64,000 nt of DNA from Mucilaginibacter rubeus. Its GTDB lineage: Bacteria > Bacteroidota > Bacteroidia > Sphingobacteriales > Sphingobacteriaceae. Under the pieces are notes generated by a model. The model had not been told where the DNA came from and did not search any database. It saw nothing but the letters and a program-made list of their open reading frames with translations. Below are positions 1 through 64,000 of the stretch, piece by piece. Within the stretch, counting starts at the first letter, position 1. The number at the start of each line of letters is the position of its first letter. The translations under genes and the position numbers were made by a program. The stretch spans positions 186,001-250,000 of the forward strand of contig NZ_BMKD01000007.1 of NCBI RefSeq assembly GCF_014643835.1. Reading direction: 5' to 3'.

Positions 1-1
1 T

Positions 2-691
2 ATTTACCAGCGAAGGATGCTAAAAAACCAGGCGGAGCTACGCGCCATGCATGATGCACGGCAAACAGATTTAATGAACGCTGTTTTTGAAACCCAGGAA
101 AGTGAACGCAGGCGGCTGGCCGAAGACCTGCACGACAGCGTAGGCCAGGTGCTTTCGGCAATCAAGCTTAACCTGCACCGGCTGGACAAAAATTGCGTGA
201 GCGAGGTAAGCCAGCCCCTGCTAATAGACACCCGTAAACTGGCCGATGAGTGCATCCAGGAGATCAGGAACATTATACAAAATGTGCTGCCCCCTATACT
301 TACCGACTATGGACTACTGATTGCCGTCGAGGCGCTGTGTACCAAGGTGGAAAACAACACCCATATCAAAGTTAATTTCACTAAAAATTTTGCCGATAAG
401 CGCTTCTCTAATGAAATTGAACTGGCATTGTACCGCATAGCCCAGGAGTTGTTTGGTAATGCTATCAAACACTCGGAAGCTACGGTGATAAACCTTAATA
501 TGGCCTTACAAGCCGGTTACCTCATTATGGAGTTTAAGGATAACGGCAAAGGCTTTAATATGGGCGATGTTAAGCAGGGCTTTGGTCTTAAAAATTTACA
601 AAGCCGCGTGCAACTCATTAATGGCGAAATAAATACGTACAGCAAACCGCTTAGCGGGGCAATCACTATCATTAAATTAAAAGTAGCATAG
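2..691 (+). CDS. NarL-family sensor histidine kinase, 5' partial
   Basis: This is the C-terminal part of a two-component sensor kinase. The reading frame is open back to the first base of the window, so the ATG at 17 is probably internal and the sensor region lies upstream. It shows a HisKA_3 dimerisation/phosphoacceptor motif (RRRLAEDLHDSVGQ; the His precedes Asp-Ser) followed by a HATPase_c domain with an N box (AQELFGNAIKHS), a G1 box (EFKDNGKGF) and a G2 box (GFGLKNLQSRV). It is followed after 51 bp by a LuxR-type response regulator on the same strand, its likely phosphorylation partner. The signal sensed cannot be told from the visible part. Confidence 0.9.
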   Translation: MYQRRMLKNQAELRAMHDARQTDLMNAVFETQESERRRLAEDLHDSVGQVLSAIKLNLHRLDKNCVSEVSQPLLIDTRKLADECIQEIRNIIQNVLPPILTDYGLLIAVEALCTKVENNTHIKVNFTKNFADKRFSNEIELALYRIAQELFGNAIKHSEATVINLNMALQAGYLIMEFKDNGKGFNMGDVKQGFGLKNLQSRVQLINGEINTYSKPLSGAITIIKLKVA

Positions 692-742
692 TTAAAATCA
701 ATAGTTTATATTTATTGATAATTTCAATCTTGTTAACAACCT

Positions 743-1399
743 ATGGGGCCAATTAAATTAGGTATAGTAGACGACCATAAAATTTTCAGAAATGGTTTAA
801 AAGCTACCCTTGAAGATTGCGGAGGTTTTGAGCTGGTACTCGAGGCTTCGAACGGCAAAGAGCTGATAGGCTTATTGACCGACAAAACCCCCGATGTTAT
901 ATTGATGGATATTAAAATGCCCGAAATGGACGGCATCCAAACCGCCACCTATGTCCATCAGCATTTTAAGGATATTAAGATCCTTGCGTTATCCATGTTT
1001 AATGAAGACAAATACATTGTGGATATGATGAAGGCCGGAGCATCGGGCTACCTGCTTAAAAATGCCGAACCGGAAGAGATCATCGAAGCTGTATCAACCG
1101 TTTATAACAAAGGTTTTTATTTTAATGAACATCTCTCTATAACGCTCATCAAGCAGCTAGTAGGCAACGATCATGCCGATAATATTCCCAATAACAAAAC
1201 CGACCTTAACGAGCGCGAAATTGAAGTGCTTAAACTGGTTTGCCAGGAATGCTCCAATCAGGAAATAGCTGATAAAATTTTCCTGAGTGTGCGCACAGTT
1301 GAAGGTTACCGCGCAAGGCTGTTCGAAAAAACCGGGTCGAAAAATTTAGTAGGGTTGGTTATTTACGCTATTAAGCGTGGTATTATTAACGTCACGTAA
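743..1399 (+). CDS. LuxR/NarL-type response regulator
   Basis: A two-domain DNA-binding response regulator of 218 residues. The N-terminal receiver domain begins LGIVDDHKIF, with the acidic pair after the first strand, and carries the phospho-acceptor Asp in VILMDIKMPEMDG; the conserved Lys is in GYLLKNAEP. The C-terminal GerE/LuxR helix-turn-helix reads LNEREIEVLKLV followed by SNQEIADKIFLSVRTVEGYR. It sits directly downstream of a NarL-type kinase and probably forms a pair with it. Its targets are not evident. Confidence 0.93.
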   Translation: MGPIKLGIVDDHKIFRNGLKATLEDCGGFELVLEASNGKELIGLLTDKTPDVILMDIKMPEMDGIQTATYVHQHFKDIKILALSMFNEDKYIVDMMKAGASGYLLKNAEPEEIIEAVSTVYNKGFYFNEHLSITLIKQLVGNDHADNIPNNKTDLNEREIEVLKLVCQECSNQEIADKIFLSVRTVEGYRARLFEKTGSKNLVGLVIYAIKRGIINVT

Positions 1400-1426
1400 C
1401 CATTGGTACGAAGCTATAGAAAAGGG

Positions 1427-1465
1427 AACTTTCCGACTTTCGGACTTCCGACGTTGGACTTAGTA
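1427..1465. repeat. Short tandem ACTTTCSG-like repeat
   Basis: Between two convergent genes lies a run of degenerate 7-8 bp units: ACTTTCCG, ACTTTCGG, ACTTCCG, ACGTTGG, ending ACTTAGTA. A similar run ending in the same GACTTAGTA occurs at 45151-45175, so this looks like a dispersed low-complexity intergenic repeat. Function unknown. Confidence 0.5.
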
Positions 1466-1469
1466 ACAA

Positions 1470-2363
1470 CTACGCTGATAACTTTTTATCGCCGGCCAGG
1501 TTGCGCATAAATCTTTTGCGGTAGTTAAGCGGACTCAGGTTCATTTTGGCTTTAAACATTTTATAAAAGTGCGATACATCGCCAAAGCCGCTCTCATAGG
1601 AGATCTCTGAAATAGGCTTATCTGTTTGCACCAGTTGCTGTATGGCATAATTAAGGCGATACTCAATTATAGTTTCCATGAATGTTTTGCGGGTAACTTT
1701 TTTAAAGTATTTGCAAAAAGCGTTCGGGGTCATATTGGCAATACCGGCCGCTTTATCTAATGATACATGTTTTCTGAAATTTTCAACCAGGTAAGCAAAT
1801 ACCGGGTTAATACGCTCACGCTCGGTATTTGAGCGCTCGCCAATAATGCGGTTCTGATCGAGCAGCACGTACTCTTCTGATGAAGCCATACGGTGCAGGA
1901 TCTCGAGCAAACCTATCAGCATCCTGAAATTGCTTTTCTCTTCAACCAGGCTAAGCAGCAGTTTGTTAACCTCGGCACGCGTTTCGCCATAAAATGACAC
2001 TCCGCAACCGCTTTGCTGAAAAAGTTTTTTGATGAGCTGAAGCTCAAATTTGTTAAAAAACTCCTCGCCCAAAAAAGCATCATTAAACTGGATCACCACC
2101 GCGCTTGCCTCGCGAAGCACTGTTTCATTGGGTTCAAGTTTCCAACAATGCGGCAGGTTAGAACCAAGCAACACCAGATCGCCGGACGCAAAATCTTCCA
2201 TGTGGCTGCCAACATAGCGTTTGCCGGTGCCGCTGATGATACACGTTAATTCATATTCTTCATGAAAATGATAAGGGGCATCAAATGCCAGCTTATCAAA
2301 TTTCCGTACCAGAAATGACTGCGTATTTGTAGGTTGAAGAACTTCGTACGACGCTTTTATCAT
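1470..2363 (-). CDS. AraC-family transcriptional regulator with cupin domain
   Basis: A 297-residue regulator. The N-terminal half is a cupin-like sensing domain (YHFHEEYELTCIISG, then GDLVLLGSNLPHCW), and the C-terminal ~100 residues form the double helix-turn-helix of AraC/XylS proteins (SLDKAAGIANMTPNAFCKYFKK and PISEISYESGFGDVSHFYKMFK). It is transcribed away from the phytanoyl-CoA dioxygenase-like gene across a 124-bp intergenic region, an arrangement typical of a regulator and its target. The ligand is unknown; such cupin-AraC proteins often sense sugars or sugar-like molecules. Confidence 0.92.
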   Translation of the reverse strand: MIKASYEVLQPTNTQSFLVRKFDKLAFDAPYHFHEEYELTCIISGTGKRYVGSHMEDFASGDLVLLGSNLPHCWKLEPNETVLREASAVVIQFNDAFLGEEFFNKFELQLIKKLFQQSGCGVSFYGETRAEVNKLLLSLVEEKSNFRMLIGLLEILHRMASSEEYVLLDQNRIIGERSNTERERINPVFAYLVENFRKHVSLDKAAGIANMTPNAFCKYFKKVTRKTFMETIIEYRLNYAIQQLVQTDKPISEISYESGFGDVSHFYKMFKAKMNLSPLNYRKRFMRNLAGDKKLSA

Positions 2364-2460
2364 TGCATATTTTAACGTAAATAAAATTCTAATTCAAATT
2401 ACGGATAAAATCATCCATAAATGTACCATTCATTTCATTTTTTTTCAACTAAAGTTAACC

Positions 2461-2468
2461 TTACTTTG
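2461..2468 (+). promoter_or_regulatory. Putative Bacteroidota -7 box for the PhyH gene
   Basis: TTACTTTG matches the Bacteroidota consensus TAnnTTTG at all but one position and lies 19 bp before the ATG at 2488, in the region shared with the divergent AraC gene. No clear -33 element was found. Confidence 0.35.
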
Positions 2469-2487
2469 AAATATAAACCTAAAAACT

Positions 2488-3309
2488 ATGGATACACAGA
2501 TCGCTCATTTACCGTCACTTGATAATTTTATAAAACTATCCAACCACAATATTAATGAATTTCGTGAAAAAGGCCATACCCTTGTACACGAAGTGCTTAC
2601 AAAAGATGAAATTGCTGCCTATCGCCCCGTAATTGTTGGCGCGGCCGACAGGTACAACACCGAAAAGCGCAAACTGGAAGAGCGCGACACTTATGGTAAA
2701 GCCTTTTTGCAGATCATGAACCTTTGGCAGGTTGATGAAGATGTTAAAACCTTTGTAATGGCCAAACGCCTGGCCAAAATTGCCGCCGACCTCATGGGGG
2801 TTGAAAATGTACGTATCTATCACGACCAGGCACTCTTTAAAGAACCCGGCGGCGGCCCTACCCCATGGCACCAGGACCAGTATTACTGGCCCATCGATAC
2901 CAACAATACGGTAACCCTTTGGATGCCCCTGGTTGATATTGATGTAAACATGGGTATGCTGACTTTTGCCTCGGGTTCATACGTTAATGGCGCTGTATTT
3001 AACCATGAAATTTCTGACGAATCGGAATCGGCGTTTGACAATTATGTGAAAGAGAAAGGATTTGAAATAACCCGCGCCCAAACCATGAAGGCCGGCGATG
3101 CAACCTGGCACCGGGGCTTCACTATTCACAATGCTCCCGGCAATAACTCAGACAAAATGCGCGAGATCATGACCATCATTTATGTAGCCGATGGTGCACG
3201 CGTTACCCCTTACAAAAACGAATGGCAAAAAAATGATCACCATAAATGGCTGATGGGTAAACCAATCGGGGATCTGATTGATTCGGAGTTGAACCCGAAA
3301 GTGCTCTGA
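2488..3309 (+). CDS. Phytanoyl-CoA dioxygenase (PhyH) family protein
   Basis: A 273-residue Fe(II)/2-oxoglutarate-dependent oxygenase of the PhyH family. The iron-binding triad can be read as H128-x-D130 (TPWHQDQYYW) and a distal His near residue 214 (FTIHNAPGNN), with an Arg about 11 residues later suited to binding 2-oxoglutarate. It should hydroxylate a small organic substrate in the cytoplasm; the substrate cannot be deduced. The divergent AraC regulator suggests inducible expression. The gene ends within a dispersed inverted repeat that separates it from the convergent egtD. Confidence 0.88.
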   Translation: MDTQIAHLPSLDNFIKLSNHNINEFREKGHTLVHEVLTKDEIAAYRPVIVGAADRYNTEKRKLEERDTYGKAFLQIMNLWQVDEDVKTFVMAKRLAKIAADLMGVENVRIYHDQALFKEPGGGPTPWHQDQYYWPIDTNNTVTLWMPLVDIDVNMGMLTFASGSYVNGAVFNHEISDESESAFDNYVKEKGFEITRAQTMKAGDATWHRGFTIHNAPGNNSDKMREIMTIIYVADGARVTPYKNEWQKNDHHKWLMGKPIGDLIDSELNPKVL

Positions 3310-3390
3310 CCCCCTCTAAATCTCCCCAAAGGGGGAGACTTTAAAATAGCTGTTAAAAGCCCTCTCCTTTGGAGAGGGTTGGGTGAGGTC
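3308..3390. repeat. Dispersed REP-like double-hairpin element
   Basis: This element exactly fills the gap between two convergent stop codons and is bounded by GACC and GGTC. It holds two hairpins: TCTCCCC/GGGGAGA at 3321-3338 and a perfect 8-bp stem CCCTCTCC/GGAGAGGG with a TTT loop at 3360-3378. The spurious peptide it encodes (SPNPLQRRG type) is one I recognise from many Bacteroidota intergenic regions, so it is probably a multicopy element. It may also act as a bidirectional terminator. Confidence 0.65.
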
Positions 3391-4378
3391 ACGCCGCTAC
3401 CCAAACCGCATCGATAAACCATTTTTTGGTATCAAAAAACTGACCTATCGGTTGAAAGCCTGTGTTTATGGCTATCTGATCGGTTTGCATAAGGGTGAAC
3501 TTTTGGGAGATCTCCATGTAGATGTATTCATCCTTCTTGAAATCTATTTTTTCGTTGCCGATGCTTACCTGCTGATCTTGCAAACTGATGAGGTAGCTTT
3601 TGCACGCCCCGGTTTCAGGATCGTAGGTTGGATAATGTTCAAACTTGCTTATATCAAAATTAGCATGCAGCTCGCGGTTAATGCGGCGTAACAGGTTGAG
3701 ATTAAACTCGCGGGTAATACCATCTTTGTCATTATAAGCAGCAAGGATAACTCGCGGGTCCTTCTTCAGGTCCATGCCAATTAACACCATATCCCCTTCT
3801 GATAGGTTATTCCTTAGCTCACCGCAAAACTCTATGGCCCCATCAAGTGGCATATTGCCAATGTTTGAACCTAAAAACAGCACCACTTTACGCCTTGGCG
3901 AAATAGCGGCGGCCTTTTTCAGCATCTCAAAATATTCGCCATTTAGTCCGGTGATCTTTAAGCCGGGCAAAGTTACGGGCAGGGTTATATTGAGATATGA
4001 TATTACATTATCTGAGATATCAATAGGCAAATAAGTAAAATCAGCTTTTTTATCCAGCAGATATTTAAGCAGGTAAGAGGATTTTGTGGCATCACCAGCA
4101 CCAAGTTCTATCAGGTCAAAAGCATCTCCATCGGCAATCAGCGCATCGCAGATTTCAGCGGTTTTTTCTGAAAATATCTCCAGTTCGCAGTTAGTCGGAT
4201 AGTATTCAGGGCAGTTCATGAGCTCCTGGAACAGCTTATCGCCATTTGCATCATAAAAATACTTTGAATTGAGGTGCTTTGGCTCCGCCTGCAGCCCTGC
4301 TACAACGTCGGCATAAAACTGCCTGTTTTCGGCACTTATGTCACAATTTACGGCTGTGGGTGTAAAGGCTTGGTTCAT
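3389..4378 (-). CDS. egtD: L-histidine N-alpha-methyltransferase EgtD
   Basis: EgtD trimethylates histidine to hercynine using three SAM, the first step of ergothioneine synthesis. The protein has the family start (KYFYDANGDKLFQELMNCPEYYPT), a SAM-binding glycine motif (LIELGAGDATKS), PIDIS, and FLGSNIGN. The late motif YMEISQKF keeps the Glu and Ser that in mycobacterial EgtD hold the histidine substrate. The ATG at 4378 is chosen because the 12 codons upstream begin with TTG and do not resemble the family. It lies 25 bp downstream of egtB as last gene of the operon. A hercynine-type product is well supported; the final thiol is inferred from egtB. Confidence 0.9.
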   Translation of the reverse strand: MNQAFTPTAVNCDISAENRQFYADVVAGLQAEPKHLNSKYFYDANGDKLFQELMNCPEYYPTNCELEIFSEKTAEICDALIADGDAFDLIELGAGDATKSSYLLKYLLDKKADFTYLPIDISDNVISYLNITLPVTLPGLKITGLNGEYFEMLKKAAAISPRRKVVLFLGSNIGNMPLDGAIEFCGELRNNLSEGDMVLIGMDLKKDPRVILAAYNDKDGITREFNLNLLRRINRELHANFDISKFEHYPTYDPETGACKSYLISLQDQQVSIGNEKIDFKKDEYIYMEISQKFTLMQTDQIAINTGFQPIGQFFDTKKWFIDAVWVAA

Positions 4379-4403
4379 AGATGTGGTGATGTTTTGTGTC
4401 AAT

Positions 4404-5555
4404 TTACCTCGCAAGTCTTATGCCAGTAAATTGCCATCGTAAATTTGTCTGAAAAAAATTGCGATATGTTGCACGACTATGACCCGGAGGTGTAACTTCT
4501 GACGCGCCGCGCAAAACTTTCTGGTTAACCATAAACTTGCCATTGTATTCGCCTATGGCACCCGGTGCTTTGGCAAAACCCGGATAAGGAAGGTAGGAAC
4601 TTTCTGTCCACTCCCAGCGGCGACCCCAGTTAAATTTCGAGGATACCGCTTCCCATTCAAATTCGGTTGGCAATCTCAAGCCCTTCCACGAAGCGTAAGC
4701 ATAGGCTTCAAAATAGCTGATATGGGTAACCGGATCTTTCAAATGAAGTGGCTCTAAACCGTGATAGGTATAGTTGTGCCATTCATTATCTATCAAATGC
4801 CAATATAAAGGCGCTTCAACCTTATTGGTTTTTACCCAATCCCAGCCTTCGGCATGCCAGTGCCGGAAATCATGATAACCGCCGCTGTTAATAAACTCCT
4901 GGTATTCGGCATTGGTTACCAGTTTAGGGCTTATTTGATATGCATTGAGATATACTTTATGGCGATTAAGCTCATTATCAAAACAAAAGCCATCGCCGGT
5001 AAAGCCTATTTCATAAATCCCTTCATCCATGCTGATAAAAGCATCATTCCCACCTTCATCAATATGAGGGGCAGTGTAATTTTTATTATAGGCAGGAAAC
5101 AGCGGGTTATGCCCCAGGATGTATTTAATATCCGTCATTAAAAGTTCCTGGTGCTGCTCTTCGTGGTTAAAACCGAGAATAAGGAGTTCTTTAACATCGT
5201 CGCTTACTTCGCCGCATAAAAAGCCCTCCATGGCCTCGTCAACATATTTACGGTAACTGTAAATTTCAATAACCGTTGGGCGGCTCAGATTGCCGCGGTC
5301 GGTACGGATCACGCGTGTGCCTACAGTTTCGTAGTAGCTATTAAAAACGAAGTTATAATCAGGATTATATTCCTTGTAACCCATGAAGTAGGGCTTAAGG
5401 ATAAACGTTTCAAAAAACCAGGTAACGTGCCCGATATGCCATTTAGGCGGACTAACGTCCACCACAGGCTGTACCACATAGTCTTCGGTTTGCAAATACG
5501 AGCAAATTTTTTCTGTACGTTGGCGTACCTCTTTGTACCGGGCTATTAAATCCAT
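4404..5555 (-). CDS. egtB: Ergothioneine-type sulfoxide synthase EgtB
   Basis: A 383-residue non-haem iron enzyme that joins hercynine to a thiol with O2. The N-terminal DinB-like domain supplies the iron ligands: a His in WHIGHVTWFFE and the HxxxH pair in NHEEQHQELL. The C-terminal half is a formylglycine-generating-enzyme/sulfatase-modifying fold (ISPKLVTNAEYQEFI, LRLPTEFEWEAV, ending RWQFTGIRLAR). It lies 5 bp downstream of the transporter gene and upstream of egtD. No egtC amidohydrolase or egtE lyase is in the operon, so the enzyme may use cysteine directly rather than gamma-glutamylcysteine; that point is inference. An ovothiol-type activity is less likely because a separate EgtD is present. 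Confidence 0.9.
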   Translation of the reverse strand: MDLIARYKEVRQRTEKICSYLQTEDYVVQPVVDVSPPKWHIGHVTWFFETFILKPYFMGYKEYNPDYNFVFNSYYETVGTRVIRTDRGNLSRPTVIEIYSYRKYVDEAMEGFLCGEVSDDVKELLILGFNHEEQHQELLMTDIKYILGHNPLFPAYNKNYTAPHIDEGGNDAFISMDEGIYEIGFTGDGFCFDNELNRHKVYLNAYQISPKLVTNAEYQEFINSGGYHDFRHWHAEGWDWVKTNKVEAPLYWHLIDNEWHNYTYHGLEPLHLKDPVTHISYFEAYAYASWKGLRLPTEFEWEAVSSKFNWGRRWEWTESSYLPYPGFAKAPGAIGEYNGKFMVNQKVLRGASEVTPPGHSRATYRNFFQTNLRWQFTGIRLAR

Positions 5556-5560
5556 CGATG

Positions 5561-7132
5561 TTATTTCTTATCCAAAAACTGTTTTAAGTTTGAAATTGTT
5601 TTAATCCCCAATTTCCTGGCCTGCTGCTGCCTCATCATTAAAGCGTAAGCATTGTTAAAACCAATGGGTTTAAGCCATTTAATTTGATATTTACTTTCAA
5701 ACTGTCGCTGTACGTAATTATATGTGCTATCCTTGTTTACCGTTACTTCATTAATTATTTCTGGCGATGCCTGTAAAATGGCCAGCAAGCCCGTCCCCGT
5801 ATATTCCGGGTAAAAATCTATCTGGTTATTGGTTAGCGCGTCAAAGCAAATTTTGGTGCCGCCAAGGCCTGTTTTGGTTGATACCTCATGATCTGTATAA
5901 CCCTTTATCAGCATGCTGTACATATTAGCCAGGATGTATTGTTCACCAAATATCTTTGAACCTATCCGCACTATACCATCGTTCCCGCCCCGTTCCGGTC
6001 GCCATAATTTATTGGCAACCAAAAAATCCTTTGCAACACGTTCGGGGCTTTGGTGAAGATAGTCGGTACGGTAATTTAAAACCGTCATGACTGAATCATT
6101 TATTTTGCCCGAAAGCAGGTTTAATGTCGGCTCAAGGTCAGGAAATTTTTTCAGGACATCATCGCGCACAATTGGCGCCGCATAGTATGGCGGAAAAATG
6201 TGCTTATCATCATCCAGTACAACCAAATCGTAAGCTTTTAACCTGCCATCAGTTGAGTATCCGCTGATCACGTCGAGATGTTTCTCAAACGCAGCTTTAT
6301 ACATTACAGCATCACTGATTACGATAGTATGGATCTTTAAGCCATATTTGCTCCTAAGGCCGAGGTCGCCGTCCTGCCTGCCCATAAACTCGGGCGTAAA
6401 ACCCGCGGTAAGCTTTCCTTCTGATTTTGCCGGGATGATATAGAACAGGCATAAAACAATCAGCAATACCGGAAAAGCATATACCACCCGTTTAAGCTTT
6501 TTAAAGCTGACCTTCTGCACCATCGACAGTAATAAATCAAAAATAACAGCAAGCAAGGCCGAAGGAATCGCCCCCGCCAGGATCATATTGGTATTATTAA
6601 GTGAGATCCCACCGAAAATAAACTCGCCCAAACCACCGGCTGCAATGAGCGAAGCCAGCGTTGCCACACCTACGTTGATCACCGTAGCGGTACGGATGCC
6701 CGCAAATATTACCGGCATAGCCAGGGGCAATTCTACCTTAAACAGTATTTGCCATTTGCTCATCCCCATAGCAACAGCAGCTTCTTTAACAGCCGCATCA
6801 ACCCCTAAAATGCCCGTGTAGGTGTTGCGGATAATGGGTAAAAGTGCATATAGCAATAATGCAACAATGGCTGGCTTAGGACCAATCCCTAAAAGCGGGA
6901 TCATGAAACCAAGCAACGCTATACTGGGAATTGTTTGCAGTACTCCTGCAATCCCTAAAACTATGCCTGATAATTGTTTTTTACGAACAATAAGAATGCC
7001 CAGCGGCAAGCCAACCAATACAGCTATGCACAACGAAATAAAAGTAAGCCCGATATGCTGCAAAGTTTGCTCCTGCAACTTGCCGGCCTGCTGCTGCATA
7101 AACTGCCATAAAGTTTGCTGTTGCTCATTCAT
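5561..7132 (-). CDS. ABC permease fused to circularly permuted betaine-type binding domain
   Basis: A 523-residue membrane protein. Residues 1-235 form an OpuCB/ProW-type permease with an EAA loop (AAVAMGMSKWQILF, about 118-131) and a final transmembrane helix (about 217-234). Residues 240-523 form a glycine-betaine-type periplasmic binding domain, but its two halves are swapped: the segment that normally ends the domain (GRQDGDLGL, GYSTDGRLKAYDL, FPPYYAAPIVR) comes first, and the normal start (IGSKIFGEQYIL, TGLGGTKICF, YPEYTGTGL, GFNNAYAL) comes last. Its position against egtB and its fused architecture resemble the ergothioneine importer EgtU. Likely substrate: a trimethylated histidine (ergothioneine or hercynine) or another betaine. 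It overlaps the ATPase gene by 8 bp. Confidence 0.88.
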   Translation of the reverse strand: MNEQQQTLWQFMQQQAGKLQEQTLQHIGLTFISLCIAVLVGLPLGILIVRKKQLSGIVLGIAGVLQTIPSIALLGFMIPLLGIGPKPAIVALLLYALLPIIRNTYTGILGVDAAVKEAAVAMGMSKWQILFKVELPLAMPVIFAGIRTATVINVGVATLASLIAAGGLGEFIFGGISLNNTNMILAGAIPSALLAVIFDLLLSMVQKVSFKKLKRVVYAFPVLLIVLCLFYIIPAKSEGKLTAGFTPEFMGRQDGDLGLRSKYGLKIHTIVISDAVMYKAAFEKHLDVISGYSTDGRLKAYDLVVLDDDKHIFPPYYAAPIVRDDVLKKFPDLEPTLNLLSGKINDSVMTVLNYRTDYLHQSPERVAKDFLVANKLWRPERGGNDGIVRIGSKIFGEQYILANMYSMLIKGYTDHEVSTKTGLGGTKICFDALTNNQIDFYPEYTGTGLLAILQASPEIINEVTVNKDSTYNYVQRQFESKYQIKWLKPIGFNNAYALMMRQQQARKLGIKTISNLKQFLDKK

Positions 7133-8087
7133 GGGCCTGATGGTTTTTATATTGATAAAAGGCCGTCATCAGTTGTTCAAAGCTTACAGTTTTAACCTGG
7201 TTTTGATCTTTGCTGATATTAATGGTTTCGCCGTTATTAAATTTAAAACTCTCCAGGGCCTCCCACAGGTTAGTACCGGCATCAAAAGATGAGGCTTTCG
7301 CTTCTTTATTTAATTCAGGCAATAATTCCCAAAGATCGATCAGCTTAATGGCCTTAAATTCCAGTTGCAGGCGCTGATGTTTCAGAAAATCCTTTACAAA
7401 ATCATTGACAGGATTAAAAAGCAATTGAGCAGGTGTGCCCGACTGTACAATTTTCCCTTTATCCATCAGGCAGATCCTGTCGCCCAGTTCAAAAGCTTCC
7501 TGTACATCGTGTGTAACCATGATGATGGTTTTGCGCTTCAGCTCATCGAGGGCTTTAAATTCGGCGTGGATCTTCGAGCGGGTAACATTATCCAGCGCAC
7601 CGAAAGGCTCGTCCATCAGCAACACCGGCGGATCCGACACCAATGCTCTGGCCAGGCCAATGCGCTGCTGCTGGCCACCGCTCAGTTCGTTAGGGTAAAT
7701 ATTCAGATACGAAGCATCGAGATGGAGTTTTTCCATTAGTTCGGCCGTGCGCTTTTCAGTTTTCTGTTTATCCCATTTTAACAGATTAGGCACAACAGCG
7801 ATATTTTGAGCAACCGTATAATGCGGAAACAAGCCATTATTTTGCAATACATAGCCAATTCCGCGGCGCAGGATTTCAGGCTGCTGCTCCATGATATTTT
7901 TACCATGAATGTAAATACAGCCCTGGGTTGGCTCAATAAGGCGGTTGATCATTTTTAGCGTGGTGGTTTTACCGCAGCCGCTGGTGCCTAACAAAATGAG
8001 GTTCTCCTGCTCCTCTACCTCGAAAGATACCCCATCAACCGCTTTAACCCCGCCAAAATATTTGCTTACCTTATCAACCTTGATCAT
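7125..8087 (-). CDS. Betaine/ergothioneine-type ABC transporter ATPase
   Basis: A 320-residue ATP-binding subunit of the OpuCA/ProV type (EgtV-like by context). It shows Walker A GTSGCGKTT, the signature LSGGQQQRIGLARAL, Walker B VLLMDEPFGALD and the switch His in MVTHDVQEAF. The C-terminal ~80 residues after the nucleotide-binding domain do not show clear CBS motifs. The ATG at 8087 is preferred to an upstream TTG because it gives the family start MIKVDKVSKYFGG and leaves 10 bp after the reductase stop codon. It energises the fused permease/binding protein encoded next. Confidence 0.9.
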   Translation of the reverse strand: MIKVDKVSKYFGGVKAVDGVSFEVEEQENLILLGTSGCGKTTTLKMINRLIEPTQGCIYIHGKNIMEQQPEILRRGIGYVLQNNGLFPHYTVAQNIAVVPNLLKWDKQKTEKRTAELMEKLHLDASYLNIYPNELSGGQQQRIGLARALVSDPPVLLMDEPFGALDNVTRSKIHAEFKALDELKRKTIIMVTHDVQEAFELGDRICLMDKGKIVQSGTPAQLLFNPVNDFVKDFLKHQRLQLEFKAIKLIDLWELLPELNKEAKASSFDAGTNLWEALESFKFNNGETINISKDQNQVKTVSFEQLMTAFYQYKNHQAHE

Positions 8088-8097
8088 GCGCGCCGGT

Positions 8098-9483
8098 TTA
8101 ATCCCCAAGGGTCATGAAAAGGTTGTTCAGTGATTCGGAATACAACGGGTGGGCAAAAACACAATAGCGGATCCTATCGTAAGTAATACCGCCTTCCATG
8201 GCCATTTGCAGCACAGTCATGATTTCCCCGCCTTCGGGGCCAAGTACCGTAGCGCCTAAGATCCTTTTTGTATCGGGATCAACAATGGCTTTCATAAAGC
8301 CACGCGTATCGCCGGTTTCAATAGCACGCGCCACATGGGCCATGGGCAGCTTTGCTACTTTATGTTTAATCCCCAGCTTTTTTGCTCCCGTTTCATCCAA
8401 GCCGATCCTGCCCAGTTGCGGATCGGTAAACATGCAATAAGGCACCGGACGGTCCTGGATGTTATAATCCGTTTTTTCAAAAAGGTTACGGTAAACAATA
8501 GTATAATCGTTGTAGGAAATATGTGTAAACGCCGGGCCGCCCTTTGCATCGCCAAGTGCGTAAACACCGGTGGCAGTAGTTTCCAGCTTGTCATTTACTT
8601 TGATATTACCATGCTCATCCGTTTCAATCCCGGCGAAGGGCAAATTCAAAGCCTCCGTTTGCGGTTTACGGCCGATGGCCACCAATACATGGGTGCATTT
8701 GATTTTGCGCTCCTCCCCTTTTTGAGCTATCGTCGCTGTTATTTTGCCGCCGGCTTTTTGTTTAAACTTAAGGGCCTGGGCATTATTTAAGATCTCGATT
8801 TTTTCCAGTTCGAGGATCTTTTGCATCTCTGCCGAAATATCCTCATCCTCGTGCGAAACTATCCGCTCCGATTTTTCTAAAATGGTAACTTTACTGCCAA
8901 ACCGCCGAAACATTTGCCCAAACTCCAGTCCAATGTAATTTCCGCCAAGCACAAGCAGATGCTCCGGTACTTCTTCCAAATCAAGTATGGTGGTTGAGTT
9001 GAGATATTTTATCTCATTCAATCCTTCAATTTCGGGAATCAAAGGCAGCGCGCCGGGGTTTAAAAAGATAAGATCGGCAGTAATCGTTTGCTTTTTGCCG
9101 CTGTTAAGCTTAACCTCAACCGTTTTTTCGCCGGTAAAAGTCGCCTCGCCCAACACCACATCGAGGTTCTGTGTTTTTTCGGCAGATTTTAGTCCGCCAT
9201 TACGCGAGCGTAATACGATATCATCCTTACGTTTTTTTATGGCGGCAAGATCAACCGAAAACTTTTTTACAGGCACGCCCAATTCATAACTTTTACCGGC
9301 CATGTAAGCCGCCTTTGCCGAAGCAACCATGGTTTTAGTAGGCGTACAGCCATCGTTAACGCAAGTACCGCCATAAAATCGTTTCTCAATTATAACGGTC
9401 TTTTTTCCGGCATTAGCCAATTTTTTGGCTAATGGGGCGCCGGCCTGACCGGCGCCTATAACAATGGCATCGTATGTTTTCAT
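8098..9483 (-). CDS. FAD-dependent pyridine nucleotide-disulfide oxidoreductase
   Basis: A 461-residue class I flavin disulfide reductase. It has the FAD dinucleotide fold (IGAGQAGAPLAKK), a redox-active pair C41-x4-C46 (GGTCVNDGCTPTK), a NAD(P)-binding fold (VLGGNYIGLEFGQMF), the ALGDAKGG FAD motif, and the dimer-interface His-Pro (VFAHPLYSESL) that serves as acid/base in the partner subunit. Databases tend to call such proteins mercuric reductases, but there is no N-terminal HMA domain, no C-terminal Cys pair and no mer gene nearby. In this operon a role in reducing a disulfide, possibly of the ergothioneine-type thiol, is an attractive but unproven guess. It is 4 bp downstream of the DUF427 gene. 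Confidence 0.88.
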   Translation of the reverse strand: MKTYDAIVIGAGQAGAPLAKKLANAGKKTVIIEKRFYGGTCVNDGCTPTKTMVASAKAAYMAGKSYELGVPVKKFSVDLAAIKKRKDDIVLRSRNGGLKSAEKTQNLDVVLGEATFTGEKTVEVKLNSGKKQTITADLIFLNPGALPLIPEIEGLNEIKYLNSTTILDLEEVPEHLLVLGGNYIGLEFGQMFRRFGSKVTILEKSERIVSHEDEDISAEMQKILELEKIEILNNAQALKFKQKAGGKITATIAQKGEERKIKCTHVLVAIGRKPQTEALNLPFAGIETDEHGNIKVNDKLETTATGVYALGDAKGGPAFTHISYNDYTIVYRNLFEKTDYNIQDRPVPYCMFTDPQLGRIGLDETGAKKLGIKHKVAKLPMAHVARAIETGDTRGFMKAIVDPDTKRILGATVLGPEGGEIMTVLQMAMEGGITYDRIRYCVFAHPLYSESLNNLFMTLGD

Positions 9484-9487
9484 AGCT

Positions 9488-9769
9488 TTATTCGGTAATT
9501 TTCACGCCCTTCCAAAACGCCACATAGTTGGTAATGTTTTTTGCAGCATCTTTTGGTTCGGGATAATACCACGCGGCATCCTGGTTTTCTTTGCCGTCAA
9601 CTTCAAGGGAATAGTATGATGCCAGCCCCTTCCACGGGCAGGTTGTATGCACGTCGGACGGTTTAAGGTACTCGGCCTTAACACTTTCTTTAGGGAAATA
9701 ATGATTATTTTCAACAACAATAGTGTCATTGCTTTCGGCAATGACCTGGTTATTCCAGATAGCTTTCAT
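9488..9769 (-). CDS. DUF427 domain protein
   Basis: A 93-residue cytoplasmic protein that is a single DUF427 domain: it begins MKAIWNNQVIAES and contains the typical NNHYFPKESV, TTCPWKGLASYYSLEVDG and AAWYYPEP segments. The function of the family is not established. It is the first gene of the six-gene ergothioneine-type operon, 4 bp ahead of the disulfide reductase, so it may take part in thiol or redox chemistry; this is context only. Confidence 0.85.
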   Translation of the reverse strand: MKAIWNNQVIAESNDTIVVENNHYFPKESVKAEYLKPSDVHTTCPWKGLASYYSLEVDGKENQDAAWYYPEPKDAAKNITNYVAFWKGVKITE

Positions 9770-9898
9770 AAAAAGATGATTGATTTATGGAATAAAGATA
9801 GCTTTAACCCGGCAAAGTTTGCAAGTCCCATCTTAATTTTTTATTTTATTTAATTGATATACAATAACTTTCATCAACAATTTGGATTTTTTTTATTG

Positions 9899-9933
9899 TT
9901 TGTTTTAATTTTATTATTTAAACTCTATCTTTG
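9899..9933 (+). promoter_or_regulatory. Promoter of the first tRNA-Glu gene
   Basis: A perfect Bacteroidota -7 box, TATCTTTG at 9926-9933, lies 30 bp before the tRNA. A TTTG at 9899-9902 could be the -33 element, although the 23-bp spacing is a little long. The surrounding DNA is very AT-rich. Confidence 0.6.
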
Positions 9934-9963
9934 CAATCCCAAATCAAGGGAAACAATAAAAAA

Positions 9964-10035
9964 GGCCCGTTCGTCTAGGGGTTAGGACAGGAGATTTTCA
10001 TTCTTCAAACAGGGGTTCGATTCCCCTACGGGCTA
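9964..10035 (+). tRNA. tRNA-Glu (TTC), copy 1
   Basis: A full cloverleaf can be folded: acceptor GGCCCGT/ACGGGCT with a G1-U72 wobble, D arm with GGTTAG, anticodon loop TTTTCAT giving anticodon TTC, and T loop TTCGATT. The discriminator A at 10035 is followed by an encoded CCA (10036-10038), unlike copy 2. A terminator-like hairpin follows 13 bp later. Confidence 0.96.
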
Positions 10036-10047
10036 CCACAAGACACG

Positions 10048-10078
10048 AAACCTCAAATCGAAAGATCTGGGGTTTTTT
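10048..10078 (+). terminator. Rho-independent terminator between the tRNA-Glu copies
   Basis: A 12-bp stem (AAACCTCAAATC with GATCTGGGGTTT, one mismatch and one G-U pair) is closed by a GAAA tetraloop and followed by six T. It would stop transcripts of copy 1 before copy 2. Confidence 0.65.
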
Positions 10079-10143
10079 AATACGTTATCAATCCAGCGTT
10101 TTCCGGGATTGTGTAATGCAAATCAAGGGAAACAAAATAAAAT

Positions 10144-10215
10144 GGCCCGTTCGTCTAGGGGTTAGGACAGGAGATTTTCATTCTTCAAACAGGGGTTCGA
10201 TTCCCCTACGGGCTA
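10144..10215 (+). tRNA. tRNA-Glu (TTC), copy 2
   Basis: Identical over all 72 bases to the copy at 9964-10035, and preceded by the same AAATCAAGGGAAACAA leader (here from 10121), so the two arose by a ~180-bp tandem duplication. CCA is not encoded after the discriminator base. No TAnnTTTG box was found directly upstream, so it may depend on read-through from copy 1. Confidence 0.96.
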
Positions 10216-10220
10216 CATGG

Positions 10221-10253
10221 AAAGCCGCTTTAGGAAACGAAGGCGGCTTTTTT
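10221..10253 (+). terminator. Rho-independent terminator after tRNA-Glu copy 2
   Basis: An 11-bp stem AAAGCCGCTTT / AAGGCGGCTTT with an AGGAAACG loop is followed by a run of six T. It shares sequence with the terminators at 15205 and 16160. Confidence 0.8.
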
Positions 10254-10274
10254 GTTTATTATGTTTTGAGCTTA

Positions 10275-11201
10275 TTACCTCCAAAATTGCCACCATTTAC
10301 CCTCAATAACTTTTGTTGGTGCTTCTGTCTCTAAAGGCGCCGGTTCAACTCTCTTAACCTGCTCTGGTTGAACATCAATTGAAGAAAAGTATCTCATAAT
10401 TTTTAAATAAGTGTCTTTCTCAATCGGTTGAAGTATATACTGCACTTCGTCAAGCCTTTCCAGCACCAGGGATGGGTGTTGAATAAATCGTTGCCTATCT
10501 ATTTTTAATATTTCGCTACCCATTCTTAAGATAATCAGATCCGATTTTTGAAGTAGTAATTTATACTCCGGCAATATAATCTGAACCGTTTGCACGCCTT
10601 CTGGAAAATTTGCGTCCATAAGGGTTGGCACTTCTAAATCTTCAGTAGCTTGATCAATAAATTGTATTTTTCTAATTTCATCTATTACACGGTCGGCAAA
10701 TTGCCCTTCATCGGGCTGGTCTTGTGAAAGTTTATTAAGAACGTAGTTCCCGAAATAAAACGGCCGTATACAACCTGGCAGCATAACTTCGTCGCTCTTT
10801 TCCAAAAGAAACCTTAATGTATCAACACCATTTAAACGAGATAAATGCGCCCAAGCCGAATTGTATTGGACTTCAAATTGATCTAAAGAAAGTTCGTCAT
10901 CAAATTCAGGCGAAATTATTGAGTTATTGATTTGGGCAATTGCCAAAGCAAGTTTAGCTGCAAGTATATAATCAGCTGTACTTGCGCAAATATTCAGTTC
11001 CACATCATATGCAGCTTCACCAACAGTAAGTGCCACCCCGCGAGCCGATTCATTCTCTAAGTAAAACTTACTGTAACCAACAATAACTTCATCAGTTTCA
11101 ACTTTTCCTTTAATGCAAACATTATTTGGAACAAAGCTATTCTTAAGCAACTGCCCATATGTAATATTCTGATTCTTATTTATGATGATGTGATAGCTCA
11201 T
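10275..11201 (-). CDS. Hypothetical protein, 308 aa
   Basis: I do not recognise this protein with confidence. It is probably cytoplasmic: there is no signal peptide or membrane segment. The N-terminal ~100 residues look like beta-rich segments with repeated short strands (NVCIKGKVETDEVIVG, ARGVALTVGEAAYDVEL); the middle is acidic and mixed alpha/beta; the tail is Pro/Glu-rich and ends in an aromatic WWQFWR motif. The gene is more AT-rich than its neighbours and stands alone between the tRNA genes and a terminator at 11258. A tRNA-adjacent, compositionally distinct gene could be acquired, but no integrase or repeats mark it. Confidence 0.75.
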   Translation of the reverse strand: MSYHIIINKNQNITYGQLLKNSFVPNNVCIKGKVETDEVIVGYSKFYLENESARGVALTVGEAAYDVELNICASTADYILAAKLALAIAQINNSIISPEFDDELSLDQFEVQYNSAWAHLSRLNGVDTLRFLLEKSDEVMLPGCIRPFYFGNYVLNKLSQDQPDEGQFADRVIDEIRKIQFIDQATEDLEVPTLMDANFPEGVQTVQIILPEYKLLLQKSDLIILRMGSEILKIDRQRFIQHPSLVLERLDEVQYILQPIEKDTYLKIMRYFSSIDVQPEQVKRVEPAPLETEAPTKVIEGKWWQFWR

Positions 11202-11257
11202 AGTGGCTAAGCTACAACTATAAGCCTACATCATCAAACCAGCAACTATATCCAACG

Positions 11258-11293
11258 AAAAGGCCGATTAAAACGTTCGTTAATCGGCCTTTT
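11258..11293. terminator. Bidirectional terminator hairpin
   Basis: A perfect 14-bp stem AAAAGGCCGATTAA / TTAATCGGCCTTTT with an 8-base loop gives a U-run on either strand. On the minus strand it closes the VOC gene transcript. Confidence 0.85.
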
Positions 11294-11333
11294 GCTTGAG
11301 TTCGGAACGCGCACACTTTCCTTTCCCTTAATT

Positions 11334-11768
11334 TTACCCTTCATAACCCGGATCAAATTCCACAATCCATTCAATACCATATTTATCTCGGAACATACCG
11401 GCGTATGTACCCCACGGACTATCGCCGATTGGCCCTTCGACCTCTCCTCCGGCTGATAGTCCGTTAAATATTTTGTCGGCTTCTTCACGACTTTCGGCGC
11501 TCGCATATATTTTAGACCTGTTTTCGTTTTCGCTTACCCGTCCCATAAATTCAGGCACATCATTAGCTATCAATACGTTGTTTTTGCCAAGGGGTAAGCC
11601 AATGTACATTATTTTGTTTTCTTCACTTTCCGCCACCTGAAACTCAGGGCCGGCCAAATCTTTAAAACGAATGATCCTGGTGAACTCTCCGCCAAAAACT
11701 GATTTGTAAAAATCGAATGCTTCCTGGGCGTTGCCATTGAAGTTGATCCAGGGATTAATTGCTCTCAT
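11334..11768 (-). CDS. PhnB-like VOC family protein
   Basis: A 144-residue single vicinal-oxygen-chelate (glyoxalase/bleomycin-resistance fold) protein of the PhnB/YjdN type. Typical segments are PWINFNGNAQEAFDFYKSVFGG at the start, YIGLPLGKNNVLIANDVP in the middle and WGTYAGMFRDKYGIEWIVEFD at the end. Members of this group are of unproven function. It is downstream of the ArsR/AHSA1 pair with a 63-bp gap, a frequent neighbourhood for PhnB-like proteins, and may be co-transcribed with them. Confidence 0.87.
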   Translation of the reverse strand: MRAINPWINFNGNAQEAFDFYKSVFGGEFTRIIRFKDLAGPEFQVAESEENKIMYIGLPLGKNNVLIANDVPEFMGRVSENENRSKIYASAESREEADKIFNGLSAGGEVEGPIGDSPWGTYAGMFRDKYGIEWIVEFDPGYEG

Positions 11769-11831
11769 AATTTTTAGTTTTTAAATTGTTATGTTTTTTG
11801 TTTCTCTTCGGTTATTAATATTCATTTCACC

Positions 11832-12332
11832 TTATGATTTTTGCGATAAGGTTGAAAACAGATCGTCCAGGTTTTTCAACATCAGCATCATTCCTTTGGT
11901 GAAACCGTCGGTTAAGCGCTCCATGCGTTCAAGCGATTCATTATAAATGGAAATATTCACGGTTGTTATGCCATCTTGTTCGCTGAAATTGTAATCCCAT
12001 TCGGAGCCCGGTAATTCGGGGTTTTCGTCTTTATCAGCAAAAGAATTATATAGCTTGAAATTGGTTTTGGGGGTAATAGAAGTATATTTCTGCAGCAGCC
12101 AGCGTTCTTGCCCGTCGGGGCTTATCATGGCGTAAAATCTTCGTCCCCCAACTTCAAAATTCATGTATTTGGTTTTAGAGCGCATTGGCGCGGGTGCAGC
12201 CCACCGGTCAAGTATTTCCTGTTTGGTAAAAGCATCCCATACCAGGTCAAGCCCGGCATCAAACTCGCGGGTTATAAATACCTTTTGCGCTGCTTTATCA
12301 ACGGTAAAATCAAATAGCAAATCGTTGTTCAT
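11832..12332 (-). CDS. SRPBCC/AHSA1 domain protein
   Basis: A 166-residue START-like (AHSA1) protein. It shows the family beginning [27 protein letters not shown] and the later [17 protein letters not shown] and [19 protein letters not shown] strands that form a hydrophobic cavity. It overlaps the upstream ArsR-type regulator by 4 bp (ATGA), so the two are translationally coupled and almost surely function together. The ligand is unknown. Confidence 0.9.
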
Positions 12333-12649
12333 ATTTTCTGTTGTTTAATTGTTGATAATACTTTGTCGAGCTGATTAAACTGTGTTTCCCAGCTTTGCCT
12401 GAATTGGGCCAACCAATTATCAAACTCCTGCATTTTCTTTGCATTAAAGTGATAATAAATTTCCCTGCCCGAATGCTCTGGTTTAATGAGTTCGCATTCA
12501 TGCAGTACTTTAATATGTTTCGATACTGCCTGCCGGGTCATATCAAATTTTTCGGCCATTGCATTAGGCGTTAACGCCTTAATAGCAATTAAGGTTAAAA
12601 TCGCTCTGCGTGTCGGATCGGCTATGGCCTGGAATAGATCTTGTTTCAT
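12329..12649 (-). CDS. ArsR-type HTH transcriptional regulator
   Basis: A winged-helix repressor of about 106 residues, beginning [18 protein letters not shown] and with recognition region [29 protein letters not shown]. It is of the non-metal ArsR subgroup normally found with AHSA1 proteins; no CxC-type metal site is present. The ATG at 12649 is chosen because the longer frame (to 12691) runs through operator-like palindromes and a promoter. Expression is probably autoregulated through those palindromes. Confidence 0.9.
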
Positions 12650-12658
12650 TTTAAAACG

Positions 12659-12717
12659 CGCAACTTTTAAGTTGCGTAAATATATATGCAACTTTTGAGT
12701 TGCGCAAATTTATTTGC
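12659..12717 (-). promoter_or_regulatory. ArsR-type promoter/operator with tandem palindromes
   Basis: Just upstream of the ArsR start lie two nearly identical inverted repeats: CGCAACTT-TT-AAGTTGCG (12659-12676) and GCAACT-TTTG-AGTTGC (12688-12703), with centres 28 bp apart. A third, GCAAAT-TT-ATTTGC (12704-12717), overlaps a perfect minus-strand -7 box TAAATTTG (12705-12712). The placement over and just after the promoter fits repression by the downstream-encoded dimeric regulator. Confidence 0.7.
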
Positions 12718-12721
12718 GATT

Positions 12722-12997
12722 ATCTTTTGGGTGGGGACGAAAGCTTAAAGGTTTGGATATTAGTTAAGGCAAGAAGGTTTCATCACTGAAACAAGGGGAT
12801 TGATTTTACCGGGGATCGTCGAATGTTGAACAACAATTTAATATTCAAGATATTATAAACAGCTTAAAGCTCCTTCTTCTCGCTGGCATGGGGATGCGAC
12901 ACAAAAGCGAGTGGGCGTACCCGTGACTTATCAAAACTAAGAAGCCACGGGCACTCTACGCTGCATCCCAGCGCTGCATACTCAGGCCGGATAGGAT
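12722..12997. other. Intergenic region with diverged repeat copy A
   Basis: No gene is seen here. A 44-bp segment at 12941-12984 matches one at 13339-13382 at 34 of 44 positions, eight of the ten differences being transitions. The two copies flank the small membrane protein gene in direct orientation. The remainder shows nothing identifiable. Confidence 0.5.
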
Positions 12998-13246
12998 CTA
13001 TTTCAAGCCCCTCTCGGTCACCAATCTCTCTATTTCCTTATTCCTGACCCTATTCCGCGCCGCTATCGGAATATAAACCAATGGAAGAAAGGTCAACAAT
13101 CCAAACCCATTTCTGGCAACGCTATAAACGGACACTCCAATTAAAAAACCAAAGATCACGGCATCCATAAGCTTACCAGACTTGATCTTCCTTGCTTCCT
13201 GTAATAATTCGTCGTTTGTTAATTCGGCTAATTCTTTTTGTTTCAT
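12998..13246 (-). CDS. Small two-helix membrane protein
   Basis: An 82-residue protein with a charged N-terminus (LAELTNDELLQEARKIKSGK), two predicted transmembrane helices (MDAVIFGFLIGVSVYSVA and FGLLTFLPLVYIPIAA) and a basic/acidic tail (RNRVRNKEIERLVTERGLK). I do not recognise a family with a known role, although similar short proteins are common in Sphingobacteriaceae. The gene lies alone between two diverged 44-bp direct repeats. Confidence 0.7.
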   Translation of the reverse strand: MKQKELAELTNDELLQEARKIKSGKLMDAVIFGFLIGVSVYSVARNGFGLLTFLPLVYIPIAARNRVRNKEIERLVTERGLK

Positions 13247-13639
13247 TGATGTGATATCTGTTAACGGTTAAATTTTAGTAGTTGAAATTGCAGGCTACTA
13301 TTTCGATTACAAGTTACTAAATAAAGGAAACTACCTGAGAAGTCACGAGTATTTTACTTCGCATCCCTGCGCCGCATACTCACTGCCACACAATAGGTTC
13401 GAGATAGTTCCCTACAACCAGGAAAAGACTTTACGAAAGTGAAAAGTAAAGTGGTTTTAATTGGATCTTAGCGCCGCGGCATTCGGTCGCTATCGGCTTA
13501 AATATAAAGAAAACTCACCGGCAATATCTTTGTGTCGCGATCCACCCCGCAATTTGTCGTTTTCACACAGCACACAAGCCTAAAATAACTGCCATCTTTG
13601 TATTGTCAATCAAAATCGAAACAATTAAACTAACATTCC
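13247..13639. other. 393-bp intergenic region with repeat copy B
   Basis: No gene is seen. It contains the second diverged 44-bp repeat copy (13339-13382). A possible -7 box CATCTTTG (13593-13600, one mismatch to TAnnTTTG) lies about 40 bp before the alpha/beta hydrolase gene. Confidence 0.45.
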
Positions 13640-14515
13640 ATGAAAAGAGTATTCAAAGGATCTAATGTCATCCAACCGGTATTAATAATAGCTATGCTTC
13701 TTTTTACAATATTTCAATGTAAAGGGCAACAGCTTAAGCCTGCCGCCAGTGGCTATGCACCGGTTAATGGCATCAAAGTTTATTACGAAGTTTACGGCGA
13801 GGGAAAACCTATCGTTTTGCTGCATGGCGCTTTTTATACCATTGAGCTGAACTGGGCGCAGTTAATCCCTGAACTGTCAAAAACAAGAAAGGTAATTGCC
13901 CTTGAAATGCAGGGGCATGGGCACACGCCATATTCGGACAGAAAATTAGACATTGCTACCCTGGCAAGTGATGTGGAAGGAGTAATGAATTACTTAAAAA
14001 TTGATAGTGCCGATGTTGCAGGATATAGCATGGGAGGTTCCATAGCTTACCAGTTTGCAGTAAAAAGCCCTAAACGGGTAAGAAAATTAGTGATCATTTC
14101 ATCTACGTACAAAACTAACGGCTGGCTGCCTGTGGTAAATGGTGGTTTTAAAGGTTTTAAGCCTGAATTTTTTGACAATACTCCGTTAAAAACTGCATAT
14201 GATGCAGTAGCACCCGACAAAACGAAATGGAGAAAGTTTGTTGAACAAATGATTGTTTTTGCCGGGGTACCCTTTGACGTGGGTGATGCCAATATTGCAA
14301 AAATCACCTCGCCGGTGCTGCTTATTTCTGGCGATAATGACGGGCTGGACAAAGTGGAGTTGGCAAAAACATACCAATTACTGGGCGGTGGCGTATCTGC
14401 CGATTTGGCACCAATGCCAAAATCACATTTGGCCATTGTTCCTGCACAGGGACATGTAAGCTTAATGCAGCAAACAAAAACGATATCAGATCTTCTGAAT
14501 GGCTTTTTACAATAA
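13640..14515 (+). CDS. Secreted alpha/beta hydrolase
   Basis: A 291-residue alpha/beta-fold hydrolase with an N-terminal hydrophobic export signal (VIQPVLIIAMLLFTIFQC); the Cys that ends it could be a lipoprotein site. The oxyanion-hole motif LLHGAF, the nucleophile elbow GYSMGG (Ser in AGYSMGGSIAY), a candidate catalytic Asp in SGDNDGLDKV and a His in PAQGHVSLM complete the triad. It is a predicted ester or amide hydrolase of the cell envelope with unknown substrate. It stands alone, 79 bp ahead of a RibD-like reductase gene. Confidence 0.88.
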   Translation: MKRVFKGSNVIQPVLIIAMLLFTIFQCKGQQLKPAASGYAPVNGIKVYYEVYGEGKPIVLLHGAFYTIELNWAQLIPELSKTRKVIALEMQGHGHTPYSDRKLDIATLASDVEGVMNYLKIDSADVAGYSMGGSIAYQFAVKSPKRVRKLVIISSTYKTNGWLPVVNGGFKGFKPEFFDNTPLKTAYDAVAPDKTKWRKFVEQMIVFAGVPFDVGDANIAKITSPVLLISGDNDGLDKVELAKTYQLLGGGVSADLAPMPKSHLAIVPAQGHVSLMQQTKTISDLLNGFLQ

Positions 14516-14594
14516 TAAAGTGGCAATAATGCAATCTGAAGATACCACCGCAGGAAAAAGAAATTTTATTTACCTATAAACTATTTATAAACAA

Positions 14595-15164
14595 ATGAGA
14601 AAAATCAGAATTTTTGAACATATCTCGCTGGATGGCGTGATAGAACATGACGGAGACTATACCTATGGCGCTTGGACAACACCCTATCGCAGTCCTGCCG
14701 GGGCGGCAACCCTGCTGGAGGCATACGGACCAAACTTCGACCTGCTGCTGGCCCGCCACACTTACGATATATTTAGCGGCTTTTGGCCTACTGCCGGAGA
14801 TTTCCCAATGGCAAATGCTATAAATGCCGCAACAAAATACATAGTAACCCACAGGCCCGACAGCCTGGAATGGGGACCAGTAAAGGGTTTGGGCGAGGAT
14901 ATTATCGCGTCTATTCGCGATCTCAAATCAACCGATGGCCCCGACCTGATCGTCGTTGGAAGTTCAACGCTAACTTCTGTGTTGCTTGACCAGGGACTGG
15001 CTGACGAGGTTGTGCTCATCACCTACCCGGTGTTGCTTGGCCGGGGTAAACGCTTATTGTCGGACACTATTGACGCCCGTGAACTTGCTTTTGTCGACTC
15101 GAAGAGTACGCCCACAGGTTTGCTCATCAACACTTACCGGCACGTCGGCCCGTTGAAAAAATAA
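14595..15164 (+). CDS. Dihydrofolate reductase-like (RibD C-terminal) protein
   Basis: A 189-residue protein with the RibD C-terminal/dihydrofolate reductase fold. Characteristic parts are RIFEHISLDGVIE at the start, LLARHTYDIFSGFWP, KYIVTHRPDSLEWGPV, the NADPH-binding stretch DLIVVGSSTLTSVLLDQGLADEVVLITYPVLLGRGKRLL and a short tail. Proteins of this kind are NADPH-dependent reductases of unknown substrate rather than true DHFR. A terminator follows. Confidence 0.88.
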   Translation: MRKIRIFEHISLDGVIEHDGDYTYGAWTTPYRSPAGAATLLEAYGPNFDLLLARHTYDIFSGFWPTAGDFPMANAINAATKYIVTHRPDSLEWGPVKGLGEDIIASIRDLKSTDGPDLIVVGSSTLTSVLLDQGLADEVVLITYPVLLGRGKRLLSDTIDARELAFVDSKSTPTGLLINTYRHVGPLKK

Positions 15165-15204
15165 CTTTTCGCCCTTGGAGGGAAGAATTTCCCAAACACA
15201 CTAC

Positions 15205-15237
15205 AAAGCCACTTTACAAAAGTAGAGCGGCTTTTTT
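15205..15237 (+). terminator. Rho-independent terminator
   Basis: A 13-bp stem AAAGCCACTTTAC / GTAGAGCGGCTTT (one mismatch, one G-U) with an AAAA loop and T-run. It resembles the terminators at 10221 and 16160. Confidence 0.75.
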
Positions 15238-15310
15238 AATTACTACCGGGAACACAGCACCTACCCTTACAAACTGACATTTGGTAAACCCTGCCAACCG
15301 CATTAATTGT

Positions 15311-15318
15311 TAATTTTG
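15311..15318 (+). promoter_or_regulatory. -7 box of the map promoter
   Basis: TAATTTTG is a perfect match to the Bacteroidota TAnnTTTG box and lies 20 bp before the methionine aminopeptidase start codon. No well-spaced -33 element is apparent. Confidence 0.5.
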
Positions 15319-15338
15319 CAACAAATAAAAGTTTAAGA

Positions 15339-16103
15339 ATGTCGATAACTACCGAAGATGAAAAAATTGGAATGCAGCAGGCAAGTGATGCTGTAGCCAT
15401 TACGCTCAGGAGGATGCGGGAGTACGCCAAACCGGGTATCTCTACAAAAGAACTTGACGAATACGGCGGCGAATTGCTGGCACAGCTGGGAGCAAGATCT
15501 GCGCCTTTGTTAACCTACAATTTCCCGGGACATACTTGTATAAGCGTGAATGAGGAAGCAGCGCACGGTATACCTTCGGCCGATAAGATCCTTAAGGAAG
15601 GCGACCTGGTAAATATTGATGTATCGGGGGAGCTGAATGGTTACTGGGCTGATAACGGCGGCTCCTTCGTTTTAGGGCAGGATATCCATGGCTATGGCAA
15701 ACTGGTGGAGGCCTCGAAAGAGATCTTAAAAAAAGCGATCAAAAACATTAAAGGAGGTGTCAGGATCTCGGAGATCGGCAGGTTAATTGAAACTGAAGCT
15801 AAAAAAGCCGGCTACACGGTAATAAAAAATCTGACCGGGCATGGTGTTGGCCGCAGCTTGCATGAAGAGCCGCATGAAGTTGCCAACTACTGCGACAGGT
15901 ATAACACTGCGCGTTTTAAAAAGAATTCGGTGGTGGCGATAGAGACATTCATTTCAACACGGTCGACAATTGCCGATACTCAAGCCGATGGCTGGACATT
16001 AATTGGCAATAAAGGAGGTTTTGTTGCACAGCACGAGCACACCATTATGGTAACCGGCGGTGAGCCGGTAATATTTACAGCGCAGAACGGTATTTGGGAT
16101 TAA
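15339..16103 (+). CDS. map: Type I methionine aminopeptidase
   Basis: A 254-residue enzyme that removes the initiator Met from nascent proteins. It has no N-terminal extension, as in bacterial type Ia. The five metal ligands can be read in order: Asp in VNIDVSG, Asp in YWADNGG, His in TGHGVGRSLHE, Glu in AIETFIS and Glu in QHEHTIMV. The substrate-positioning His is in FPGHTCISVNEEAAHGIP. It is monocistronic with a terminator on both sides. It may be a second copy, as the essential map often lies in the ribosomal protein operon; that cannot be settled here. Confidence 0.93.
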   Translation: MSITTEDEKIGMQQASDAVAITLRRMREYAKPGISTKELDEYGGELLAQLGARSAPLLTYNFPGHTCISVNEEAAHGIPSADKILKEGDLVNIDVSGELNGYWADNGGSFVLGQDIHGYGKLVEASKEILKKAIKNIKGGVRISEIGRLIETEAKKAGYTVIKNLTGHGVGRSLHEEPHEVANYCDRYNTARFKKNSVVAIETFISTRSTIADTQADGWTLIGNKGGFVAQHEHTIMVTGGEPVIFTAQNGIWD

Positions 16104-16159
16104 TTCTTTTGGGGACAGATCAGGCAACACCCCTGAAGTATTTATATTAGATAGCTACT

Positions 16160-16190
16160 AAGCCGCTTTACGAAACCGAGCGGCTTTTTT
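16160..16190 (+). terminator. Rho-independent terminator after map
   Basis: AAGCCGCT / AGCGGCTT stem with a 6-T tail. The upstream arm and loop (AAGCCGCTTTACGAAA) closely match the terminator at 15205 and the one after tRNA-Glu copy 2. Confidence 0.8.
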
Positions 16191-16337
16191 GTGCGTGCAA
16201 TAACAAGCCGAAGGCATACATATCCATTTAAAAACCCCATAAGGCAGAACCGCGTATTTTGGATTTAATTTATCCGTTAACCTGTTATCCATTAGTATTT
16301 TATTAATTTGGAGTAGTTATTAACCTCATTCATTCAC

Positions 16338-19300
16338 TTGAAGCCGTATACATTCCATATTACCCTTTATGACGCTGCGTTTTTTGGGATGCTGTTTATC
16401 GGCCTCACTTTTATCTTGCTTTTATGGTTCGCCAGGAAAACAAACCAGTCGGCAAACCGGTTTTTGGCGATGGCATTGGCAATTGCCGTTTTGTGGATAG
16501 TCCGGATCCTGGGCACCGATATCGGGCTGTCAACCTATATTCATAACTGGGGCCGGCTGCCGCTGCAGTTTTCGCTGGCAATTGGCCCGCTCATTTTCTT
16601 TTATGTACTTAAAATAACCCGGCCGGAATATAAATTCACCCGCAGGGACCTGCTGCATTTCAGCCCCTTGTTAGTCGAACTAAGCGCCCAGGCTTTAGAG
16701 GTGCTGGAAAGTATAAAAACAGGCCGGGAAACTTACGATACGCTGATCTTTCAGCAATTAAACCCTGTATTACAGCTATTAGCATTTATCTCGGTCATTA
16801 TTTATCTATACCTGTGCCGCACGCTGATCGAAAACTTTTACCAGGAGCTAAAATTTAACGGAGGCGACCGGTACCGGCACGAGTTGAAATGGATACATAA
16901 CCTACTAACAGTCTTCGGGTTGTTATGGCTGTTGTGGATCCCTTTTATAGCTGCTGACTATTTATATTATGATTACCAATTAGGCATACAGGCCTACTAC
17001 CCTTTGTATCTCCTGCTAATGTCTACGCTTATCTGGATGGCGGCAAGAGCATTTTTAAGGCCGGAAGTTACCGTACAGGCAGATAACTTACCGGTTTTAA
17101 AACCATTACTACCAGCGGAGCTGAAGCAAAAAGGCGCCTGGTTAAAGCGGGTTGTTAAAGAAAATAATTACTACCAAGATCCTGAATTGAGTTTAAGCTC
17201 CCTCGCCGAAAAGCTCGGTATGCATCCCCATGAGTTATCACGAATCATCAATACGGTACTCAAAAAAAGCTTCAATGATTTTATTAACGAATACCGGGTA
17301 CAGGCAGCTGCGCGGAAAATGCAGGATCCCGCTAATGATCATATCACCCTTTTAGGGATAGCGTTTGAATCGGGATTTAACTCCCAAAGTACCTTTAGCC
17401 GCATTTTCAAGCAGGTGACCGGGAAAAGCCCGCAGGAATATAAAAACAACTTAAAAAAAGAGTACCCATCTTATAAGTTGAGAAGCGATACCCAATTTGC
17501 GCCGGTAGTTTTGAATCATGAAACCGCTCCTAAATGGTCTCATGATAAAACAAACCGCAACTTTATGTTTAAAAATTATTTCAAAATCGCCTGGCGTAAT
17601 TTAACACGCAATAAAAGCTATGCCGCTATTAACATTACCGGCCTGGCCGTAGGCATTGCTGTTTGTATGGTAATCTTTATCATTATACAGTTTCAAACAA
17701 GCTTTGATAGTTTTCACCCAAAGAAAGACCGTGCCTATCGTGTGCTAACCGAATACCATCACGCAGAAACCGGTGATATTACCTATGGCAAAGATATCCC
17801 CTTTCCGTTGCCTTTAGGATTAAAAACGGCTTTCCCCCAAATAGAACAGGTTGCCCCAATTTTTGCAAGCCAGAATGACCAGTTGATTATTCCTGACGAA
17901 AATGGGGCCACGATAAAAATGTTTAAGGAACAAAGGGGCCTGTTTTACACCAATCCATCATTCTTTAAAATTTTCAACTTCCCGCTGCTTGCCGGCTCGT
18001 ACGCTTCATTAAAAGACCCTGACAACGTACTGCTTACCAAAGAGGTTGCTGAAAAGTATTTTGGCGACTGGAAATCGGCAATAGGTAAAACCATTAAATT
18101 GCAAATGGGCGGCTTTATGTTTGAGCATGGCACGGACGTATTAAGAGTGTCGGGGGTCCTGGCTACCATTCCTCCAAATTCTGACTTTCAGCTCAAACTT
18201 GTTGTTAGCTTTGGGACTGGGTTTACCGGAGACTATTTAGCAAAATCTACAGATTGGAACAGAACGGTAACTGATTTTGGCTGCTATATTTTGTTACCCA
18301 AGAACCTTACTGCCGACAATTTTAATCAGCAACTGAGGGCTTATTCACAAAAGGTACAATCTTCTGATAACAAGGACAGTCATATTATACAAGCACTAAA
18401 TGCCGTTCATTATGATTCCCAAACAGGCAACTACAGCAACCAAACAGCCAGCCATCAGTTGCTCAATGTATTGTGGTTAATTGCCGCGTTCATCCTGCTC
18501 ATTGCCTGTGTAAACTTTATCAACCTCTCTACCGCGCAGGCTGTTAACCGGGCAAAAGAGGTTGGTGTCAGAAAGGTTTTGGGGAGCAATAAATCGCAAT
18601 TACAACTCCAGTTCATTGTCGAAACATTTTTGATCGTAGCAAGCGCTGTATTACTTGCAGTTGCTATTACCATGCTTGCATTACCTTATATAAGCCGGCT
18701 TTTAGAGTTGTCGCTTTCATTTAACATATTAAGCAATCCTTCAATTATTTTATTCCTTCTGGCTGTAGCAGTTGTTGTAACCGCATTAGCGGGTTTGTAT
18801 CCTTCTATTGTTTTATCGCGTTTCAATCCTGTTAATGCTTTAAAAAGTAAACTCACAACAGATCCCGCAAAGGGAATTTCATTAAGAAGGGGCCTGGTGG
18901 TGTTTCAATTCATCATTGCGCAGGCATTGATCATCGGAACGCTCGTCATTGTAAAGCAAATGGACTATTTTATGGATCAGCCTTTAGGCTTTGATAAAGA
19001 AACAATTGTTAATATTCCGTTCCGGGTAGATAGTCTTCGAATGAGCAGGCTGAACTATCTGCGCAACCAGCTATTATCCATAAACGGAGTACAAGCGGTA
19101 TGCTATAGTTCGAACACCCCGATTGAAAACGGTAATGATACGTGGAGCGCAGTCAGGTTTGACCACGCAACAAAAGAAACAGGTTTCAAGGCGATTACCA
19201 AATTTGCCGACGAAGGCTATGTACCGACCTACAAGTTAAAGTTGATAGCCGGACGAAACCTTCAGCCATCCCCCTTTACCAGGGAGTTTTTGGTAAACGA

Positions 19301-20009
19301 ATCGCTTGTAAAAAGCTTAGGGATTAAAAACCCCGGGGATATATTGAACAAGGAAATCAGCATATGGGATGGTGTAATAAAATGCCCGGTTGTTGGCGTA
19401 TTAAAAGATTTTAATGACAGGTCTTTCCGGCACGGCCTTGCACCATTACTTATCGCCACAAACATCACCATGTATAATCAGGCCGGCATAAAGCTTAAAA
19501 CCACGAATGTTTTTTCGACGATGCAATCCGTTAAACAAGTATTTGAAAAAACATTTCCCAATTTTGTTTATGAATACCGGTTTTTAGATGATAAGATTGC
19601 AAGTTTTTACAAACAGGAAAATCAGTTAGCCCAGTTGTATAAAATTTTTGCAGCTATCGCGATACTTCTAAGCTGCCTGGGTTTGTATGGCTTAGCCTCG
19701 TTCATGGCTGTACAACGGATAAAAGAAGTCGGCATTCGCAAAGTACTTGGCGCTACGTCAGGCAGCATCGTTTATTTGTTTTCGAAAGAGTTTATTATAC
19801 TCATTGCTATCGCCTTTGCCATCGCCACCCCCATTGCATGGTATTACATGCACCAGTGGCTGCAAGCTTATGTTTACCGCATTAATATCAGTTGGTGGCT
19901 ATTTGCGGCGGGTGGAATGGCAGCAATTGTTATTGCACTTGCAACCATAAGTTTCCAGGCAATAAAAGCGGCGAAAGCTAATCCGGTGAAGAGTTTGAGG
20001 AGTGAATGA
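16338..20009 (+). CDS. Membrane AraC-type regulator fused to FtsX/MacB-type permease
   Basis: An uninterrupted 1223-residue frame joining two proteins. Residues 1-~250 are a multi-pass membrane sensor domain; ~275-371 form an AraC helix-turn-helix (LSLSSLAEKLGMHPHELSRIIN and LLGIAFESGFNSQSTFSRIFKQVTGKSPQEY). From Met410 (ATG at 17565) begins a complete MacB-like permease of the Bacteroidota type (MFKNYFKIAWRNLTRNKSYAAINI), with four transmembrane helices, periplasmic domains and two FtsX repeats ending NPVKSLRSE. The junction ATG is where stand-alone permeases of this family start, so a separate permease could also be made by internal initiation. It is followed by a second permease. The partner ATPase is not in the window. 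Likely role: sensing and export linked to envelope stress, inferred. Confidence 0.88.
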   Translation: MKPYTFHITLYDAAFFGMLFIGLTFILLLWFARKTNQSANRFLAMALAIAVLWIVRILGTDIGLSTYIHNWGRLPLQFSLAIGPLIFFYVLKITRPEYKFTRRDLLHFSPLLVELSAQALEVLESIKTGRETYDTLIFQQLNPVLQLLAFISVIIYLYLCRTLIENFYQELKFNGGDRYRHELKWIHNLLTVFGLLWLLWIPFIAADYLYYDYQLGIQAYYPLYLLLMSTLIWMAARAFLRPEVTVQADNLPVLKPLLPAELKQKGAWLKRVVKENNYYQDPELSLSSLAEKLGMHPHELSRIINTVLKKSFNDFINEYRVQAAARKMQDPANDHITLLGIAFESGFNSQSTFSRIFKQVTGKSPQEYKNNLKKEYPSYKLRSDTQFAPVVLNHETAPKWSHDKTNRNFMFKNYFKIAWRNLTRNKSYAAINITGLAVGIAVCMVIFIIIQFQTSFDSFHPKKDRAYRVLTEYHHAETGDITYGKDIPFPLPLGLKTAFPQIEQVAPIFASQNDQLIIPDENGATIKMFKEQRGLFYTNPSFFKIFNFPLLAGSYASLKDPDNVLLTKEVAEKYFGDWKSAIGKTIKLQMGGFMFEHGTDVLRVSGVLATIPPNSDFQLKLVVSFGTGFTGDYLAKSTDWNRTVTDFGCYILLPKNLTADNFNQQLRAYSQKVQSSDNKDSHIIQALNAVHYDSQTGNYSNQTASHQLLNVLWLIAAFILLIACVNFINLSTAQAVNRAKEVGVRKVLGSNKSQLQLQFIVETFLIVASAVLLAVAITMLALPYISRLLELSLSFNILSNPSIILFLLAVAVVVTALAGLYPSIVLSRFNPVNALKSKLTTDPAKGISLRRGLVVFQFIIAQALIIGTLVIVKQMDYFMDQPLGFDKETIVNIPFRVDSLRMSRLNYLRNQLLSINGVQAVCYSSNTPIENGNDTWSAVRFDHATKETGFKAITKFADEGYVPTYKLKLIAGRNLQPSPFTREFLVNESLVKSLGIKNPGDILNKEISIWDGVIKCPVVGVLKDFNDRSFRHGLAPLLIATNITMYNQAGIKLKTTNVFSTMQSVKQVFEKTFPNFVYEYRFLDDKIASFYKQENQLAQLYKIFAAIAILLSCLGLYGLASFMAVQRIKEVGIRKVLGATSGSIVYLFSKEFIILIAIAFAIATPIAWYYMHQWLQAYVYRINISWWLFAAGGMAAIVIALATISFQAIKAAKANPVKSLRSE

Positions 20010-20183
20010 TTAAGTGGTTCAGGCAAACAAAGATATTAAATGGATTTGGTTCAATACAATATGTTGAATTATTTACTTTTAACAAATTGAATTCTTTAAA
20101 TTGATCGCATAAAGAATCTAATTAAACCCTATGCGAAACGCAGCCGCTAAACCTTAACATCAACCTCACATATCAATACAGCC

Positions 20184-22634
20184 ATGATCAAAAACTATTT
20201 TAAAGCAGCGCTTCGCAATTTCCGGGCGCACCGTTTTTTTACTTTCGTAAATATAGTGGGATTGGCTATTGGTGTCAGTGCGGCCCTGGCTATTTATGTT
20301 ATCGTAAGTTTTGATCTCAGTTTCGATAGGTTTCATAACGATAGTGACAGGATTTACAGGGTCGTAACAGACTTTTCATACATGGATAAGGTAGTAGCCA
20401 AATTGGGCATGGTAAATGGCCCGCTTCCCGCAATAGTAAAAGCAGAAGCAACTGGTATAAAAACTGCCACCCGCTTTTTAGAAATGAAAAACACTGATGT
20501 ACAGGTCCCCGATGAAACATCAAGTCCGGTTAAATTCAGAGGTGAAAGTAGTATTGTGCTGGCTGATGATGAATATTTTAATCTGTTTAATTATAAATGG
20601 CTGGCAGGTTCGCCAGCTACAGCACTTCGAGAGCCATACCAGGTGGTACTTACCTCTGATCAGGCCAGGAAATATTTCCCCAATGCCCCTTACAACCAAT
20701 TATTGGGCAAAACGGTTATATATGACAGCATCAAAACAACCGTTTCGGGTATAGTTCAAACTCCCGCTCAAAATACCGATTTTTATTTTAAGGATTTTAT
20801 ATCCTATCCAACCTGCCTGCATAATGCCAATTTGAAAAACATGACCCGTTTAACCGAGTGGCCGGGTGTGGTGTGGCAATTATTCATTAAGATTGATAAA
20901 CATGCGAATGCCGCTGACATAGAAGAGCGGATCAACGGGTTGCTGAAAAAATACAATAAGGAACTAAGGCCCGGAGACGGCCAGACTGAACATTTACAAT
21001 CATTCCGCGACCTGCATTTCGACCTGGTATATCCCAATCTTGAAAAAGGGAGGCGGGCGAGCAAGACTACGCTATATAGTTTACTCATTGTTGCCGGATT
21101 TCTGTTATTGCTCGGATCCATCAATTTTATTAATCTTTCAACAGCGCAGGCTGCACAGCGGGCCCGGGAAATTGGGATCCGTAAAACTATGGGCAGCAGC
21201 AGATGGCAGCTAATTGTACAGTTTTTGAGCGAAACTTTGGTTATCACACTTGTTGCCATCTGCATAGCCATGGTACTGACACCGGTGATACTGAAATTCT
21301 TTGCAGATTTTATCCCCCCGGGCGTATCTGTTAATTATTTTGATAGCAACCTGTTGCTGTTTTTATTCACACTCCTAATAACAGTAACCCTACTGGCCGG
21401 ATTGTACCCCGCAATTATCCTTTCCGGGTACCGGCCGGTATCTGTATTACATAACCTGCCGAACAAAGATACAGGCAACAGCGGCGGAACGTTGCTTAGA
21501 AAATCGCTGTCAGTTACGCAGTTTATAATCGCCCAATTTTTCATCATGACAACGCTGTTGGTTAATAAACAGGTTTTTTATGCGCTGCATAAAGATATGG
21601 GCTTCAGTAAAGATGGGATCATCAACATAAGTACTCCTCTTAATACGATAAATACTAACAAACAACAGTTATTTAAAGACAAAATAAGTCAGATCCCCCA
21701 GATCGATTTAATGAGTATCGGAAGCGAGCCGCCTGCTGATGAAAAGATCGGAGTATGGGAAGTAACTTATAACGACGGAAAAAAAGAAGTTAAAGCAACC
21801 CTGCAACAACGAAACGGCGACGAGAATTACCTTAAAGTTTACCGTATAAAATTATTAGCCGGCCGTAACCTGCAACCGGCAGATTCACTGACTGCCGTAC
21901 TGGTAAATGAAAAGTATACCCATATGATAGGTTTTCAGAACCCCGCAGATGCTGTTGGGGCATCTTTTGATTATGAAGGCAATAAGAGGATGATAGTTGG
22001 CGTAGTTGCTGATTTTTATCAGAAATCACTCCGGAACCCAATCATGCCCATGTCTATACAAACCCCGCATTACCGGTTTAATGATCGGTTTTTCCATATC
22101 TTGCTAAAGCCTCAAACTACCGGAAATAATGATTGGAGCAATGCCATCGGCAGAATGAGAAAAGCCTGGACAGAGGTTTATCCAGATATTGAATTTGATT
22201 ATCATTTTTTTGATGAAGAGGTAGCCCGTTTTTATGATGGCGAACAGCGCACATCGAAATTACTTGGCTGGGCAACAGGACTTTCTATATTAATCAGTTG
22301 TTTGGGCTTACTCGGCCTAACCATTTTTAATACCAACAGGCGCACACGGGAAATTGGTATCCGAAAGGTACTTGGCGCGTCGGTAACACAAATAGTAAAG
22401 TTATTGTCGTCAGAGATAGCCGGATTAATTATTTTATCTTTTATATTGGTTATGCCATTTGCCTGGTTCGCAATGAATAAATGGTTACAAAGCTATGCGG
22501 ACCGTACGCCAATAAACTGGTGGATATTTGTTCTTAGTGGAATTGGAATGTTGTTTGCCGCATTTTTAACATCAGCTTTTCAAACAATCAGGGCGGCTTC
22601 CTCAAATCCGGTAAAAAGTTTAAGAAACGATTAA
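20184..22634 (+). CDS. FtsX/MacB-type ABC transporter permease
   Basis: An 816-residue permease of the MacB/FtsX superfamily, with the family start MIKNYFKAALRNFRAHRFFTFVNIVGLAIG, a periplasmic MacB_PCD domain, a central FtsX domain (LLLLGSINFINLSTAQAAQRAREIGIRKTMGSS), a second periplasmic domain and a C-terminal FtsX domain (TREIGIRKVLGASVTQIVKLLSSE), ending NPVKSLRND. It works with an ABC ATPase that is not encoded here. It is a paralogue of the permease half of the preceding fusion gene, 174 bp away. Confidence 0.92.
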   Translation: MIKNYFKAALRNFRAHRFFTFVNIVGLAIGVSAALAIYVIVSFDLSFDRFHNDSDRIYRVVTDFSYMDKVVAKLGMVNGPLPAIVKAEATGIKTATRFLEMKNTDVQVPDETSSPVKFRGESSIVLADDEYFNLFNYKWLAGSPATALREPYQVVLTSDQARKYFPNAPYNQLLGKTVIYDSIKTTVSGIVQTPAQNTDFYFKDFISYPTCLHNANLKNMTRLTEWPGVVWQLFIKIDKHANAADIEERINGLLKKYNKELRPGDGQTEHLQSFRDLHFDLVYPNLEKGRRASKTTLYSLLIVAGFLLLLGSINFINLSTAQAAQRAREIGIRKTMGSSRWQLIVQFLSETLVITLVAICIAMVLTPVILKFFADFIPPGVSVNYFDSNLLLFLFTLLITVTLLAGLYPAIILSGYRPVSVLHNLPNKDTGNSGGTLLRKSLSVTQFIIAQFFIMTTLLVNKQVFYALHKDMGFSKDGIINISTPLNTINTNKQQLFKDKISQIPQIDLMSIGSEPPADEKIGVWEVTYNDGKKEVKATLQQRNGDENYLKVYRIKLLAGRNLQPADSLTAVLVNEKYTHMIGFQNPADAVGASFDYEGNKRMIVGVVADFYQKSLRNPIMPMSIQTPHYRFNDRFFHILLKPQTTGNNDWSNAIGRMRKAWTEVYPDIEFDYHFFDEEVARFYDGEQRTSKLLGWATGLSILISCLGLLGLTIFNTNRRTREIGIRKVLGASVTQIVKLLSSEIAGLIILSFILVMPFAWFAMNKWLQSYADRTPINWWIFVLSGIGMLFAAFLTSAFQTIRAASSNPVKSLRND

Positions 22635-22686
22635 AATGCCTTTTGTAAAAACATTCTTTATTATTCTTTCAAAAAACCAGTTTTTA

Positions 22687-22712
22687 TTTAGTGGTGTCAA
22701 GCCACCACTAAA
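22687..22712. terminator. Inverted repeat between convergent genes
   Basis: Perfect 10-bp arms TTTAGTGGTG / CACCACTAAA with a six-base loop lie between the convergent permease and LytTR genes. No U-run follows on either strand, so terminator function is uncertain. Confidence 0.4.
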
Positions 22713-22782
22713 GTCAGAAATTTCTAAGCATTAAACCTTATATCCCCTGAAGTAAATGCCGTCGTATTTTACATGGGGGACA

Positions 22783-23475
22783 TTATTTTAACCCCAGCCT
22801 GCTGCGCAGAAGATCCCGGTAAGTGCTTCCTATCGGGATTTTTTCGCCGTTAATAATAAGCTGATGTACTTCGATCATGGTAATATGTTTAATAGCTACC
22901 ACGTATGATTTATGCACCCGTAAAAAATCCGCTGCGGGCACGAGGTCAAAAATATCCCCCATATTTTCACGCACCAGGATATTTCTGTCTTTAAGGTGAA
23001 TGGTGATATAATTACCGTCTTTTTCCAGGTACAAGATCTCATCTACTTTAACCTGGTAAGTTTGCGGACCGCTTTTGATAAAAACGGTGGGCTCATCCTC
23101 TTTGCTTACCCCATTTTTTGAAGATAGCGCTGCGGCGGCTTTATTTATGGCTGCAAGAAAGCGCTCAAAAGTGATAGGTTTCAACAGGTAATCGAGGGCG
23201 TTCAGGTCGTAGCTTTCTACCGCATAGTGACTATAAGCGGTAGTAAAAATGACCATTGGCCTGGGCGACAAGGTTTGCACCAACTGCATTCCGCTGATAT
23301 CAGGCATATTAATATCCAGAAAAATAAGGTCTACCTTTTCGCGGTTCAGGAATTCGATGGCCTTCACCGGTTCGCGAAAGGTGGCTTTCAAATCAACCAG
23401 GCTGGTTTTAAGACAATAGCGCTCTATCACTTCAAGCGCCTTAGGCTCATCATCAATGGCAATGCAGGTTATCAT
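22783..23475 (-). CDS. LytTR-family response regulator
   Basis: A 230-residue response regulator. The receiver domain has the acidic pocket in CIAIDDEPKAL, the phospho-acceptor Asp in LIFLDINMPDISG and the Lys in DYLLKPITFERF. The C-terminal LytTR DNA-binding domain starts near residue 105 (VFIKSGPQTYQVKVDEILYLEKDGNYITIHL) and includes FLRVHKSYVVAIKHI. It overlaps the kinase gene by 4 bp. Its targets may be the neighbouring permease and outer-membrane genes; this is a guess from position. Confidence 0.93.
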   Translation of the reverse strand: MITCIAIDDEPKALEVIERYCLKTSLVDLKATFREPVKAIEFLNREKVDLIFLDINMPDISGMQLVQTLSPRPMVIFTTAYSHYAVESYDLNALDYLLKPITFERFLAAINKAAAALSSKNGVSKEDEPTVFIKSGPQTYQVKVDEILYLEKDGNYITIHLKDRNILVRENMGDIFDLVPAADFLRVHKSYVVAIKHITMIEVHQLIINGEKIPIGSTYRDLLRSRLGLK

Positions 23476-24620
23476 TCCAGGTCAATTTCGAGTTTAACAA
23501 TATATTTCCCCCGGTCTTCATTGATCTGCAGGTCATGTTTGCCGGGGTACAAAAGATCCAGCCGTCGCTTTACATTCTCGAGCCCGATGCCGCTTTTTTC
23601 ATCCTCCATTTTTTTGATGGCGCTATATTTGGTATTGACACAGGTAAAGATCAGCTTATGGTCTTCAAGCACAATGGCAATATCTATCCCGGATGTTTGC
23701 CCAATAGAAACGCCGTGCTTAAAGGCATTTTCAACAAAAGGGATAAATAGCATCGGAGCGACGACGACAGTTCCCGTCTGCGCAGGGTGATCAAATATCA
23801 CTTTTACCTCATCATCTGCATAACGCAGCTTATTCAGGGTAATACAGTCTTCCAGGTATGCTATTTCTTTGTTTAGCGGCACGCCACCGGCATTGCTGTC
23901 ATAGATCATGTAACGCATCATGCCCGAAAGCTTGGAGATGCCGTCGGCAAGCTCATCATTCCCCTTTTCCTGTGCCATCGAAAACAGGTTATTGAGTGTA
24001 TTAAACAGGAAATGCGGATTGATCTGCGATTTAAGGAATTTGATCTCAGTACTCAGTTGATAGGCCTCCAGCTGATTGCGTACCAGTTCAGTTCGGGCCC
24101 ATTCTTTCAAAAAGAAATAGGCTATTGAAAGCCCGGCCGCAGTTAAAAAAATAAGCAGCATGGTGAGCTGCATGTGCACCCAGTTCCCTATTGCAAAAAA
24201 TGCGCTATGATTTGGTATCAGGTGATTAAGGCCGTCCTTGCCTGCTGCAAAACCAGGGGGCGGAGGCCCAATGGGCAGGCTACTGTTCAATTTAGAACCA
24301 ACCAAAATATAATTGGCCAGAAAGACCAATATAAACCAGCCTGCCGCGGTAGCGATGCCCGCAAATAAGCTTTTATACCGAAGCGCTTTTTTAAAGATCC
24401 AAAATATATTGCCGTAAAACAGCAGGGCCAGAAAAGCGAGTGTAAAGCGGGAATACGGAAAAATGGTGTCTACCTCACTCCTTTCCATGATTTTCCCGTT
24501 GTGGTTTACCCGGATCTTGACTGTTGAGCTGGTTAGTGAATTCAGGGTGTAATACACCCCTATCCAGAACGCCAGGTGGATCAGTATCTCGATGATATGT
24601 TTAACCTTGATACGGTGCAT
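23472..24620 (-). CDS. LytS-type sensor histidine kinase
   Basis: A 382-residue membrane kinase. Four transmembrane segments occupy the first ~185 residues, followed by the His_kinase domain with phosphoacceptor motif FLKSQINPHFLFNTLNNLF and a C-terminal ATPase region (PMLFIPFVENAFKHG, GIGLENVKRRLDLLYPG). It pairs with the LytTR regulator whose start codon it overlaps (ATGA). A -7 box (TACTTTTG) lies only 4 bp before the ATG, so the mRNA may be leaderless. Confidence 0.92.
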   Translation of the reverse strand: MHRIKVKHIIEILIHLAFWIGVYYTLNSLTSSTVKIRVNHNGKIMERSEVDTIFPYSRFTLAFLALLFYGNIFWIFKKALRYKSLFAGIATAAGWFILVFLANYILVGSKLNSSLPIGPPPPGFAAGKDGLNHLIPNHSAFFAIGNWVHMQLTMLLIFLTAAGLSIAYFFLKEWARTELVRNQLEAYQLSTEIKFLKSQINPHFLFNTLNNLFSMAQEKGNDELADGISKLSGMMRYMIYDSNAGGVPLNKEIAYLEDCITLNKLRYADDEVKVIFDHPAQTGTVVVAPMLFIPFVENAFKHGVSIGQTSGIDIAIVLEDHKLIFTCVNTKYSAIKKMEDEKSGIGLENVKRRLDLLYPGKHDLQINEDRGKYIVKLEIDLE

Positions 24621-24624
24621 TCTT

Positions 24625-24632
24625 CAAAAGTA
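24625..24632 (-). promoter_or_regulatory. -7 box very close to the LytS start codon
   Basis: On the minus strand TACTTTTG is a perfect TAnnTTTG match ending 4 bp before the start codon. If used, it would give a leaderless or nearly leaderless transcript. Confidence 0.4.
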
Positions 24633-24852
24633 TATTAAGCTCTGCTTATTCATAAATTATTGATGTTAATATAGCGATTTGCCGGCTAAACGGGCAATTT
24701 TTGAAATCCGGGCTTAAGCCCACCGGCTATTTGTTTTCGGCAGAAGCTCAAATAACAAATATCCATTTTACGCCGAAATGAAGACGCTGTTCATACCAAA
24801 GCTTTTGGTGGATTTAAAGGGCAAGGTACTATTGTTTAAAAATATCCAAATT

Positions 24853-25779
24853 ATGAAAAAGCGATTTTTATTGTGCACAGCCCTTTTATCATGCACCATT
24901 ATGGCCCGGGCACAAAAACCGGATACCGCACAAGTGCTGGTACACTACAAGTTTTCCTACATCAGGGATACCACCAACCGGGAACACCCCTACACCGAGA
25001 ACATGGTTTTGATTGTAGGAAAAAATGCCGGGGTTTATAAAAGTTATGACAAGCAGCTGCAGGATGCGCTATTTAAAAAGCAGGTGCAGGAACAGATAGC
25101 CAACTCACCCGACGGACATGTAAACATCCAGCGGAGATCATCGGGCTCGGGTACGGATTATTACCAGTTCCCGAACAGTAAAAAACTGGCAAGGAAAGAA
25201 CCGCTCCTGTTCAATAGCTATCTCATAACAGATGCCCTGCCCGCCATCGAATGGAAAATAAGCGGAGATACAGCAACGTTTGGAGGCTTACATTGCCAAA
25301 AAGCAACAGGCTATTTCAAGGGAAGGGATTATACGGCCTGGTTCAGTCCTGATCTGCCGCTGCATATAGGCCCCTGGAAACTCAATGGACTACCGGGGGT
25401 GATTGTAGAGGCTTATGATACCAAAAAAGAAGTTTATTTTACGTTTGACGGGATTGAAAAAGCGGTCATTTCTCCGCAAAAAAGTGATCAGCCGGCCAGC
25501 CCGGCTCCTGATAACCAGGGACGGATGGCCGTGATGATAGGCATGGACGATCAGATTGGCAATCCAAATATCATCCAGCTCCCCACCAATGCCATTAAAA
25601 CTACCGAAAAGGAGTTTTCTAAATTGCAGGAGGCCATGCGAAAAGACCCGAATGCCTTTGCCCGGTCAATGGTGGCTGCACAGGCGGCAAGTCAGGGCAG
25701 GCCAGCCCCAAAAATCGATATCAGGATCGGACCGCAGCCGGTGATCAATAACCCGATAGAATTGCCTGAAAAGAAATGA
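24853..25779 (+). CDS. GLPGLI family protein
   Basis: A secreted protein of about 308 residues with a signal peptide (KKRFLLCTALLSCTIMARAQ). It carries the family hallmark in PWKLNGLPGVIVEAYD, preceded by AWFSPDLPLHIGP. The ATG at 24853 is preferred to an upstream in-frame ATG at 24778 because it gives a normal signal peptide. The stop overlaps the start of the following TonB-plug-type protein (ATGA), a pairing seen repeatedly in Bacteroidota. Function of the family is not established; a periplasmic or surface partner of the outer-membrane protein is likely. Confidence 0.87.
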   Translation: MKKRFLLCTALLSCTIMARAQKPDTAQVLVHYKFSYIRDTTNREHPYTENMVLIVGKNAGVYKSYDKQLQDALFKKQVQEQIANSPDGHVNIQRRSSGSGTDYYQFPNSKKLARKEPLLFNSYLITDALPAIEWKISGDTATFGGLHCQKATGYFKGRDYTAWFSPDLPLHIGPWKLNGLPGVIVEAYDTKKEVYFTFDGIEKAVISPQKSDQPASPAPDNQGRMAVMIGMDDQIGNPNIIQLPTNAIKTTEKEFSKLQEAMRKDPNAFARSMVAAQAASQGRPAPKIDIRIGPQPVINNPIELPEKK

Positions 25780-28451
25780 GCCGGATTATAAAGTCAGTAT
25801 GGTTGCTGGTTATAGGGTTACTATTTTCGGCTCCCGGCTTTGGTCAAAGTATTAAGGGCACAGTGAAAGACAGCAGCGGGAAACCGGTGCCTTATGCCAC
25901 CATTAACCTCAAAAACGCGGCCACTAATAACATTATAAACTATACCATTACCGATACGAAAGGCGCTTACATTTTGCCGGTCCCGGCAGATACACCCGTG
26001 AGCGGCCTGCTGGTCGAGGTGCGTTGTATAGGCTATAAAAATCAGAGCAGGGGCATTACGGATTTGCAAGCTCCCGTTGATTTCACTTTGTCTGTTTCCA
26101 TCAACCAGTTACAGGCCGTAGTGATTAAAAGCAGCCGGCCGGTGTTGCGGACAAACGGTGATACCCTAAGCTATAAAGTATCTGATTTCAGCAGTGTGCA
26201 GGACAGGGTTATTGGCGATGTGATCAAAAAACTGCCGGGTATAACGGTTGCCGCTGATGGCAGGATCAGCTATAACAATAAGCCGATCTCCAACCTGTAC
26301 ATCGGTGGTGATAACCTGCTGGACGATAAATATAATATCGCTACCACTACCATTCCCCAAGGGGTGGTAGACCAGGTGCAGGTGATCCAGAACCACCAGC
26401 CCGTTAAAGTGCTCCAAAATAAAGTAGTGAGCGACGATGTGGCGCTCAACCTCAGCTTCAAAAAAGGCGCTAAATTGCAGATGGTGGGGCAAGAGAGCAT
26501 CGGCGCGGGCTTACCGGGCAATTATGATGTAGATTTGAACGCCATGATGTTTAAGGATAAGTACAAGGCCATTAATTACCTTAAAGGCAATAACACAGGT
26601 AACGACCTGCAACAGGACCTGGTATCGCACAATTTTGCCGATTATATGCAGCGGATCGATAACGATGTGCCGGCCACCATGTTATCGCTTGGTTCGGTGA
26701 ATGACCCGGCTTTATCACGTAACCGGTATTTATTCAATCGCTCGGGGATCCTCAATCTCAATAACCTGGTCAATTTTAAAAAGAATGTGCAGATGAAGAT
26801 CAATGCTTACTATTTGCGCGATGCCCGGCGGCAGGACTACAGCCAGCACACCACCATCTTTTTACCCGGCGATACGGTACGCTATAATGAAACTCAACGT
26901 AACCGCTTCCGCCCCGACATATTGCATACTCAGTTTACGCTGAACATTAACCAGGATAAATATTACCTGAACGATGTGTTGCTGATGGATAACAACCAGT
27001 CCACCAATTACTCAAACCTGAATACAAACGGCGGCATGGTAAACCAGGTATTTAAAGATAACGCGCTGAATTTTTCTAATGAATTTAACCTGATCAAATC
27101 CTTAAGATCAAACAACATTATCCAGGCTTACTCCTATATCAGTCATTCGACTGAGCCCGAGAGCAGGACAATTGGGCCTAACTATAACAATTCAATATTT
27201 AACAATAATGTCCCTTATGCGCAGTTGGTGCAAAATGTAAATGTACCTGCGTGGTATACCAATAACTATATCTCTTTCAAAATACCGTCGAACCTTATCA
27301 CGCAAAGTTTCAGAACAGGGTTCAGCGTTCAATCACAAAAGTTAAACTCAGATCTAAAAGTTGTACAGGCAGATAACACGGTTAACCTTGAATCAGACAG
27401 TTCCATCAACCATTTAAACTGGACCAGGAAAAAACTGTATGCCGAAGCAGCTTATGATCTGCCAGGCAGTATCCTCAAAGTGAACCTCACCTTGCCGTTA
27501 AGCCTGCAGCAGATCAATTATTCGGATAGCCTGTATGCCCTGCGTAAGGGTTTAACCAGGTTATATTTCAATCCGCAGCTAAAAGTAAAATATCAAACCG
27601 GGATGGAGAACTACCTGAATTTGTTTTACAGCTACCGCAATGAGGCGGGTACCGTAGAAGATATGTACCAGGGCTATATCCTGAAGGATTACCGGACACT
27701 TTATGCCAATAATGCCGGCCTTACCGAACGGCAGAACCAGTTGGCCGCCCTTGGATTTAACTACCGCAAAGCGCTAACCCTTTTGTTCGCCAGCCTGAAC
27801 ATTGTTTATAACCATATCGCTTCCAATAATATCGCTTCAGAAGTAATTACCAACACCCTGCGGCAGCGTGTAGTACTGCCATATTCCAACAGTACCGATT
27901 CGTGGACGGTGAACGGCACTGTCAGCAAATATTCCTTTGCATTAAAAACCACTTTCAGCGGAGGGGTACAATGGCAAAGTAATAAGTCGGTGCAGATCCA
28001 GAATAATGTGCTGTTGCCTTTCAATACCATTTCCAGAACCATCAATGCCGGCGCGGATACCAAAGTGAATGAGCAGGTAAACTTTAGCTATAAAGTTATA
28101 TTTACCCAAATCCAAAGTCATTCTGCAGCGGAGGCATCGGCTTATCATATTAACCAGTTGCTTCAGCAAGCATCGGTAAACTATAACCCTGTAACCTATT
28201 TGCAGTTCAAATTATCAGGCGAGCATTACTTCACCCGCCAGCAAGGCAATCCTGATCTCAAATACTTTTTTGCAGATGTTTCGGCAAAATTCAGGGTCGA
28301 AAAATGGAAGGCCGACCTGGAGCTGAGCGCCGCTAATTTTCTGAACGTAAAAACTTACAACACGCTTTACTTATCAGCCAATACATTAACTGCCAGTTCG
28401 TACACCTTGCCGGGAAGGATTATATTGCTCAAAATAATGTTTCATATTTGA
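25776..28451 (+). CDS. TonB-dependent receptor-like outer membrane protein (GLPGLI partner)
   Basis: An 891-residue outer-membrane protein. After a signal peptide (WLLVIGLLFSAPGFGQ) comes a carboxypeptidase-regulatory-like beta-sandwich (SIKGTVKDSSGKPVPYATINL), then a plug-like region (VIGDVIKKLPGITVAADGRISYNNKPISNLYIGGDNLL, DDVALNLSF) and a long beta-barrel rich in alternating strands to the C-terminus, which ends in an aromatic/hydrophobic strand (RIILLKIMFHI). No TonB box is obvious. It is translationally coupled to the GLPGLI gene; the pair probably moves or senses a peptide or surface ligand, but the substrate is unknown. Confidence 0.87.
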   Translation: MSRIIKSVWLLVIGLLFSAPGFGQSIKGTVKDSSGKPVPYATINLKNAATNNIINYTITDTKGAYILPVPADTPVSGLLVEVRCIGYKNQSRGITDLQAPVDFTLSVSINQLQAVVIKSSRPVLRTNGDTLSYKVSDFSSVQDRVIGDVIKKLPGITVAADGRISYNNKPISNLYIGGDNLLDDKYNIATTTIPQGVVDQVQVIQNHQPVKVLQNKVVSDDVALNLSFKKGAKLQMVGQESIGAGLPGNYDVDLNAMMFKDKYKAINYLKGNNTGNDLQQDLVSHNFADYMQRIDNDVPATMLSLGSVNDPALSRNRYLFNRSGILNLNNLVNFKKNVQMKINAYYLRDARRQDYSQHTTIFLPGDTVRYNETQRNRFRPDILHTQFTLNINQDKYYLNDVLLMDNNQSTNYSNLNTNGGMVNQVFKDNALNFSNEFNLIKSLRSNNIIQAYSYISHSTEPESRTIGPNYNNSIFNNNVPYAQLVQNVNVPAWYTNNYISFKIPSNLITQSFRTGFSVQSQKLNSDLKVVQADNTVNLESDSSINHLNWTRKKLYAEAAYDLPGSILKVNLTLPLSLQQINYSDSLYALRKGLTRLYFNPQLKVKYQTGMENYLNLFYSYRNEAGTVEDMYQGYILKDYRTLYANNAGLTERQNQLAALGFNYRKALTLLFASLNIVYNHIASNNIASEVITNTLRQRVVLPYSNSTDSWTVNGTVSKYSFALKTTFSGGVQWQSNKSVQIQNNVLLPFNTISRTINAGADTKVNEQVNFSYKVIFTQIQSHSAAEASAYHINQLLQQASVNYNPVTYLQFKLSGEHYFTRQQGNPDLKYFFADVSAKFRVEKWKADLELSAANFLNVKTYNTLYLSANTLTASSYTLPGRIILLKIMFHI

Positions 28452-28476
28452 GTGGTGTCAGGTTTTTTCAGACAGC

Positions 28477-29178
28477 CTATCCGGCCTGCTGCTCCTCTTC
28501 CGTCAGTTTCAGCAATGTGGCTTCATTTTTTATGCGGATGCTTTTGCCCGATATTTCGATGAGCCCCTCGTCGATAAAATCATTTATGGTGCGAAACAGC
28601 GACTCATACGCTGCGCCCGTAAATGAGGCCAAATCCTGCCGGGTAAGTTCAATATTGATAAAGCCCTGTTCATTTAGCCCGAATTTGTTTTTGAGCGAAA
28701 TGAAAGCCTGTGCCACGCGGCCTTTAACCGGCATGTGTGCCAGGTTGCGCATCCGTTTTTCGGATTCCTGCAATTCGTTGGCAAAAAAACGCATGAGCTT
28801 AATAACAAAGTTATTGTTAACCTGTAGGGTGCTTTCAAAAAAGGGCATTTCGATGTAGCAAATTATACCTGCCTCAATGGCTGTGGCCGAAACCGGGTAA
28901 AACTCAGTACTGCCTAAACCAAGATGCCCAACAATATCGCCTTCGCAGGCAAAACGGAGAATGAGCTCTTTTTCCTTATCCCACTTTTTATGAACCTTTA
29001 CCGTTCCCGAATAAACAAAGTAAATGCCGGTAACGGGATCACCTTCTTTAAAGATCTGCTGCCCCTTTTTTACAATGATATTTTTCCTGGCGGCACTGAT
29101 TGCCGGGATCCAGTCGGGCAGGCAGTGTGTACATAAAAAGCAAGTCCCCAAATCGCATTTATCTTTGTTTTTCGCCAT
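28477..29178 (-). CDS. Crp/Fnr regulator with N-terminal cysteine cluster
   Basis: A 233-residue Crp/Fnr regulator: cyclic-nucleotide-type sensor domain (IFKEGDPVTGIYFVYSGTVKVHK), dimerisation helix and C-terminal winged helix (ELTRQDLASFTGAAYESLFRTINDFIDEGLIEI). Before the sensor domain are four closely spaced Cys at residues 8, 13, 16 and 19, with further Cys in the sensor domain. This is reminiscent of oxygen-sensing FNR, so binding of an iron-sulfur cluster is plausible though the spacing is not that of E. coli FNR. It is 49 bp upstream (gene order on the minus strand places it after) of a small membrane protein and near a strong palindrome at 29516. Confidence 0.88.
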   Translation of the reverse strand: MAKNKDKCDLGTCFLCTHCLPDWIPAISAARKNIIVKKGQQIFKEGDPVTGIYFVYSGTVKVHKKWDKEKELILRFACEGDIVGHLGLGSTEFYPVSATAIEAGIICYIEMPFFESTLQVNNNFVIKLMRFFANELQESEKRMRNLAHMPVKGRVAQAFISLKNKFGLNEQGFINIELTRQDLASFTGAAYESLFRTINDFIDEGLIEISGKSIRIKNEATLLKLTEEEQQAG

Positions 29179-29227
29179 TTATTGATGTGTATTTAAGCCG
29201 GTGCTGTTATAAAAACATGCTAATTTA

Positions 29228-29461
29228 TTAAAAGCGGCGGCCTTTTGGCTGTTCCCAGGTAGCCATGTTAAAAATAACTCCCAAACTTAACAATACCGCA
29301 CCGCCAAAAACAGGCCATGGAAATGAGCGGATGCCATTAATGTTAATGCTCCACGGATGGGAATCGAAAGGATTAACGGTATTCAGGTTCCTGAATAGCA
29401 ACAATCCGGCAATGATGCTTGCGGCACCTAAAACAGAAAGAATAACGCTGGTAATTTTCAT
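29228..29461 (-). CDS. Small two-helix membrane protein
   Basis: A 77-residue predicted membrane protein: helix 1 is MKITSVILSVLGAASIIAGLLLF, a polar loop (NTVNPFDSHPWSININGIRSFPW) follows, and helix 2 is PVFGGAVLLSLGVIFNMATW. No family is recognised. It is transcribed towards the Crp/Fnr gene and divergent from the CLC channel gene, with the 18-bp palindrome at 29516 between them. Confidence 0.65.
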   Translation of the reverse strand: MKITSVILSVLGAASIIAGLLLFRNLNTVNPFDSHPWSININGIRSFPWPVFGGAVLLSLGVIFNMATWEQPKGRRF

Positions 29462-29515
29462 AATTATTGTTTGTGCAATGATTTTTATTAAAAACTAAGC
29501 AAATGTTGAATAAAA

Positions 29516-29533
29516 ATATTGCATGTGCAATAT
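29516..29533. promoter_or_regulatory. Perfect 18-bp palindrome, putative Crp/Fnr operator
   Basis: ATATTGCATGTGCAATAT is made of 8-bp arms with a TG centre and contains TTG-N6-CAA, a Crp/Fnr-like half-site pattern with a spacing 2 bp shorter than the FNR box. Its centre lies about 60 bp before the expected transcription start of the CLC channel gene, a usual activator position. Confidence 0.6.
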
Positions 29534-29571
29534 AAAATTGAAAATAAATTTATTTATGCTGCTTTAAGTAT

Positions 29572-29579
29572 TACCTTTG
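29572..29579 (+). promoter_or_regulatory. -7 box of the CLC channel promoter
   Basis: TACCTTTG perfectly matches TAnnTTTG and lies 49 bp before the start codon. No good -33 element is seen, which fits a promoter that needs an activator at the upstream palindrome. Confidence 0.5.
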
Positions 29580-29628
29580 CAAGAAAAATAGCACAGTCCC
29601 CTAAAAACGGAACGGGACTAATCAAAAC

Positions 29629-31485
29629 ATGGAAACAAAACAGAACGCCATCCCGGTTTCGCCCTCATTAAATGATCTTTACAATTTTAAATCCGGTTTA
29701 AAAGGCACCAGGCAAATGAAAACAAGGCTGATCTTTATATCGGCACTGTGTATTCTTATTGCCGGCCTTATCAGCGTAATAGCCAAAGGCCTTATCTATC
29801 TTATTAATATTGTTACCAATATCTCATTTTACGGAACGCTGGATGCCGGCTTTCACAGCCCGGCCAATAACCATTTGGGTTTATGGGTAATTGTTATACC
29901 GGCTATAGGCGGCATTATAGTAGGCATTATGGCCCTGTATGGCTCCAAGGCGATCAGGGGGCATGGCATACCAGAAGCAATGGAGCAGATCCTGGTAAAT
30001 AAAAGCAAAATAAAACCGATTATAACTTTTCTGAAACCCGTATCATCGGCTATAGCCATAGGTACCGGCGGGCCATTTGGCGCCGAGGGACCTATTATTG
30101 CAACCGGCGGGGCACTTGGTTCAACCTTTGGCCAGTTATTCAAAATATCGCCCAACGAGCGTAAAATTATTTTGGCAGCAGGAGCAACAGCGGGCATGTC
30201 GGCCATATTTGGCACACCCATAGCAGCGGTGTTTTTAGCTATTGAGCTGTTGCTGTTCGAGTTTTCGCCCCGGGCCATATTACCGGTGGCATTAGCTTGT
30301 ATCACCGGAGCAGCCGGGCACCATCTGTTATTTGAAGCCGGACCTGTATTCCCGATGCCTGATGTAGATACACCTTCAAATACCGCCCTGGCTATTTATA
30401 GCATCATTGGCCTGGTCATTGGCTTTATATCATTGGGGCTTACCAAAATAGTTTATTTTATTGAAGATAGCTTTGAAAAACTGCCCATCCACTGGATGTG
30501 GTGGCCTGCAATTGGTGGCCTGGCGGTAGGCCTGATAGGTTATTTTGCACCGCACACCCTCGGCGTAGGATATGATAATATCATTACTATTCTTTCGGGC
30601 ACATTATCATTGATGCTAATTGTGCGTTTGTGTTTATTCAAATTTCTTTCATGGGCTATAGCCCTGGGCAGCGGCACGTCGGGTGGTACGCTTGCTCCCT
30701 TGTTAACCATTGGCGGCGCGGCTGGTGCGGCTTTTGGCGCATTGGTACACCTGGTATTTCCTGATGCGGGCATAAGTGTTTCAATAGCTGCGCTTATTGG
30801 TATGGCCGCTATGTTTGCAGGCGCTTCAAGGGCTTATTTAACCAGTATCACCTTCGCGCTGGAGGCTACCATGCAATCGCATGCATTACTGCCTTTGCTT
30901 GGTGCCTGCACAGCATCGTACCTGGTTTCATTCTTCCTGATGGAAAATACCATCATGACCGAAAAAATTGCCCGCCGTGGGGTATACACCCCTGATTCAT
31001 ACGAACCTGATCTGTTGCAGGTATTGACTGTTGCCGACGTTAATAATGAAGTTGGTGAAACCTTAAAAAGCAATAGTACCATAGCCGAAACAAGGGCCTG
31101 GCTTACCGGAAATAATATTACCCAAAGTTTTTTTATAGTGATTAAAAATGATGGCAGCTATGCAGGCATGGTTAGCCTGACCGACATTTATAACCATAGT
31201 ATTTCTGCCGAACTCACCATAAGTAATATAACCAAGGCAAGTAAACAGGCCGTGAGGAGTAATGATCCCCTGAAACGTGTTGTGGAGATCATGGCTGAAG
31301 AATCGGCAGAGGTGCTTCCCGTTATTGCCGCCGGAAATACCATAGCCGGGCAAATCTCCTATAAAGAGATCTTAAACACCTACTATCAGTATGTTGCCGA
31401 AAACCGGAAGCAAAACACGCAGATCTCCCTTAAACGACGTAGACTTAAAATTGCCGCCCGTGGCCGCAGCAGGGCTAAATCTTAA
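29629..31485 (+). CDS. CLC-type chloride channel/antiporter with CBS domains
   Basis: A 618-residue CLC protein with about ten transmembrane helices. The ion-path motifs are visible: GTGGPFGAEGPI, with the gating Glu before Gly-Pro, and GSGTSGGTLAPLL near residue 350. The C-terminal ~150 residues contain a pair of CBS-like repeats (SNSTIAETRAWLTGNNITQSFFIV and RSNDPLKRVVEIMAEESAEVLPVIA). The external gating Glu is present, so it could be a Cl-/H+ exchanger. A strong terminator follows. Confidence 0.92.
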   Translation: METKQNAIPVSPSLNDLYNFKSGLKGTRQMKTRLIFISALCILIAGLISVIAKGLIYLINIVTNISFYGTLDAGFHSPANNHLGLWVIVIPAIGGIIVGIMALYGSKAIRGHGIPEAMEQILVNKSKIKPIITFLKPVSSAIAIGTGGPFGAEGPIIATGGALGSTFGQLFKISPNERKIILAAGATAGMSAIFGTPIAAVFLAIELLLFEFSPRAILPVALACITGAAGHHLLFEAGPVFPMPDVDTPSNTALAIYSIIGLVIGFISLGLTKIVYFIEDSFEKLPIHWMWWPAIGGLAVGLIGYFAPHTLGVGYDNIITILSGTLSLMLIVRLCLFKFLSWAIALGSGTSGGTLAPLLTIGGAAGAAFGALVHLVFPDAGISVSIAALIGMAAMFAGASRAYLTSITFALEATMQSHALLPLLGACTASYLVSFFLMENTIMTEKIARRGVYTPDSYEPDLLQVLTVADVNNEVGETLKSNSTIAETRAWLTGNNITQSFFIVIKNDGSYAGMVSLTDIYNHSISAELTISNITKASKQAVRSNDPLKRVVEIMAEESAEVLPVIAAGNTIAGQISYKEILNTYYQYVAENRKQNTQISLKRRRLKIAARGRSRAKS

Positions 31486-31509
31486 AAACAAAAGGCGTTT
31501 GAATTAAAA

Positions 31510-31553
31510 AAGAAACCCCGCGTGATCTTACGTCACGCGGGGTTTCTTTTTTT
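31510..31553 (+). terminator. Strong Rho-independent terminator
   Basis: AAGAAACCCCGCGTGA / TCACGCGGGGTTTCTT forms a perfect 16-bp GC-rich stem with an 8-base loop and is followed by T residues. Confidence 0.9.
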
Positions 31554-31740
31554 CTGAACGTTCCTGTCTCGTAAAAAATTAAATACGCCGAAACTGGGTT
31601 ATTGCTTATTTATTCTATAGCTTTGATTTATAAAATGTTGCCGCTTGTTTAGCAACGTTTTATCCTCCATTTCTGCCAATTACACCTGTTTGATTTAACG
31701 TTGCTGTTGAAAGTAATATTTAACCATTAAATCATATTTT

Positions 31741-32022
31741 ATGAAAAAATTTGTAATTGAAAGGGAGCTGCCCGGCGCCGGTAACCTGTCGCCCGAAGAA
31801 TTACAGGCGATTTCACAGGCATCGTGTTCGGTTGTGAATGAATTGGGTAAGCCCTACCATTGGATCCAATCGTTTGTTACTGCCGATAAGATCTATTGCA
31901 TCCACATTGCCGAAAGTGAAGATGTTATTCGCGAACATGCCATGAAAGGCGGCTTCCCGGTAAGCAGTATTGCCGAAGTTAAGGCCATCATTGACCCAAC
32001 AACAAGCACCGCGACAGTTTAA
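31741..32022 (+). CDS. DUF4242 domain protein
   Basis: A 93-residue protein that is a single DUF4242 domain: MKKFVIERELPGAGNLSPEELQAISQASCSVV, then WIQSFVTADKIYCIHIAESEDVIREHAMKGGFP. The fold is a small ferredoxin-like barrel; one actinobacterial relative (SCO4226) binds nickel. Whether this copy binds metal is unknown. It stands alone between two terminators. Confidence 0.88.
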   Translation: MKKFVIERELPGAGNLSPEELQAISQASCSVVNELGKPYHWIQSFVTADKIYCIHIAESEDVIREHAMKGGFPVSSIAEVKAIIDPTTSTATV

Positions 32023-32039
32023 TATGATTGTTGTTAAAA

Positions 32040-32082
32040 GAAGAAAGGCCCATAATTTTATTACAGGCCTTTCTTCTTTTTA
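32040..32082 (+). terminator. Rho-independent terminator
   Basis: GAAGAAAGGCC / GGCCTTTCTTC forms a perfect 11-bp stem with a 15-base loop and a T-run. It lies between the convergent DUF4242 and PLC-like genes. Confidence 0.8.
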
Positions 32083-32094
32083 ATTTGGTATTGG

Positions 32095-33189
32095 TTAATT
32101 CCCGACCGAACCCTGTGAGCCGGTTTTAAACAACGGATCTTCTTTAAAATAAGCACCACCGTTAAAACTAATCACATAATCAGATTTGAAATGCGTACTT
32201 TTTTTATAATAATCGGTGCTGATGATCTGTGCACCTGATTTTTGCGCTGCTATAAACGAGCTCATATCATTTGCGCGGGCTTCTTCTGTATCCGAGTCGG
32301 CACGGGTACGGATAATGTAACCTTTCTTAACCAGTTTTTGAATGGCTGCCAGGTCCTTTTTAGCATCATTCATAATGTGAATGGCGGCTTCAGGTGTGCC
32401 CGGCAATGCATCGGCAAACAATACACGGCCTTTTAACGATGGGTGACCGGCGATATAGGCAGCTCTTTTTTCGCCTTTTTCATCAAGAATAAAAATGAAC
32501 TTCCCTTTGGCCGCTTTCAACGTCGGCCAGTTGTTATGCAATACGGCAGCTTCAAGGGTTTTGTATGTGCCGCGCACATCATCCGGGGTAATTAAATATT
32601 GTTTGCCCAGGTTGTTTAAAATTTCTTTATCCAGATTGTCAAAGGTTTTAGCTGTAAATTTTTCCGGAACAGTGAACCCTGGTTTTTTTGACGGCTCGTC
32701 TTTAGCATTCATGGTAATGTAAATGGGATTATGATCAGGATGTTCATCACTCCATTTCTTCAACTCCTGCAGGCAAAGCTTAAAAGTTGCGCAGTTGCTG
32801 CGGTAGTCGATATCTTCAATATGAAAAACCTTAAAACCAGGTTCTTTCATTACGCCCCGGGTATCAAACGCCGGCTGTCCCGGCACCCAGTCCAACCCTT
32901 TGGGGTGGGCATATCTGCCACCTTTGGTATCAGCATAAACGTCAATTTCCAAAGCGTTTAATCCTAAATTAAGCTGGTCGGTAAGACTGATGTGCTCATA
33001 ATCTATCTTACTCATACCAACCGAATCGCGCTTTTGCAAAAAACGGAATAGTTTGGGATCAATTGCCTGCTTATAGCTGTTGTGCGAGCCTATTACCTGG
33101 AAATGGTTCATTTTCTGGTCGCCTGGATTGCTCAATAGCGCAGATGCTGAAAGAATAATGCCCCCGATTAATCCGCCTGTAAGTTTCAT
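32095..33189 (-). CDS. PI-PLC-like (calcium-dependent type) phosphodiesterase
   Basis: A 364-residue exported protein (signal peptide TGGLIGGIILSASALLS) with a PLC-like TIM-barrel. The first catalytic His is H36 in VIGSHNSYK, the metal-binding region is ALEIDVYAD with PLGLDW-type surroundings, and the second His is in FKVFHIEDIDY. The layout matches the small calcium-dependent phosphoinositide phospholipase C group (Streptomyces SaPLC1-like) rather than the Bacillus metal-free enzymes. It would cleave a phosphodiester of a lipid or polyol outside the cytoplasm. It follows susD across a hairpin at 33219, so it may serve the SusCD system. Confidence 0.85.
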   Translation of the reverse strand: MKLTGGLIGGIILSASALLSNPGDQKMNHFQVIGSHNSYKQAIDPKLFRFLQKRDSVGMSKIDYEHISLTDQLNLGLNALEIDVYADTKGGRYAHPKGLDWVPGQPAFDTRGVMKEPGFKVFHIEDIDYRSNCATFKLCLQELKKWSDEHPDHNPIYITMNAKDEPSKKPGFTVPEKFTAKTFDNLDKEILNNLGKQYLITPDDVRGTYKTLEAAVLHNNWPTLKAAKGKFIFILDEKGEKRAAYIAGHPSLKGRVLFADALPGTPEAAIHIMNDAKKDLAAIQKLVKKGYIIRTRADSDTEEARANDMSSFIAAQKSGAQIISTDYYKKSTHFKSDYVISFNGGAYFKEDPLFKTGSQGSVGN

Positions 33190-33212
33190 TTTGGTAAATA
33201 TATTATTGGTTT

Positions 33213-33250
33213 AACAAAACAAGCGCAAAAGGCCTGCCTTTTGCGCTTGT
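33213..33250 (-). terminator. Terminator or attenuator after susD
   Basis: ACAAGCGCAAAAGG / CCTTTTGCGCTTGT is a perfect 14-bp stem with a 4-base loop; on the minus strand it is followed by TTTTGTT. It separates the SusD gene from the PLC-like gene, which has no visible promoter of its own. Confidence 0.75.
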
Positions 33251-33267
33251 ATAAAAGTTGTTACTAA

Positions 33268-34884
33268 TTAATAACCCGGGTTTTGTTTCAGGTTAGGGTT
33301 GGTTTTTAATTCGGTTGATGGAATCGGATATAACCTGCGGGTTGGATCGGTGTTCATTTTCAGGTCGTCCGTTTTGCCGCCCATAACCGGTAGTGGATAT
33401 TCTTTCTCAAACAAACCATAGCGGATCAGGTCATTACGGCGCCATGCTTCCCATGAAAGCTCACGTGCGCGCTCATCCAGCAAAGCATCCAGGTCAATTG
33501 ATGTAGCAAGCTCCGCGTGGGCACGGCTGCGTAGTTTGTTTACCAAAGTAAGCGGAGTTTGTGCGTCACCGTTTATGGTAGTTGGAGTAGCGCCGCGTAA
33601 TATAGCTTCTGCTTTCATCAGGTAAATATCGGCCAAACGGAATACCGGTACATCGTTACTGTTTAAACGGGTAGCCTGGATGATGTTAACATCGGGATAG
33701 TATTTAATCGAACGTACACCTTCCGATTGTGAGGTTGTCACATCATTACCCAAATCCATTGGTTTTAAACCGGTAAGGGTTAGGGTTGGGATGATGTTAA
33801 TTTGCTTGGTTGCGTTCGGGGCCGGGTAATAAACAGGTTGGTTAGTGAAGCCGCCATTGCCATCAGGATAATATTGCGGTCCCGCAAGCCATGTTTTGCT
33901 ACGGTCATCGCCAGGAATGTTAAAGCGGTTATAAAACTCAGGTGTGGTGCTCATGGCAATACTTAAGCCTACGTTGAAGCCATAGGCCTGGGCCAGGTAA
34001 TAAAAGAAACCGAAACGGGTAAACTGGTTACCCGGAATTTGCTGGTCGTAAGGAACGGCAAAAATAGTTTCATTAATCTGCGGACCGTTGGTTGGCAAAA
34101 ATATGTCGCGGTATTTGGCATCCAGGAAATAATTGGTGTTAGCCTGTACGCTATCACACATGGTAACGGTTTCCTGGTAACGGGTGGTGCCTGTATATAT
34201 ACCAGAGTTCAGGTACATTTTTGCAAGCAGGGCAAACACCATACCCTTTGTTGGGCGGCCGTACTGGCCTACGTTTGTTGCTGCGTTGCTGGTTTTAGCG
34301 GGCAATAACGGCAAAACGCTTTTAAGCTCGCTTTCAATAAACTCATACACTTTTGCGCGTGGCTGATTGGTAGGTTGCGTAGTTACCGGAAAGTCGGTGA
34401 TGATAGGAACGTTTCCATACAGGTCCATCATGAAGTAAAGATATAAGGCGCGCATTGCTTTAACCTCGGCAATTGATGACGCTTTTTTTGTTGCTGACGA
34501 TGAAGAGGCATTGATAACAGTGATAATACGGTTACAAGTGTTAATGCCGCCGAAACCCCACTGCCATACGCCTATGACGTTAGGATGGTCAAAGGTCCAG
34601 GTGTGGTAGTGTAACTGGCGGTACTGGCCACCATCGTCAAAGTTACCGTCGCGGGCCGGTAGGATAGCTTCATCGGTAGACATATCCTGCATGCGCCAGT
34701 AAGGTACCGCATAGCTTGATGACAGGTTAGAGTATATGGTACCAAGCAATGCGGTATAATCGGCATCGGTGGTTGGGAAGTTTGATTTTACGTATTGTGA
34801 TTCAACAGGTACATCTAATTTTGTACATGAATATGTGCTCATGATCACAGCAATAGCGGCACATATAAAAAATATCTTTTTCAT
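33268..34884 (-). CDS. SusD/RagB family nutrient-binding lipoprotein
   Basis: A 538-residue surface lipoprotein. The signal peptide ends in a lipobox (MSTYSC, Cys at about residue 20). It has TPR-like helices, YLYFMMDLYGNVPIIT, and the C-terminal RagB/SusD signature (FRLADIYLMKAEAILR, LLDERARELSWEAWRRNDLIRYGLFE). It forms the lid that delivers ligand to the SusC channel encoded 21 bp upstream. The substrate cannot be read from the sequence; no glycosidase is nearby. Confidence 0.94.
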   Translation of the reverse strand: MKKIFFICAAIAVIMSTYSCTKLDVPVESQYVKSNFPTTDADYTALLGTIYSNLSSSYAVPYWRMQDMSTDEAILPARDGNFDDGGQYRQLHYHTWTFDHPNVIGVWQWGFGGINTCNRIITVINASSSSATKKASSIAEVKAMRALYLYFMMDLYGNVPIITDFPVTTQPTNQPRAKVYEFIESELKSVLPLLPAKTSNAATNVGQYGRPTKGMVFALLAKMYLNSGIYTGTTRYQETVTMCDSVQANTNYFLDAKYRDIFLPTNGPQINETIFAVPYDQQIPGNQFTRFGFFYYLAQAYGFNVGLSIAMSTTPEFYNRFNIPGDDRSKTWLAGPQYYPDGNGGFTNQPVYYPAPNATKQINIIPTLTLTGLKPMDLGNDVTTSQSEGVRSIKYYPDVNIIQATRLNSNDVPVFRLADIYLMKAEAILRGATPTTINGDAQTPLTLVNKLRSRAHAELATSIDLDALLDERARELSWEAWRRNDLIRYGLFEKEYPLPVMGGKTDDLKMNTDPTRRLYPIPSTELKTNPNLKQNPGY

Positions 34885-34905
34885 CTTTTGTCTTTCTGAG
34901 GTTTT

Positions 34906-37899
34906 TTAGAATGATGCGGTTATACCTAAGCTGAACGTGCGTGTTTTAGGATAGAAATCGCGATTATCGATACCCGGGGTTAAACCGCCGATATTAACTT
35001 CGGGATCAATACCCCGGTATTTGGTGATAATGAAAATGTTGTTGCCCGAAGCATAAAAACGCAGGCTTTTTATGGCCTGGATGTGTGGTTTAACGGTATA
35101 ACCCAAAGTAGCATTATCCAAACGCAGGTATGAGCCGCTTTCAAGGAAACGGTCAGAGATCAGGTAGGCATTAACATCCTTAAATGATTCGCCTAAGGTA
35201 AACCTTGGGATGTTCTGCAGTTTTGAATCGGCAGGGTTATTCAATGAAGCAAGGGTGGCGTTAAGTATCTTGTTACCATAAACACCACGCACCAGGAAGT
35301 TTAAGTCGAAGCCTTTATAGAAAAAACTGTTGCTCCAACCGTAAACCAGTTTAGGCTGCGCATCATATTTAATAAACTGATCAGAAGTTAAAGGCTGGGT
35401 TGCTATTACCGATCCGTCGGCTTTTTGATAGGTACTTACACCGTTGGCGTTTTTACCCATATAGTGCCACAGGTCAAATGTGCCAATTGCATAGCCGGGC
35501 TGAATGATCTGGCTGTAATTGCCCGACTGGCCTTTACCGCCTAACTGCGCGGTTTGTATAAAGTTAAGACCAAACTGGCTGTTTGATAAGCTTTGTACAA
35601 CGTTTTTATTATGCGAAACGTTGAATGAAGTACGCCAGGTAAACGCCTGTGATTTTACAGGTACCGCGTTTAAAACAACCTCGATACCGCTGTTTTTGAT
35701 TTTACCTACGTTGGCAGTGTAAAACGGATAGAAGTAAAGTGTGGTTGATACCGGGTAGGTATAGATCAGGTCGGATGTTTTCTTGATATAGTAATCTACC
35801 GAACCGGTTAAGCGGTTGTTAAACAAACCAAAGTCCAAACCGATGTTGGTGGTAGCAGTACTTTCCCATTTCAAATCAGGGTTATCATTACGTACCGGGC
35901 CAATAGGATTAACAATGTTACCATTGCTCAAAAATTTACCGCCGCCCGGTGGCACACCGTAAATTAACCTTGCAGTAAAGGCATCAAAACCTAAGCTGTT
36001 GCCAGATACACCGTAACCAGCCCTTAATTTCAAATCGCTGATAACGGGAACCGATTTCATGAAATCTTCGTTAATGATTTTCCAACCCGCAGAAGCCGCC
36101 GGGAAGTAACCATGCCGCTGGTTAATACCAAATGCCGATGAACCATCTTCCCTTAATGAAGCCTGTAACAGGTATTTATCCGAAAACTCATACTGGCCAC
36201 GGGCATAGAACGATACAAACCTCAACGTAGATATATAGTTAGGGTTGAACACAATTTGCGAAAGCTGCGTTGGGTTTGACAGTGCCAGGTAGTTGTATGT
36301 TAAAGCATCATTTGAAAAGTTTTGTGTTTGCACACCAAAGCCATCGTTATTACGATCCTGCTGATAAGAGTAACCACCTAACAATTTCAATGAATGCTTA
36401 CCGAATACGCGATCGTAGTTAAAATAGGCCTCAACTACGTTGCTGGTATTGGTGTAAGCACTGCGTACGGCTACTCCATTTTGATTAACATAAATACCAG
36501 ATTGGCTGGTAGAATAGGTGTTAACGTTATTCTGTTCTTTTTGGGTTGACCCTGATACGGTAAATTTTAAACCTTTCAGGATGTCAACAGAGGCAAAACC
36601 ATTGATCAATGTTTTGTTGTTCTCTGTTCTGGTAAAGTTGTTATTTATTAATGATAACGGGTTCAAAGGACCGCTACCTGTGCGGGTATAGTTTTCTTTA
36701 TAGGTACCATCCGGGTTAAAAGGACTAACCGTTGGCAGGTAGAATAAAATACCCGATAACACCTGGCTTTGGAAGATATCGTTGTTTTTGGTAGCACTGT
36801 TGGTAAGCGTGATACCCAATTTTAAACGATCATTAAAAAACCGTTGGTTAATGTAACCTTTATAAATAGTACGTTCCAGGCTGGTATTTCTTAATATACC
36901 ATTGTTTTTCATGTAGTTTACACTTGCACCATACTCCGAATTGGTACCGGCTCCGCCGTATGAAAGATTATGGTTTTGTGAATAACCGGTCCTCTCGGCC
37001 AGTTTTTGCCAATTGGTATTTGAACCATCGTCATCAGCAGCGCTTAATTTAGGCACACCGTTGTCTGTTAAATATTTACGCAGCTCGTCGCCGGTAAGTA
37101 CATCAATGTTTTTTGACACGTTCTCAACGGCGCCATAAGCACTGTAAGTTAACCTTGTTTGACCGGCTTTGGCCCTGCGGGTAGTAACAATGATTACACC
37201 GTTGGCAGCACGTGAACCGTAAATAGCGGTTGAAGAGGCGTCTTTCAGCACGTCGATGCTTTCGATATCGGCGGGGGCCAAGAGATCGATAGATGCACCC
37301 GGTACACCGTCAATTACATAAAAAGGCTGCTGTGCAGCACCTTCACGCAAAGTTGAGGGGCCCCTTAAAATGGTGGCAGGCTGTTTGTTAGGGTCGCCGC
37401 TTTTGGTAATATTTAAACCGGCTACCTTACCCTGCAATAGTTCGGCAGGAGTGGTTAATACACCAGCATTAAAATCTTCGGCTTTAACCGAAGTGATAGC
37501 GCCTGTTACGTCCTTGCGGCTCGCGGTACCATAACCGATAACTACAACATCTTTAAGTTGTTTGGTATCGGTAACCATCGTAACATTCACCGTGTTCTTT
37601 TCGCCAACAGTAACCTCCTTTGGTACCGAGCCTAAAAAGGTAAATTTAAGTACATCGCCTGCGCCGCTTGTTTTTACAGTATAGGCACCGTTAGCGTTGG
37701 TTGAGGTTGATCGTCCCGAACTTTTTACGGTTACCACTACGCCGGGTAAAGGAAGATTACTTTCATCGGTAACGGTACCTTTTATGGTGCCGTCCTGTGC
37801 AAAAACCGCTGACGAGGCTATAAACATCAGCAGGAAAAGACAAATCGTTTTACTTTTTTCAAAAAAGAGCCTTAAAATAAATCTGTAGTTTTTTTTCAT
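34906..37899 (-). CDS. SusC/RagA family TonB-linked outer membrane protein
   Basis: About 997 residues. After a signal peptide (KTICLFLLMFIASSAVFAQ) comes a carboxypeptidase-like domain (GTIKGTVTDESNLPLPGVVVTV), the plug with the SusC motifs VVIGYGTASRKDVTGAIT and DVLKDASSTAIYGSRAANGVIIVTT, and a 22-strand-type barrel ending in a SusC C-terminus (KTRTFSLGITASF). The ATG at 37899 is chosen over an upstream TTG. There is no FecR/sigma pair beside it and no STN domain, so it is not of the trans-envelope-signalling type. It pairs with the adjacent SusD. Confidence 0.95.
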   Translation of the reverse strand: MKKNYRFILRLFFEKSKTICLFLLMFIASSAVFAQDGTIKGTVTDESNLPLPGVVVTVKSSGRSTSTNANGAYTVKTSGAGDVLKFTFLGSVPKEVTVGEKNTVNVTMVTDTKQLKDVVVIGYGTASRKDVTGAITSVKAEDFNAGVLTTPAELLQGKVAGLNITKSGDPNKQPATILRGPSTLREGAAQQPFYVIDGVPGASIDLLAPADIESIDVLKDASSTAIYGSRAANGVIIVTTRRAKAGQTRLTYSAYGAVENVSKNIDVLTGDELRKYLTDNGVPKLSAADDDGSNTNWQKLAERTGYSQNHNLSYGGAGTNSEYGASVNYMKNNGILRNTSLERTIYKGYINQRFFNDRLKLGITLTNSATKNNDIFQSQVLSGILFYLPTVSPFNPDGTYKENYTRTGSGPLNPLSLINNNFTRTENNKTLINGFASVDILKGLKFTVSGSTQKEQNNVNTYSTSQSGIYVNQNGVAVRSAYTNTSNVVEAYFNYDRVFGKHSLKLLGGYSYQQDRNNDGFGVQTQNFSNDALTYNYLALSNPTQLSQIVFNPNYISTLRFVSFYARGQYEFSDKYLLQASLREDGSSAFGINQRHGYFPAASAGWKIINEDFMKSVPVISDLKLRAGYGVSGNSLGFDAFTARLIYGVPPGGGKFLSNGNIVNPIGPVRNDNPDLKWESTATTNIGLDFGLFNNRLTGSVDYYIKKTSDLIYTYPVSTTLYFYPFYTANVGKIKNSGIEVVLNAVPVKSQAFTWRTSFNVSHNKNVVQSLSNSQFGLNFIQTAQLGGKGQSGNYSQIIQPGYAIGTFDLWHYMGKNANGVSTYQKADGSVIATQPLTSDQFIKYDAQPKLVYGWSNSFFYKGFDLNFLVRGVYGNKILNATLASLNNPADSKLQNIPRFTLGESFKDVNAYLISDRFLESGSYLRLDNATLGYTVKPHIQAIKSLRFYASGNNIFIITKYRGIDPEVNIGGLTPGIDNRDFYPKTRTFSLGITASF

Positions 37900-38231
37900 A
37901 GTTTTAATTAATGACAAACCCTGTTTTAATAGATGCCCGAGTTGAGATAGTAGGGCGATAATTGGTGCAAAGCAACGGTTGTTTTATTATCAGGAAATAA
38001 ATATAGGGTTAACTTATCTATTAATTAAAATCAATATTGCTTTTCTTATTTGTGTTGCTTTCAGCTGGTTTTCAGCTTTTTGCTATTGATAAACAAGGAG
38101 GCTTTGTTAACCCGGGATTAACAATGTTTAAATTTTGGCGTTTTGTAAAAAGGGTGTTATGAAGCGCCGGCTAAAAAATTTGACTTTTTTACGATCGATG
38201 GAAAAGATACGTTTAGAAGCATTGGCCTAAT
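37900..38231. other. Intergenic region upstream of susC
   Basis: No gene is seen in these 332 bp. Two short inverted repeats lie close together: AACAA-N7-TTGTT at 38092-38108 and GTTAACCCGGGATTAAC at 38106-38122 (5-bp arms). They are candidate operator sites for susCD but without further support. No TAnnTTTG box was found for the minus strand. Confidence 0.35.
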
Positions 38232-38846
38232 TTACCGGTTGGCCAGCGAAATCATTGTGTAGGCTCCATTGGTTTGAATGGTAAACATAAATTCGCTGTT
38301 TTGGTAAATCTTGCTTCCGGGTTTTCCATAAATTATGTCTCTGAAGTCATGACTTTCAAGATAGTCCTGGAATGAATGATCGTGCAACACAGGACACATG
38401 TACAGAAGTTGTTCCATCCTGATGGCAAGGGCTGTTTTTCGTTTCTTATTTTCCCATCTGTCTTTATCCTGGTCAAAAACCCATCCGCTGTTGATTTTAT
38501 TGAGTTCGGTAGTATAAACGCCCGGCCCTGCTTTCATAAGCCGGATCATATCGGCTGGGGTTATTTCTCTTTCGGCTGTCTTTGATTTGCTCCATGGATG
38601 AAAAACAAGTAGTAATATCAATAACGTAGCCGTTAGAAGGCCGATCCAAAGATAATTTCGGCTTTGGGGAGGTTCGGGGATTATCGGATATTCGTGCGGG
38701 AACAGTTCATTTTTAATTACCGAGAGTGTATATTTTGCTTCGGCCCGGGCAAGGCCTTCTGCAACCAACAGGGCCTCAATCTCATGATCTGAATTGCCGT
38801 CGGCAATCATCCACTTTATCTGTTCGGTAATTTGTTGTTTATCCAT
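38232..38846 (-). CDS. Hypothetical protein with one transmembrane helix
   Basis: A 204-residue protein of unknown family. The first ~50 residues form a helical, charged module (QITEQIKWMIADGNSDHEIEALLVAEGL) ahead of a single transmembrane helix (YLWIGLLTATLLILLLVF, about 65-82); the remaining ~120 residues (TPADMIRLMKAGPGVYTTEL ... FMFTIQTNGAYTMISL) would lie on the other side. It resembles a membrane-anchored small-molecule-binding or sensory protein but no motif proves it. It is alone between susC and the divergent MFS gene. Confidence 0.7.
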   Translation of the reverse strand: MDKQQITEQIKWMIADGNSDHEIEALLVAEGLARAEAKYTLSVIKNELFPHEYPIIPEPPQSRNYLWIGLLTATLLILLLVFHPWSKSKTAEREITPADMIRLMKAGPGVYTTELNKINSGWVFDQDKDRWENKKRKTALAIRMEQLLYMCPVLHDHSFQDYLESHDFRDIIYGKPGSKIYQNSEFMFTIQTNGAYTMISLANR

Positions 38847-39032
38847 TGGTAATGATGACAGGGTTAGGTTTAGTTTTGAAACTCAAGATACATATTTTTA
38901 TAAAGGCAACATAACGGGAATTAAAAATGCAGGTGGCGTTTCCTGAACGGGATACGCAAGGTAAAAGCGGTACTATTTTTTTAGCGTACAGTTTATAATT
39001 ATTATTGCACCGCTATAGTTCTTCAAAACCAA

Positions 39033-40205
39033 ATGAAACGTATCCTCCCGGTAATCGTACTCTCCCAGTTTTTTTGCACTTCACTGTGGTTTGCAGGCAA
39101 CGCGGTTATGGGCGATATAGCCAAACAATTACAGCTTGAACCATCTTATCTGGCTTACTTAACAAGCGCGGTTCAGCTTGGCTTTATTACCGGCACCCTT
39201 GTTTTTGCTATCCTTGGTATTGCCGACAGGTTTTCGCCAGTAAGGGTGTTTTTTACCTGTGCGCTTATTGCCGCAGCTGTCAATGCGTTGGCATGTTTAC
39301 CCGGAACAGATGCTGCGATAATATTAATGCTAAGGTTTACCATAGGTTTTTTCCTGGCAGGGATTTACCCGGTGGGCATGAAAATAGCCTCAGACCATTA
39401 TCCGCAGGGATTGGGAAAATCTCTCGGTTTTTTGGTTGGAGCATTGGTTTTGGGCACAGCGTTGCCGCACCTGCTTAAAAACCTGATGGCCACGTTGCCA
39501 TGGCGGTACGTTATCTTGTCGACATCGATATTAGCCGCTTTGGGCGGATGTACGATGATATTATTGGTACCCGACGGTCCGGAAAGGAAGCAGGGAGTGG
39601 CGCTTAATCCGGCTGCGTTTTTACAAAGTTTTCGAAACAGGCAATTCAGGGCAGCAGCCTTTGGTTATTTTGGCCACATGTGGGAGCTTTATGCTTTTTG
39701 GGCTTTTGTCCCCATGATGCTAACCGCCTACCATAATCGGTTCTCAAATGCAGTTTTGAATGTCCCCTTATTGTCTTTTCTCATTATTGGGATGGGCGCT
39801 TTGGCCTGTGCAGCCAGCGGTATCATATCGAAATATCTGGGTGTGAAAAAAGCAGCTACCATCGCGTTGACAATTTCTTGCACCTGTTGCCTGGTATCGC
39901 CGCTATTTTTATTTACCGGCTCGACATGGATATTGATTTCATTTTTATTGATATGGGCTATTGCAGTCATTGCCGATTCGCCGTTGTTTTCAACATTGGT
40001 TGCGCAAAATGCCTATCAGCAATCAAGAGGAACCGCGCTAACCATTGTCAATTGCTTCGGTTTTGCTGTTACCATTGTAAGTATTCAACTGATCGCGGCT
40101 TTACGAACGGCCGAAAACGCGCGATATATTTACATGCTACTGGCCATAGGGCCGGTTTGGGGATTAATGGCACTGATAACAGGGCGAAACACTCACCAAG
40201 GATAG
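39033..40205 (+). CDS. MFS transporter
   Basis: A 390-residue major facilitator with 12 predicted transmembrane helices. It starts KRILPVIVLSQFFCTSLWFAGNAVMGDI; the loop 2-3 region reads LGIADRFSPVRVFF and helix 4 LRFTIGFFLAGIYPVGMKIASDHYP, a pattern seen in putative NarK/nitrate-like and organic anion carriers. The substrate is unknown. It is monocistronic and convergent with the DUF4097 gene across a shared terminator. Confidence 0.88.
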   Translation: MKRILPVIVLSQFFCTSLWFAGNAVMGDIAKQLQLEPSYLAYLTSAVQLGFITGTLVFAILGIADRFSPVRVFFTCALIAAAVNALACLPGTDAAIILMLRFTIGFFLAGIYPVGMKIASDHYPQGLGKSLGFLVGALVLGTALPHLLKNLMATLPWRYVILSTSILAALGGCTMILLVPDGPERKQGVALNPAAFLQSFRNRQFRAAAFGYFGHMWELYAFWAFVPMMLTAYHNRFSNAVLNVPLLSFLIIGMGALACAASGIISKYLGVKKAATIALTISCTCCLVSPLFLFTGSTWILISFLLIWAIAVIADSPLFSTLVAQNAYQQSRGTALTIVNCFGFAVTIVSIQLIAALRTAENARYIYMLLAIGPVWGLMALITGRNTHQG

Positions 40206-40206
40206 A

Positions 40207-40252
40207 AAAGAGAAAGGCTCCGGATCATAAACCCGGAGCTTTTCTCTTTATT
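40207..40252. terminator. Bidirectional terminator
   Basis: AAAGAGAAAGGCTCCGG / CCGGAGCTTTTCTCTTT is a 17-bp stem with one G-U pair and a 9-base loop between convergent genes. A/T-rich arms provide U-runs in both directions. Confidence 0.85.
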
Positions 40253-40269
40253 GCTTAATTATTAAATGC

Positions 40270-41310
40270 TTACCTGAATTTAATATTAACACTTCCGCCC
40301 GATGCTTCGGCTTTAACCGGGATGCCGCCGCCATTGTATTTACCGTTAACCCGTTCCTTTTCCCATTGTCCGTTAAATTTAGCAACAGATGATGGCGACA
40401 CGCCTTCACCTCGCAGGTCGAGGTCGTAGCCCTGGTTTTGCGGAAGTTCGATATCAACGTTACCGGCGCTTGATTCCAGTTTAAGATATTTGCCAACTTT
40501 TAGCATTTGAGCGTACAGACCACCGCCGCTGGTTTGCGCGCTAATACTCCCTGCCATGCGTTTAAGATCAATGCTCCCGCCGGAAGTACTGGTGATGAGT
40601 TCGCCGCTGATGTTATTGCCGTTAACGCCGCCACCGCTGGTCTCGGCGTTAATGGTGCCCTTTAGGTTTTCTAAAGTTATACCGCCGCCACTGGTTTCAA
40701 GCCTGATCCTGCCGTTACAGTTTTTGGCCTCAATACCGCCTCCGCTGGTTTCAAGCGAAATATCATCGCCCGAATTGGAAACATGAATGCCGCCGCCCGA
40801 GGTGTTACCGCGGATGGTACCGTAAAGCCTGTCGATAGTTAAACCACCGCCGCTGGTGCTAAATTTTTCGTTGCCTTTTAAGTTATCAAGACCAATACCG
40901 CCGCCGCTGGTTTCCAGGTCGGTTGCGCATTGCTGCGGTACATAAATGCGGAATGAGATGCTCAATGAGCTTCTCCAGTTAAAAAAGTTTTGACGCTTGC
41001 TTTTTGCAATGGCCCTAACTTCATGCCCGCTAACCGATATGTCGAGTGTATAATCCTTATCAAGGCGTTTTTTGATCTCTTCCTTTGAAAGATCATTCCC
41101 GTTGTTGCCTTTAATATAAACTTCCACCCGCGGAGCTTGCCCGGCCTGCCCGCTAACTACGATACCTCCGGCCGATGTACGTACCACGGCGCTGGTAATA
41201 GCATCGTTAGCCAATGATTTGGTAAGATATAACGAACGGCTGTCGCCATCTTGCGCTGCCGCCACTGCGGTTTGCCCGGCAAGCAGAAGAAGTAAAATAT
41301 AATTTTTCAT
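40270..41310 (-). CDS. DUF4097 family beta-solenoid protein
   Basis: A 346-residue exported protein (signal peptide MKNYILLLLLAGQTAVAAAQ; the ATG at 41310 is preferred to the one at 41358 for this reason). After a mixed N-terminal domain it contains eight consecutive 18-residue units, each opening TSGGG (once TSGGS), from about residue 134 to 277, followed by degenerate rungs (SSAGNVDIELP, ASGGSVNIK). This should form a right- or left-handed beta-helix. DUF4097 proteins are envelope-associated and of unproven role, sometimes described as putative adhesins. Confidence 0.87.
   Translation of the reverse strand: MKNYILLLLLAGQTAVAAAQDGDSRSLYLTKSLANDAITSAVVRTSAGGIVVSGQAGQAPRVEVYIKGNNGNDLSKEEIKKRLDKDYTLDISVSGHEVRAIAKSKRQNFFNWRSSLSISFRIYVPQQCATDLETSGGGIGLDNLKGNEKFSTSGGGLTIDRLYGTIRGNTSGGGIHVSNSGDDISLETSGGGIEAKNCNGRIRLETSGGGITLENLKGTINAETSGGGVNGNNISGELITSTSGGSIDLKRMAGSISAQTSGGGLYAQMLKVGKYLKLESSAGNVDIELPQNQGYDLDLRGEGVSPSSVAKFNGQWEKERVNGKYNGGGIPVKAEASGGSVNIKFR
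40480..40911. repeat. Eight in-register 54-bp coding repeats
   Basis: The Thr codons that open successive TSGGG units are spaced exactly 54 bp apart, from 40911 down to 40533, without a single insertion or deletion. The DNA between the TSGGG codons is diverged, so the period is conserved at protein level. Confidence 0.85.
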
Positions 41311-41392
41311 AAAAGGGGTTTTAATCGTGATACAACTATGACCACACTTCACCCCCATACGTTACAGGTGTTTTAATTTTTATTTAGGCAGT

Positions 41393-41776
41393 TCAACCCA
41401 GCAAATCCCATAAATTACCAAAGGGGTCTTTAAAAACGGCAACCGTGCCGTATGGTTCCGCCTGGGGTTCACGAACGAAGATGATGTTTTTGTCCTGCAT
41501 CGCACGGTAATCGCGCCAAAAATCATCGGTCCTTAAAAAAAGAAATACGCGGCCACCCGTTTGCTGTCCTATACGACTTTTTTGTTCATCACCTACGGCC
41601 TTTGCTAACAGCAAGCTACACTCAAATGCCCCCCTGGGTCTTACCAACACCCATCTTTTATTTTCGTTGATCAGGGTATCTTCAATTAAGTCGAAATTCA
41701 ATTTCTCCGTGTAAAATTGAATTGCTTCATCGTAGTTATCTACAACTACAGTAATATGTGCTATAAATTGTTTCAT
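41393..41776 (-). CDS. VOC/glyoxalase family protein
   Basis: A 127-residue vicinal-oxygen-chelate protein. The start IAHITVVVDNYDEAIQFYTEKLNFDL supplies the first metal-ligand His, and VFKDPFGNLWDLL near the end has the family closing motif. Two beta-alpha-beta-beta-beta units are visible. It may be a dioxygenase-like or resistance protein; the substrate is unknown. It is 8 bp downstream of the peptide-deformylase-like gene and probably co-transcribed. Confidence 0.87.
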   Translation of the reverse strand: MKQFIAHITVVVDNYDEAIQFYTEKLNFDLIEDTLINENKRWVLVRPRGAFECSLLLAKAVGDEQKSRIGQQTGGRVFLFLRTDDFWRDYRAMQDKNIIFVREPQAEPYGTVAVFKDPFGNLWDLLG

Positions 41777-41784
41777 GAATCAGA

Positions 41785-42270
41785 TTATAACCGCCATTTA
41801 AACGCCATGCTGTCGATAGCCCGCATCGTACATAAAATCCCGTTCAAATGATCATGCTCATGCTGCATCAGTTCAGATAGGGCATCCGTCATTACCCACT
41901 GTTGTTGCTGCCAGTTTTCGTCAAGGTAATTTACCGTGATGGTTTTATGCCTTTTAACTTTTACCAGCAGGTTAGGAAAGCTCATGCAATCGTCCCAAAG
42001 TTCAAAAAGTTCATCGCTGGCGTCCTGTATTTCGGGGTTAATGAAAACTACAGGCTTGTCAATATTCATGTAAACGAGGCGTTTCATAATGCTCAGTTGG
42101 GGAGCAGCGATAGCCCGGCCAAAGTTGTATTTTTGCCTGATCTCCTGCATTACATGGTGCATATCTTCAACCCAACCGCTTACCAGCGGCAATTCGTTTC
42201 GTAATACCGGCGGGCAAACCTGGTAAAGACGCTCATCGCCAAGCAGCAAAATATCGTTCAATTTTTTCAT
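41785..42270 (-). CDS. Peptide deformylase-like protein with divergent motifs
   Basis: A 161-residue member of the peptide deformylase family. Motif 3 is intact (QHEHDHLNG, HExxH with catalytic Glu and two His ligands). Motif 1 is changed from GxGxAAPQ to GRAIAAPQ, and motif 2 from EGCLS to DDCMS, keeping the Cys metal ligand. All metal ligands are therefore present, but the substrate-binding loops differ, so it is probably a secondary deformylase or a relative acting on another N-formyl substrate. It heads a two-gene unit with a VOC protein. Confidence 0.83.
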   Translation of the reverse strand: MKKLNDILLLGDERLYQVCPPVLRNELPLVSGWVEDMHHVMQEIRQKYNFGRAIAAPQLSIMKRLVYMNIDKPVVFINPEIQDASDELFELWDDCMSFPNLLVKVKRHKTITVNYLDENWQQQQWVMTDALSELMQHEHDHLNGILCTMRAIDSMAFKWRL

Positions 42271-42426
42271 TCCATAGTAAAACGTAAATTTATCACTTAC
42301 GGAATCACATTAATCCCTCATGAATTGCTTTAACTTTATACTAAGACCAAAATAAGCGAAAATGCGGGAAAGCTAAACATTGACTTTCTTATCCAAATAA
42401 AGTTTTTTTGTAGTTATTTTTATCAC

Positions 42427-42999
42427 ATGCAGCCAAAAGAAATTTTAAAAGAGCACGTAAGCAAAACCGCCTCCCTAACCGACGAGCAGTTCGATTATTT
42501 CTTTTCGCATTTTACCTACAAAACATTCAAAAAAGGGCAAACTATAATCGGGGAGGGTGATAAAGTAGACTGTGAGTATTTCGTACTTTCGGGCTATCTG
42601 AAGTCGTTTTTTATTAACGACGACATGAAAATGTTCATCCTGCAGTTTGCTATGCCTACCTGGTGGGCTTCAGATTATAACGCGCTTTACAGCGGCGAGC
42701 GCGCTACAATTAGCCTGGATTGTATTACGGATGCCGAAGTACTTTGCCTCACCGGTCACGATCGCGAAAAGCTTTGTAATGAAATTCACGCAAGCGAGCA
42801 CTTTTTTCGCTGGCGTACCAACAGGGGCTATGTAGCTGCTCAAAAAAGGCTGCTGTCATTTATGAATAACAACGCCAGGCATCGTTATGAAGAGCTGCTG
42901 GCGCAGTACCCTACCTTGTACAATGTGGTTCCTAAACAATTAATAGCCTCATACTTAGGCGTTTCAAGGGAAACATTGAGCCGTTTATACCATTCTTAA
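42427..42999 (+). CDS. Crp/Fnr family transcriptional regulator
   Basis: A 190-residue regulator with a cyclic-nucleotide-type sensor domain (FKKGQTIIGEGDKVDCEYFVLSGYLKSFF) and a C-terminal helix-turn-helix (VPKQLIASYLGVSRETLSRLYHS) that ends almost at the recognition helix. It lacks an N-terminal cysteine cluster. It lies 110 bp upstream of yceI, and two perfect TGTGA-N6-TCACA sites fill the gap, so it probably controls the yceI operon. Confidence 0.9.
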   Translation: MQPKEILKEHVSKTASLTDEQFDYFFSHFTYKTFKKGQTIIGEGDKVDCEYFVLSGYLKSFFINDDMKMFILQFAMPTWWASDYNALYSGERATISLDCITDAEVLCLTGHDREKLCNEIHASEHFFRWRTNRGYVAAQKRLLSFMNNNARHRYEELLAQYPTLYNVVPKQLIASYLGVSRETLSRLYHS

Positions 43000-43001
43000 A
43001 A

Positions 43002-43054
43002 TGTGACGTACATCACATAAATAAAGCGGTGTTTCAATTGTGATGTAGGTCACA
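43002..43054 (+). promoter_or_regulatory. Two CRP-like operator sites upstream of yceI
   Basis: TGTGA-CGTACA-TCACA (43002-43017) and TGTGA-TGTAGG-TCACA (43039-43054) both match the classical Crp half-sites perfectly. Their centres are 37 bp apart; the nearer lies about 43 bp before the expected start of transcription, typical of activation. Confidence 0.75.
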
Positions 43055-43076
43055 TAGTTTCCAGGCCATTAGTCCC

Positions 43077-43084
43077 CAACTTTG
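43077..43084 (+). promoter_or_regulatory. Putative -7 box of the yceI operon
   Basis: CAACTTTG has one mismatch to TAnnTTTG and lies 24 bp before the yceI start codon, downstream of the two CRP-like sites. Confidence 0.4.
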
Positions 43085-43108
43085 TATCGTCATTAAAGAC
43101 ATAACAAA

Positions 43109-43642
43109 ATGGAAACTCAAAAATTTGAAATCATCAGCGCAAAAAGTAACATCGACTGGATTGGTCGTAAGGTTACAGGCGCACACAATGGTACCATCGC
43201 TATAAAAGAAGGTTCTTTAACTTTTGCAGATGGACAATTAACCGGCGGTAAATTCGATATCGACACCACCTCTATTAAAATTCTTGACATAACTGACCCG
43301 GCTACCAACGCCCAGTTTGCTGGCCACCTTGCTTCCGACGACTTCTTTAATTCAGAAAATTATCCCGAAGCCCAATTTGTGGTTACTGCGATCAACAAAG
43401 GTAGCAACGGCACTTATCGGATCACCGGCGACCTGACCATAAAAGGCATCACTCATTCCGTAAGTTTTGACGCGCAGGTTGCTACCGCAGCCGATACGGT
43501 AAGCGCAACCGGTAAAGTTGTGGTCGACCGTACCAAATATGGTATGAGGTTTCGTTCCGGAAACTTTTTTAAAGACCTGGGCGATACACTTATCTACAAT
43601 GATTTTGACCTGAATGTAAACATAACCGCAAAAGCTGTTTAA
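43109..43642 (+). CDS. YceI family protein
   Basis: A 177-residue lipocalin-like YceI protein that binds isoprenoid-type lipids in its relatives. It begins FEIISAKSNIDWIGRKVTGAHNGTIAIKEGSL and includes FFNSENYPEAQFVVTAI, TYRITGDLTIKGITHSVSFDA and VDRTKYGMRF. There is no signal peptide, so this copy is cytoplasmic. First gene of a likely operon with a tautomerase and an SDR, under the tandem CRP-like sites. Confidence 0.92.
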   Translation: METQKFEIISAKSNIDWIGRKVTGAHNGTIAIKEGSLTFADGQLTGGKFDIDTTSIKILDITDPATNAQFAGHLASDDFFNSENYPEAQFVVTAINKGSNGTYRITGDLTIKGITHSVSFDAQVATAADTVSATGKVVVDRTKYGMRFRSGNFFKDLGDTLIYNDFDLNVNITAKAV

Positions 43643-43669
43643 AACAGCTTTTGCTTAAAAACTAAAGCC

Positions 43670-43888
43670 ATGCCATACGTAAAAATTGAACTGACCCGCG
43701 AAGGTGTTACCCGCGAGCAGAAACAAATCCTGATAAAGGGTGTAACCGATTTAATTACCGATACCCTGAACAAAGACCCGCATTTAACCCATGTAGTGAT
43801 CAGCGAAATTGAGCTGGATGATTGGGGATATGCCGGCGAACAGACATCAGTATTAAGAGAAAGAGGCATCACTGCCGACAAGAAGTAA
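43670..43888 (+). CDS. 4-oxalocrotonate tautomerase family protein
   Basis: A 72-residue tautomerase. Pro follows the initiator Met (MPYVKIELTREGVTREQKQ), the catalytic N-terminal base of the family once Met is removed. The body (LIKGVTDLITDTLNKDPHLTHVVISEIELDDWGYAGEQ) matches the ~70-residue 4-OT group. It lies 27 bp after yceI and 4 bp before the SDR gene. Substrate unknown. Confidence 0.9.
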   Translation: MPYVKIELTREGVTREQKQILIKGVTDLITDTLNKDPHLTHVVISEIELDDWGYAGEQTSVLRERGITADKK

Positions 43889-43892
43889 AACA

Positions 43893-44627
43893 ATGAAAAA
43901 GCAAACAATAATCGTTACCGGAGCATCATCCGGTATCGGTAAAGAAATAGCCCGTTATTTTTTAGAAAAGGGCGATAACGTAGTCATTAACTCAACAACT
44001 GCCGATAAACTGGAAGCTGTTTACCAGGAGTTGGGGGCTGGCGATAACCTGGCCATGGTTGTCGGAAACGTAAGCGATAAAGCCACAGGCGAAAAGCTGG
44101 CCCAAACAGCTCTTGATAAATTTGGAAGCGTAGATGTGCTGATTAACAACGCCGGTATTTTTGAAACCAGGCCGTTCCTTGAAGTTGATGAAGCCTACCT
44201 CGACCGTTTTTTAAACACCAACCTTAAAGGTACTTACTTCACCACCCAGGCCGCGATTCCACAAATGCTTAAACAGCATGATGGTGTGGTGATCAATATA
44301 GGTACGCCATTGGTTAACCATGCCCTTGGAGGTGTGCCCATTACAGCACAAATGGCATCAAAAGGCGCTATACACGCGCTTACTATACAACTGGCCGGTG
44401 AGTTTGGTAAAGATAATATCCGGGTAAATACTATTGCGCCCGGTACTATCCGTACCCCAATGCACGGTGATGATGCCGACCAAAGCGCAGGATTACACCT
44501 GCTGAACCGGGTGGGCGAAGTTGAGGACGTAGCCCAAATGGTGTACGCCGTTGCCAAAAACAATTTCATCAGCGGGGCCATTATCAATGTTGATGGAGGC
44601 ATGGCGGCAGGCCATAATTTAAATTGA
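43893..44627 (+). CDS. Short-chain dehydrogenase/reductase lacking the catalytic Tyr
   Basis: A 244-residue Rossmann protein of the classical SDR family: cofactor motif TGASSGIGKEIA, NNAG motif (LINNAGIFETRPF), and PGTIRTPMHGDD. In the YxxxK position the sequence reads QMASK (ITAQMASKGAI), so the catalytic Tyr is Gln while the Lys is kept. The Ser region (INIGTPLVNHALGG) is also unusual. Either it uses another residue or it is not a dehydrogenase. It is co-transcribed with the tautomerase and YceI. Confidence 0.88.
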   Translation: MKKQTIIVTGASSGIGKEIARYFLEKGDNVVINSTTADKLEAVYQELGAGDNLAMVVGNVSDKATGEKLAQTALDKFGSVDVLINNAGIFETRPFLEVDEAYLDRFLNTNLKGTYFTTQAAIPQMLKQHDGVVINIGTPLVNHALGGVPITAQMASKGAIHALTIQLAGEFGKDNIRVNTIAPGTIRTPMHGDDADQSAGLHLLNRVGEVEDVAQMVYAVAKNNFISGAIINVDGGMAAGHNLN

Positions 44628-44651
44628 GTGTAAAATTCTTTTAGCAATTGC

Positions 44652-44680
44652 ATTATGCCTTGCTTAGCGGCAGGCATAAT
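44652..44680 (+). terminator. Hairpin after the SDR gene
   Basis: ATTATGCCT / AGGCATAAT gives a perfect 9-bp stem with an 11-base loop in the 72-bp gap between the SDR and NTF2-like genes. The T-run is weak, so it may be a REP-like hairpin or leaky terminator. Confidence 0.45.
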
Positions 44681-44699
44681 GTTTAATTTATCAATAAAA

Positions 44700-45077
44700 A
44701 TGGAAACTAACGATCAAAGCAAAGCTGCCATTGAACAGGCGCTTGAAAATTACTACTTCAAAGGGATTTATGAAGGTAATTTAGATTTGTTAAACCAGGT
44801 AATGAATACCGGCACCTTGCTTTTTGGCGATGCAAAAGGACAGCCTTATGCCAAAACATTGGATGTTTATTTGGATGGGGTAAAAAACAGGGTAAGCCCT
44901 AAGGATTCGGGCAAACCATTTAACGGGAAAATCATTTCTGTTAAAGTGGTAAATTCAATTGCCGTTGCCGAAGTACAGGTAAAAATGTATGATTTTAATT
45001 ACCATGAGTTTTTGTCATTCCATAAACTCGGCGGCAAGTGGCTCATTGTAAATAAAATGATCAGCGATACGAATTAA
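44700..45077 (+). CDS. NTF2-like (lumazine-binding-type) protein
   Basis: A 125-residue NTF2-fold protein: IEQALENYYFKGIYEGNLDLLNQVM at the start, AKTLDVYLDGV and VAEVQVKMYDFNYHEFLSFHKLGGKWLIVNKMI at the end, as in the putative lumazine-binding family. The ATG at 44700 is used because the upstream codons belong to the hairpin region. It may be a small enzyme or binding protein linked to the SDR/tautomerase operon. Confidence 0.85.
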   Translation: METNDQSKAAIEQALENYYFKGIYEGNLDLLNQVMNTGTLLFGDAKGQPYAKTLDVYLDGVKNRVSPKDSGKPFNGKIISVKVVNSIAVAEVQVKMYDFNYHEFLSFHKLGGKWLIVNKMISDTN

Positions 45078-45150
45078 TTTCGTTTCAGTGATAAATTGAC
45101 CTATAGTCTTCCGTCAGAAGTTGTAAGCTCTAAGTGCAGAAAAAGAAAAT

Positions 45151-45175
45151 CAGACTTGTGACTTCAGACTTAGTA
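45151..45175. repeat. Short ACTT-containing repeat
   Basis: Three ACTT units (AGACTTGTG, ACTTCAG, ACTTAGTA) in tandem, ending in the same GACTTAGTA found in the intergenic repeat at 1427-1465. Confidence 0.4.
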
Positions 45176-45197
45176 CTATCCACTTAATACTAAAATC

Positions 45198-46274
45198 ATG
45201 TGGTATAACACAAAAGCATCGGAAATGCTGGGTATTGATTACCCGATTTTACAAGGGCCTTTTGGCGGTAATTTATCGTCGGTTGAATTGGTAGCCGCGG
45301 TATCAAATGCAGGCGGACTGGGCGGTTATGGGGCTTATACCCTAAATGCCCCCGAAATCGCGGCGGTTGATAAACAGATCAGGGCCGCAACCAACAAGCC
45401 ATATAATATCAACCTGTGGGTTTCGGAAACAGACGCGCCGAACGGTGAAGCTACTGATGAGCAGTTTGAACAGGCAGCACAATTGTTTAAACCTTATTTT
45501 GACGAAGCCGGGATCCCGTTGCCCGCTAAACCGGCTCCGTTTAAATTACGATTTGAAAACCAGTTGCAGGTGATCTTTGATCTGCGACCAAAAGTATTCA
45601 GCTTTATGTTTGGCACCCTACCTGCGGATGTTTTGGAGCAATGCCGCAGACTGGGTATTGTTACTGTTGGTGCTGCTACCACATTGGATGAAGCTATAGC
45701 TTTAGAAGCCACCGGGGTAGATATGATAATTGCGTCGGGCTTTGAGGCGGGCGGCCACAGACCATCATTTCTCGCCCCTGCCGAAGCTTCAACTACAGGC
45801 ACTTTTGTGTTACTTCAGCTGATAAAAGATAAAGTTAAAACACCTGTTATTGCCGCCGGTGGCATTGCCAGCGGCAGAGGAGTAGCAGCAGCTTTAACAT
45901 TAGGTGCCGATGCTGCACAGATAGGGACTGCTTTTTTGGCCGTTGATGAATCGGGTGCACTTCCCGTCCACAGGCAAATGCTGTTCTCAGATGCAGCGAA
46001 ATATACTACCTTGTCCCGCGCGTTTACAGGCAGGCTTGGCCGGGGTATTACCAGCAGGATTGCTAAAGACCTGGCCGGAAAGGAAGCCGGATTTTTACCC
46101 TTCCCCCTCCAAACAACTTTTATGTCGCCGTTAAGGAAAGCCGCGCTTGAGCAGCAAAAATGGGATATGATTTTGTTTTGGGGCGGACAGATAGCGCCAA
46201 TATTAAAACACACCAAAGCAGCCGCGTTGATGCAATCATTAATTGAAGACACTACTAAAATTATGAACCCATGA
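45198..46274 (+). CDS. Nitronate monooxygenase (2-nitropropane dioxygenase-like)
   Basis: A 358-residue FMN-dependent TIM-barrel enzyme of the NMO family, oxidising nitronates to carbonyl compounds and nitrite. Visible motifs are LGIDYPILQGPFGG at the start, SNAGGLGGYGAY, the FMN/substrate stretch DMIIASGFEAGGHRPSF with the catalytic His in AGGH, and PVIAAGGIASGRGVAAALTLGADAAQIGTAFL. It overlaps the MBL hydrolase by 4 bp. It likely detoxifies propionate-3-nitronate or similar compounds. Confidence 0.92.
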   Translation: MWYNTKASEMLGIDYPILQGPFGGNLSSVELVAAVSNAGGLGGYGAYTLNAPEIAAVDKQIRAATNKPYNINLWVSETDAPNGEATDEQFEQAAQLFKPYFDEAGIPLPAKPAPFKLRFENQLQVIFDLRPKVFSFMFGTLPADVLEQCRRLGIVTVGAATTLDEAIALEATGVDMIIASGFEAGGHRPSFLAPAEASTTGTFVLLQLIKDKVKTPVIAAGGIASGRGVAAALTLGADAAQIGTAFLAVDESGALPVHRQMLFSDAAKYTTLSRAFTGRLGRGITSRIAKDLAGKEAGFLPFPLQTTFMSPLRKAALEQQKWDMILFWGGQIAPILKHTKAAALMQSLIEDTTKIMNP

Positions 46275-47020
46275 AAAGCGAAGTTAATGTAACCTACCTG
46301 GGTGGACCAACCATCATTTTGGAGATCGGCGGCTTAAGGCTTATGACCGACCCTACGCTTGACCCCGCGGGTGAGCAGTTCATGATCAACGATAAGCCTG
46401 CTTACCATAAAACCGAAGGCCCGGCTACTACCGACATCGGTAAAATAGATGTGGTTTTACTAAGCCATGACCAGCACGGCGATAATCTTGACCATGCCGG
46501 CCGGGAACTGCTGAAACAGGTTGATAAAACATTAACCACCCAAATAGGAGCCGAAAGATTAGGCGGCAATGCCCTTGGCCTGGCTCCATGGGAAAGTATT
46601 GCGCTTAACGATGAAGTAGTTATAACCGGCACCCCTGCAAGACACGGCCCGGCAGGCAGCGAAAAACTTACCGGTGATGTAACGGGTTTTATTATAACTA
46701 TTGCCGGGCTCCAGATCTATATTACCGGGGATACCGTGTTTTATGATGGCGTAAAGGAGGTTGCAGAAAAATTTAAACCTCAATATGTATTCATTTTTGC
46801 CGGGGCAGCCAAACCCCGCGGCCCGTTCAACGTAACTATGGGTACTAATGATGCTATTGATACCGCCTTTGCCTTTCCTGATGCTACAATCATTCCGGTG
46901 CATTTTGAGGGCTGGTCGCATTATACCGAAACGGGCGAGATGCTGCAGCAATCATTTAACGCGCTGGGCATTGGCGGTCAGCTCAGGATTTTACAGCCGG
47001 GCGTAAAAACAAATTTATAA
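46271..47020 (+). CDS. MBL-fold metal-dependent hydrolase
   Basis: A 249-residue metallo-beta-lactamase-fold protein related to the UlaG/UPF0173 group. The metal motif reads VVLLSHDQHGDNLDHAGREL (HxxxHxDxLDH), with further ligands in ARHGPAGSEKL, YITGDTVFYDG and IIPVHFEGWSHY. It lacks a signal peptide. It is translationally coupled (ATGA) to the nitronate monooxygenase, so it may act on the same compounds. Confidence 0.88.
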   Translation: MKSEVNVTYLGGPTIILEIGGLRLMTDPTLDPAGEQFMINDKPAYHKTEGPATTDIGKIDVVLLSHDQHGDNLDHAGRELLKQVDKTLTTQIGAERLGGNALGLAPWESIALNDEVVITGTPARHGPAGSEKLTGDVTGFIITIAGLQIYITGDTVFYDGVKEVAEKFKPQYVFIFAGAAKPRGPFNVTMGTNDAIDTAFAFPDATIIPVHFEGWSHYTETGEMLQQSFNALGIGGQLRILQPGVKTNL

Positions 47021-47033
47021 GCAATTACTGGTA

Positions 47034-48296
47034 TCATTCCCGCTCGTGGCCGGTAATTTGGGGTTCTGATAAAATTTCGGGTTCTTCAATTGATGCAACC
47101 ACCTTTTTAGCGGCGCGCTCTGTAGCAAATGATGCAACCACGCAGGTAACCAGTATCAATATAATGGTGCCGTTCAGGATATTGTCGTCAATAATCTGCG
47201 CCTTGTATCCCACTAAAATAATGGCAAGGGTAGCCGCGGCATGTGCACTGCTTAAACCAAAAATGAGGTTACGCTGTATACCCGAATATTTGAATATTTT
47301 TTGGGTAGATAATGCCGCCAGCCATTTACCCAGCAAGGCTCCAAGCGTTAAGCTTACTGCCACAATGGTAGCCTGCGGTCCGCGGCCCAGCACACGCAAA
47401 TCAACCAGCATACCTACACTAATCAGGAAGAATGGAATAAATATGGCATTACCCACAAAATCGATCCTGCTCATTAAGGTTGATGACTGCTGTACCGCTT
47501 TATTTAAAGCAAGCCCCGCCACAAAGGCCCCAATAATGGGTTCAACCCCAGCCAGCTGGGATAAAAAGGCCGACACAAACACAATAAAAAGCACAAACAC
47601 ATATGGCAGTGTTTTACTATCGCGATAGCGGTTAAAAAACCAGTTTGCCAGCGGCGGGATCAGCACAAACATGATGAACGCGAATATCGAAAGCGAAATC
47701 ATCAGCTGCAGCCAGAAGCCGAACCCCAGTCCCCCATCCTTAGCGCCCATAATTACAGGCAGCAAAATCAGTACGGCGGTATCGGTCAATATAGTGCCCC
47801 CTACACTTATGGCGACGGCCTCATTTTTTGCGACGCCATATTTGCTCACTATGGGATAGGCCACCAGTGTATGCGTGGCAAACATACTGGCCGTTAAGGC
47901 CGATGTTATTAACGAATAACCGAGCGCATAATAACAAATAGGAAAACCGATCAGTATTGGGATGCAGAAAGTAAAGAAGCCAAACACAAAGCTTTTATGT
48001 TTCTTCTGCTTAAACTCGTTCAGATCAAGCTCGATGCCGGCAATGAACATAATATAGAGCAGCCCGATGGTAGAGAACAGCTCAACCGCCGAGTTTTTGG
48101 TGAGCAGGTTTAACCCATGCGGACCAACCGCTATGCCAGCCATAATAAAACCCACAATACCCGGAATTTTGAACTTGCCCATGATGATTGGAGCAAGTAA
48201 TATGATCAACAATATCAGCGAAAAAACAAGTACCGGGTTACTAAACGGCAGCTCAAGCTGTTGTGTTAACCGGCCCAGGATATCGGCATTATGCAT
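47034..48296 (-). CDS. Kef-type cation:proton antiporter (CPA2)
   Basis: A 420-residue membrane protein with about 12-13 helices of the Na+/H+ exchanger fold: FKIPGIVGFIMAGIAVGPHGLNLL, GIELDLNEFKQKKHKS, and AGVEPIIGAFVAGLALNKAV with the acidic ion-binding area. There is no TrkA-N domain, unlike KefB/KefC; the tail after the last helix is short and acidic. Likely exchanges K+ or Na+ for H+. A perfect -7 box ends 4 bp before the start codon. Confidence 0.91.
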   Translation of the reverse strand: MHNADILGRLTQQLELPFSNPVLVFSLILLIILLAPIIMGKFKIPGIVGFIMAGIAVGPHGLNLLTKNSAVELFSTIGLLYIMFIAGIELDLNEFKQKKHKSFVFGFFTFCIPILIGFPICYYALGYSLITSALTASMFATHTLVAYPIVSKYGVAKNEAVAISVGGTILTDTAVLILLPVIMGAKDGGLGFGFWLQLMISLSIFAFIMFVLIPPLANWFFNRYRDSKTLPYVFVLFIVFVSAFLSQLAGVEPIIGAFVAGLALNKAVQQSSTLMSRIDFVGNAIFIPFFLISVGMLVDLRVLGRGPQATIVAVSLTLGALLGKWLAALSTQKIFKYSGIQRNLIFGLSSAHAAATLAIILVGYKAQIIDDNILNGTIILILVTCVVASFATERAAKKVVASIEEPEILSEPQITGHERE

Positions 48297-48300
48297 GCCG

Positions 48301-48308
48301 CAAATTTA
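48301..48308 (-). promoter_or_regulatory. -7 box next to the antiporter start codon
   Basis: TAAATTTG on the minus strand perfectly matches TAnnTTTG and ends 4 bp before the ATG, suggesting a leaderless mRNA, as for the LytS gene at 24620. Confidence 0.4.
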
Positions 48309-48320
48309 ACACATAATAGC

Positions 48321-49622
48321 TTATTTTCTTCGGTCGATAAATTTAACCGGCTTGCGTACCGCTTCAGGGAATTGTAGTTTCTGCATTTCGTCGGCTTTAA
48401 GATAAGTGATATGCGGGCTTACCCTTAAGCGGGCCTGCAAATTAGCGCGGATCTTACGGTCACATTCATCAGTGTAATTGACGGGTAGCAGATGCAGCAG
48501 CACTTCGTCCATACCTATCTCATTCGAGTACACTTCGGCTACAAAATCTTTGATCTCTTCCATGCCATTCAGCAAATCAAACAACGCCGGAGGGTAAAGT
48601 GTAGTACCTTTAAACTTGATCATCTGCTTTTTACGGCCAACGATAGATGACAGCCTGATACTGGTACGCCCGCAGGCACAGAGCTCATCAAAATAATGGC
48701 AGATATCTCCTGTTTTATAGCGCAGCAGCGGCATCCCTTCAACGCCAAGCGTGGTAATGGTCACCTCCCCCGATTCACCCGGAGCAACGGGGTTGTTGTG
48801 CTCATCCAATACCTCAACAATCAATAGCTCCGGTTGATGATGGCCGCCCCTGCCCTCGCCGCATTCTGTAAAGGCAGTTTGCATTTCCGTAGAGGCATAG
48901 GTTGAATACAGTTTGATATCCCAGGCTTCGGTGATCTTTTGACCTAAAATATTCAGGCTGAAATCAGTATTGCGGATATTCTCACCAATACAAACCGCCT
49001 TTTTAACTGACGATGCATTGATATCGATGTGATGCTCCTGTGCAAACTGGATCAGCTTTAAAATGAACGATGGTACGGCTACGATTGCTGTAGGTTTTAA
49101 CCTCAAAATAGTTTCCCATTGTAACGATGGCACACCCGGTCCTAAACGGATAATGCCCGCCCCTATTTTGCGGATGCCCGAATAATAGGCCATTCCGGCC
49201 ATAAACTGCCTGTCGAGCGTGAGCATGAGTTGGTACAGGTCAGCCGCCGAGCCATCGGCACAGGTAAAAGAATTGTACTCGTTATAAGCTAAACGCTCAA
49301 GATCATTTTCAGTAAGGGCAATAGTTACCGGGCTGCCTAAAGTGCCGGAGGTGGAACTGTACTCAATGATCTTGCCCCTATCCACACATAAAAAATCGTC
49401 GTTGCGTTTTTGCAGGTCTTCTTTGGTGGTGGTCGGGATCAAACGCAGGTCATCGAGCGTTTTGACCTGGTTGATATCAATATGATGCTGTGCAAACAGG
49501 TCTTTATAAAAAGGCGAATTTTGGCTGAGGTAAGTCAGCAACTCTTGCAGCTTTTGCTCCTGGTATTTTACAACCTCATGTTTGGGTTGGAGTGCTAATG
49601 GTTCAAGGTGTTGTGTTATCAC
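48321..49622 (-). CDS. Adenylate-forming acyl/aryl ligase of pigment cluster
   Basis: A 433-residue phenylacetate-CoA-ligase-type adenylating enzyme. It has the phosphate-binding loop EYSSTSGTLGSPV, the acyl-adenylate motifs YASTEMQTAF and RYKTGDICHYF, a Cys-rich stretch (HYFDELCACGRTSIRL) typical of PaaK relatives, and the hinge/C-terminal part VGRKKQMIKFKGTTLYPPALFDLL. In this setting it probably activates 4-coumarate from the ammonia-lyase and loads it on CoA or ACP as starter of a flexirubin/aryl-polyene chain. It overlaps acpS by 4 bp and is the last gene of the minus-strand operon. Confidence 0.88.
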   Translation of the reverse strand: MITQHLEPLALQPKHEVVKYQEQKLQELLTYLSQNSPFYKDLFAQHHIDINQVKTLDDLRLIPTTTKEDLQKRNDDFLCVDRGKIIEYSSTSGTLGSPVTIALTENDLERLAYNEYNSFTCADGSAADLYQLMLTLDRQFMAGMAYYSGIRKIGAGIIRLGPGVPSLQWETILRLKPTAIVAVPSFILKLIQFAQEHHIDINASSVKKAVCIGENIRNTDFSLNILGQKITEAWDIKLYSTYASTEMQTAFTECGEGRGGHHQPELLIVEVLDEHNNPVAPGESGEVTITTLGVEGMPLLRYKTGDICHYFDELCACGRTSIRLSSIVGRKKQMIKFKGTTLYPPALFDLLNGMEEIKDFVAEVYSNEIGMDEVLLHLLPVNYTDECDRKIRANLQARLRVSPHITYLKADEMQKLQFPEAVRKPVKFIDRRK

Positions 49623-49996
49623 TGTTCAATAATTACCACGGCCGATGCCATTGTTTTTAAATGGGTTAATGATACGGAAATTTTTAACGGCCCGTTACGG
49701 TTAATCACTCCCGCGCTTTCGCCAGTAGGTTCTAAAATGGGCTTGCCGTTTTCATCATTGCTGATCTCAATTTCGCTAAAAGCGGTATCTTTTAGCCAGC
49801 CCGTACCTAATGCTTTAAAAAAAGCCTCTTTAGCGGCGAAGCGGGCGGCATAATGCTGATACTTATTGGTCTTGCTCTCACAATAGGCTATCTCCTTTGC
49901 CGAAAAAACCAGCTCACGAAAACCTTGTTCTTTAGCAATACTGCTTTGCACACGCTCCACCTCTATCATATCAATACCTACACCTAAAACTGTCAT
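49619..49996 (-). CDS. acpS: Holo-ACP synthase (4'-phosphopantetheinyl transferase)
   Basis: A 125-residue AcpS-type transferase with VGIDMIEVERV, SAKEIAYCESK and RFAAKEAFFKALGTGW motifs (metal-binding Asp and Glu) and the VSLTHLKTMASAVVI tail. It moves phosphopantetheine from CoA to the Ser of ACP. It overlaps its neighbours by 4 bp on each side within the pigment operon, so it is probably dedicated to the cluster's ACP; the chromosome may hold a separate housekeeping acpS. Confidence 0.93.
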   Translation of the reverse strand: MTVLGVGIDMIEVERVQSSIAKEQGFRELVFSAKEIAYCESKTNKYQHYAARFAAKEAFFKALGTGWLKDTAFSEIEISNDENGKPILEPTGESAGVINRNGPLKISVSLTHLKTMASAVVIIEQ

Positions 49997-51675
49997 GAGC
50001 TTAACTTTTTAGTACATTTTTCAACCTGCTTTTTGATATAGTTTTCCTCGTTTACGGTGGCAATTACTTTGGTTAAAGCCGTTTTGTAATACCCGAGGGC
50101 TTTTTTATACTCGTTATGTTTAAACGAATAATCACCGGCAATCACATACGCGTGGTAAAATTGCGGATTGCTGGCCACCACGCTATCGGGGTTAATCTCT
50201 TCACCGTCAAAAGCTTTTTGTTTCAGCGTACGATAGGTTATAAAATTACGATAAGCCCGCGTGTTCAAAAACGCATCGGGCTTAATGGTAAGCGCGGTAT
50301 CCATAATTTCATGATCGGTTTGCATGCCTTTCATGGCGAAGATCTTTCTCAAATCATAAGCCACAAACTCCCCCAGTTGCCATGGCGAGGTTGATACCCA
50401 AACCAGCAGCTTTTGCGGTTCAAAAACTACAGAGTGATGGGCAATTAACTGGTTCAATGCTTTCTCATTGCCCATGCCGATATTTTCACCATGCAGGCCC
50501 TGGCGGTCGCGCAATATATCAACCGTTTTTTGCACCGTGTTTTTACCTTCGGCATTCAGCAGTTCCATTAAACGTTGGTAGCGATATCGTGAGGCGCTAT
50601 TACTCAACTGCACCAAGTTTTCTTTAGAGTGTGCCAGCCCTTTGCTTTGAAAGTGGTTGGCGCAAACAATATAGTTTTGGCGAGGATCATACACATCCAG
50701 CGTATCGGGTGTTTTCTCGATCACTACGGCCTTGTTATCTTCGGCCGAAGCTACCAGGAAAGATTCGGACACAAACATTTTGCGTTTTTTGGCTATCGCG
50801 ATGGCCTCTTTAATGTTTTGGGCGTATTGCAAGATCTCACGGGCTACTAAAGATACAGGCGTTGCCGAGCCTGATGGGATATTGGTCTTGTCGGCATTGA
50901 TGGTAACGCTCAGTCCTTTTTCGTTCATGCCGGATACCGCGCCTACGAAGCCGCCCCAGGTTATGGTCATGAATTTATGCCCTTCAGATGGATTGAAGAA
51001 TGCCACTATTTTATCATGCGCAAAATTATCGCCTACATAAAAATCAAAGTTCCGACCTACGATCATGGTACCATCGGCCGAGCGATCATTCCAGGTACCG
51101 AACGAAGTACAGCCCACCAGCGCCATGCTTTGCAGCGCGTGACCGATATCATGCGCGGCGTGGTAATTCAGGATGCGCTGATAATTGGAGCCGATATACT
51201 GGTATTTATCTGATGCTGATTTGGAGATGCCGTAAATCTCCTCTTTATATTCTTCGCTTACGTTCTTAGCCAAATCGCGGTTAAACCAGGCTATAAAATA
51301 TTTCAGGAATGACAGGTAGGACTGTGAGGGGATGATCTTATTGATCTGATCGGTAAAATAAACCTCCTGGTTTACCACCAGCTCTTTGCTCAGTTTGCCA
51401 TTAATTACCCCGCGCTCAAAAGGCTTACCCTCTACATACATCTCAAACAAACCACTCTTACTTTTCCGGAACCAGTTGTTATTGATTGTATAAAATCCCG
51501 GCGATGGCTGTTTGCGTTGTAATTGCAGGCTGCCCAGATCGGCGGGTTTGGGCGGGTAATCGATAGCTACGCAGTACAGGTAAATAAAGCCGATCAGCAG
51601 CAAGCCCACAAACGCAAGGCCTGTATACAACACCCTTTTCCCAAACCGCTTCCAGCTAAATTTCCTGTTACGCAT
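49993..51675 (-). CDS. Membrane-anchored C45 family peptidase/acyltransferase with TPR tail
   Basis: A 560-residue protein related to acyl-CoA:6-aminopenicillanate acyltransferase (peptidase C45). An N-terminal helix (VLYTGLAFVGLLLIGFIYLY, ~16-35) anchors it. C189 in VGCTSFGTW is the residue that becomes the N-terminal nucleophile after self-cleavage; it is followed by NDRSADGTMIVGRNFDFYVG and MTITWGGFVGAVSGMNEKGLSVTINA. The last ~70 residues look like a TPR (YHAYVIAGDYSFKHNEYKKALGYYKTAL). Its place in the pigment operon suggests acyl transfer or hydrolysis of the ester-linked product; substrate unproven. It overlaps the FAD gene by 8 bp. Confidence 0.85.
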   Translation of the reverse strand: MRNRKFSWKRFGKRVLYTGLAFVGLLLIGFIYLYCVAIDYPPKPADLGSLQLQRKQPSPGFYTINNNWFRKSKSGLFEMYVEGKPFERGVINGKLSKELVVNQEVYFTDQINKIIPSQSYLSFLKYFIAWFNRDLAKNVSEEYKEEIYGISKSASDKYQYIGSNYQRILNYHAAHDIGHALQSMALVGCTSFGTWNDRSADGTMIVGRNFDFYVGDNFAHDKIVAFFNPSEGHKFMTITWGGFVGAVSGMNEKGLSVTINADKTNIPSGSATPVSLVAREILQYAQNIKEAIAIAKKRKMFVSESFLVASAEDNKAVVIEKTPDTLDVYDPRQNYIVCANHFQSKGLAHSKENLVQLSNSASRYRYQRLMELLNAEGKNTVQKTVDILRDRQGLHGENIGMGNEKALNQLIAHHSVVFEPQKLLVWVSTSPWQLGEFVAYDLRKIFAMKGMQTDHEIMDTALTIKPDAFLNTRAYRNFITYRTLKQKAFDGEEINPDSVVASNPQFYHAYVIAGDYSFKHNEYKKALGYYKTALTKVIATVNEENYIKKQVEKCTKKLSS

Positions 51676-53182
51676 TTCTTATTTTATCTATCAGATCATC
51701 ATTGCCCAACAAAGCGCAACAGGTTACAATCCCGCTCATGGCGGCGCCTAAAATTCCATGTAAATTAAGGTTTTGCCCGGTGAAGTACAAATTAGGCAAT
51801 TTTGTACGAGGCGAAATGAACGTTTTCATCGGGTGTTTATAATCCTTGGCAATGCCATAAAGCGAGCCATCATCATTACCAATATAATCGCGGTATGAGA
51901 GTGGCGTGGCGGTATAGTATGAATAGATCTTTTCCCGTAAACCGGGAAATTTCAGTTCCACATCATCCAGCAAAACTTCAGCTTTTCGCTTTTTGAATTG
52001 TTCATAGGTTTCCCCGCGGTAAGTTTCGTCAGATACCGTATTAAAGGTATCCTCCCAAGGCTTCACTTCCTCATAACGCATATAAGCCAGGATGGTCATG
52101 CCATCGGCGTATTCCTTATTTTTTGATGATGGCGTCATGAACACGGCATAGCCCAGCGGCCAGTTTTGCTCCGTGTAATCAGCCATGTGCCATACCTGTC
52201 CGTCCTTAAAACTATAAACATTATGGCTAAAATATTTGAACGTATCTTTCTTAAAAACAATATTGATAGTAAACGACGACACCGAATTTTCGAGGCTTTT
52301 TAACCGGTTACGGTACACGTTTTTAATCACGGACGAATCCGTCATTTCCAGTGTTTTTACCGGGTGGATATTGGAGATGAAATGATCGGCATACAGCTTT
52401 TCGCCGTGCTGCAGTTCAACATGCGTTATTTTACCCTCGTGCTCCACCAGCTTTTTTACGGCTTTATTCCGGATGATAACGCCGCCCCTGTCGCGGATAT
52501 TGCGGGCAATGAGTTTAGCAATCTGCGAACCGCCGTCAACACATTTCCAGGAGCTTTCAATATAACTGTTAAGGATTAACGCATGAACGTAGAGCGGTGT
52601 TTTATCGGCCTGCCCGGCATATAAAGAATTGTTACCGGCCAGTACCTGCTGCAATTTTTTATTGTTGGTGATAGATGCCAGAAAAGCCTCCGTGTCCACC
52701 TCCAACACATCGGCCTTTTCATAAAAATCATCCGACGAACGCAAATTATACAACGGAAACTTATCGCAAACCTCTTTCAGTTTATCGCAATAGGCCCGTA
52801 ACGCTGGTTCTTCATCCGGGAAATAAACCAACAGCTGTTTGATGAAATTATCATAGCCCTGAGCCTGGGGATATTCAACCGGATCGTTATCAATCATGAT
52901 CTTATCAAAGGCATCGAGGCTTTGTTTTTCCAGTTTCAGGTTATCGATAATATCTATATACTTAAAGATCTGGTATAGATTTTGGCCCTTATCGAGCCCA
53001 CCAAGATAATGAACACCTGAGTCAAAGATCACCCTATCGCGTACGTAGGTTTGCAGCGAGCCGCCAAGCTGCTTGTTTTTTTCAACAACACAAACCCGGT
53101 AACCTTCACGACCGAGCATATCGGCGCAAACCAAACCGCCCATACCGCTGCCAATGATCAGTACATCAAATTTATCGTTCAT
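51668..53182 (-). CDS. CrtI-like FAD-dependent oxidoreductase of pigment cluster
   Basis: A 504-residue flavoprotein of the phytoene-desaturase/CrtISO type. It has the FAD-binding motif VLIIGSGMGGLVCADMLGREGYRVCVVEKN, followed by GGSLQTYVRD and GVHYLGGLD, and the C-terminal motif LYFTGQNLNLHGILGAAMSG, which closes over the flavin. In a flexirubin/aryl-polyene locus it may introduce or isomerise double bonds of the polyene, or oxidise its aryl end. It abuts the MMPL gene directly. Confidence 0.87.
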   Translation of the reverse strand: MNDKFDVLIIGSGMGGLVCADMLGREGYRVCVVEKNKQLGGSLQTYVRDRVIFDSGVHYLGGLDKGQNLYQIFKYIDIIDNLKLEKQSLDAFDKIMIDNDPVEYPQAQGYDNFIKQLLVYFPDEEPALRAYCDKLKEVCDKFPLYNLRSSDDFYEKADVLEVDTEAFLASITNNKKLQQVLAGNNSLYAGQADKTPLYVHALILNSYIESSWKCVDGGSQIAKLIARNIRDRGGVIIRNKAVKKLVEHEGKITHVELQHGEKLYADHFISNIHPVKTLEMTDSSVIKNVYRNRLKSLENSVSSFTINIVFKKDTFKYFSHNVYSFKDGQVWHMADYTEQNWPLGYAVFMTPSSKNKEYADGMTILAYMRYEEVKPWEDTFNTVSDETYRGETYEQFKKRKAEVLLDDVELKFPGLREKIYSYYTATPLSYRDYIGNDDGSLYGIAKDYKHPMKTFISPRTKLPNLYFTGQNLNLHGILGAAMSGIVTCCALLGNDDLIDKIRNA

Positions 53183-56100
53183 TTAAACCGGCTGCCCTTC
53201 TTTTTTAAGCACAAAAATAATATTTGAAGTGTATTTCGTGTTGTCAATCTCGGCGACTGAAAGATCATTCACTGCCGCTATATCCCGCAGCATTTTCCCC
53301 GAAAGGAACGAAAGACCATTTGCTCCTGTTTTATTAAAACCAAGCAACTTGGTCGAAAAAGTTTCGGTGAGCTCCGTTCCCTTATGCCTTTCCTCCATAT
53401 CCTTATTGCCATCCCTGATGATGAGCTTGCCGCTGGGATTTAAATTGGCAATACATTTTTCAATCAATTGCTTTTGCTCCCCGGGCGGCAAATAGTGCAG
53501 CATATCGGCCATGATAATGGCATCATACCGCTGCATTTCAAATTGCAGGGCATCGGCATAAACAAAATTGATATTCTCCGTTTTTCCAAAGCAATTGGCT
53601 GCCACCTCTATCTTTTCCTCATCATAATCAACCCCGGTAAACTTGCGCCCCGGCGCTGCAAAATGCAGCATGTAGGGCATAAAGCCATAACCGCAACCCA
53701 AGTCAAGCATTTTTCCCTGGTTAGGCAGCAGCTCATGAAATACCTGGTAATTTTTTTCCAACCGTACTTTAATGCGCATATACCATTCCAGCACCGGGCC
53801 TTTATACAGGTAGTTATAAAACAGTTGTTCTTTATGATAGGCAGGCTGTTCAATTTCAGCACTTAGATTTTGGTATTCATCCTTAAAATAACGGCTGATG
53901 TTTTTGGTACGCTCCGCATAGCCTGTACCGAATGAAGCATCACCGGCAGCAATACGAGGCAGGTATTTTATGGTTATTGTGCCATTCTTCAGCAGGAAAT
54001 CACCTTTGGTCATATTGTAGCCTGTTCCGTGCAGTATAATGGGCAATATGTCCATACCCAGTTGCTCGGCCAAAAAGAAAGCGCCTTTATGGAAACGTTT
54101 CATTTTGCCATCGGGCGAGCGGCTGCCTTCAGGAAAAATCACCATCGAGTATCCTTGTTTAACCTTTTCGGCCAGTTCATCAACGTTCTGCTCTACGCCT
54201 TCGGCCACCGGGAAATAACCAGCCATCCTCACCACCGCACCAAACACCGGCGAGTTCCAAACCCAGTGATTGGTAAACAAGATCAGTTTAGGATGCTGCA
54301 TGATCAGCACCAAAATATCTAAAAACGATTGGTGATTACTGATCACCACGGCAGGTTTCTCAAAACTGTCTTTATCCACTACACGCTTACGCAGGTTAGG
54401 CATAATGTACATCATCGACCAGCAAAACTTCGACAGGATAGCATGATAAACATATTTGCTTCTTGGGCCTTTAAACGGGTTGAGCTTAATCAAAAACAAA
54501 CCAATCAGGCTTGATAACAGGCAGCCGCTCACAAAGTAAGTGAAGGCAAAAACGGAGATCACAAAGCCGCTTAATGTCCATGGAAAGTGTTTTTTCTGCA
54601 CCCTGTTTCTGATCAGCAAATTGAATAAAAATGGGATTAAAATCTGCGCCATCACCCCCACGCAAACTATCCCAATGATGGAGATCAACGCGATGGATCG
54701 CAAGGCTGGGTGTTTGGCAAAGATCAGCACGCCCAAACCCACAACTGTTGTAATGGCCGATAGAAAGATGGATGACTTGTATGACGATAAATTCTTTTTG
54801 CCCGTTTTATATTCCTGCAGCAACCCATCCATAATAAACAGGCTATAGTCATCTCCCAAACCAAATATCAGTGCCGATATAATAATGTTGACGATGTTAA
54901 ACTGAATGCCCAGCAACCCCATCAAGCCCAAAATCCAGATCCAGGAAATAAACATCGGAATAAAAGAAACCAACGTAAGTTCGATACGCCCGTAAGTAAG
55001 CAGCAACACCGAAAACACCAGTAAAGATGACATGACAGCGATACTGGTAAAATCATTATTAATGATACCAACAAAACGGTTTGTTAAGTATTGCTTATCA
55101 ACAACAGTAACATTTGGCGAATTTTCGAACAGGTTGTACAATTTGGCTTTATCAGCTTGTGAGATCTTAACCAATGTAATTACACCGGCCCTGCCCGGTC
55201 GCTCGGTTATGTAATCATCCAACAAACTTTTGCGGATGCCGGCCATTTCATCCTGGCCAACTGGTTTAAAGTTTTTATTGATGAGTTCGTAAAAATGATC
55301 AAAAGCAGATAGTTTAAAACCTAAGGCAGCGCCTTCATTAACCAATACAGCCATTAACTGCTGTTTTTTTGCAGGTGTCCAGTAGTTATTCCAACGGGCA
55401 ATGCGGGCTTTTTGCAGGGAATCGGAAATAATGAGCGATGATACGCCGGAGTATTTTTTGACGATGTTTTTTTCTTTCAGTAATTCTATCTGTGCCGAGA
55501 GCTTTTCGTTAGTCCGGAGAGCATCATCCAATGTTTTGCCTTCGGCGAGAAAATATACCGATTGCAGGGCGTATTTATTAATAGCGTTCAGTTTAGCTTC
55601 GGATGCTTTGAGTTTATCGGCCATGAAATTCATGCGGTTCATGTCCGTTTCAAAACTCACGTTCCGGGCTGTATGGCTGAATACTGCCGTAAGGATTATG
55701 ATAGCGGAAATAATAAACTTATTATACTCGGGGTTATAGGCCGATAGCCTATCAATCCACGAAAGCTGGGCTGTATGTTGATCCTGTTCTTTTTTTGAGG
55801 CGATAAAATGCGGCAGGAACACCAGTGAGCAAAACGAAGCACCTATCAAGCTAAAAGCCGCAAACAGACCAAGATCTTTCAGCATTTCCGACTTTACAAA
55901 CTCAAGGCACAAGAAACCGCCAATGGTTGTAAAACTGCCCACAGTAAGCGGCATAGCCAAATCGCGGATCACCTGTTCAATACTGCGGGTATGGCGGTAA
56001 TGATTAAACACGTGCAGCGAATAATTAACCGCTATTCCTAACACCACCGAACCCGTGCCCAAGGCTATTACAGAAATACTGCCTTTTACAAAATAAACCA

Positions 56101-57037
56101 CCGCAAGCGAAAACAATGCGCCAAACAAAACCGGCACTAAAATCACAACTGGTGCGCGCTTTTTTCTGAAGTAAAAACCCAGGAAAACAATCAGGAACAC
56201 CACCGTAATCCCCTGGGTGAACATGGAGTCCTTGCGTAATTGCAGGGCATTGCCTACCGATACGGCTGTGGTACCGAAATAGCTGCAATCAACTGTTTGA
56301 AAGTTTTTAGTTTGTAAACTATCGATAACCTGGTCGATGCCTTTAAGCATTACGGCATTCTCACCAGTATTATTGGGCGAGTATTTGGGGGTGATGAACA
56401 GCAGCAGGTTTTTGTGATCTTTGGTCATCACATAGCTATCGTACAGTTCAAAATTTTCGTCGTATTGCAGCTGTTGCAATTTTTTAAGGCCTAGGTATGA
56501 GATCCCAACCGGATCGCTGCTGATCATGCTTTTCAGCGCTAATCCTGCGGGCGAGGTCAGCGTACGCAAATCGCGGGCAAGGGTTTCTTTTACCTGATTG
56601 GGGCGGATAAGTGTGTCAATATTTAAATAGTCACGCTCGGTAAGATAAATAGGCAGGTTTTTATTAATAGTGCCGAAAAGCGCCAGCACCAACCCCTCAT
56701 CAACCTTTGCATTGATCTTACTTACATACCGTGAAAGTTTTTGCTGAACGGTTTCGGTAAAATTATCGGCAAAGGCTATAAGGCTATCGGGCTGCTGTTG
56801 TGTGGAATCTTTTAACGATACCATCACCACCAGCTTATCAACAAACTTGGAGTTTTGAAAAATATAGTTGAGTTTCTCTATCTTTTTATCCTTCGGCAGT
56901 ATTTTGGAAATATCCTCCTCAAACCTTATCCTCGAAGCGAAAAAACCGATAAGCACAAAGCTTAACGCAAACACAGTATAAAACAGTGGTTTGCGGATAT
57001 TGAAATAATTATAGATGCCTACCAGGATTTTTTCCAT
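53183..57037 (-). CDS. Trifunctional MMPL transporter/lysophospholipid acyltransferase/SAM methyltransferase
   Basis: A 1284-residue protein with three parts. Residues 1-~800 are an MMPL/RND exporter with 12 helices and two large periplasmic loops (GTGSVVLGIAVNYSLHVFNHYRHT and LIFGLGDDYSLFIMDGLLQEY). Near 897-1060 is a PlsC-type acyltransferase with NHQSFLDIL (HX4D) and FPEGSRSPDGKMKRFHKGA. From ~1095 is a class I methyltransferase (MLDLGCGYGFMPYML, FTGVDYDEEKI, IIMADMLHYLPPGEQKQL). The fusion is typical of flexirubin/aryl-polyene loci of Bacteroidota. It should export, esterify and methylate the pigment or its lipid precursor at the inner membrane. Confidence 0.92.
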   Translation of the reverse strand: MEKILVGIYNYFNIRKPLFYTVFALSFVLIGFFASRIRFEEDISKILPKDKKIEKLNYIFQNSKFVDKLVVMVSLKDSTQQQPDSLIAFADNFTETVQQKLSRYVSKINAKVDEGLVLALFGTINKNLPIYLTERDYLNIDTLIRPNQVKETLARDLRTLTSPAGLALKSMISSDPVGISYLGLKKLQQLQYDENFELYDSYVMTKDHKNLLLFITPKYSPNNTGENAVMLKGIDQVIDSLQTKNFQTVDCSYFGTTAVSVGNALQLRKDSMFTQGITVVFLIVFLGFYFRKKRAPVVILVPVLFGALFSLAVVYFVKGSISVIALGTGSVVLGIAVNYSLHVFNHYRHTRSIEQVIRDLAMPLTVGSFTTIGGFLCLEFVKSEMLKDLGLFAAFSLIGASFCSLVFLPHFIASKKEQDQHTAQLSWIDRLSAYNPEYNKFIISAIIILTAVFSHTARNVSFETDMNRMNFMADKLKASEAKLNAINKYALQSVYFLAEGKTLDDALRTNEKLSAQIELLKEKNIVKKYSGVSSLIISDSLQKARIARWNNYWTPAKKQQLMAVLVNEGAALGFKLSAFDHFYELINKNFKPVGQDEMAGIRKSLLDDYITERPGRAGVITLVKISQADKAKLYNLFENSPNVTVVDKQYLTNRFVGIINNDFTSIAVMSSLLVFSVLLLTYGRIELTLVSFIPMFISWIWILGLMGLLGIQFNIVNIIISALIFGLGDDYSLFIMDGLLQEYKTGKKNLSSYKSSIFLSAITTVVGLGVLIFAKHPALRSIALISIIGIVCVGVMAQILIPFLFNLLIRNRVQKKHFPWTLSGFVISVFAFTYFVSGCLLSSLIGLFLIKLNPFKGPRSKYVYHAILSKFCWSMMYIMPNLRKRVVDKDSFEKPAVVISNHQSFLDILVLIMQHPKLILFTNHWVWNSPVFGAVVRMAGYFPVAEGVEQNVDELAEKVKQGYSMVIFPEGSRSPDGKMKRFHKGAFFLAEQLGMDILPIILHGTGYNMTKGDFLLKNGTITIKYLPRIAAGDASFGTGYAERTKNISRYFKDEYQNLSAEIEQPAYHKEQLFYNYLYKGPVLEWYMRIKVRLEKNYQVFHELLPNQGKMLDLGCGYGFMPYMLHFAAPGRKFTGVDYDEEKIEVAANCFGKTENINFVYADALQFEMQRYDAIIMADMLHYLPPGEQKQLIEKCIANLNPSGKLIIRDGNKDMEERHKGTELTETFSTKLLGFNKTGANGLSFLSGKMLRDIAAVNDLSVAEIDNTKYTSNIIFVLKKEGQPV

Positions 57038-57040
57038 GAA

Positions 57041-58237
57041 TTACAGGGCGGGGACTGGCCTCCGCTTAAACAGCTTTAGTAACGCAAAAGTGAGCAATCC
57101 AGCTATAATACCTGCAAAAATTGCCAGCGAAATGCTGCCGTAAAGATATTGTTCCAAATGTTCGCCAATGGATTTAAGCGAAATTTTATCCAAAGGGATA
57201 TCCACATCCTTGCCGCCCATCCATAGGCTCCCGGTTTTATAACTCAGAAAAATAATAACCGGGATCATGGGCGCAACGCTGATGTGGGCAGCCGTAACCA
57301 CGATGGCCTTGTTGAGCCTGAACAGGAAGGCCAGCGAAATAGCCACCAACAACTGGAAACCCCAGATAGGCACAATCCCCATAAAAACGCCAAAAGCTAC
57401 AGATTTAGCTTTTAACTGATGCGAGTGTTCAGGGTTAAAAAACAGGTTTTTGAGCATTAGCTTAGCTTTTTTTTTATCAAAAAGCGTCCTGAAAAAATCG
57501 CGGGGTTTGATGTATGCGAAAGTTATGATAACCAGTACAGTGTTGAGTACACTAATGCGCGAAAAATCCTGAAAAGGGCGAAAATGCGATACCCGTATTT
57601 CTTTCGGGGCATAATAAACCTTTACCGGAACCCAATCTATCTTGATACCTTTCCAGGCGGCACGAACTATTACCTCTATTTCAAATTCGTATTTCCGGGT
57701 GATGAATTTGCTGTTTTTTAGCAGGTGAATCGGGTACAAACGATAACCCGATTGCGTATCCGGACATTTAATGCCTGTCTCTACCCAAAACCAAAAGTTA
57801 GAAAACTTATGCCCGAAACTGCTTTTACCCGGCACCGACGATTGCTCCATATTACGCGAACCAATGATGAGCGAATCAGGTTCCTGTTCCAGCTTTTCGA
57901 TAAAAGCAGGCAAATCAGCGGCAAAATGCTGCCCATCCGAATCAATGGTGATAGCGTGTTGGTAACCCTGCTCGGCAGCAAATTCAAAAGCTTTGCGCAG
58001 GGCCCAGCCTTTTCCCACATTTTGGGTATAACTAACTAATTGTATTTGCGGGAACGACTGGATAATGGCAGGAGTACTATCAGTAGAGCCATCATTTACC
58101 ACAATAACCTGATCGGTATAAGCTAACACATCGGTAATAACAGCGGGCAGCGTACCCTGGTTATTATAGGTGGGTATAATAACGCATACCTGTAATTGTT
58201 TAAACTTTGCCTGTATAAGTTCTAAATTATCCGTCAT
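57041..58237 (-). CDS. Family 2 glycosyltransferase fused to DUF2062
   Basis: A 398-residue protein. Residues 14-~230 form a GT2 domain (VCVIIPTYNNQGTLPAVI, VVNDGSTDSTP, metal-binding TIDSDGQH, and DTQSGYRLYPIHLL). Residues ~260-390 are a DUF2062 membrane domain with several helices (VAFGVFMGIVPIWGFQLLVAISLAFLFRLNK). It is the first gene of the minus-strand pigment operon, 3 bp before the trifunctional MMPL gene, and could glycosylate the product or a lipid carrier. Confidence 0.9.
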   Translation of the reverse strand: MTDNLELIQAKFKQLQVCVIIPTYNNQGTLPAVITDVLAYTDQVIVVNDGSTDSTPAIIQSFPQIQLVSYTQNVGKGWALRKAFEFAAEQGYQHAITIDSDGQHFAADLPAFIEKLEQEPDSLIIGSRNMEQSSVPGKSSFGHKFSNFWFWVETGIKCPDTQSGYRLYPIHLLKNSKFITRKYEFEIEVIVRAAWKGIKIDWVPVKVYYAPKEIRVSHFRPFQDFSRISVLNTVLVIITFAYIKPRDFFRTLFDKKKAKLMLKNLFFNPEHSHQLKAKSVAFGVFMGIVPIWGFQLLVAISLAFLFRLNKAIVVTAAHISVAPMIPVIIFLSYKTGSLWMGGKDVDIPLDKISLKSIGEHLEQYLYGSISLAIFAGIIAGLLTFALLKLFKRRPVPAL

Positions 58238-58314
58238 ATATCATTCAATCGCACGCACCGGCTTCAGTCCAGGTTTTTATCAATGGGTTTTGTGGGTTTA
58301 CGTTTAATACTTTA

Positions 58315-58322
58315 CAAAAGTA
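58315..58322 (-). promoter_or_regulatory. Putative promoter -7 box of the minus-strand pigment operon
   Basis: TACTTTTG on the minus strand is a perfect TAnnTTTG match 77 bp before the glycosyltransferase start codon. Confidence 0.45.
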
Positions 58323-58445
58323 TTGTTTCAGGTTAAATTAAACGTTAAATTTTTGTTGGGAGTATACTAAAAATCATATCGTTACCTTAACTCCCGCTTA
58401 AGGCAACTTTGCAGAGTATTCAACAGCGAAAATACAGTCTATTAA

Positions 58446-58973
58446 TTAGAACAAAAAAAGCATTGTAAGTCCTAACCATGTTCCTATATAAATTAACATG
58501 ATAAGATAGTCAGCGCCGCTTACTCTCTTATTTTCAATCAAATCGGGACCACCACCTTTTGCAGGTACAACAAATTCCCGTCTCTGAGCTTTCATACTCA
58601 AATACCTCAGAAATTGAAAGAGCAACAGCAAAGGAATCGTATTGATAAGTAATCTGGAAGGATATCCTCGTACCATTTGCAATTCGGCATCCCCTTTAAG
58701 ATATAGATACAGTATAAAATGTATTACGCCAAACAATAGCCAGATTAGATACACTTGGAAATTTCTTAGTGATACATACAGAAAAATATATGAAAATAGC
58801 TGTGTTAACATGGCGTAGAAAATTATTGCTACTTGCCTGCCTTCTGTGCTTAAAATGAATCGGGACAACGCAATACCCAAAGTTATTGCCGCGTAAATTA
58901 TTATTAAAACTATTTCCCAAGGCTTTAGTGGTTCATAATGAATGAATGTTTTTTGCACTTTGGCTTTTCTCAT
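58446..58973 (-). CDS. Hypothetical membrane protein, 175 aa
   Basis: A protein with about five predicted transmembrane helices (IVLIIIYAAITLGIAL, QVAIIFYAMLTQLFSYIFLYV, VYLIWLLFGVIHFILYLYL, LLINTIPLLLLFQFLRYL, YLIMLIYIGTWLGLTMLFLF) and short polar loops. No family is recognised. Base composition is more AT-rich than in the flanking pigment genes and no close gene pairs with it, so its link to the pigment pathway is doubtful. It lies between the two arms of the locus. Confidence 0.75.
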   Translation of the reverse strand: MRKAKVQKTFIHYEPLKPWEIVLIIIYAAITLGIALSRFILSTEGRQVAIIFYAMLTQLFSYIFLYVSLRNFQVYLIWLLFGVIHFILYLYLKGDAELQMVRGYPSRLLINTIPLLLLFQFLRYLSMKAQRREFVVPAKGGGPDLIENKRVSGADYLIMLIYIGTWLGLTMLFLF

Positions 58974-59115
58974 TTTGTAATAAGGTAAGAGATCAAAGTT
59001 ATTAATTTTCTCCTCTTATTCACACCACGTATATCATTGCCAGGAGGAACGACGAAACGATCGCATGCGATACACGGCGGCCCTGCTTCCGTGCGATTGC
59101 TGCGCTATCAATGAT

Positions 59116-60834
59116 ATGATTTTGGTATATCGTTCCACACAATACCTCCCTTCCCTAAACCGTTTAATAACCGTTCCTAAATCCGAACATTTACCTTATT
59201 TTCGCCCTGATTTTGTGAAAAAGAGTAATCAAACCTTATTAAATAAAACTGCTGTGCCCATACTACAGGTTGGAGGAAAAACCCTTACGCTGGATGATTT
59301 TTACCAGGTAATTTTTAATAGTGCTACGATTGCTCCTGACGAACAGGCACTGCAAAAGGTAGAAGCCAGCTTTAATTTTCTTGGCAATTTTTCATCCAAC
59401 AAGCTTATTTACGGCATTAACACCGGCTTTGGCCCAATGGCGCAATACAAGGTGAGCGATGAAAACCGTTTGCAATTACAGTATAATCTCATCCGCAGCC
59501 ATGCTTCGGGCGGTGGCAGTTTGATGCAGCCCCAGTTGGTAAAAGCCCTGATGCTTGCCCGGCTTAACAGTTTTATGCAAGCCCATTCCGGTGTACACCC
59601 CGAACTGGTGAACCTGCTTGCCGAACTCATTAATAAAAACGTTACTCCCTGTATATTTGAACATGGCGGCGTAGGTGCCAGCGGCGACCTGGTACAATTA
59701 GCACACCTGGCATTAGTACTTATTGGCGAAGGCGAGGTGATTTACAACGAAAAAGTACAACCAACAGCTTCTGTTTTTGAACAGCTAAATATCAAACCTC
59801 TCCAAATCCATATCCGTGAGGGACTGGCTATTATCAACGGCACTTCGGCTATGACGGGGATTGGTCTGCTGAACATCATCCGCGCAAAAAAATTGTTGGG
59901 CTGGTCGGTAATGCTTTCAGCAATGATCAACGAGGTTGTGGGCGCTTTTGATGACCATTACTCGCACGAGCTAAACAGGGTTAAACATCACAAAGGGCAA
60001 AATGCTATTGCCACGCAATTGAGGGAAATCCTGAAGGATAGCCAAATGACCCGTAGCCGCTCTGAGCACTTATATAATCCCGAAAATATCGATCAGGAGG
60101 TTTTTGAGGATAAAGTTCAGGAATACTACTCGCTTCGTTGTGTAACGCAAATTCTCGGTCCGGTGTATGATACCATTGCCCAGGCAGAGCATGTGGTTGT
60201 TGATGAGCTTAACTCGGTAAACGACAACCCGGTTATCGATCATGAAAGTCACAATATTTTCCACGGCGGTAATTTTCATGGTGATTATGTATCGCTGGAA
60301 ATGGACAAACTCAAGATAGCTGTTACCCGTTTATCGATGCTATCAGAAAGGCAGTTGAATTATTTACTGAATGATAAGCTGAACCAGAAGTTTCCGCCGT
60401 TTTTGAATTTAGGTGTATTAGGCTTCAACTTCGGAATGCAGGGAATGCAGTTCACGGCTACCTCAACCGTTGCCGAAAACCAAACCCTTTCGTACCCCAT
60501 GTACGTACACAGTATCCCAAACAATAATGATAACCAGGATATTGTAAGCATGGGTTGTAATGCGGCATTGTTAACAAAAAAAGTGATCGATAACAGTTTC
60601 GAGGTACTGGCTATCCAGGCTATGACGCTGCTGCAGGCTGTCGATTACCTTGATTGCGCAAACAAGCTATCTACCCAAACCAACAAAGTTTATACCGGCT
60701 TGAGGGCTATATTCCCTACATTTATTGAGGACAAACCCAAATACCAGGATCTGCAGCAAGTAAAAGCTTATTTTGAAACGGCCGAAATATTTCCTGAATT
60801 TATTAAACCTTTTAACACCAAAAATATCATATGA
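59116..60834 (+). CDS. Tyrosine/aromatic amino acid ammonia-lyase
   Basis: An MIO-type lyase, closely like the Flavobacterium johnsoniae tyrosine ammonia-lyase from its flexirubin locus (YGINTGFGPMAQYKVSDENRLQLQYNLIRSH). The Ala-Ser-Gly triad that forms the MIO cofactor is in GVGASGDLVQLAHL; the selectivity loop and NGTSAMTGIGLLN, GNFHGDYVSLEMDK and VHSIPNNNDNQDIVS motifs are all present. It should turn tyrosine into 4-coumarate, the aryl starter. The start is uncertain: an ATG at 59065 sits in a 12-bp palindrome and gives an unlikely leader, so 59116 is used; a GTG near 59212 would match relatives better. It overlaps the ketoreductase gene by 4 bp. Confidence 0.9.
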   Translation: MILVYRSTQYLPSLNRLITVPKSEHLPYFRPDFVKKSNQTLLNKTAVPILQVGGKTLTLDDFYQVIFNSATIAPDEQALQKVEASFNFLGNFSSNKLIYGINTGFGPMAQYKVSDENRLQLQYNLIRSHASGGGSLMQPQLVKALMLARLNSFMQAHSGVHPELVNLLAELINKNVTPCIFEHGGVGASGDLVQLAHLALVLIGEGEVIYNEKVQPTASVFEQLNIKPLQIHIREGLAIINGTSAMTGIGLLNIIRAKKLLGWSVMLSAMINEVVGAFDDHYSHELNRVKHHKGQNAIATQLREILKDSQMTRSRSEHLYNPENIDQEVFEDKVQEYYSLRCVTQILGPVYDTIAQAEHVVVDELNSVNDNPVIDHESHNIFHGGNFHGDYVSLEMDKLKIAVTRLSMLSERQLNYLLNDKLNQKFPPFLNLGVLGFNFGMQGMQFTATSTVAENQTLSYPMYVHSIPNNNDNQDIVSMGCNAALLTKKVIDNSFEVLAIQAMTLLQAVDYLDCANKLSTQTNKVYTGLRAIFPTFIEDKPKYQDLQQVKAYFETAEIFPEFIKPFNTKNII

Positions 60835-61559
60835 AATGTGCATTAGTAACCGGCGGCTCAAGAGGAATTGGCAGGGCCATTTGCTACAAAATGGCCGCTA
60901 TGGGTTATTATGTACTGGTTAACTATAAAGGCAACATCGACGAAGCCAACAATACCCTCGCCCAGATCAGGAAGAATGGCGGCGATGGCGAGCTGTTGCA
61001 ATTTAATGTTGCCGATAAGAACGATATCCAACAAAAATTAGGCAGCTGGATAGAAACCAATACCGAAAAGTACATTGAAGTTTTAATAAACAACGCCGGC
61101 GTTAAAGACGATGGCCTGATGATGTGGATGACGGACCAGCAATGGGATGGGGTAATAAATACGAGCCTAAGTGGCTTCTTTTACGTTACGCGTTTAGTCC
61201 TTAACGGAATGCTGGTTAAAAAATACGGCCGGATTGTGAACGTGGTTTCGCTTTCAGGGTTAAAAGGCTTGCCGGGACAGGTGAATTATTCGGCAGCCAA
61301 AGCAGGTGTTATCGGTGCAACTAAGGCATTGGCGCAGGAGGTTGGTCGCAGGGGGATTACGGTAAATGCTGTAGCACCGGGGTTCATTGCTACCGATATG
61401 ACTGCCGGGCTTGATGAAAAGGAACTGAAAGCGATGGTGCCATTAAAAAGATTTGGCACACCGGAGGAGGTTGCTCATGCGGTAGGCTTTCTGGCTTCGC
61501 CGGAAGCGGCTTATATTACGGCGGAGGTGCTTTCGATAAATGGAGGGTTGTATTCGTAA
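60831..61559 (+). CDS. 3-oxoacyl-ACP reductase (FabG-like)
   Basis: A 242-residue SDR with cofactor motif TGGSRGIGRAICYK, LINNAGVKDDGLMMWM, the catalytic Ser and Tyr-x3-Lys in VVSLSGLKGLPGQVNYSAAKAGV, and APGFIATDMTAGLDEKEL. All catalytic residues are present. As the partner of the ketosynthase and ACP downstream it should reduce the growing polyene beta-keto ester. It is translationally coupled to the ammonia-lyase. Confidence 0.91.
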   Translation: MKCALVTGGSRGIGRAICYKMAAMGYYVLVNYKGNIDEANNTLAQIRKNGGDGELLQFNVADKNDIQQKLGSWIETNTEKYIEVLINNAGVKDDGLMMWMTDQQWDGVINTSLSGFFYVTRLVLNGMLVKKYGRIVNVVSLSGLKGLPGQVNYSAAKAGVIGATKALAQEVGRRGITVNAVAPGFIATDMTAGLDEKELKAMVPLKRFGTPEEVAHAVGFLASPEAAYITAEVLSINGGLYS

Positions 61560-61584
61560 AGAAAACGAAAACAAAGCTACCGCC

Positions 61585-61755
61585 GCCGCTCGGCTCCAGC
61601 CGAGTGGCAACTATCGAGCGGCCTCTGGCCGCCGAAACTAAAATATAAGCTCGCGCTTGTTTGCAACGAGCGCTTAAACTGGGATAGCGTTTGTAACGCG
61701 CTAAAGGCGATGCAATCGCCAAACCATATGAAGCACACGTTGCAAACGTGCGCAA
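61585..61755. repeat. Array of six short hairpins
   Basis: The 416-bp gap between the ketoreductase and ketosynthase genes has no gene. It holds six consecutive inverted repeats: CTCGGCT/AGCCGAG (61589-61604), GCGGCC-tct-GGCCGC (61618-61632), GCGCTTGTT-tgc-AACGAGCGC (61653-61673, one G-U), GCGTT-tgt-AACGC (61687-61699), GGCGAT-gca-ATCGCC (61706-61720) and CACGTT-gca-AACGTG (61736-61750). Five of six have 3-base centres, so they fold as minimal hairpins in DNA or RNA. The remainder to 61975 is AT-rich leader of the ketosynthase gene. Confidence 0.75.
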
Positions 61756-61975
61756 GAAAAGAAAGGCGGTGGCAAATTTTATTTGCGGGTAACAAACACA
61801 AGAGTAATTAACTCTTAATATAAATTTAATCATAAGCTATTAAGATACAGGTATTTTAATAGCCGAAATTTGAAACATTAAACGAGCGCTATACATACAA
61901 AAACCAGATTAAGTTCTATTTTTTTGTATTTTTATCACATTTTGTTGACTATGTACTATCAGTTTTTGCTCAAAT

Positions 61976-63196
61976 ATGAATAGGGTTGTGATAACAGGGA
62001 TGGGTATCTATTCGTGTATTGGGAAAAATCTTGATGAAGTTAAGGAATCCCTTTATACCGGCAGGTCGGGCATTGTATATGATGCTATCCGTAAAGATTT
62101 TGGCTACCGCTCAGGGCTTACCGGCGCGGTTGAAAAGCCCAACCTTAAAGGTACGCTTGATCGCCGGGCGCGTATCATGTTGCCCGAGCAAGGCGAATAT
62201 GCATATATAGCCACCACCGAAGCATTACAGCAGGCAGGTATCGATGCCGATTACATCGCCCAAACCGATGTAGGCATTTTATACGGTAACGACAGTACTG
62301 CCAAAGCTGTTATCGAAACCACAGATATCATCCGCGAGAAAAAAGACACCATGCTCATTGGTTCTGGTGCGGTTTTTCAAACCATGAACTCTACTGTTAC
62401 CATGAACCTGGCTACCATATTCAAGCTGCGCGGTGTCAATTTTACCATCAGCGCGGCTTGCGCCAGTGGTTCGCATTCTATAGGTATGGGTTACCATCTT
62501 ATCAAAAGCGGTATGCAGGACTGCATTATTTGCGGCGGCGCACAGGAACTCAGTCATTATTCAATGGGCAGTTTTGATGCGCTTTCGGCATTTTCTGTAC
62601 ACGAGGCCGACCCTGCTAAAGCCTCCCGCCCGTTCGATCGTGACCGCGACGGATTGGTTCCAAGCGGCGGAGCAGCTACTGTGATTTTGGAAAGCCTGGA
62701 ATCGGCCCTAAAACGAGGCGCTACTATTTTTGGCGAGATTGTTGGTTATGGTTTTTCATCAAATGGGGGGCATATTTCAAACCCAACGGTTGAAGGGCCG
62801 GTACGCTCGTTGAATATGGCATTAAAAGATGCCGGTATACAGGCTTCTGAAATTGACTATATCAATGCTCATGCCACCTCTACCCCTGCCGGTGATGCCA
62901 GCGAGGCTAAAGCCATTGATGAGGTTTTTGGCGATTATAAGCCCCTGGTAAGTTCAACCAAATCCATGACCGGTCATGAGTGCTGGATGGCGGGTGCAAG
63001 TGAGATCGTTTATTCGATGCTGATGATGCAAAACTCGTTCGTGGCGCCTAACATTAACTTTGAAAACCCCGACGAGGATTCGGCGAAACTTAACATCGCT
63101 ACCGAAACCGTCGATAAAAATATAGATACATTCCTGTCAAACTCGTTTGGGTTTGGCGGCACCAATTCGTCCCTGATTATTAAAAAATATATTTAA
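61976..63196 (+). CDS. Beta-ketoacyl-ACP synthase of pigment cluster
   Basis: A 406-residue KAS II-type condensing enzyme. The active-site Cys is in FTISAACASGSHSIGMG, the first His in INAHATSTPAGD, and the Lys/His pair in STKSMTGHECWMAGASE, ending NSFGFGGTNSSLII. The MTGHECWMAGASE form is the one I know from flexirubin/aryl-polyene loci rather than from housekeeping FabF (TGHLLGAAGA). It would condense malonyl-ACP onto the aryl starter. Followed after 11 bp by the ACP gene. Confidence 0.91.
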   Translation: MNRVVITGMGIYSCIGKNLDEVKESLYTGRSGIVYDAIRKDFGYRSGLTGAVEKPNLKGTLDRRARIMLPEQGEYAYIATTEALQQAGIDADYIAQTDVGILYGNDSTAKAVIETTDIIREKKDTMLIGSGAVFQTMNSTVTMNLATIFKLRGVNFTISAACASGSHSIGMGYHLIKSGMQDCIICGGAQELSHYSMGSFDALSAFSVHEADPAKASRPFDRDRDGLVPSGGAATVILESLESALKRGATIFGEIVGYGFSSNGGHISNPTVEGPVRSLNMALKDAGIQASEIDYINAHATSTPAGDASEAKAIDEVFGDYKPLVSSTKSMTGHECWMAGASEIVYSMLMMQNSFVAPNINFENPDEDSAKLNIATETVDKNIDTFLSNSFGFGGTNSSLIIKKYI

Positions 63197-63207
63197 ACTA
63201 AGCCATT

Positions 63208-63465
63208 ATGCAAATTGAAGAGATCATAGAAAAAATCAACAGCTTCCTTGCCGAAGAATTTGAGGTTGATGCAGATAAAATGGTGCCCACAGCAAATCTG
63301 AAAGAAACCCTCGACCTTGACAGTCTTGATTATATCGACCTTGTTGTAGTAATTGAAAGCAACTTTGGGTTCAAAGTAAAACCCGAAGATTTTACGGGCA
63401 TTGTTACCTTCCAGGATTTTTACGATTACGTACTATCGCGCGTACAACCTGAGGAGCTTGCATAA
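63208..63465 (+). CDS. Acyl carrier protein of pigment cluster
   Basis: An 85-residue ACP with the phosphopantetheine Ser in ETLDLDSLDYIDLVVVIES and an acidic helical body. It is the carrier for the KS and ketoreductase beside it, and the natural substrate of the cluster's AcpS. Its stop codon overlaps the start of the following acyltransferase by one base (TAATG). Confidence 0.93.
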   Translation: MQIEEIIEKINSFLAEEFEVDADKMVPTANLKETLDLDSLDYIDLVVVIESNFGFKVKPEDFTGIVTFQDFYDYVLSRVQPEELA

Positions 63466-64000
63466 TGCCCGCCTGGCAGGGAAAATCAAAAGGCAATACC
63501 CTTGGCTATCGCATTTTTGTAAGCGTTTTAAAAACAGCCGGTGTAATGCCGGCCTATTTTATGCTGAGGTTTGTGGCGCTTTATTACTTCCTGTTTTCGT
63601 GGCAAACATCAAAAGGAACATATTACTATTTCCACAAGCGGCTCGGTTTCGGCAAAGTAAAATCAATATTCAAGCTTTACCGCAACTATTACCTGTTTGG
63701 GCAAAGCATTATTGACAAAGTGGTGATCATGTCGGGTATTCCCAACAAATTCACTTTCAACTTTGACGGGATCGACAACCTACGGCAGATTGCCGCCATG
63801 AACAAGGGCGGATTACTGCTTAGCTCGCACATTGGCAGCTGGGAAATAGCAGGCGAACTGCTTGATCATATAAACACCCGCATTAACATTGTAATGTTTG
63901 ATGGCGAAGACAGGCAGATCAAGCAATACATGGATTCGGTAACCGGCGAGCGGAAAATAAACATCATTGTCATCAAAAACGACCTGTCGCACATATTTAA
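63465..64000 (+). CDS. LpxL/HtrB-like lysophospholipid acyltransferase, 3' partial
   Basis: The gene starts at ATG 63465 and is open to the end of the window. The translated start is MPAWQGKSKGNTLGYRIF, with a membrane-associated helix (AYFMLRFVALYYFLFSWQ) and the catalytic HX4(D/E) motif in LLSSHIGSWEIAGELL, as in the LpxL/HtrB family of ACP-dependent acyltransferases. In flexirubin-type loci such an enzyme is thought to transfer the acyl or polyene chain to its acceptor. The C-terminal part is not in view. Confidence 0.85.
   Translation, partial: MPAWQGKSKGNTLGYRIFVSVLKTAGVMPAYFMLRFVALYYFLFSWQTSKGTYYYFHKRLGFGKVKSIFKLYRNYYLFGQSIIDKVVIMSGIPNKFTFNFDGIDNLRQIAAMNKGGLLLSSHIGSWEIAGELLDHINTRINIVMFDGEDRQIKQYMDSVTGERKINIIVIKNDLSHIF

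Follow-up and report, generated by a model that had tools for sequence, protein, structure and literature searches.

Analysis of a 64,000-nucleotide stretch of DNA (the window) from the soil bacterium Mucilaginibacter rubeus points to an operon of six genes that would make the antioxidant ergothioneine, recapture it, and restore its reduced form, a reading to which we assign a probability of roughly 0.55. The six minus-strand genes set out in a preliminary description of this DNA were all recovered at their positions and matched by family profiles (Table 1); the near-gapless spacing it had reported was likewise found, with gaps of 4, -11, -8, 5, and -11 bases in order from the DUF427 gene to egtD. 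Reductase, ATPase, egtB, and egtD genes lay within 3 kb of the transporter gene in 60 of the 65 relatives with sufficient flank, and DUF427 was also present within 3.5 kb in 36 of those 60. Because so many relatives keep these four genes near the transporter, the arrangement is not a matter of chance. The transporter/reductase block is thus not always apart from egtB and egtD, a separation that the preliminary description had named as evidence against its reading. PhyH and AraC genes were seen as neighbors in 20 of 80 loci (the best 80 of 110) and were not counted as members of the system.

Table 1. Genes of the operon, with window coordinates and supporting profile or motif matches
Feature	Coordinates	Strand	Evidence
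DUF427 protein (PF04248, 93 aa)	9488-9769	-	Pfam 120.1 bits vs 22.1 cut-off
FAD/NAD(P)H disulfide reductase	8098-9483	-	Pyr_redox_2 + Pyr_redox_dim; GGTCVNDGC, HPLYSE
ABC importer ATPase, ProV-like	7125-8108	-	ABC_tran; TIGR01186 303.9 bits, below 326.6 cut-off
Permease fused to circularly permuted type II substrate-binding domain	5561-7132	-	BPD_transp_1 + OpuAC
EgtB sulfoxide synthase	4404-5555	-	TIGR03440 528 bits vs 360 cut-off
EgtD histidine trimethyltransferase	3389-4414	-	PF10017 321.8 bits vs 23 cut-off

Ergothioneine-type synthesis, as claimed earlier, is well supported, since EgtB and EgtD are genuine members of their families. PDB entries 8qf6, 6qki, and 6o6l were among the best solved matches of EgtB (E about 2e-116), which include an EgtB labelled Cabther, presumably from Chloracidobacterium, and the sequence carries the motifs WHIGH and HEEQH, which we take to be catalytic. 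EgtD matched PDB 4uy6 with an E value of 2.6e-47 and scored slightly under the narrower equivalog TIGR03438 (284 vs 290.9 bits). Selenoneine synthesis by SenA (343.5 bits, below the cut-off of 420) and ovothiol synthesis by OvoA (94.8 bits, below 400) were rejected. The actinobacterial egtABCDE cluster, as described in PMC13209761, shares EgtB and EgtD with the window, which has a transporter, a reductase, and DUF427 in place of egtA, egtC, and egtE. None of these three was found among the nine proteins scanned in or beside the operon, in keeping with the reported absence of egtC and egtE. An EgtE lyase (TIGR04343) scored above 400 bits in none of 17 related genomes, a sample outside which the window's own genome lies, and the best score was 153. 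A conserved lyase within the operon was rejected, as it is absent from most loci. A class V pyridoxal phosphate (PLP) enzyme, far under the EgtE cut-off, occurred in 6 of the best 80 of 110 loci; it adjoins the operon in four Pedobacter loci and is there a lyase candidate.

The transporter has the makeup of EgtU, a permease fused to an OpuAC-type binding domain plus an ATPase, and Streptococcus pneumoniae EgtUC, which likewise joins a binding domain of cluster F-III to its permease (PMC9732360), was its best solved match, with choline-type binding proteins close behind. The OpuAC match, however, splits into two stretches in swapped order: the segment 236-374 of the fusion protein aligns with positions 134-272 of the EgtUC chain, and the segment 390-518 with EgtUC 10-134. 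At the sequence level, the binding domain is cleanly permuted relative to EgtUC and ProX in all 102 related loci (type A), and the canonical EgtU domain order is therefore not present. In 31 other Bacteroidota loci (type B), an unpermuted binding domain precedes the permease. The predicted circular permutation of a permease-fused substrate-binding domain is new here. A natural circular permutation is described for another ABC binding protein, TpMglB-2, and its authors suggest a possible adaptation to tethering (PMC4990184); that protein is a cluster B sugar binder and a lipoprotein, whereas the window domain belongs to cluster F and is fused to a permease. Within the stretches examined, egtB/egtD lay no more than 10 kb from the transporter in 16 of the 22 permuted loci and in 6 of the 31 unpermuted ones; they were not found at that distance in the other 6 and 25, respectively. 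The 80-locus and 53-locus sets share some genomes.

A co-occurrence check across Bacteroidota, suggested in the preliminary description, supported the link to ergothioneine makers. EgtD was found in 128 of 395 genomes (132 before four were dropped that exceeded the Pfam cut-off but scored at most 63.3 bits). The fused transporter, in either architecture, was found in 53 of the 395, and 52 of these carried EgtD, the exception being a single genome (G147); matches below 140 bits were excluded, those listed being permease only and scoring at most 98.9 bits. The reductase (E of 1e-100 or below) was present in 32 of the 395, all EgtD positive, and DUF427 occurred in 47 of 80 sampled EgtD-positive genomes compared with 0 of 80 sampled EgtD-negative ones. 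Within families, the association of transporter with EgtD was modest (P = 0.025, with few informative families in the sample).

The residues that form the aromatic cage and contact the carboxylate in EgtU (K242, T296, Y341, R379, Y419, and Y443) are kept in 102/102 type A and 31/31 type B proteins, and the window protein keeps the aromatic cage, K242, T275, T296, N339, E375, and R379 of EgtUC. G244 and the F293/Y337 switch are given as determinants of ergothioneine affinity in EgtUC in PMC9732360. At these positions, the window protein has F244, Y293, and F337; position 244 is F in 98 and Q in 4 of the 102 type A proteins and F in all 31 of type B, and Y and F replace F293 and Y337 in all 133 transporters. 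Because the pocket lacks two determinants of the ergothioneine-specific EgtU, ergothioneine is a putative cargo. The earlier claim that a trimethylhistidine thiol is imported thus stands in part: the match to EgtUC and the egt linkage speak for it, whereas the absent determinants and the different domain order speak against it. An ordinary compatible-solute transporter (for glycine betaine, choline, or carnitine) might instead sit beside the egt genes, with ergothioneine made but not imported. The state F244, Y293, F337 is that of the glycine-betaine-binding AfProX, both in PMC9732360 and in our alignment, the ATPase is ProV-like, choline-type proteins score near EgtUC, and 76 of the 128 EgtD-positive genomes have no fused transporter. 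We nevertheless regard this explanation as doubtful: the transporter is nearly confined to EgtD-positive genomes, both architectures occur in egt loci, and N339, a D in AfProX, is retained. PDB 8dp6 also carries Y293 and F337 together with N339; we take this entry and 8dp7 to be Helicobacter pylori EgtU, which differs from the window protein in being unpermuted and in aligning P with position 243 and S with position 244.

DUF427, which the preliminary description had left unexplained, is tied to ergothioneine genes. Its association with EgtD held within families (P = 0.0003), and in one genome it is fused to EgtB (locus L174). C44, in the motif CPWKG, was the sole invariant Cys across 34 aligned sequences. 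DUF427 and the reductase form a recurrent tandem gene pair, and two proteobacterial plasmids, one of Aquincola and one of Comamonas, carry the run DUF427, reductase, two genes, egtB, egtD. Our literature search found no paper pairing DUF427 with ergothioneine and none treating ergothioneine, Bacteroidetes, EgtB, and EgtD together; one paper named Bacteroidota, in a reference title only.

The reductase shares its fold and the motifs CxxxxC and HPxxxE, presumably the catalytic motifs of class I flavin disulfide reductases, with RclA, MerA, and mycothione reductase, but it did not reach the curated threshold for any of the 25 best families listed. It scored below the equivalog cut-offs for RclA, MerA, lipoamide dehydrogenase, mycothione reductase, and glutathione reductase, and the best model, PRK06370.1-4, gave 521.9 bits, under its cut-off of 629. 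Among 104 relatives above 330 bits, GGTCxxxxC is kept in 96 and HPxxxE in 103. In a FastTree phylogeny (midpoint root, no support values), to which we give no weight, egt-linked reductases of several lineages group with plasmid ones. Reductases on Rhizobium plasmids (57 records) are about 46% identical to that of the Aquincola plasmid, which counts against the operon reading. The proposal that this enzyme keeps the thiol reduced gains from its restriction to EgtD-positive genomes and its pairing with DUF427, and it loses from the family-stratified test, which was not significant (P = 0.36, with few informative families in the sample). That result would also suit an association that merely mirrors an aerobic or oxidative-stress lifestyle, with DUF427, reductase, and transporter as general stress genes that do not act on ergothioneine. 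On plasmid islands, genes for msrA, msrB, SelO, and redoxin accompany those for DUF427, the reductase, and Egt proteins, and DUF427 is also part of a grxC islet whose annotation shows no egt gene for 6 kb around it. Two further results count against the operon reading: DUF427 was found on plasmids of Klebsiella (26), Acinetobacter (28), and Citrobacter (8), genera missing from the 51 plasmid records that gave an EgtD match, and in 14 control genomes the single DUF427 carrier differed from the two EgtD carriers. The absence of DUF427 from the sampled EgtD-negative genomes, its within-family association, and its fusion to EgtB make the general-stress explanation unlikely.

The O2-independent synthase EanB was present in all 15 genomes with EgtD but no EgtB, and hercynine-only metabolism in these genomes was rejected. 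In a control of 80 genomes (40 with EgtD and EgtB, 40 without EgtD), 32 gave some EanB match, none above 86.2 bits. EanB, a rhodanese that replaces EgtB in the EanA/EanB route of Chlorobium, transfers sulfur from polysulfides (PMC9516567). Seven of the 15 genomes carry the transporter and seven the reductase; one locus reads EanB-DUF427-EanA (L147, genome G386), and in another the reductase lies about 2.6 kb from EanB (L140, genome G152). A reductase-egtB-egtD run was seen in locus L148. Because the accessory genes are also present with the EanB route, they follow the product and not one chemistry. The importer could carry hercynine, common to both routes, and so supply EgtB or EanB with ready-made substrate, as the pocket's missing ergothioneine-selective residues would allow, but with EgtD present in nearly all transporter carriers, these can produce their own hercynine, and we consider this improbable. 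That reductase and DUF427 act solely in the last biosynthetic step is less probable again: EgtE releases a sulfenic acid that requires a reductant and is reducible by dithiothreitol (DTT) (PMC4493562), and the operons contain egtB, but both accessory genes also occur with EanB.

In the operon as we read it, EgtD would trimethylate histidine to hercynine and EgtB would add sulfur to it, by chemistry established for these families. The importer, its periplasmic capture domain tethered via the second lobe by circular permutation, would retrieve a trimethylammonium histidine compound, in all likelihood ergothioneine but possibly hercynine, from the periplasm or the surrounding soil. Reductase and DUF427 would use NAD(P)H to convert the disulfide or sulfenic acid of ergothioneine back to the thiol, with DUF427 possibly a small Cys protein touching the substrate, and the completing lyase would presumably be encoded elsewhere, outside the operon. 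Ergothioneine producers would hardly need an importer, which counts against recapture; EgtU itself, in PMC9732360, was studied in bacteria unable to make ergothioneine, whereas the window's importer sits with synthesis genes.

The surveys bear on how oxidized ergothioneine is re-reduced and on why producers would keep importers. We tentatively suggest, at somewhat less than even odds, that DUF427 and its partner reductase may be a dedicated ergothioneine redox system, in which an NAD(P)H-driven reductase with a small Cys protein would return the oxidized form to the thione, serving O2-dependent and O2-independent makers, carried between phyla, and joined in Sphingobacteria to an importer with a permuted capture domain. 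Three concrete candidates can be named, the DUF427 family, the reductase in tandem with it, and the importer with its two architectures; gene fusion and presence only in EgtD-positive genomes among the Bacteroidota sampled tie the first to ergothioneine genes. The genome surveys link these accessory genes to ergothioneine makers and thereby give each a testable role. The permuted capture domain, which would be tethered to the membrane by lobe 2 instead of lobe 1, may offer a natural test of how the topology of a binding domain affects transport.

Analyses of gene content, order, domain permutation, motifs and co-occurrence showed that the ergothioneine operon of the window is a conserved, new variant built from known parts, in which a DUF427 protein and a disulfide reductase are linked to ergothioneine alongside a permuted importer. 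The six minus-strand genes of the preliminary description (DUF427, reductase, ABC ATPase, permease/binding-domain fusion, egtB and egtD) were borne out, with gaps of 4, -11, -8, 5 and -11 bases, as was the absence of egtC and egtE: family models found no egtA, egtC or egtE among the nine proteins scanned from the operon and adjoining genes. EgtB passed a curated family model, and its best solved matches were EgtB structures, one labelled Cabther, presumably Chloracidobacterium; EgtD scored over the Pfam cutoff and slightly below a narrower NCBIfam model. The closest genome records were from Mucilaginibacter (fusion protein identity up to 98%); the nearest also carries a second EgtD paralogue, 57% identical, and the 14 kb stretch examined there contains nothing matching EgtB. 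Of the flanking genes, the downstream pair is conserved in only 20 of 80 loci. In the literature searched, no paper naming DUF427 and ergothioneine together was found; for the reductase with ergothioneine, one paper was among the matches listed.

Coordinates of features in the window and in loci of relatives (L-numbers)
Feature	Location	Strand	Context
AraC regulator, PhyH dioxygenase	window 1470-3309		downstream of operon
tRNA-Glu(ttc), two in tandem	window 9964-10038, 10144-10216	+	just upstream of operon, opposite strand
Class V PLP enzyme	L062:6484-7665		operon head, Pedobacter
Class V PLP enzyme	L063:6467-7669		operon head, Pedobacter
Class V PLP enzyme	L069:6185-7354		operon head, Pedobacter
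Class V PLP enzyme	L077:6545-7714		operon head, Pedobacter
EgtD paralogue	L197:6643-7620	-	beside dehydrogenase-like genes (by eye)
EgtD C-terminal half joined to carboxymuconolactone decarboxylase-like domain	L140:7135-7869	-	between EanB and reductase
Short EgtB-like stretch	L137:7170-7691		before egtD, EanB genome

Among 65 loci with sufficient flank and a type A transporter (permuted binding domain after the permease), 60 had the reductase, ATPase, egtB and egtD all within 3 kb of the transporter, and 36 of these 60 also had DUF427 within 3.5 kb. DUF427 and reductase were paired within one locus 49 times, always on the same strand and with DUF427 first in 48; in the remaining pair (L083) the reading frames overlap. 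The pairs counted include a Deinococcus one 595 bases apart (L187); L160 has such a pair without egt genes across the 15 kb read. Elsewhere, DUF427 is fused to EgtB (L174; 477 aa, each part over cutoff), follows egtD (L176) or lies between EanA and EanB, the O2-independent synthase in place of EgtB (L147), and the reductase precedes egtB-egtD (L148) or lies about 2.6 kb from EanB (L140).

EgtD was strong in 128 of 395 Bacteroidota genomes (132 over the Pfam cutoff), and EgtB was over cutoff in 113, every one with EgtD. Fused transporters occurred as type A in 22 genomes (22 with EgtD) and as type B (unpermuted domain before the permease) in 31 (30 with EgtD), giving, for both types joined and kinship ignored, a Fisher p of 2.7e-28; egtB or egtD lay within 10 kb of the transporter in 16/22 and 6/31, respectively. 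The reductase (E<=1e-100) was found in 32 of the 395 genomes, all with EgtD, and DUF427 in 47 of 80 random EgtD-positive versus 0 of 80 random EgtD-negative genomes. When these 160 genomes were stratified by family and the within-family probabilities multiplied, co-occurrence with EgtD held for DUF427 (p = 0.0003), modestly for the transporter (p = 0.025) and not for the reductase (p = 0.36); in this sample, the DUF427-EgtD signal is separable from kinship, and the reductase-EgtD signal is not.

Nine plasmid records (Aquincola itself counted, with Comamonas, Comamonadaceae, Achromobacter and one Pseudomonas as further hosts) carry an EgtD at least 71% identical to that of Aquincola, and all nine have both DUF427 and the reductase. 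In seven, DUF427 abuts the reductase, and egtD follows downstream on that strand at a distance of 2.6-2.7 kb; in AP026971 and CP079746, DUF427 and egtD are ~4 kb apart and the reductase's best match is elsewhere on the record. The annotated order at two plasmid loci (L190 and L193) is msrA, redoxin, SelO, msrB, OsmC, DUF427, reductase, two oxidoreductases, egtB and egtD; their island looks mobile, and in L193 it adjoins IS1071. The nine records are probably one mobile island, to be counted as a small number of events. On a plasmid of Sinorhizobium mexicanum, egtB, DUF427 and egtD fit inside 4.5 kb. Plasmid DUF427 without egtD, Rhizobium reductases and the control genomes weigh against the ergothioneine link. 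DUF427 occurs on plasmid records of Klebsiella (26), Acinetobacter (28) and Citrobacter (8), all absent among the 51 plasmid records with EgtD, and in the one Klebsiella locus examined DUF427 sits in a grxC islet; near plasmid DUF427 of Picosynechococcus, Kitasatospora, Mycolicibacterium and Sphingomonas, no egt genes are annotated within 6 kb in incomplete gene tables. No accessory genes are annotated beside the Persicobacter and Hymenobacter plasmid egtBD, related reductases occur on 57 Rhizobium plasmid records, and among 14 control genomes, Deinobacterium alone has DUF427, and EgtD exceeds its cutoff solely in E. coli and Methanosarcina.

Pfam OpuAC and aligned PDB relatives each match the fusion in two stretches of swapped order: residues 236-374 match residues 134-272 of EgtUC, the binding domain of the S. 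pneumoniae importer EgtU, and residues 390-518 correspond to 10-134. In 102 type A relatives the permease comes first, followed by the second and then the first half of the binding domain; the 31 type B loci run first half, second half, permease. Against a profile from the 31 unpermuted domains, natural type A sequences had a median coverage of 51% (109 bits), the model's second half coming first in 102/102; with halves computationally rearranged, this rose to 97% (224 bits), reaching at least 90% in 102/102. Because the cut falls in lobe 2, by the EgtUC lobe borders given in PMC9732360, the binding domain is tethered to the membrane through lobe 2 in type A instead of through lobe 1, as in EgtU. 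A naturally permuted binding protein has a precedent in TpMglB-2 (PMC4990184); no permuted cluster F domain was among the matches listed in the literature searched.

EgtUC ligand residues, taken from PMC9732360, were read in all 133 fused transporters. No protein departs from EgtUC at the Tyr cage (341, 419, 443) or at K242, T296, N339, E375 and R379. T275 is likewise fixed in type A, with T or S there in type B, and I243 is found in 91/102 type A and 0/31 type B. The G244 position is F in 98/102 type A and 31/31 type B, and F293 and Y337 are replaced by Y and F in all 133. Structure 8dp6, which we take to be H. pylori EgtU, has Y293 and F337 like the window protein, but S at 244. According to PMC9732360, G244 and the Y-to-F switch add to ergothioneine affinity, F at 244 is the state in glycine-betaine-binding AfProX, and H. 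pylori EgtU has lower ergothioneine affinity. With G244, F293 and Y337 replaced, candidate cargo is therefore ergothioneine, hercynine or other betaines.

None of 17 related genomes passed the EgtE lyase model. The class V PLP enzyme of the Pedobacter loci, also found downstream in L015 and L018, may be the missing C-S lyase, and L175 and L176 have a different class V enzyme close to egtBD.

All 15 EgtD-positive genomes without EgtB encode a protein 48-100% identical to one rhodanese from among them, whose best solved matches, 6ktv (E 1e-210) and 6h98 (4e-208), are deposited as sulfurtransferases and are presumably Chlorobium EanB; in 40 genomes with EgtD and EgtB and 40 without EgtD, the top match was 86 bits. 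PMC9516567 states that most EgtD relatives come from species that also have an EgtB-like or an EanB-like enzyme. In the EgtB-less loci L097, L101, L139, L141, L142 and L143, a conserved 83-85 aa protein with MDIKFV at or near its start lies immediately upstream of egtD; the EgtB-like stretch of L137 (54% over 52 aa) is perhaps an EgtB remnant. The transporter and the reductase were each present in 7 of the 15 genomes, and the accessories therefore track the product, not one sulfur chemistry.

The importer may bring in ergothioneine or hercynine, and the reductase, which carries CxxxxC and HPxxxE motifs, and DUF427, with C44 as its sole invariant Cys, may together reduce oxidised ergothioneine. 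The EgtE product is a sulfenic acid for which a reductant is required (PMC4493562). Since the accessories also occur in EanB genomes, recycling of finished ergothioneine is favoured over a role in the EgtE step alone.
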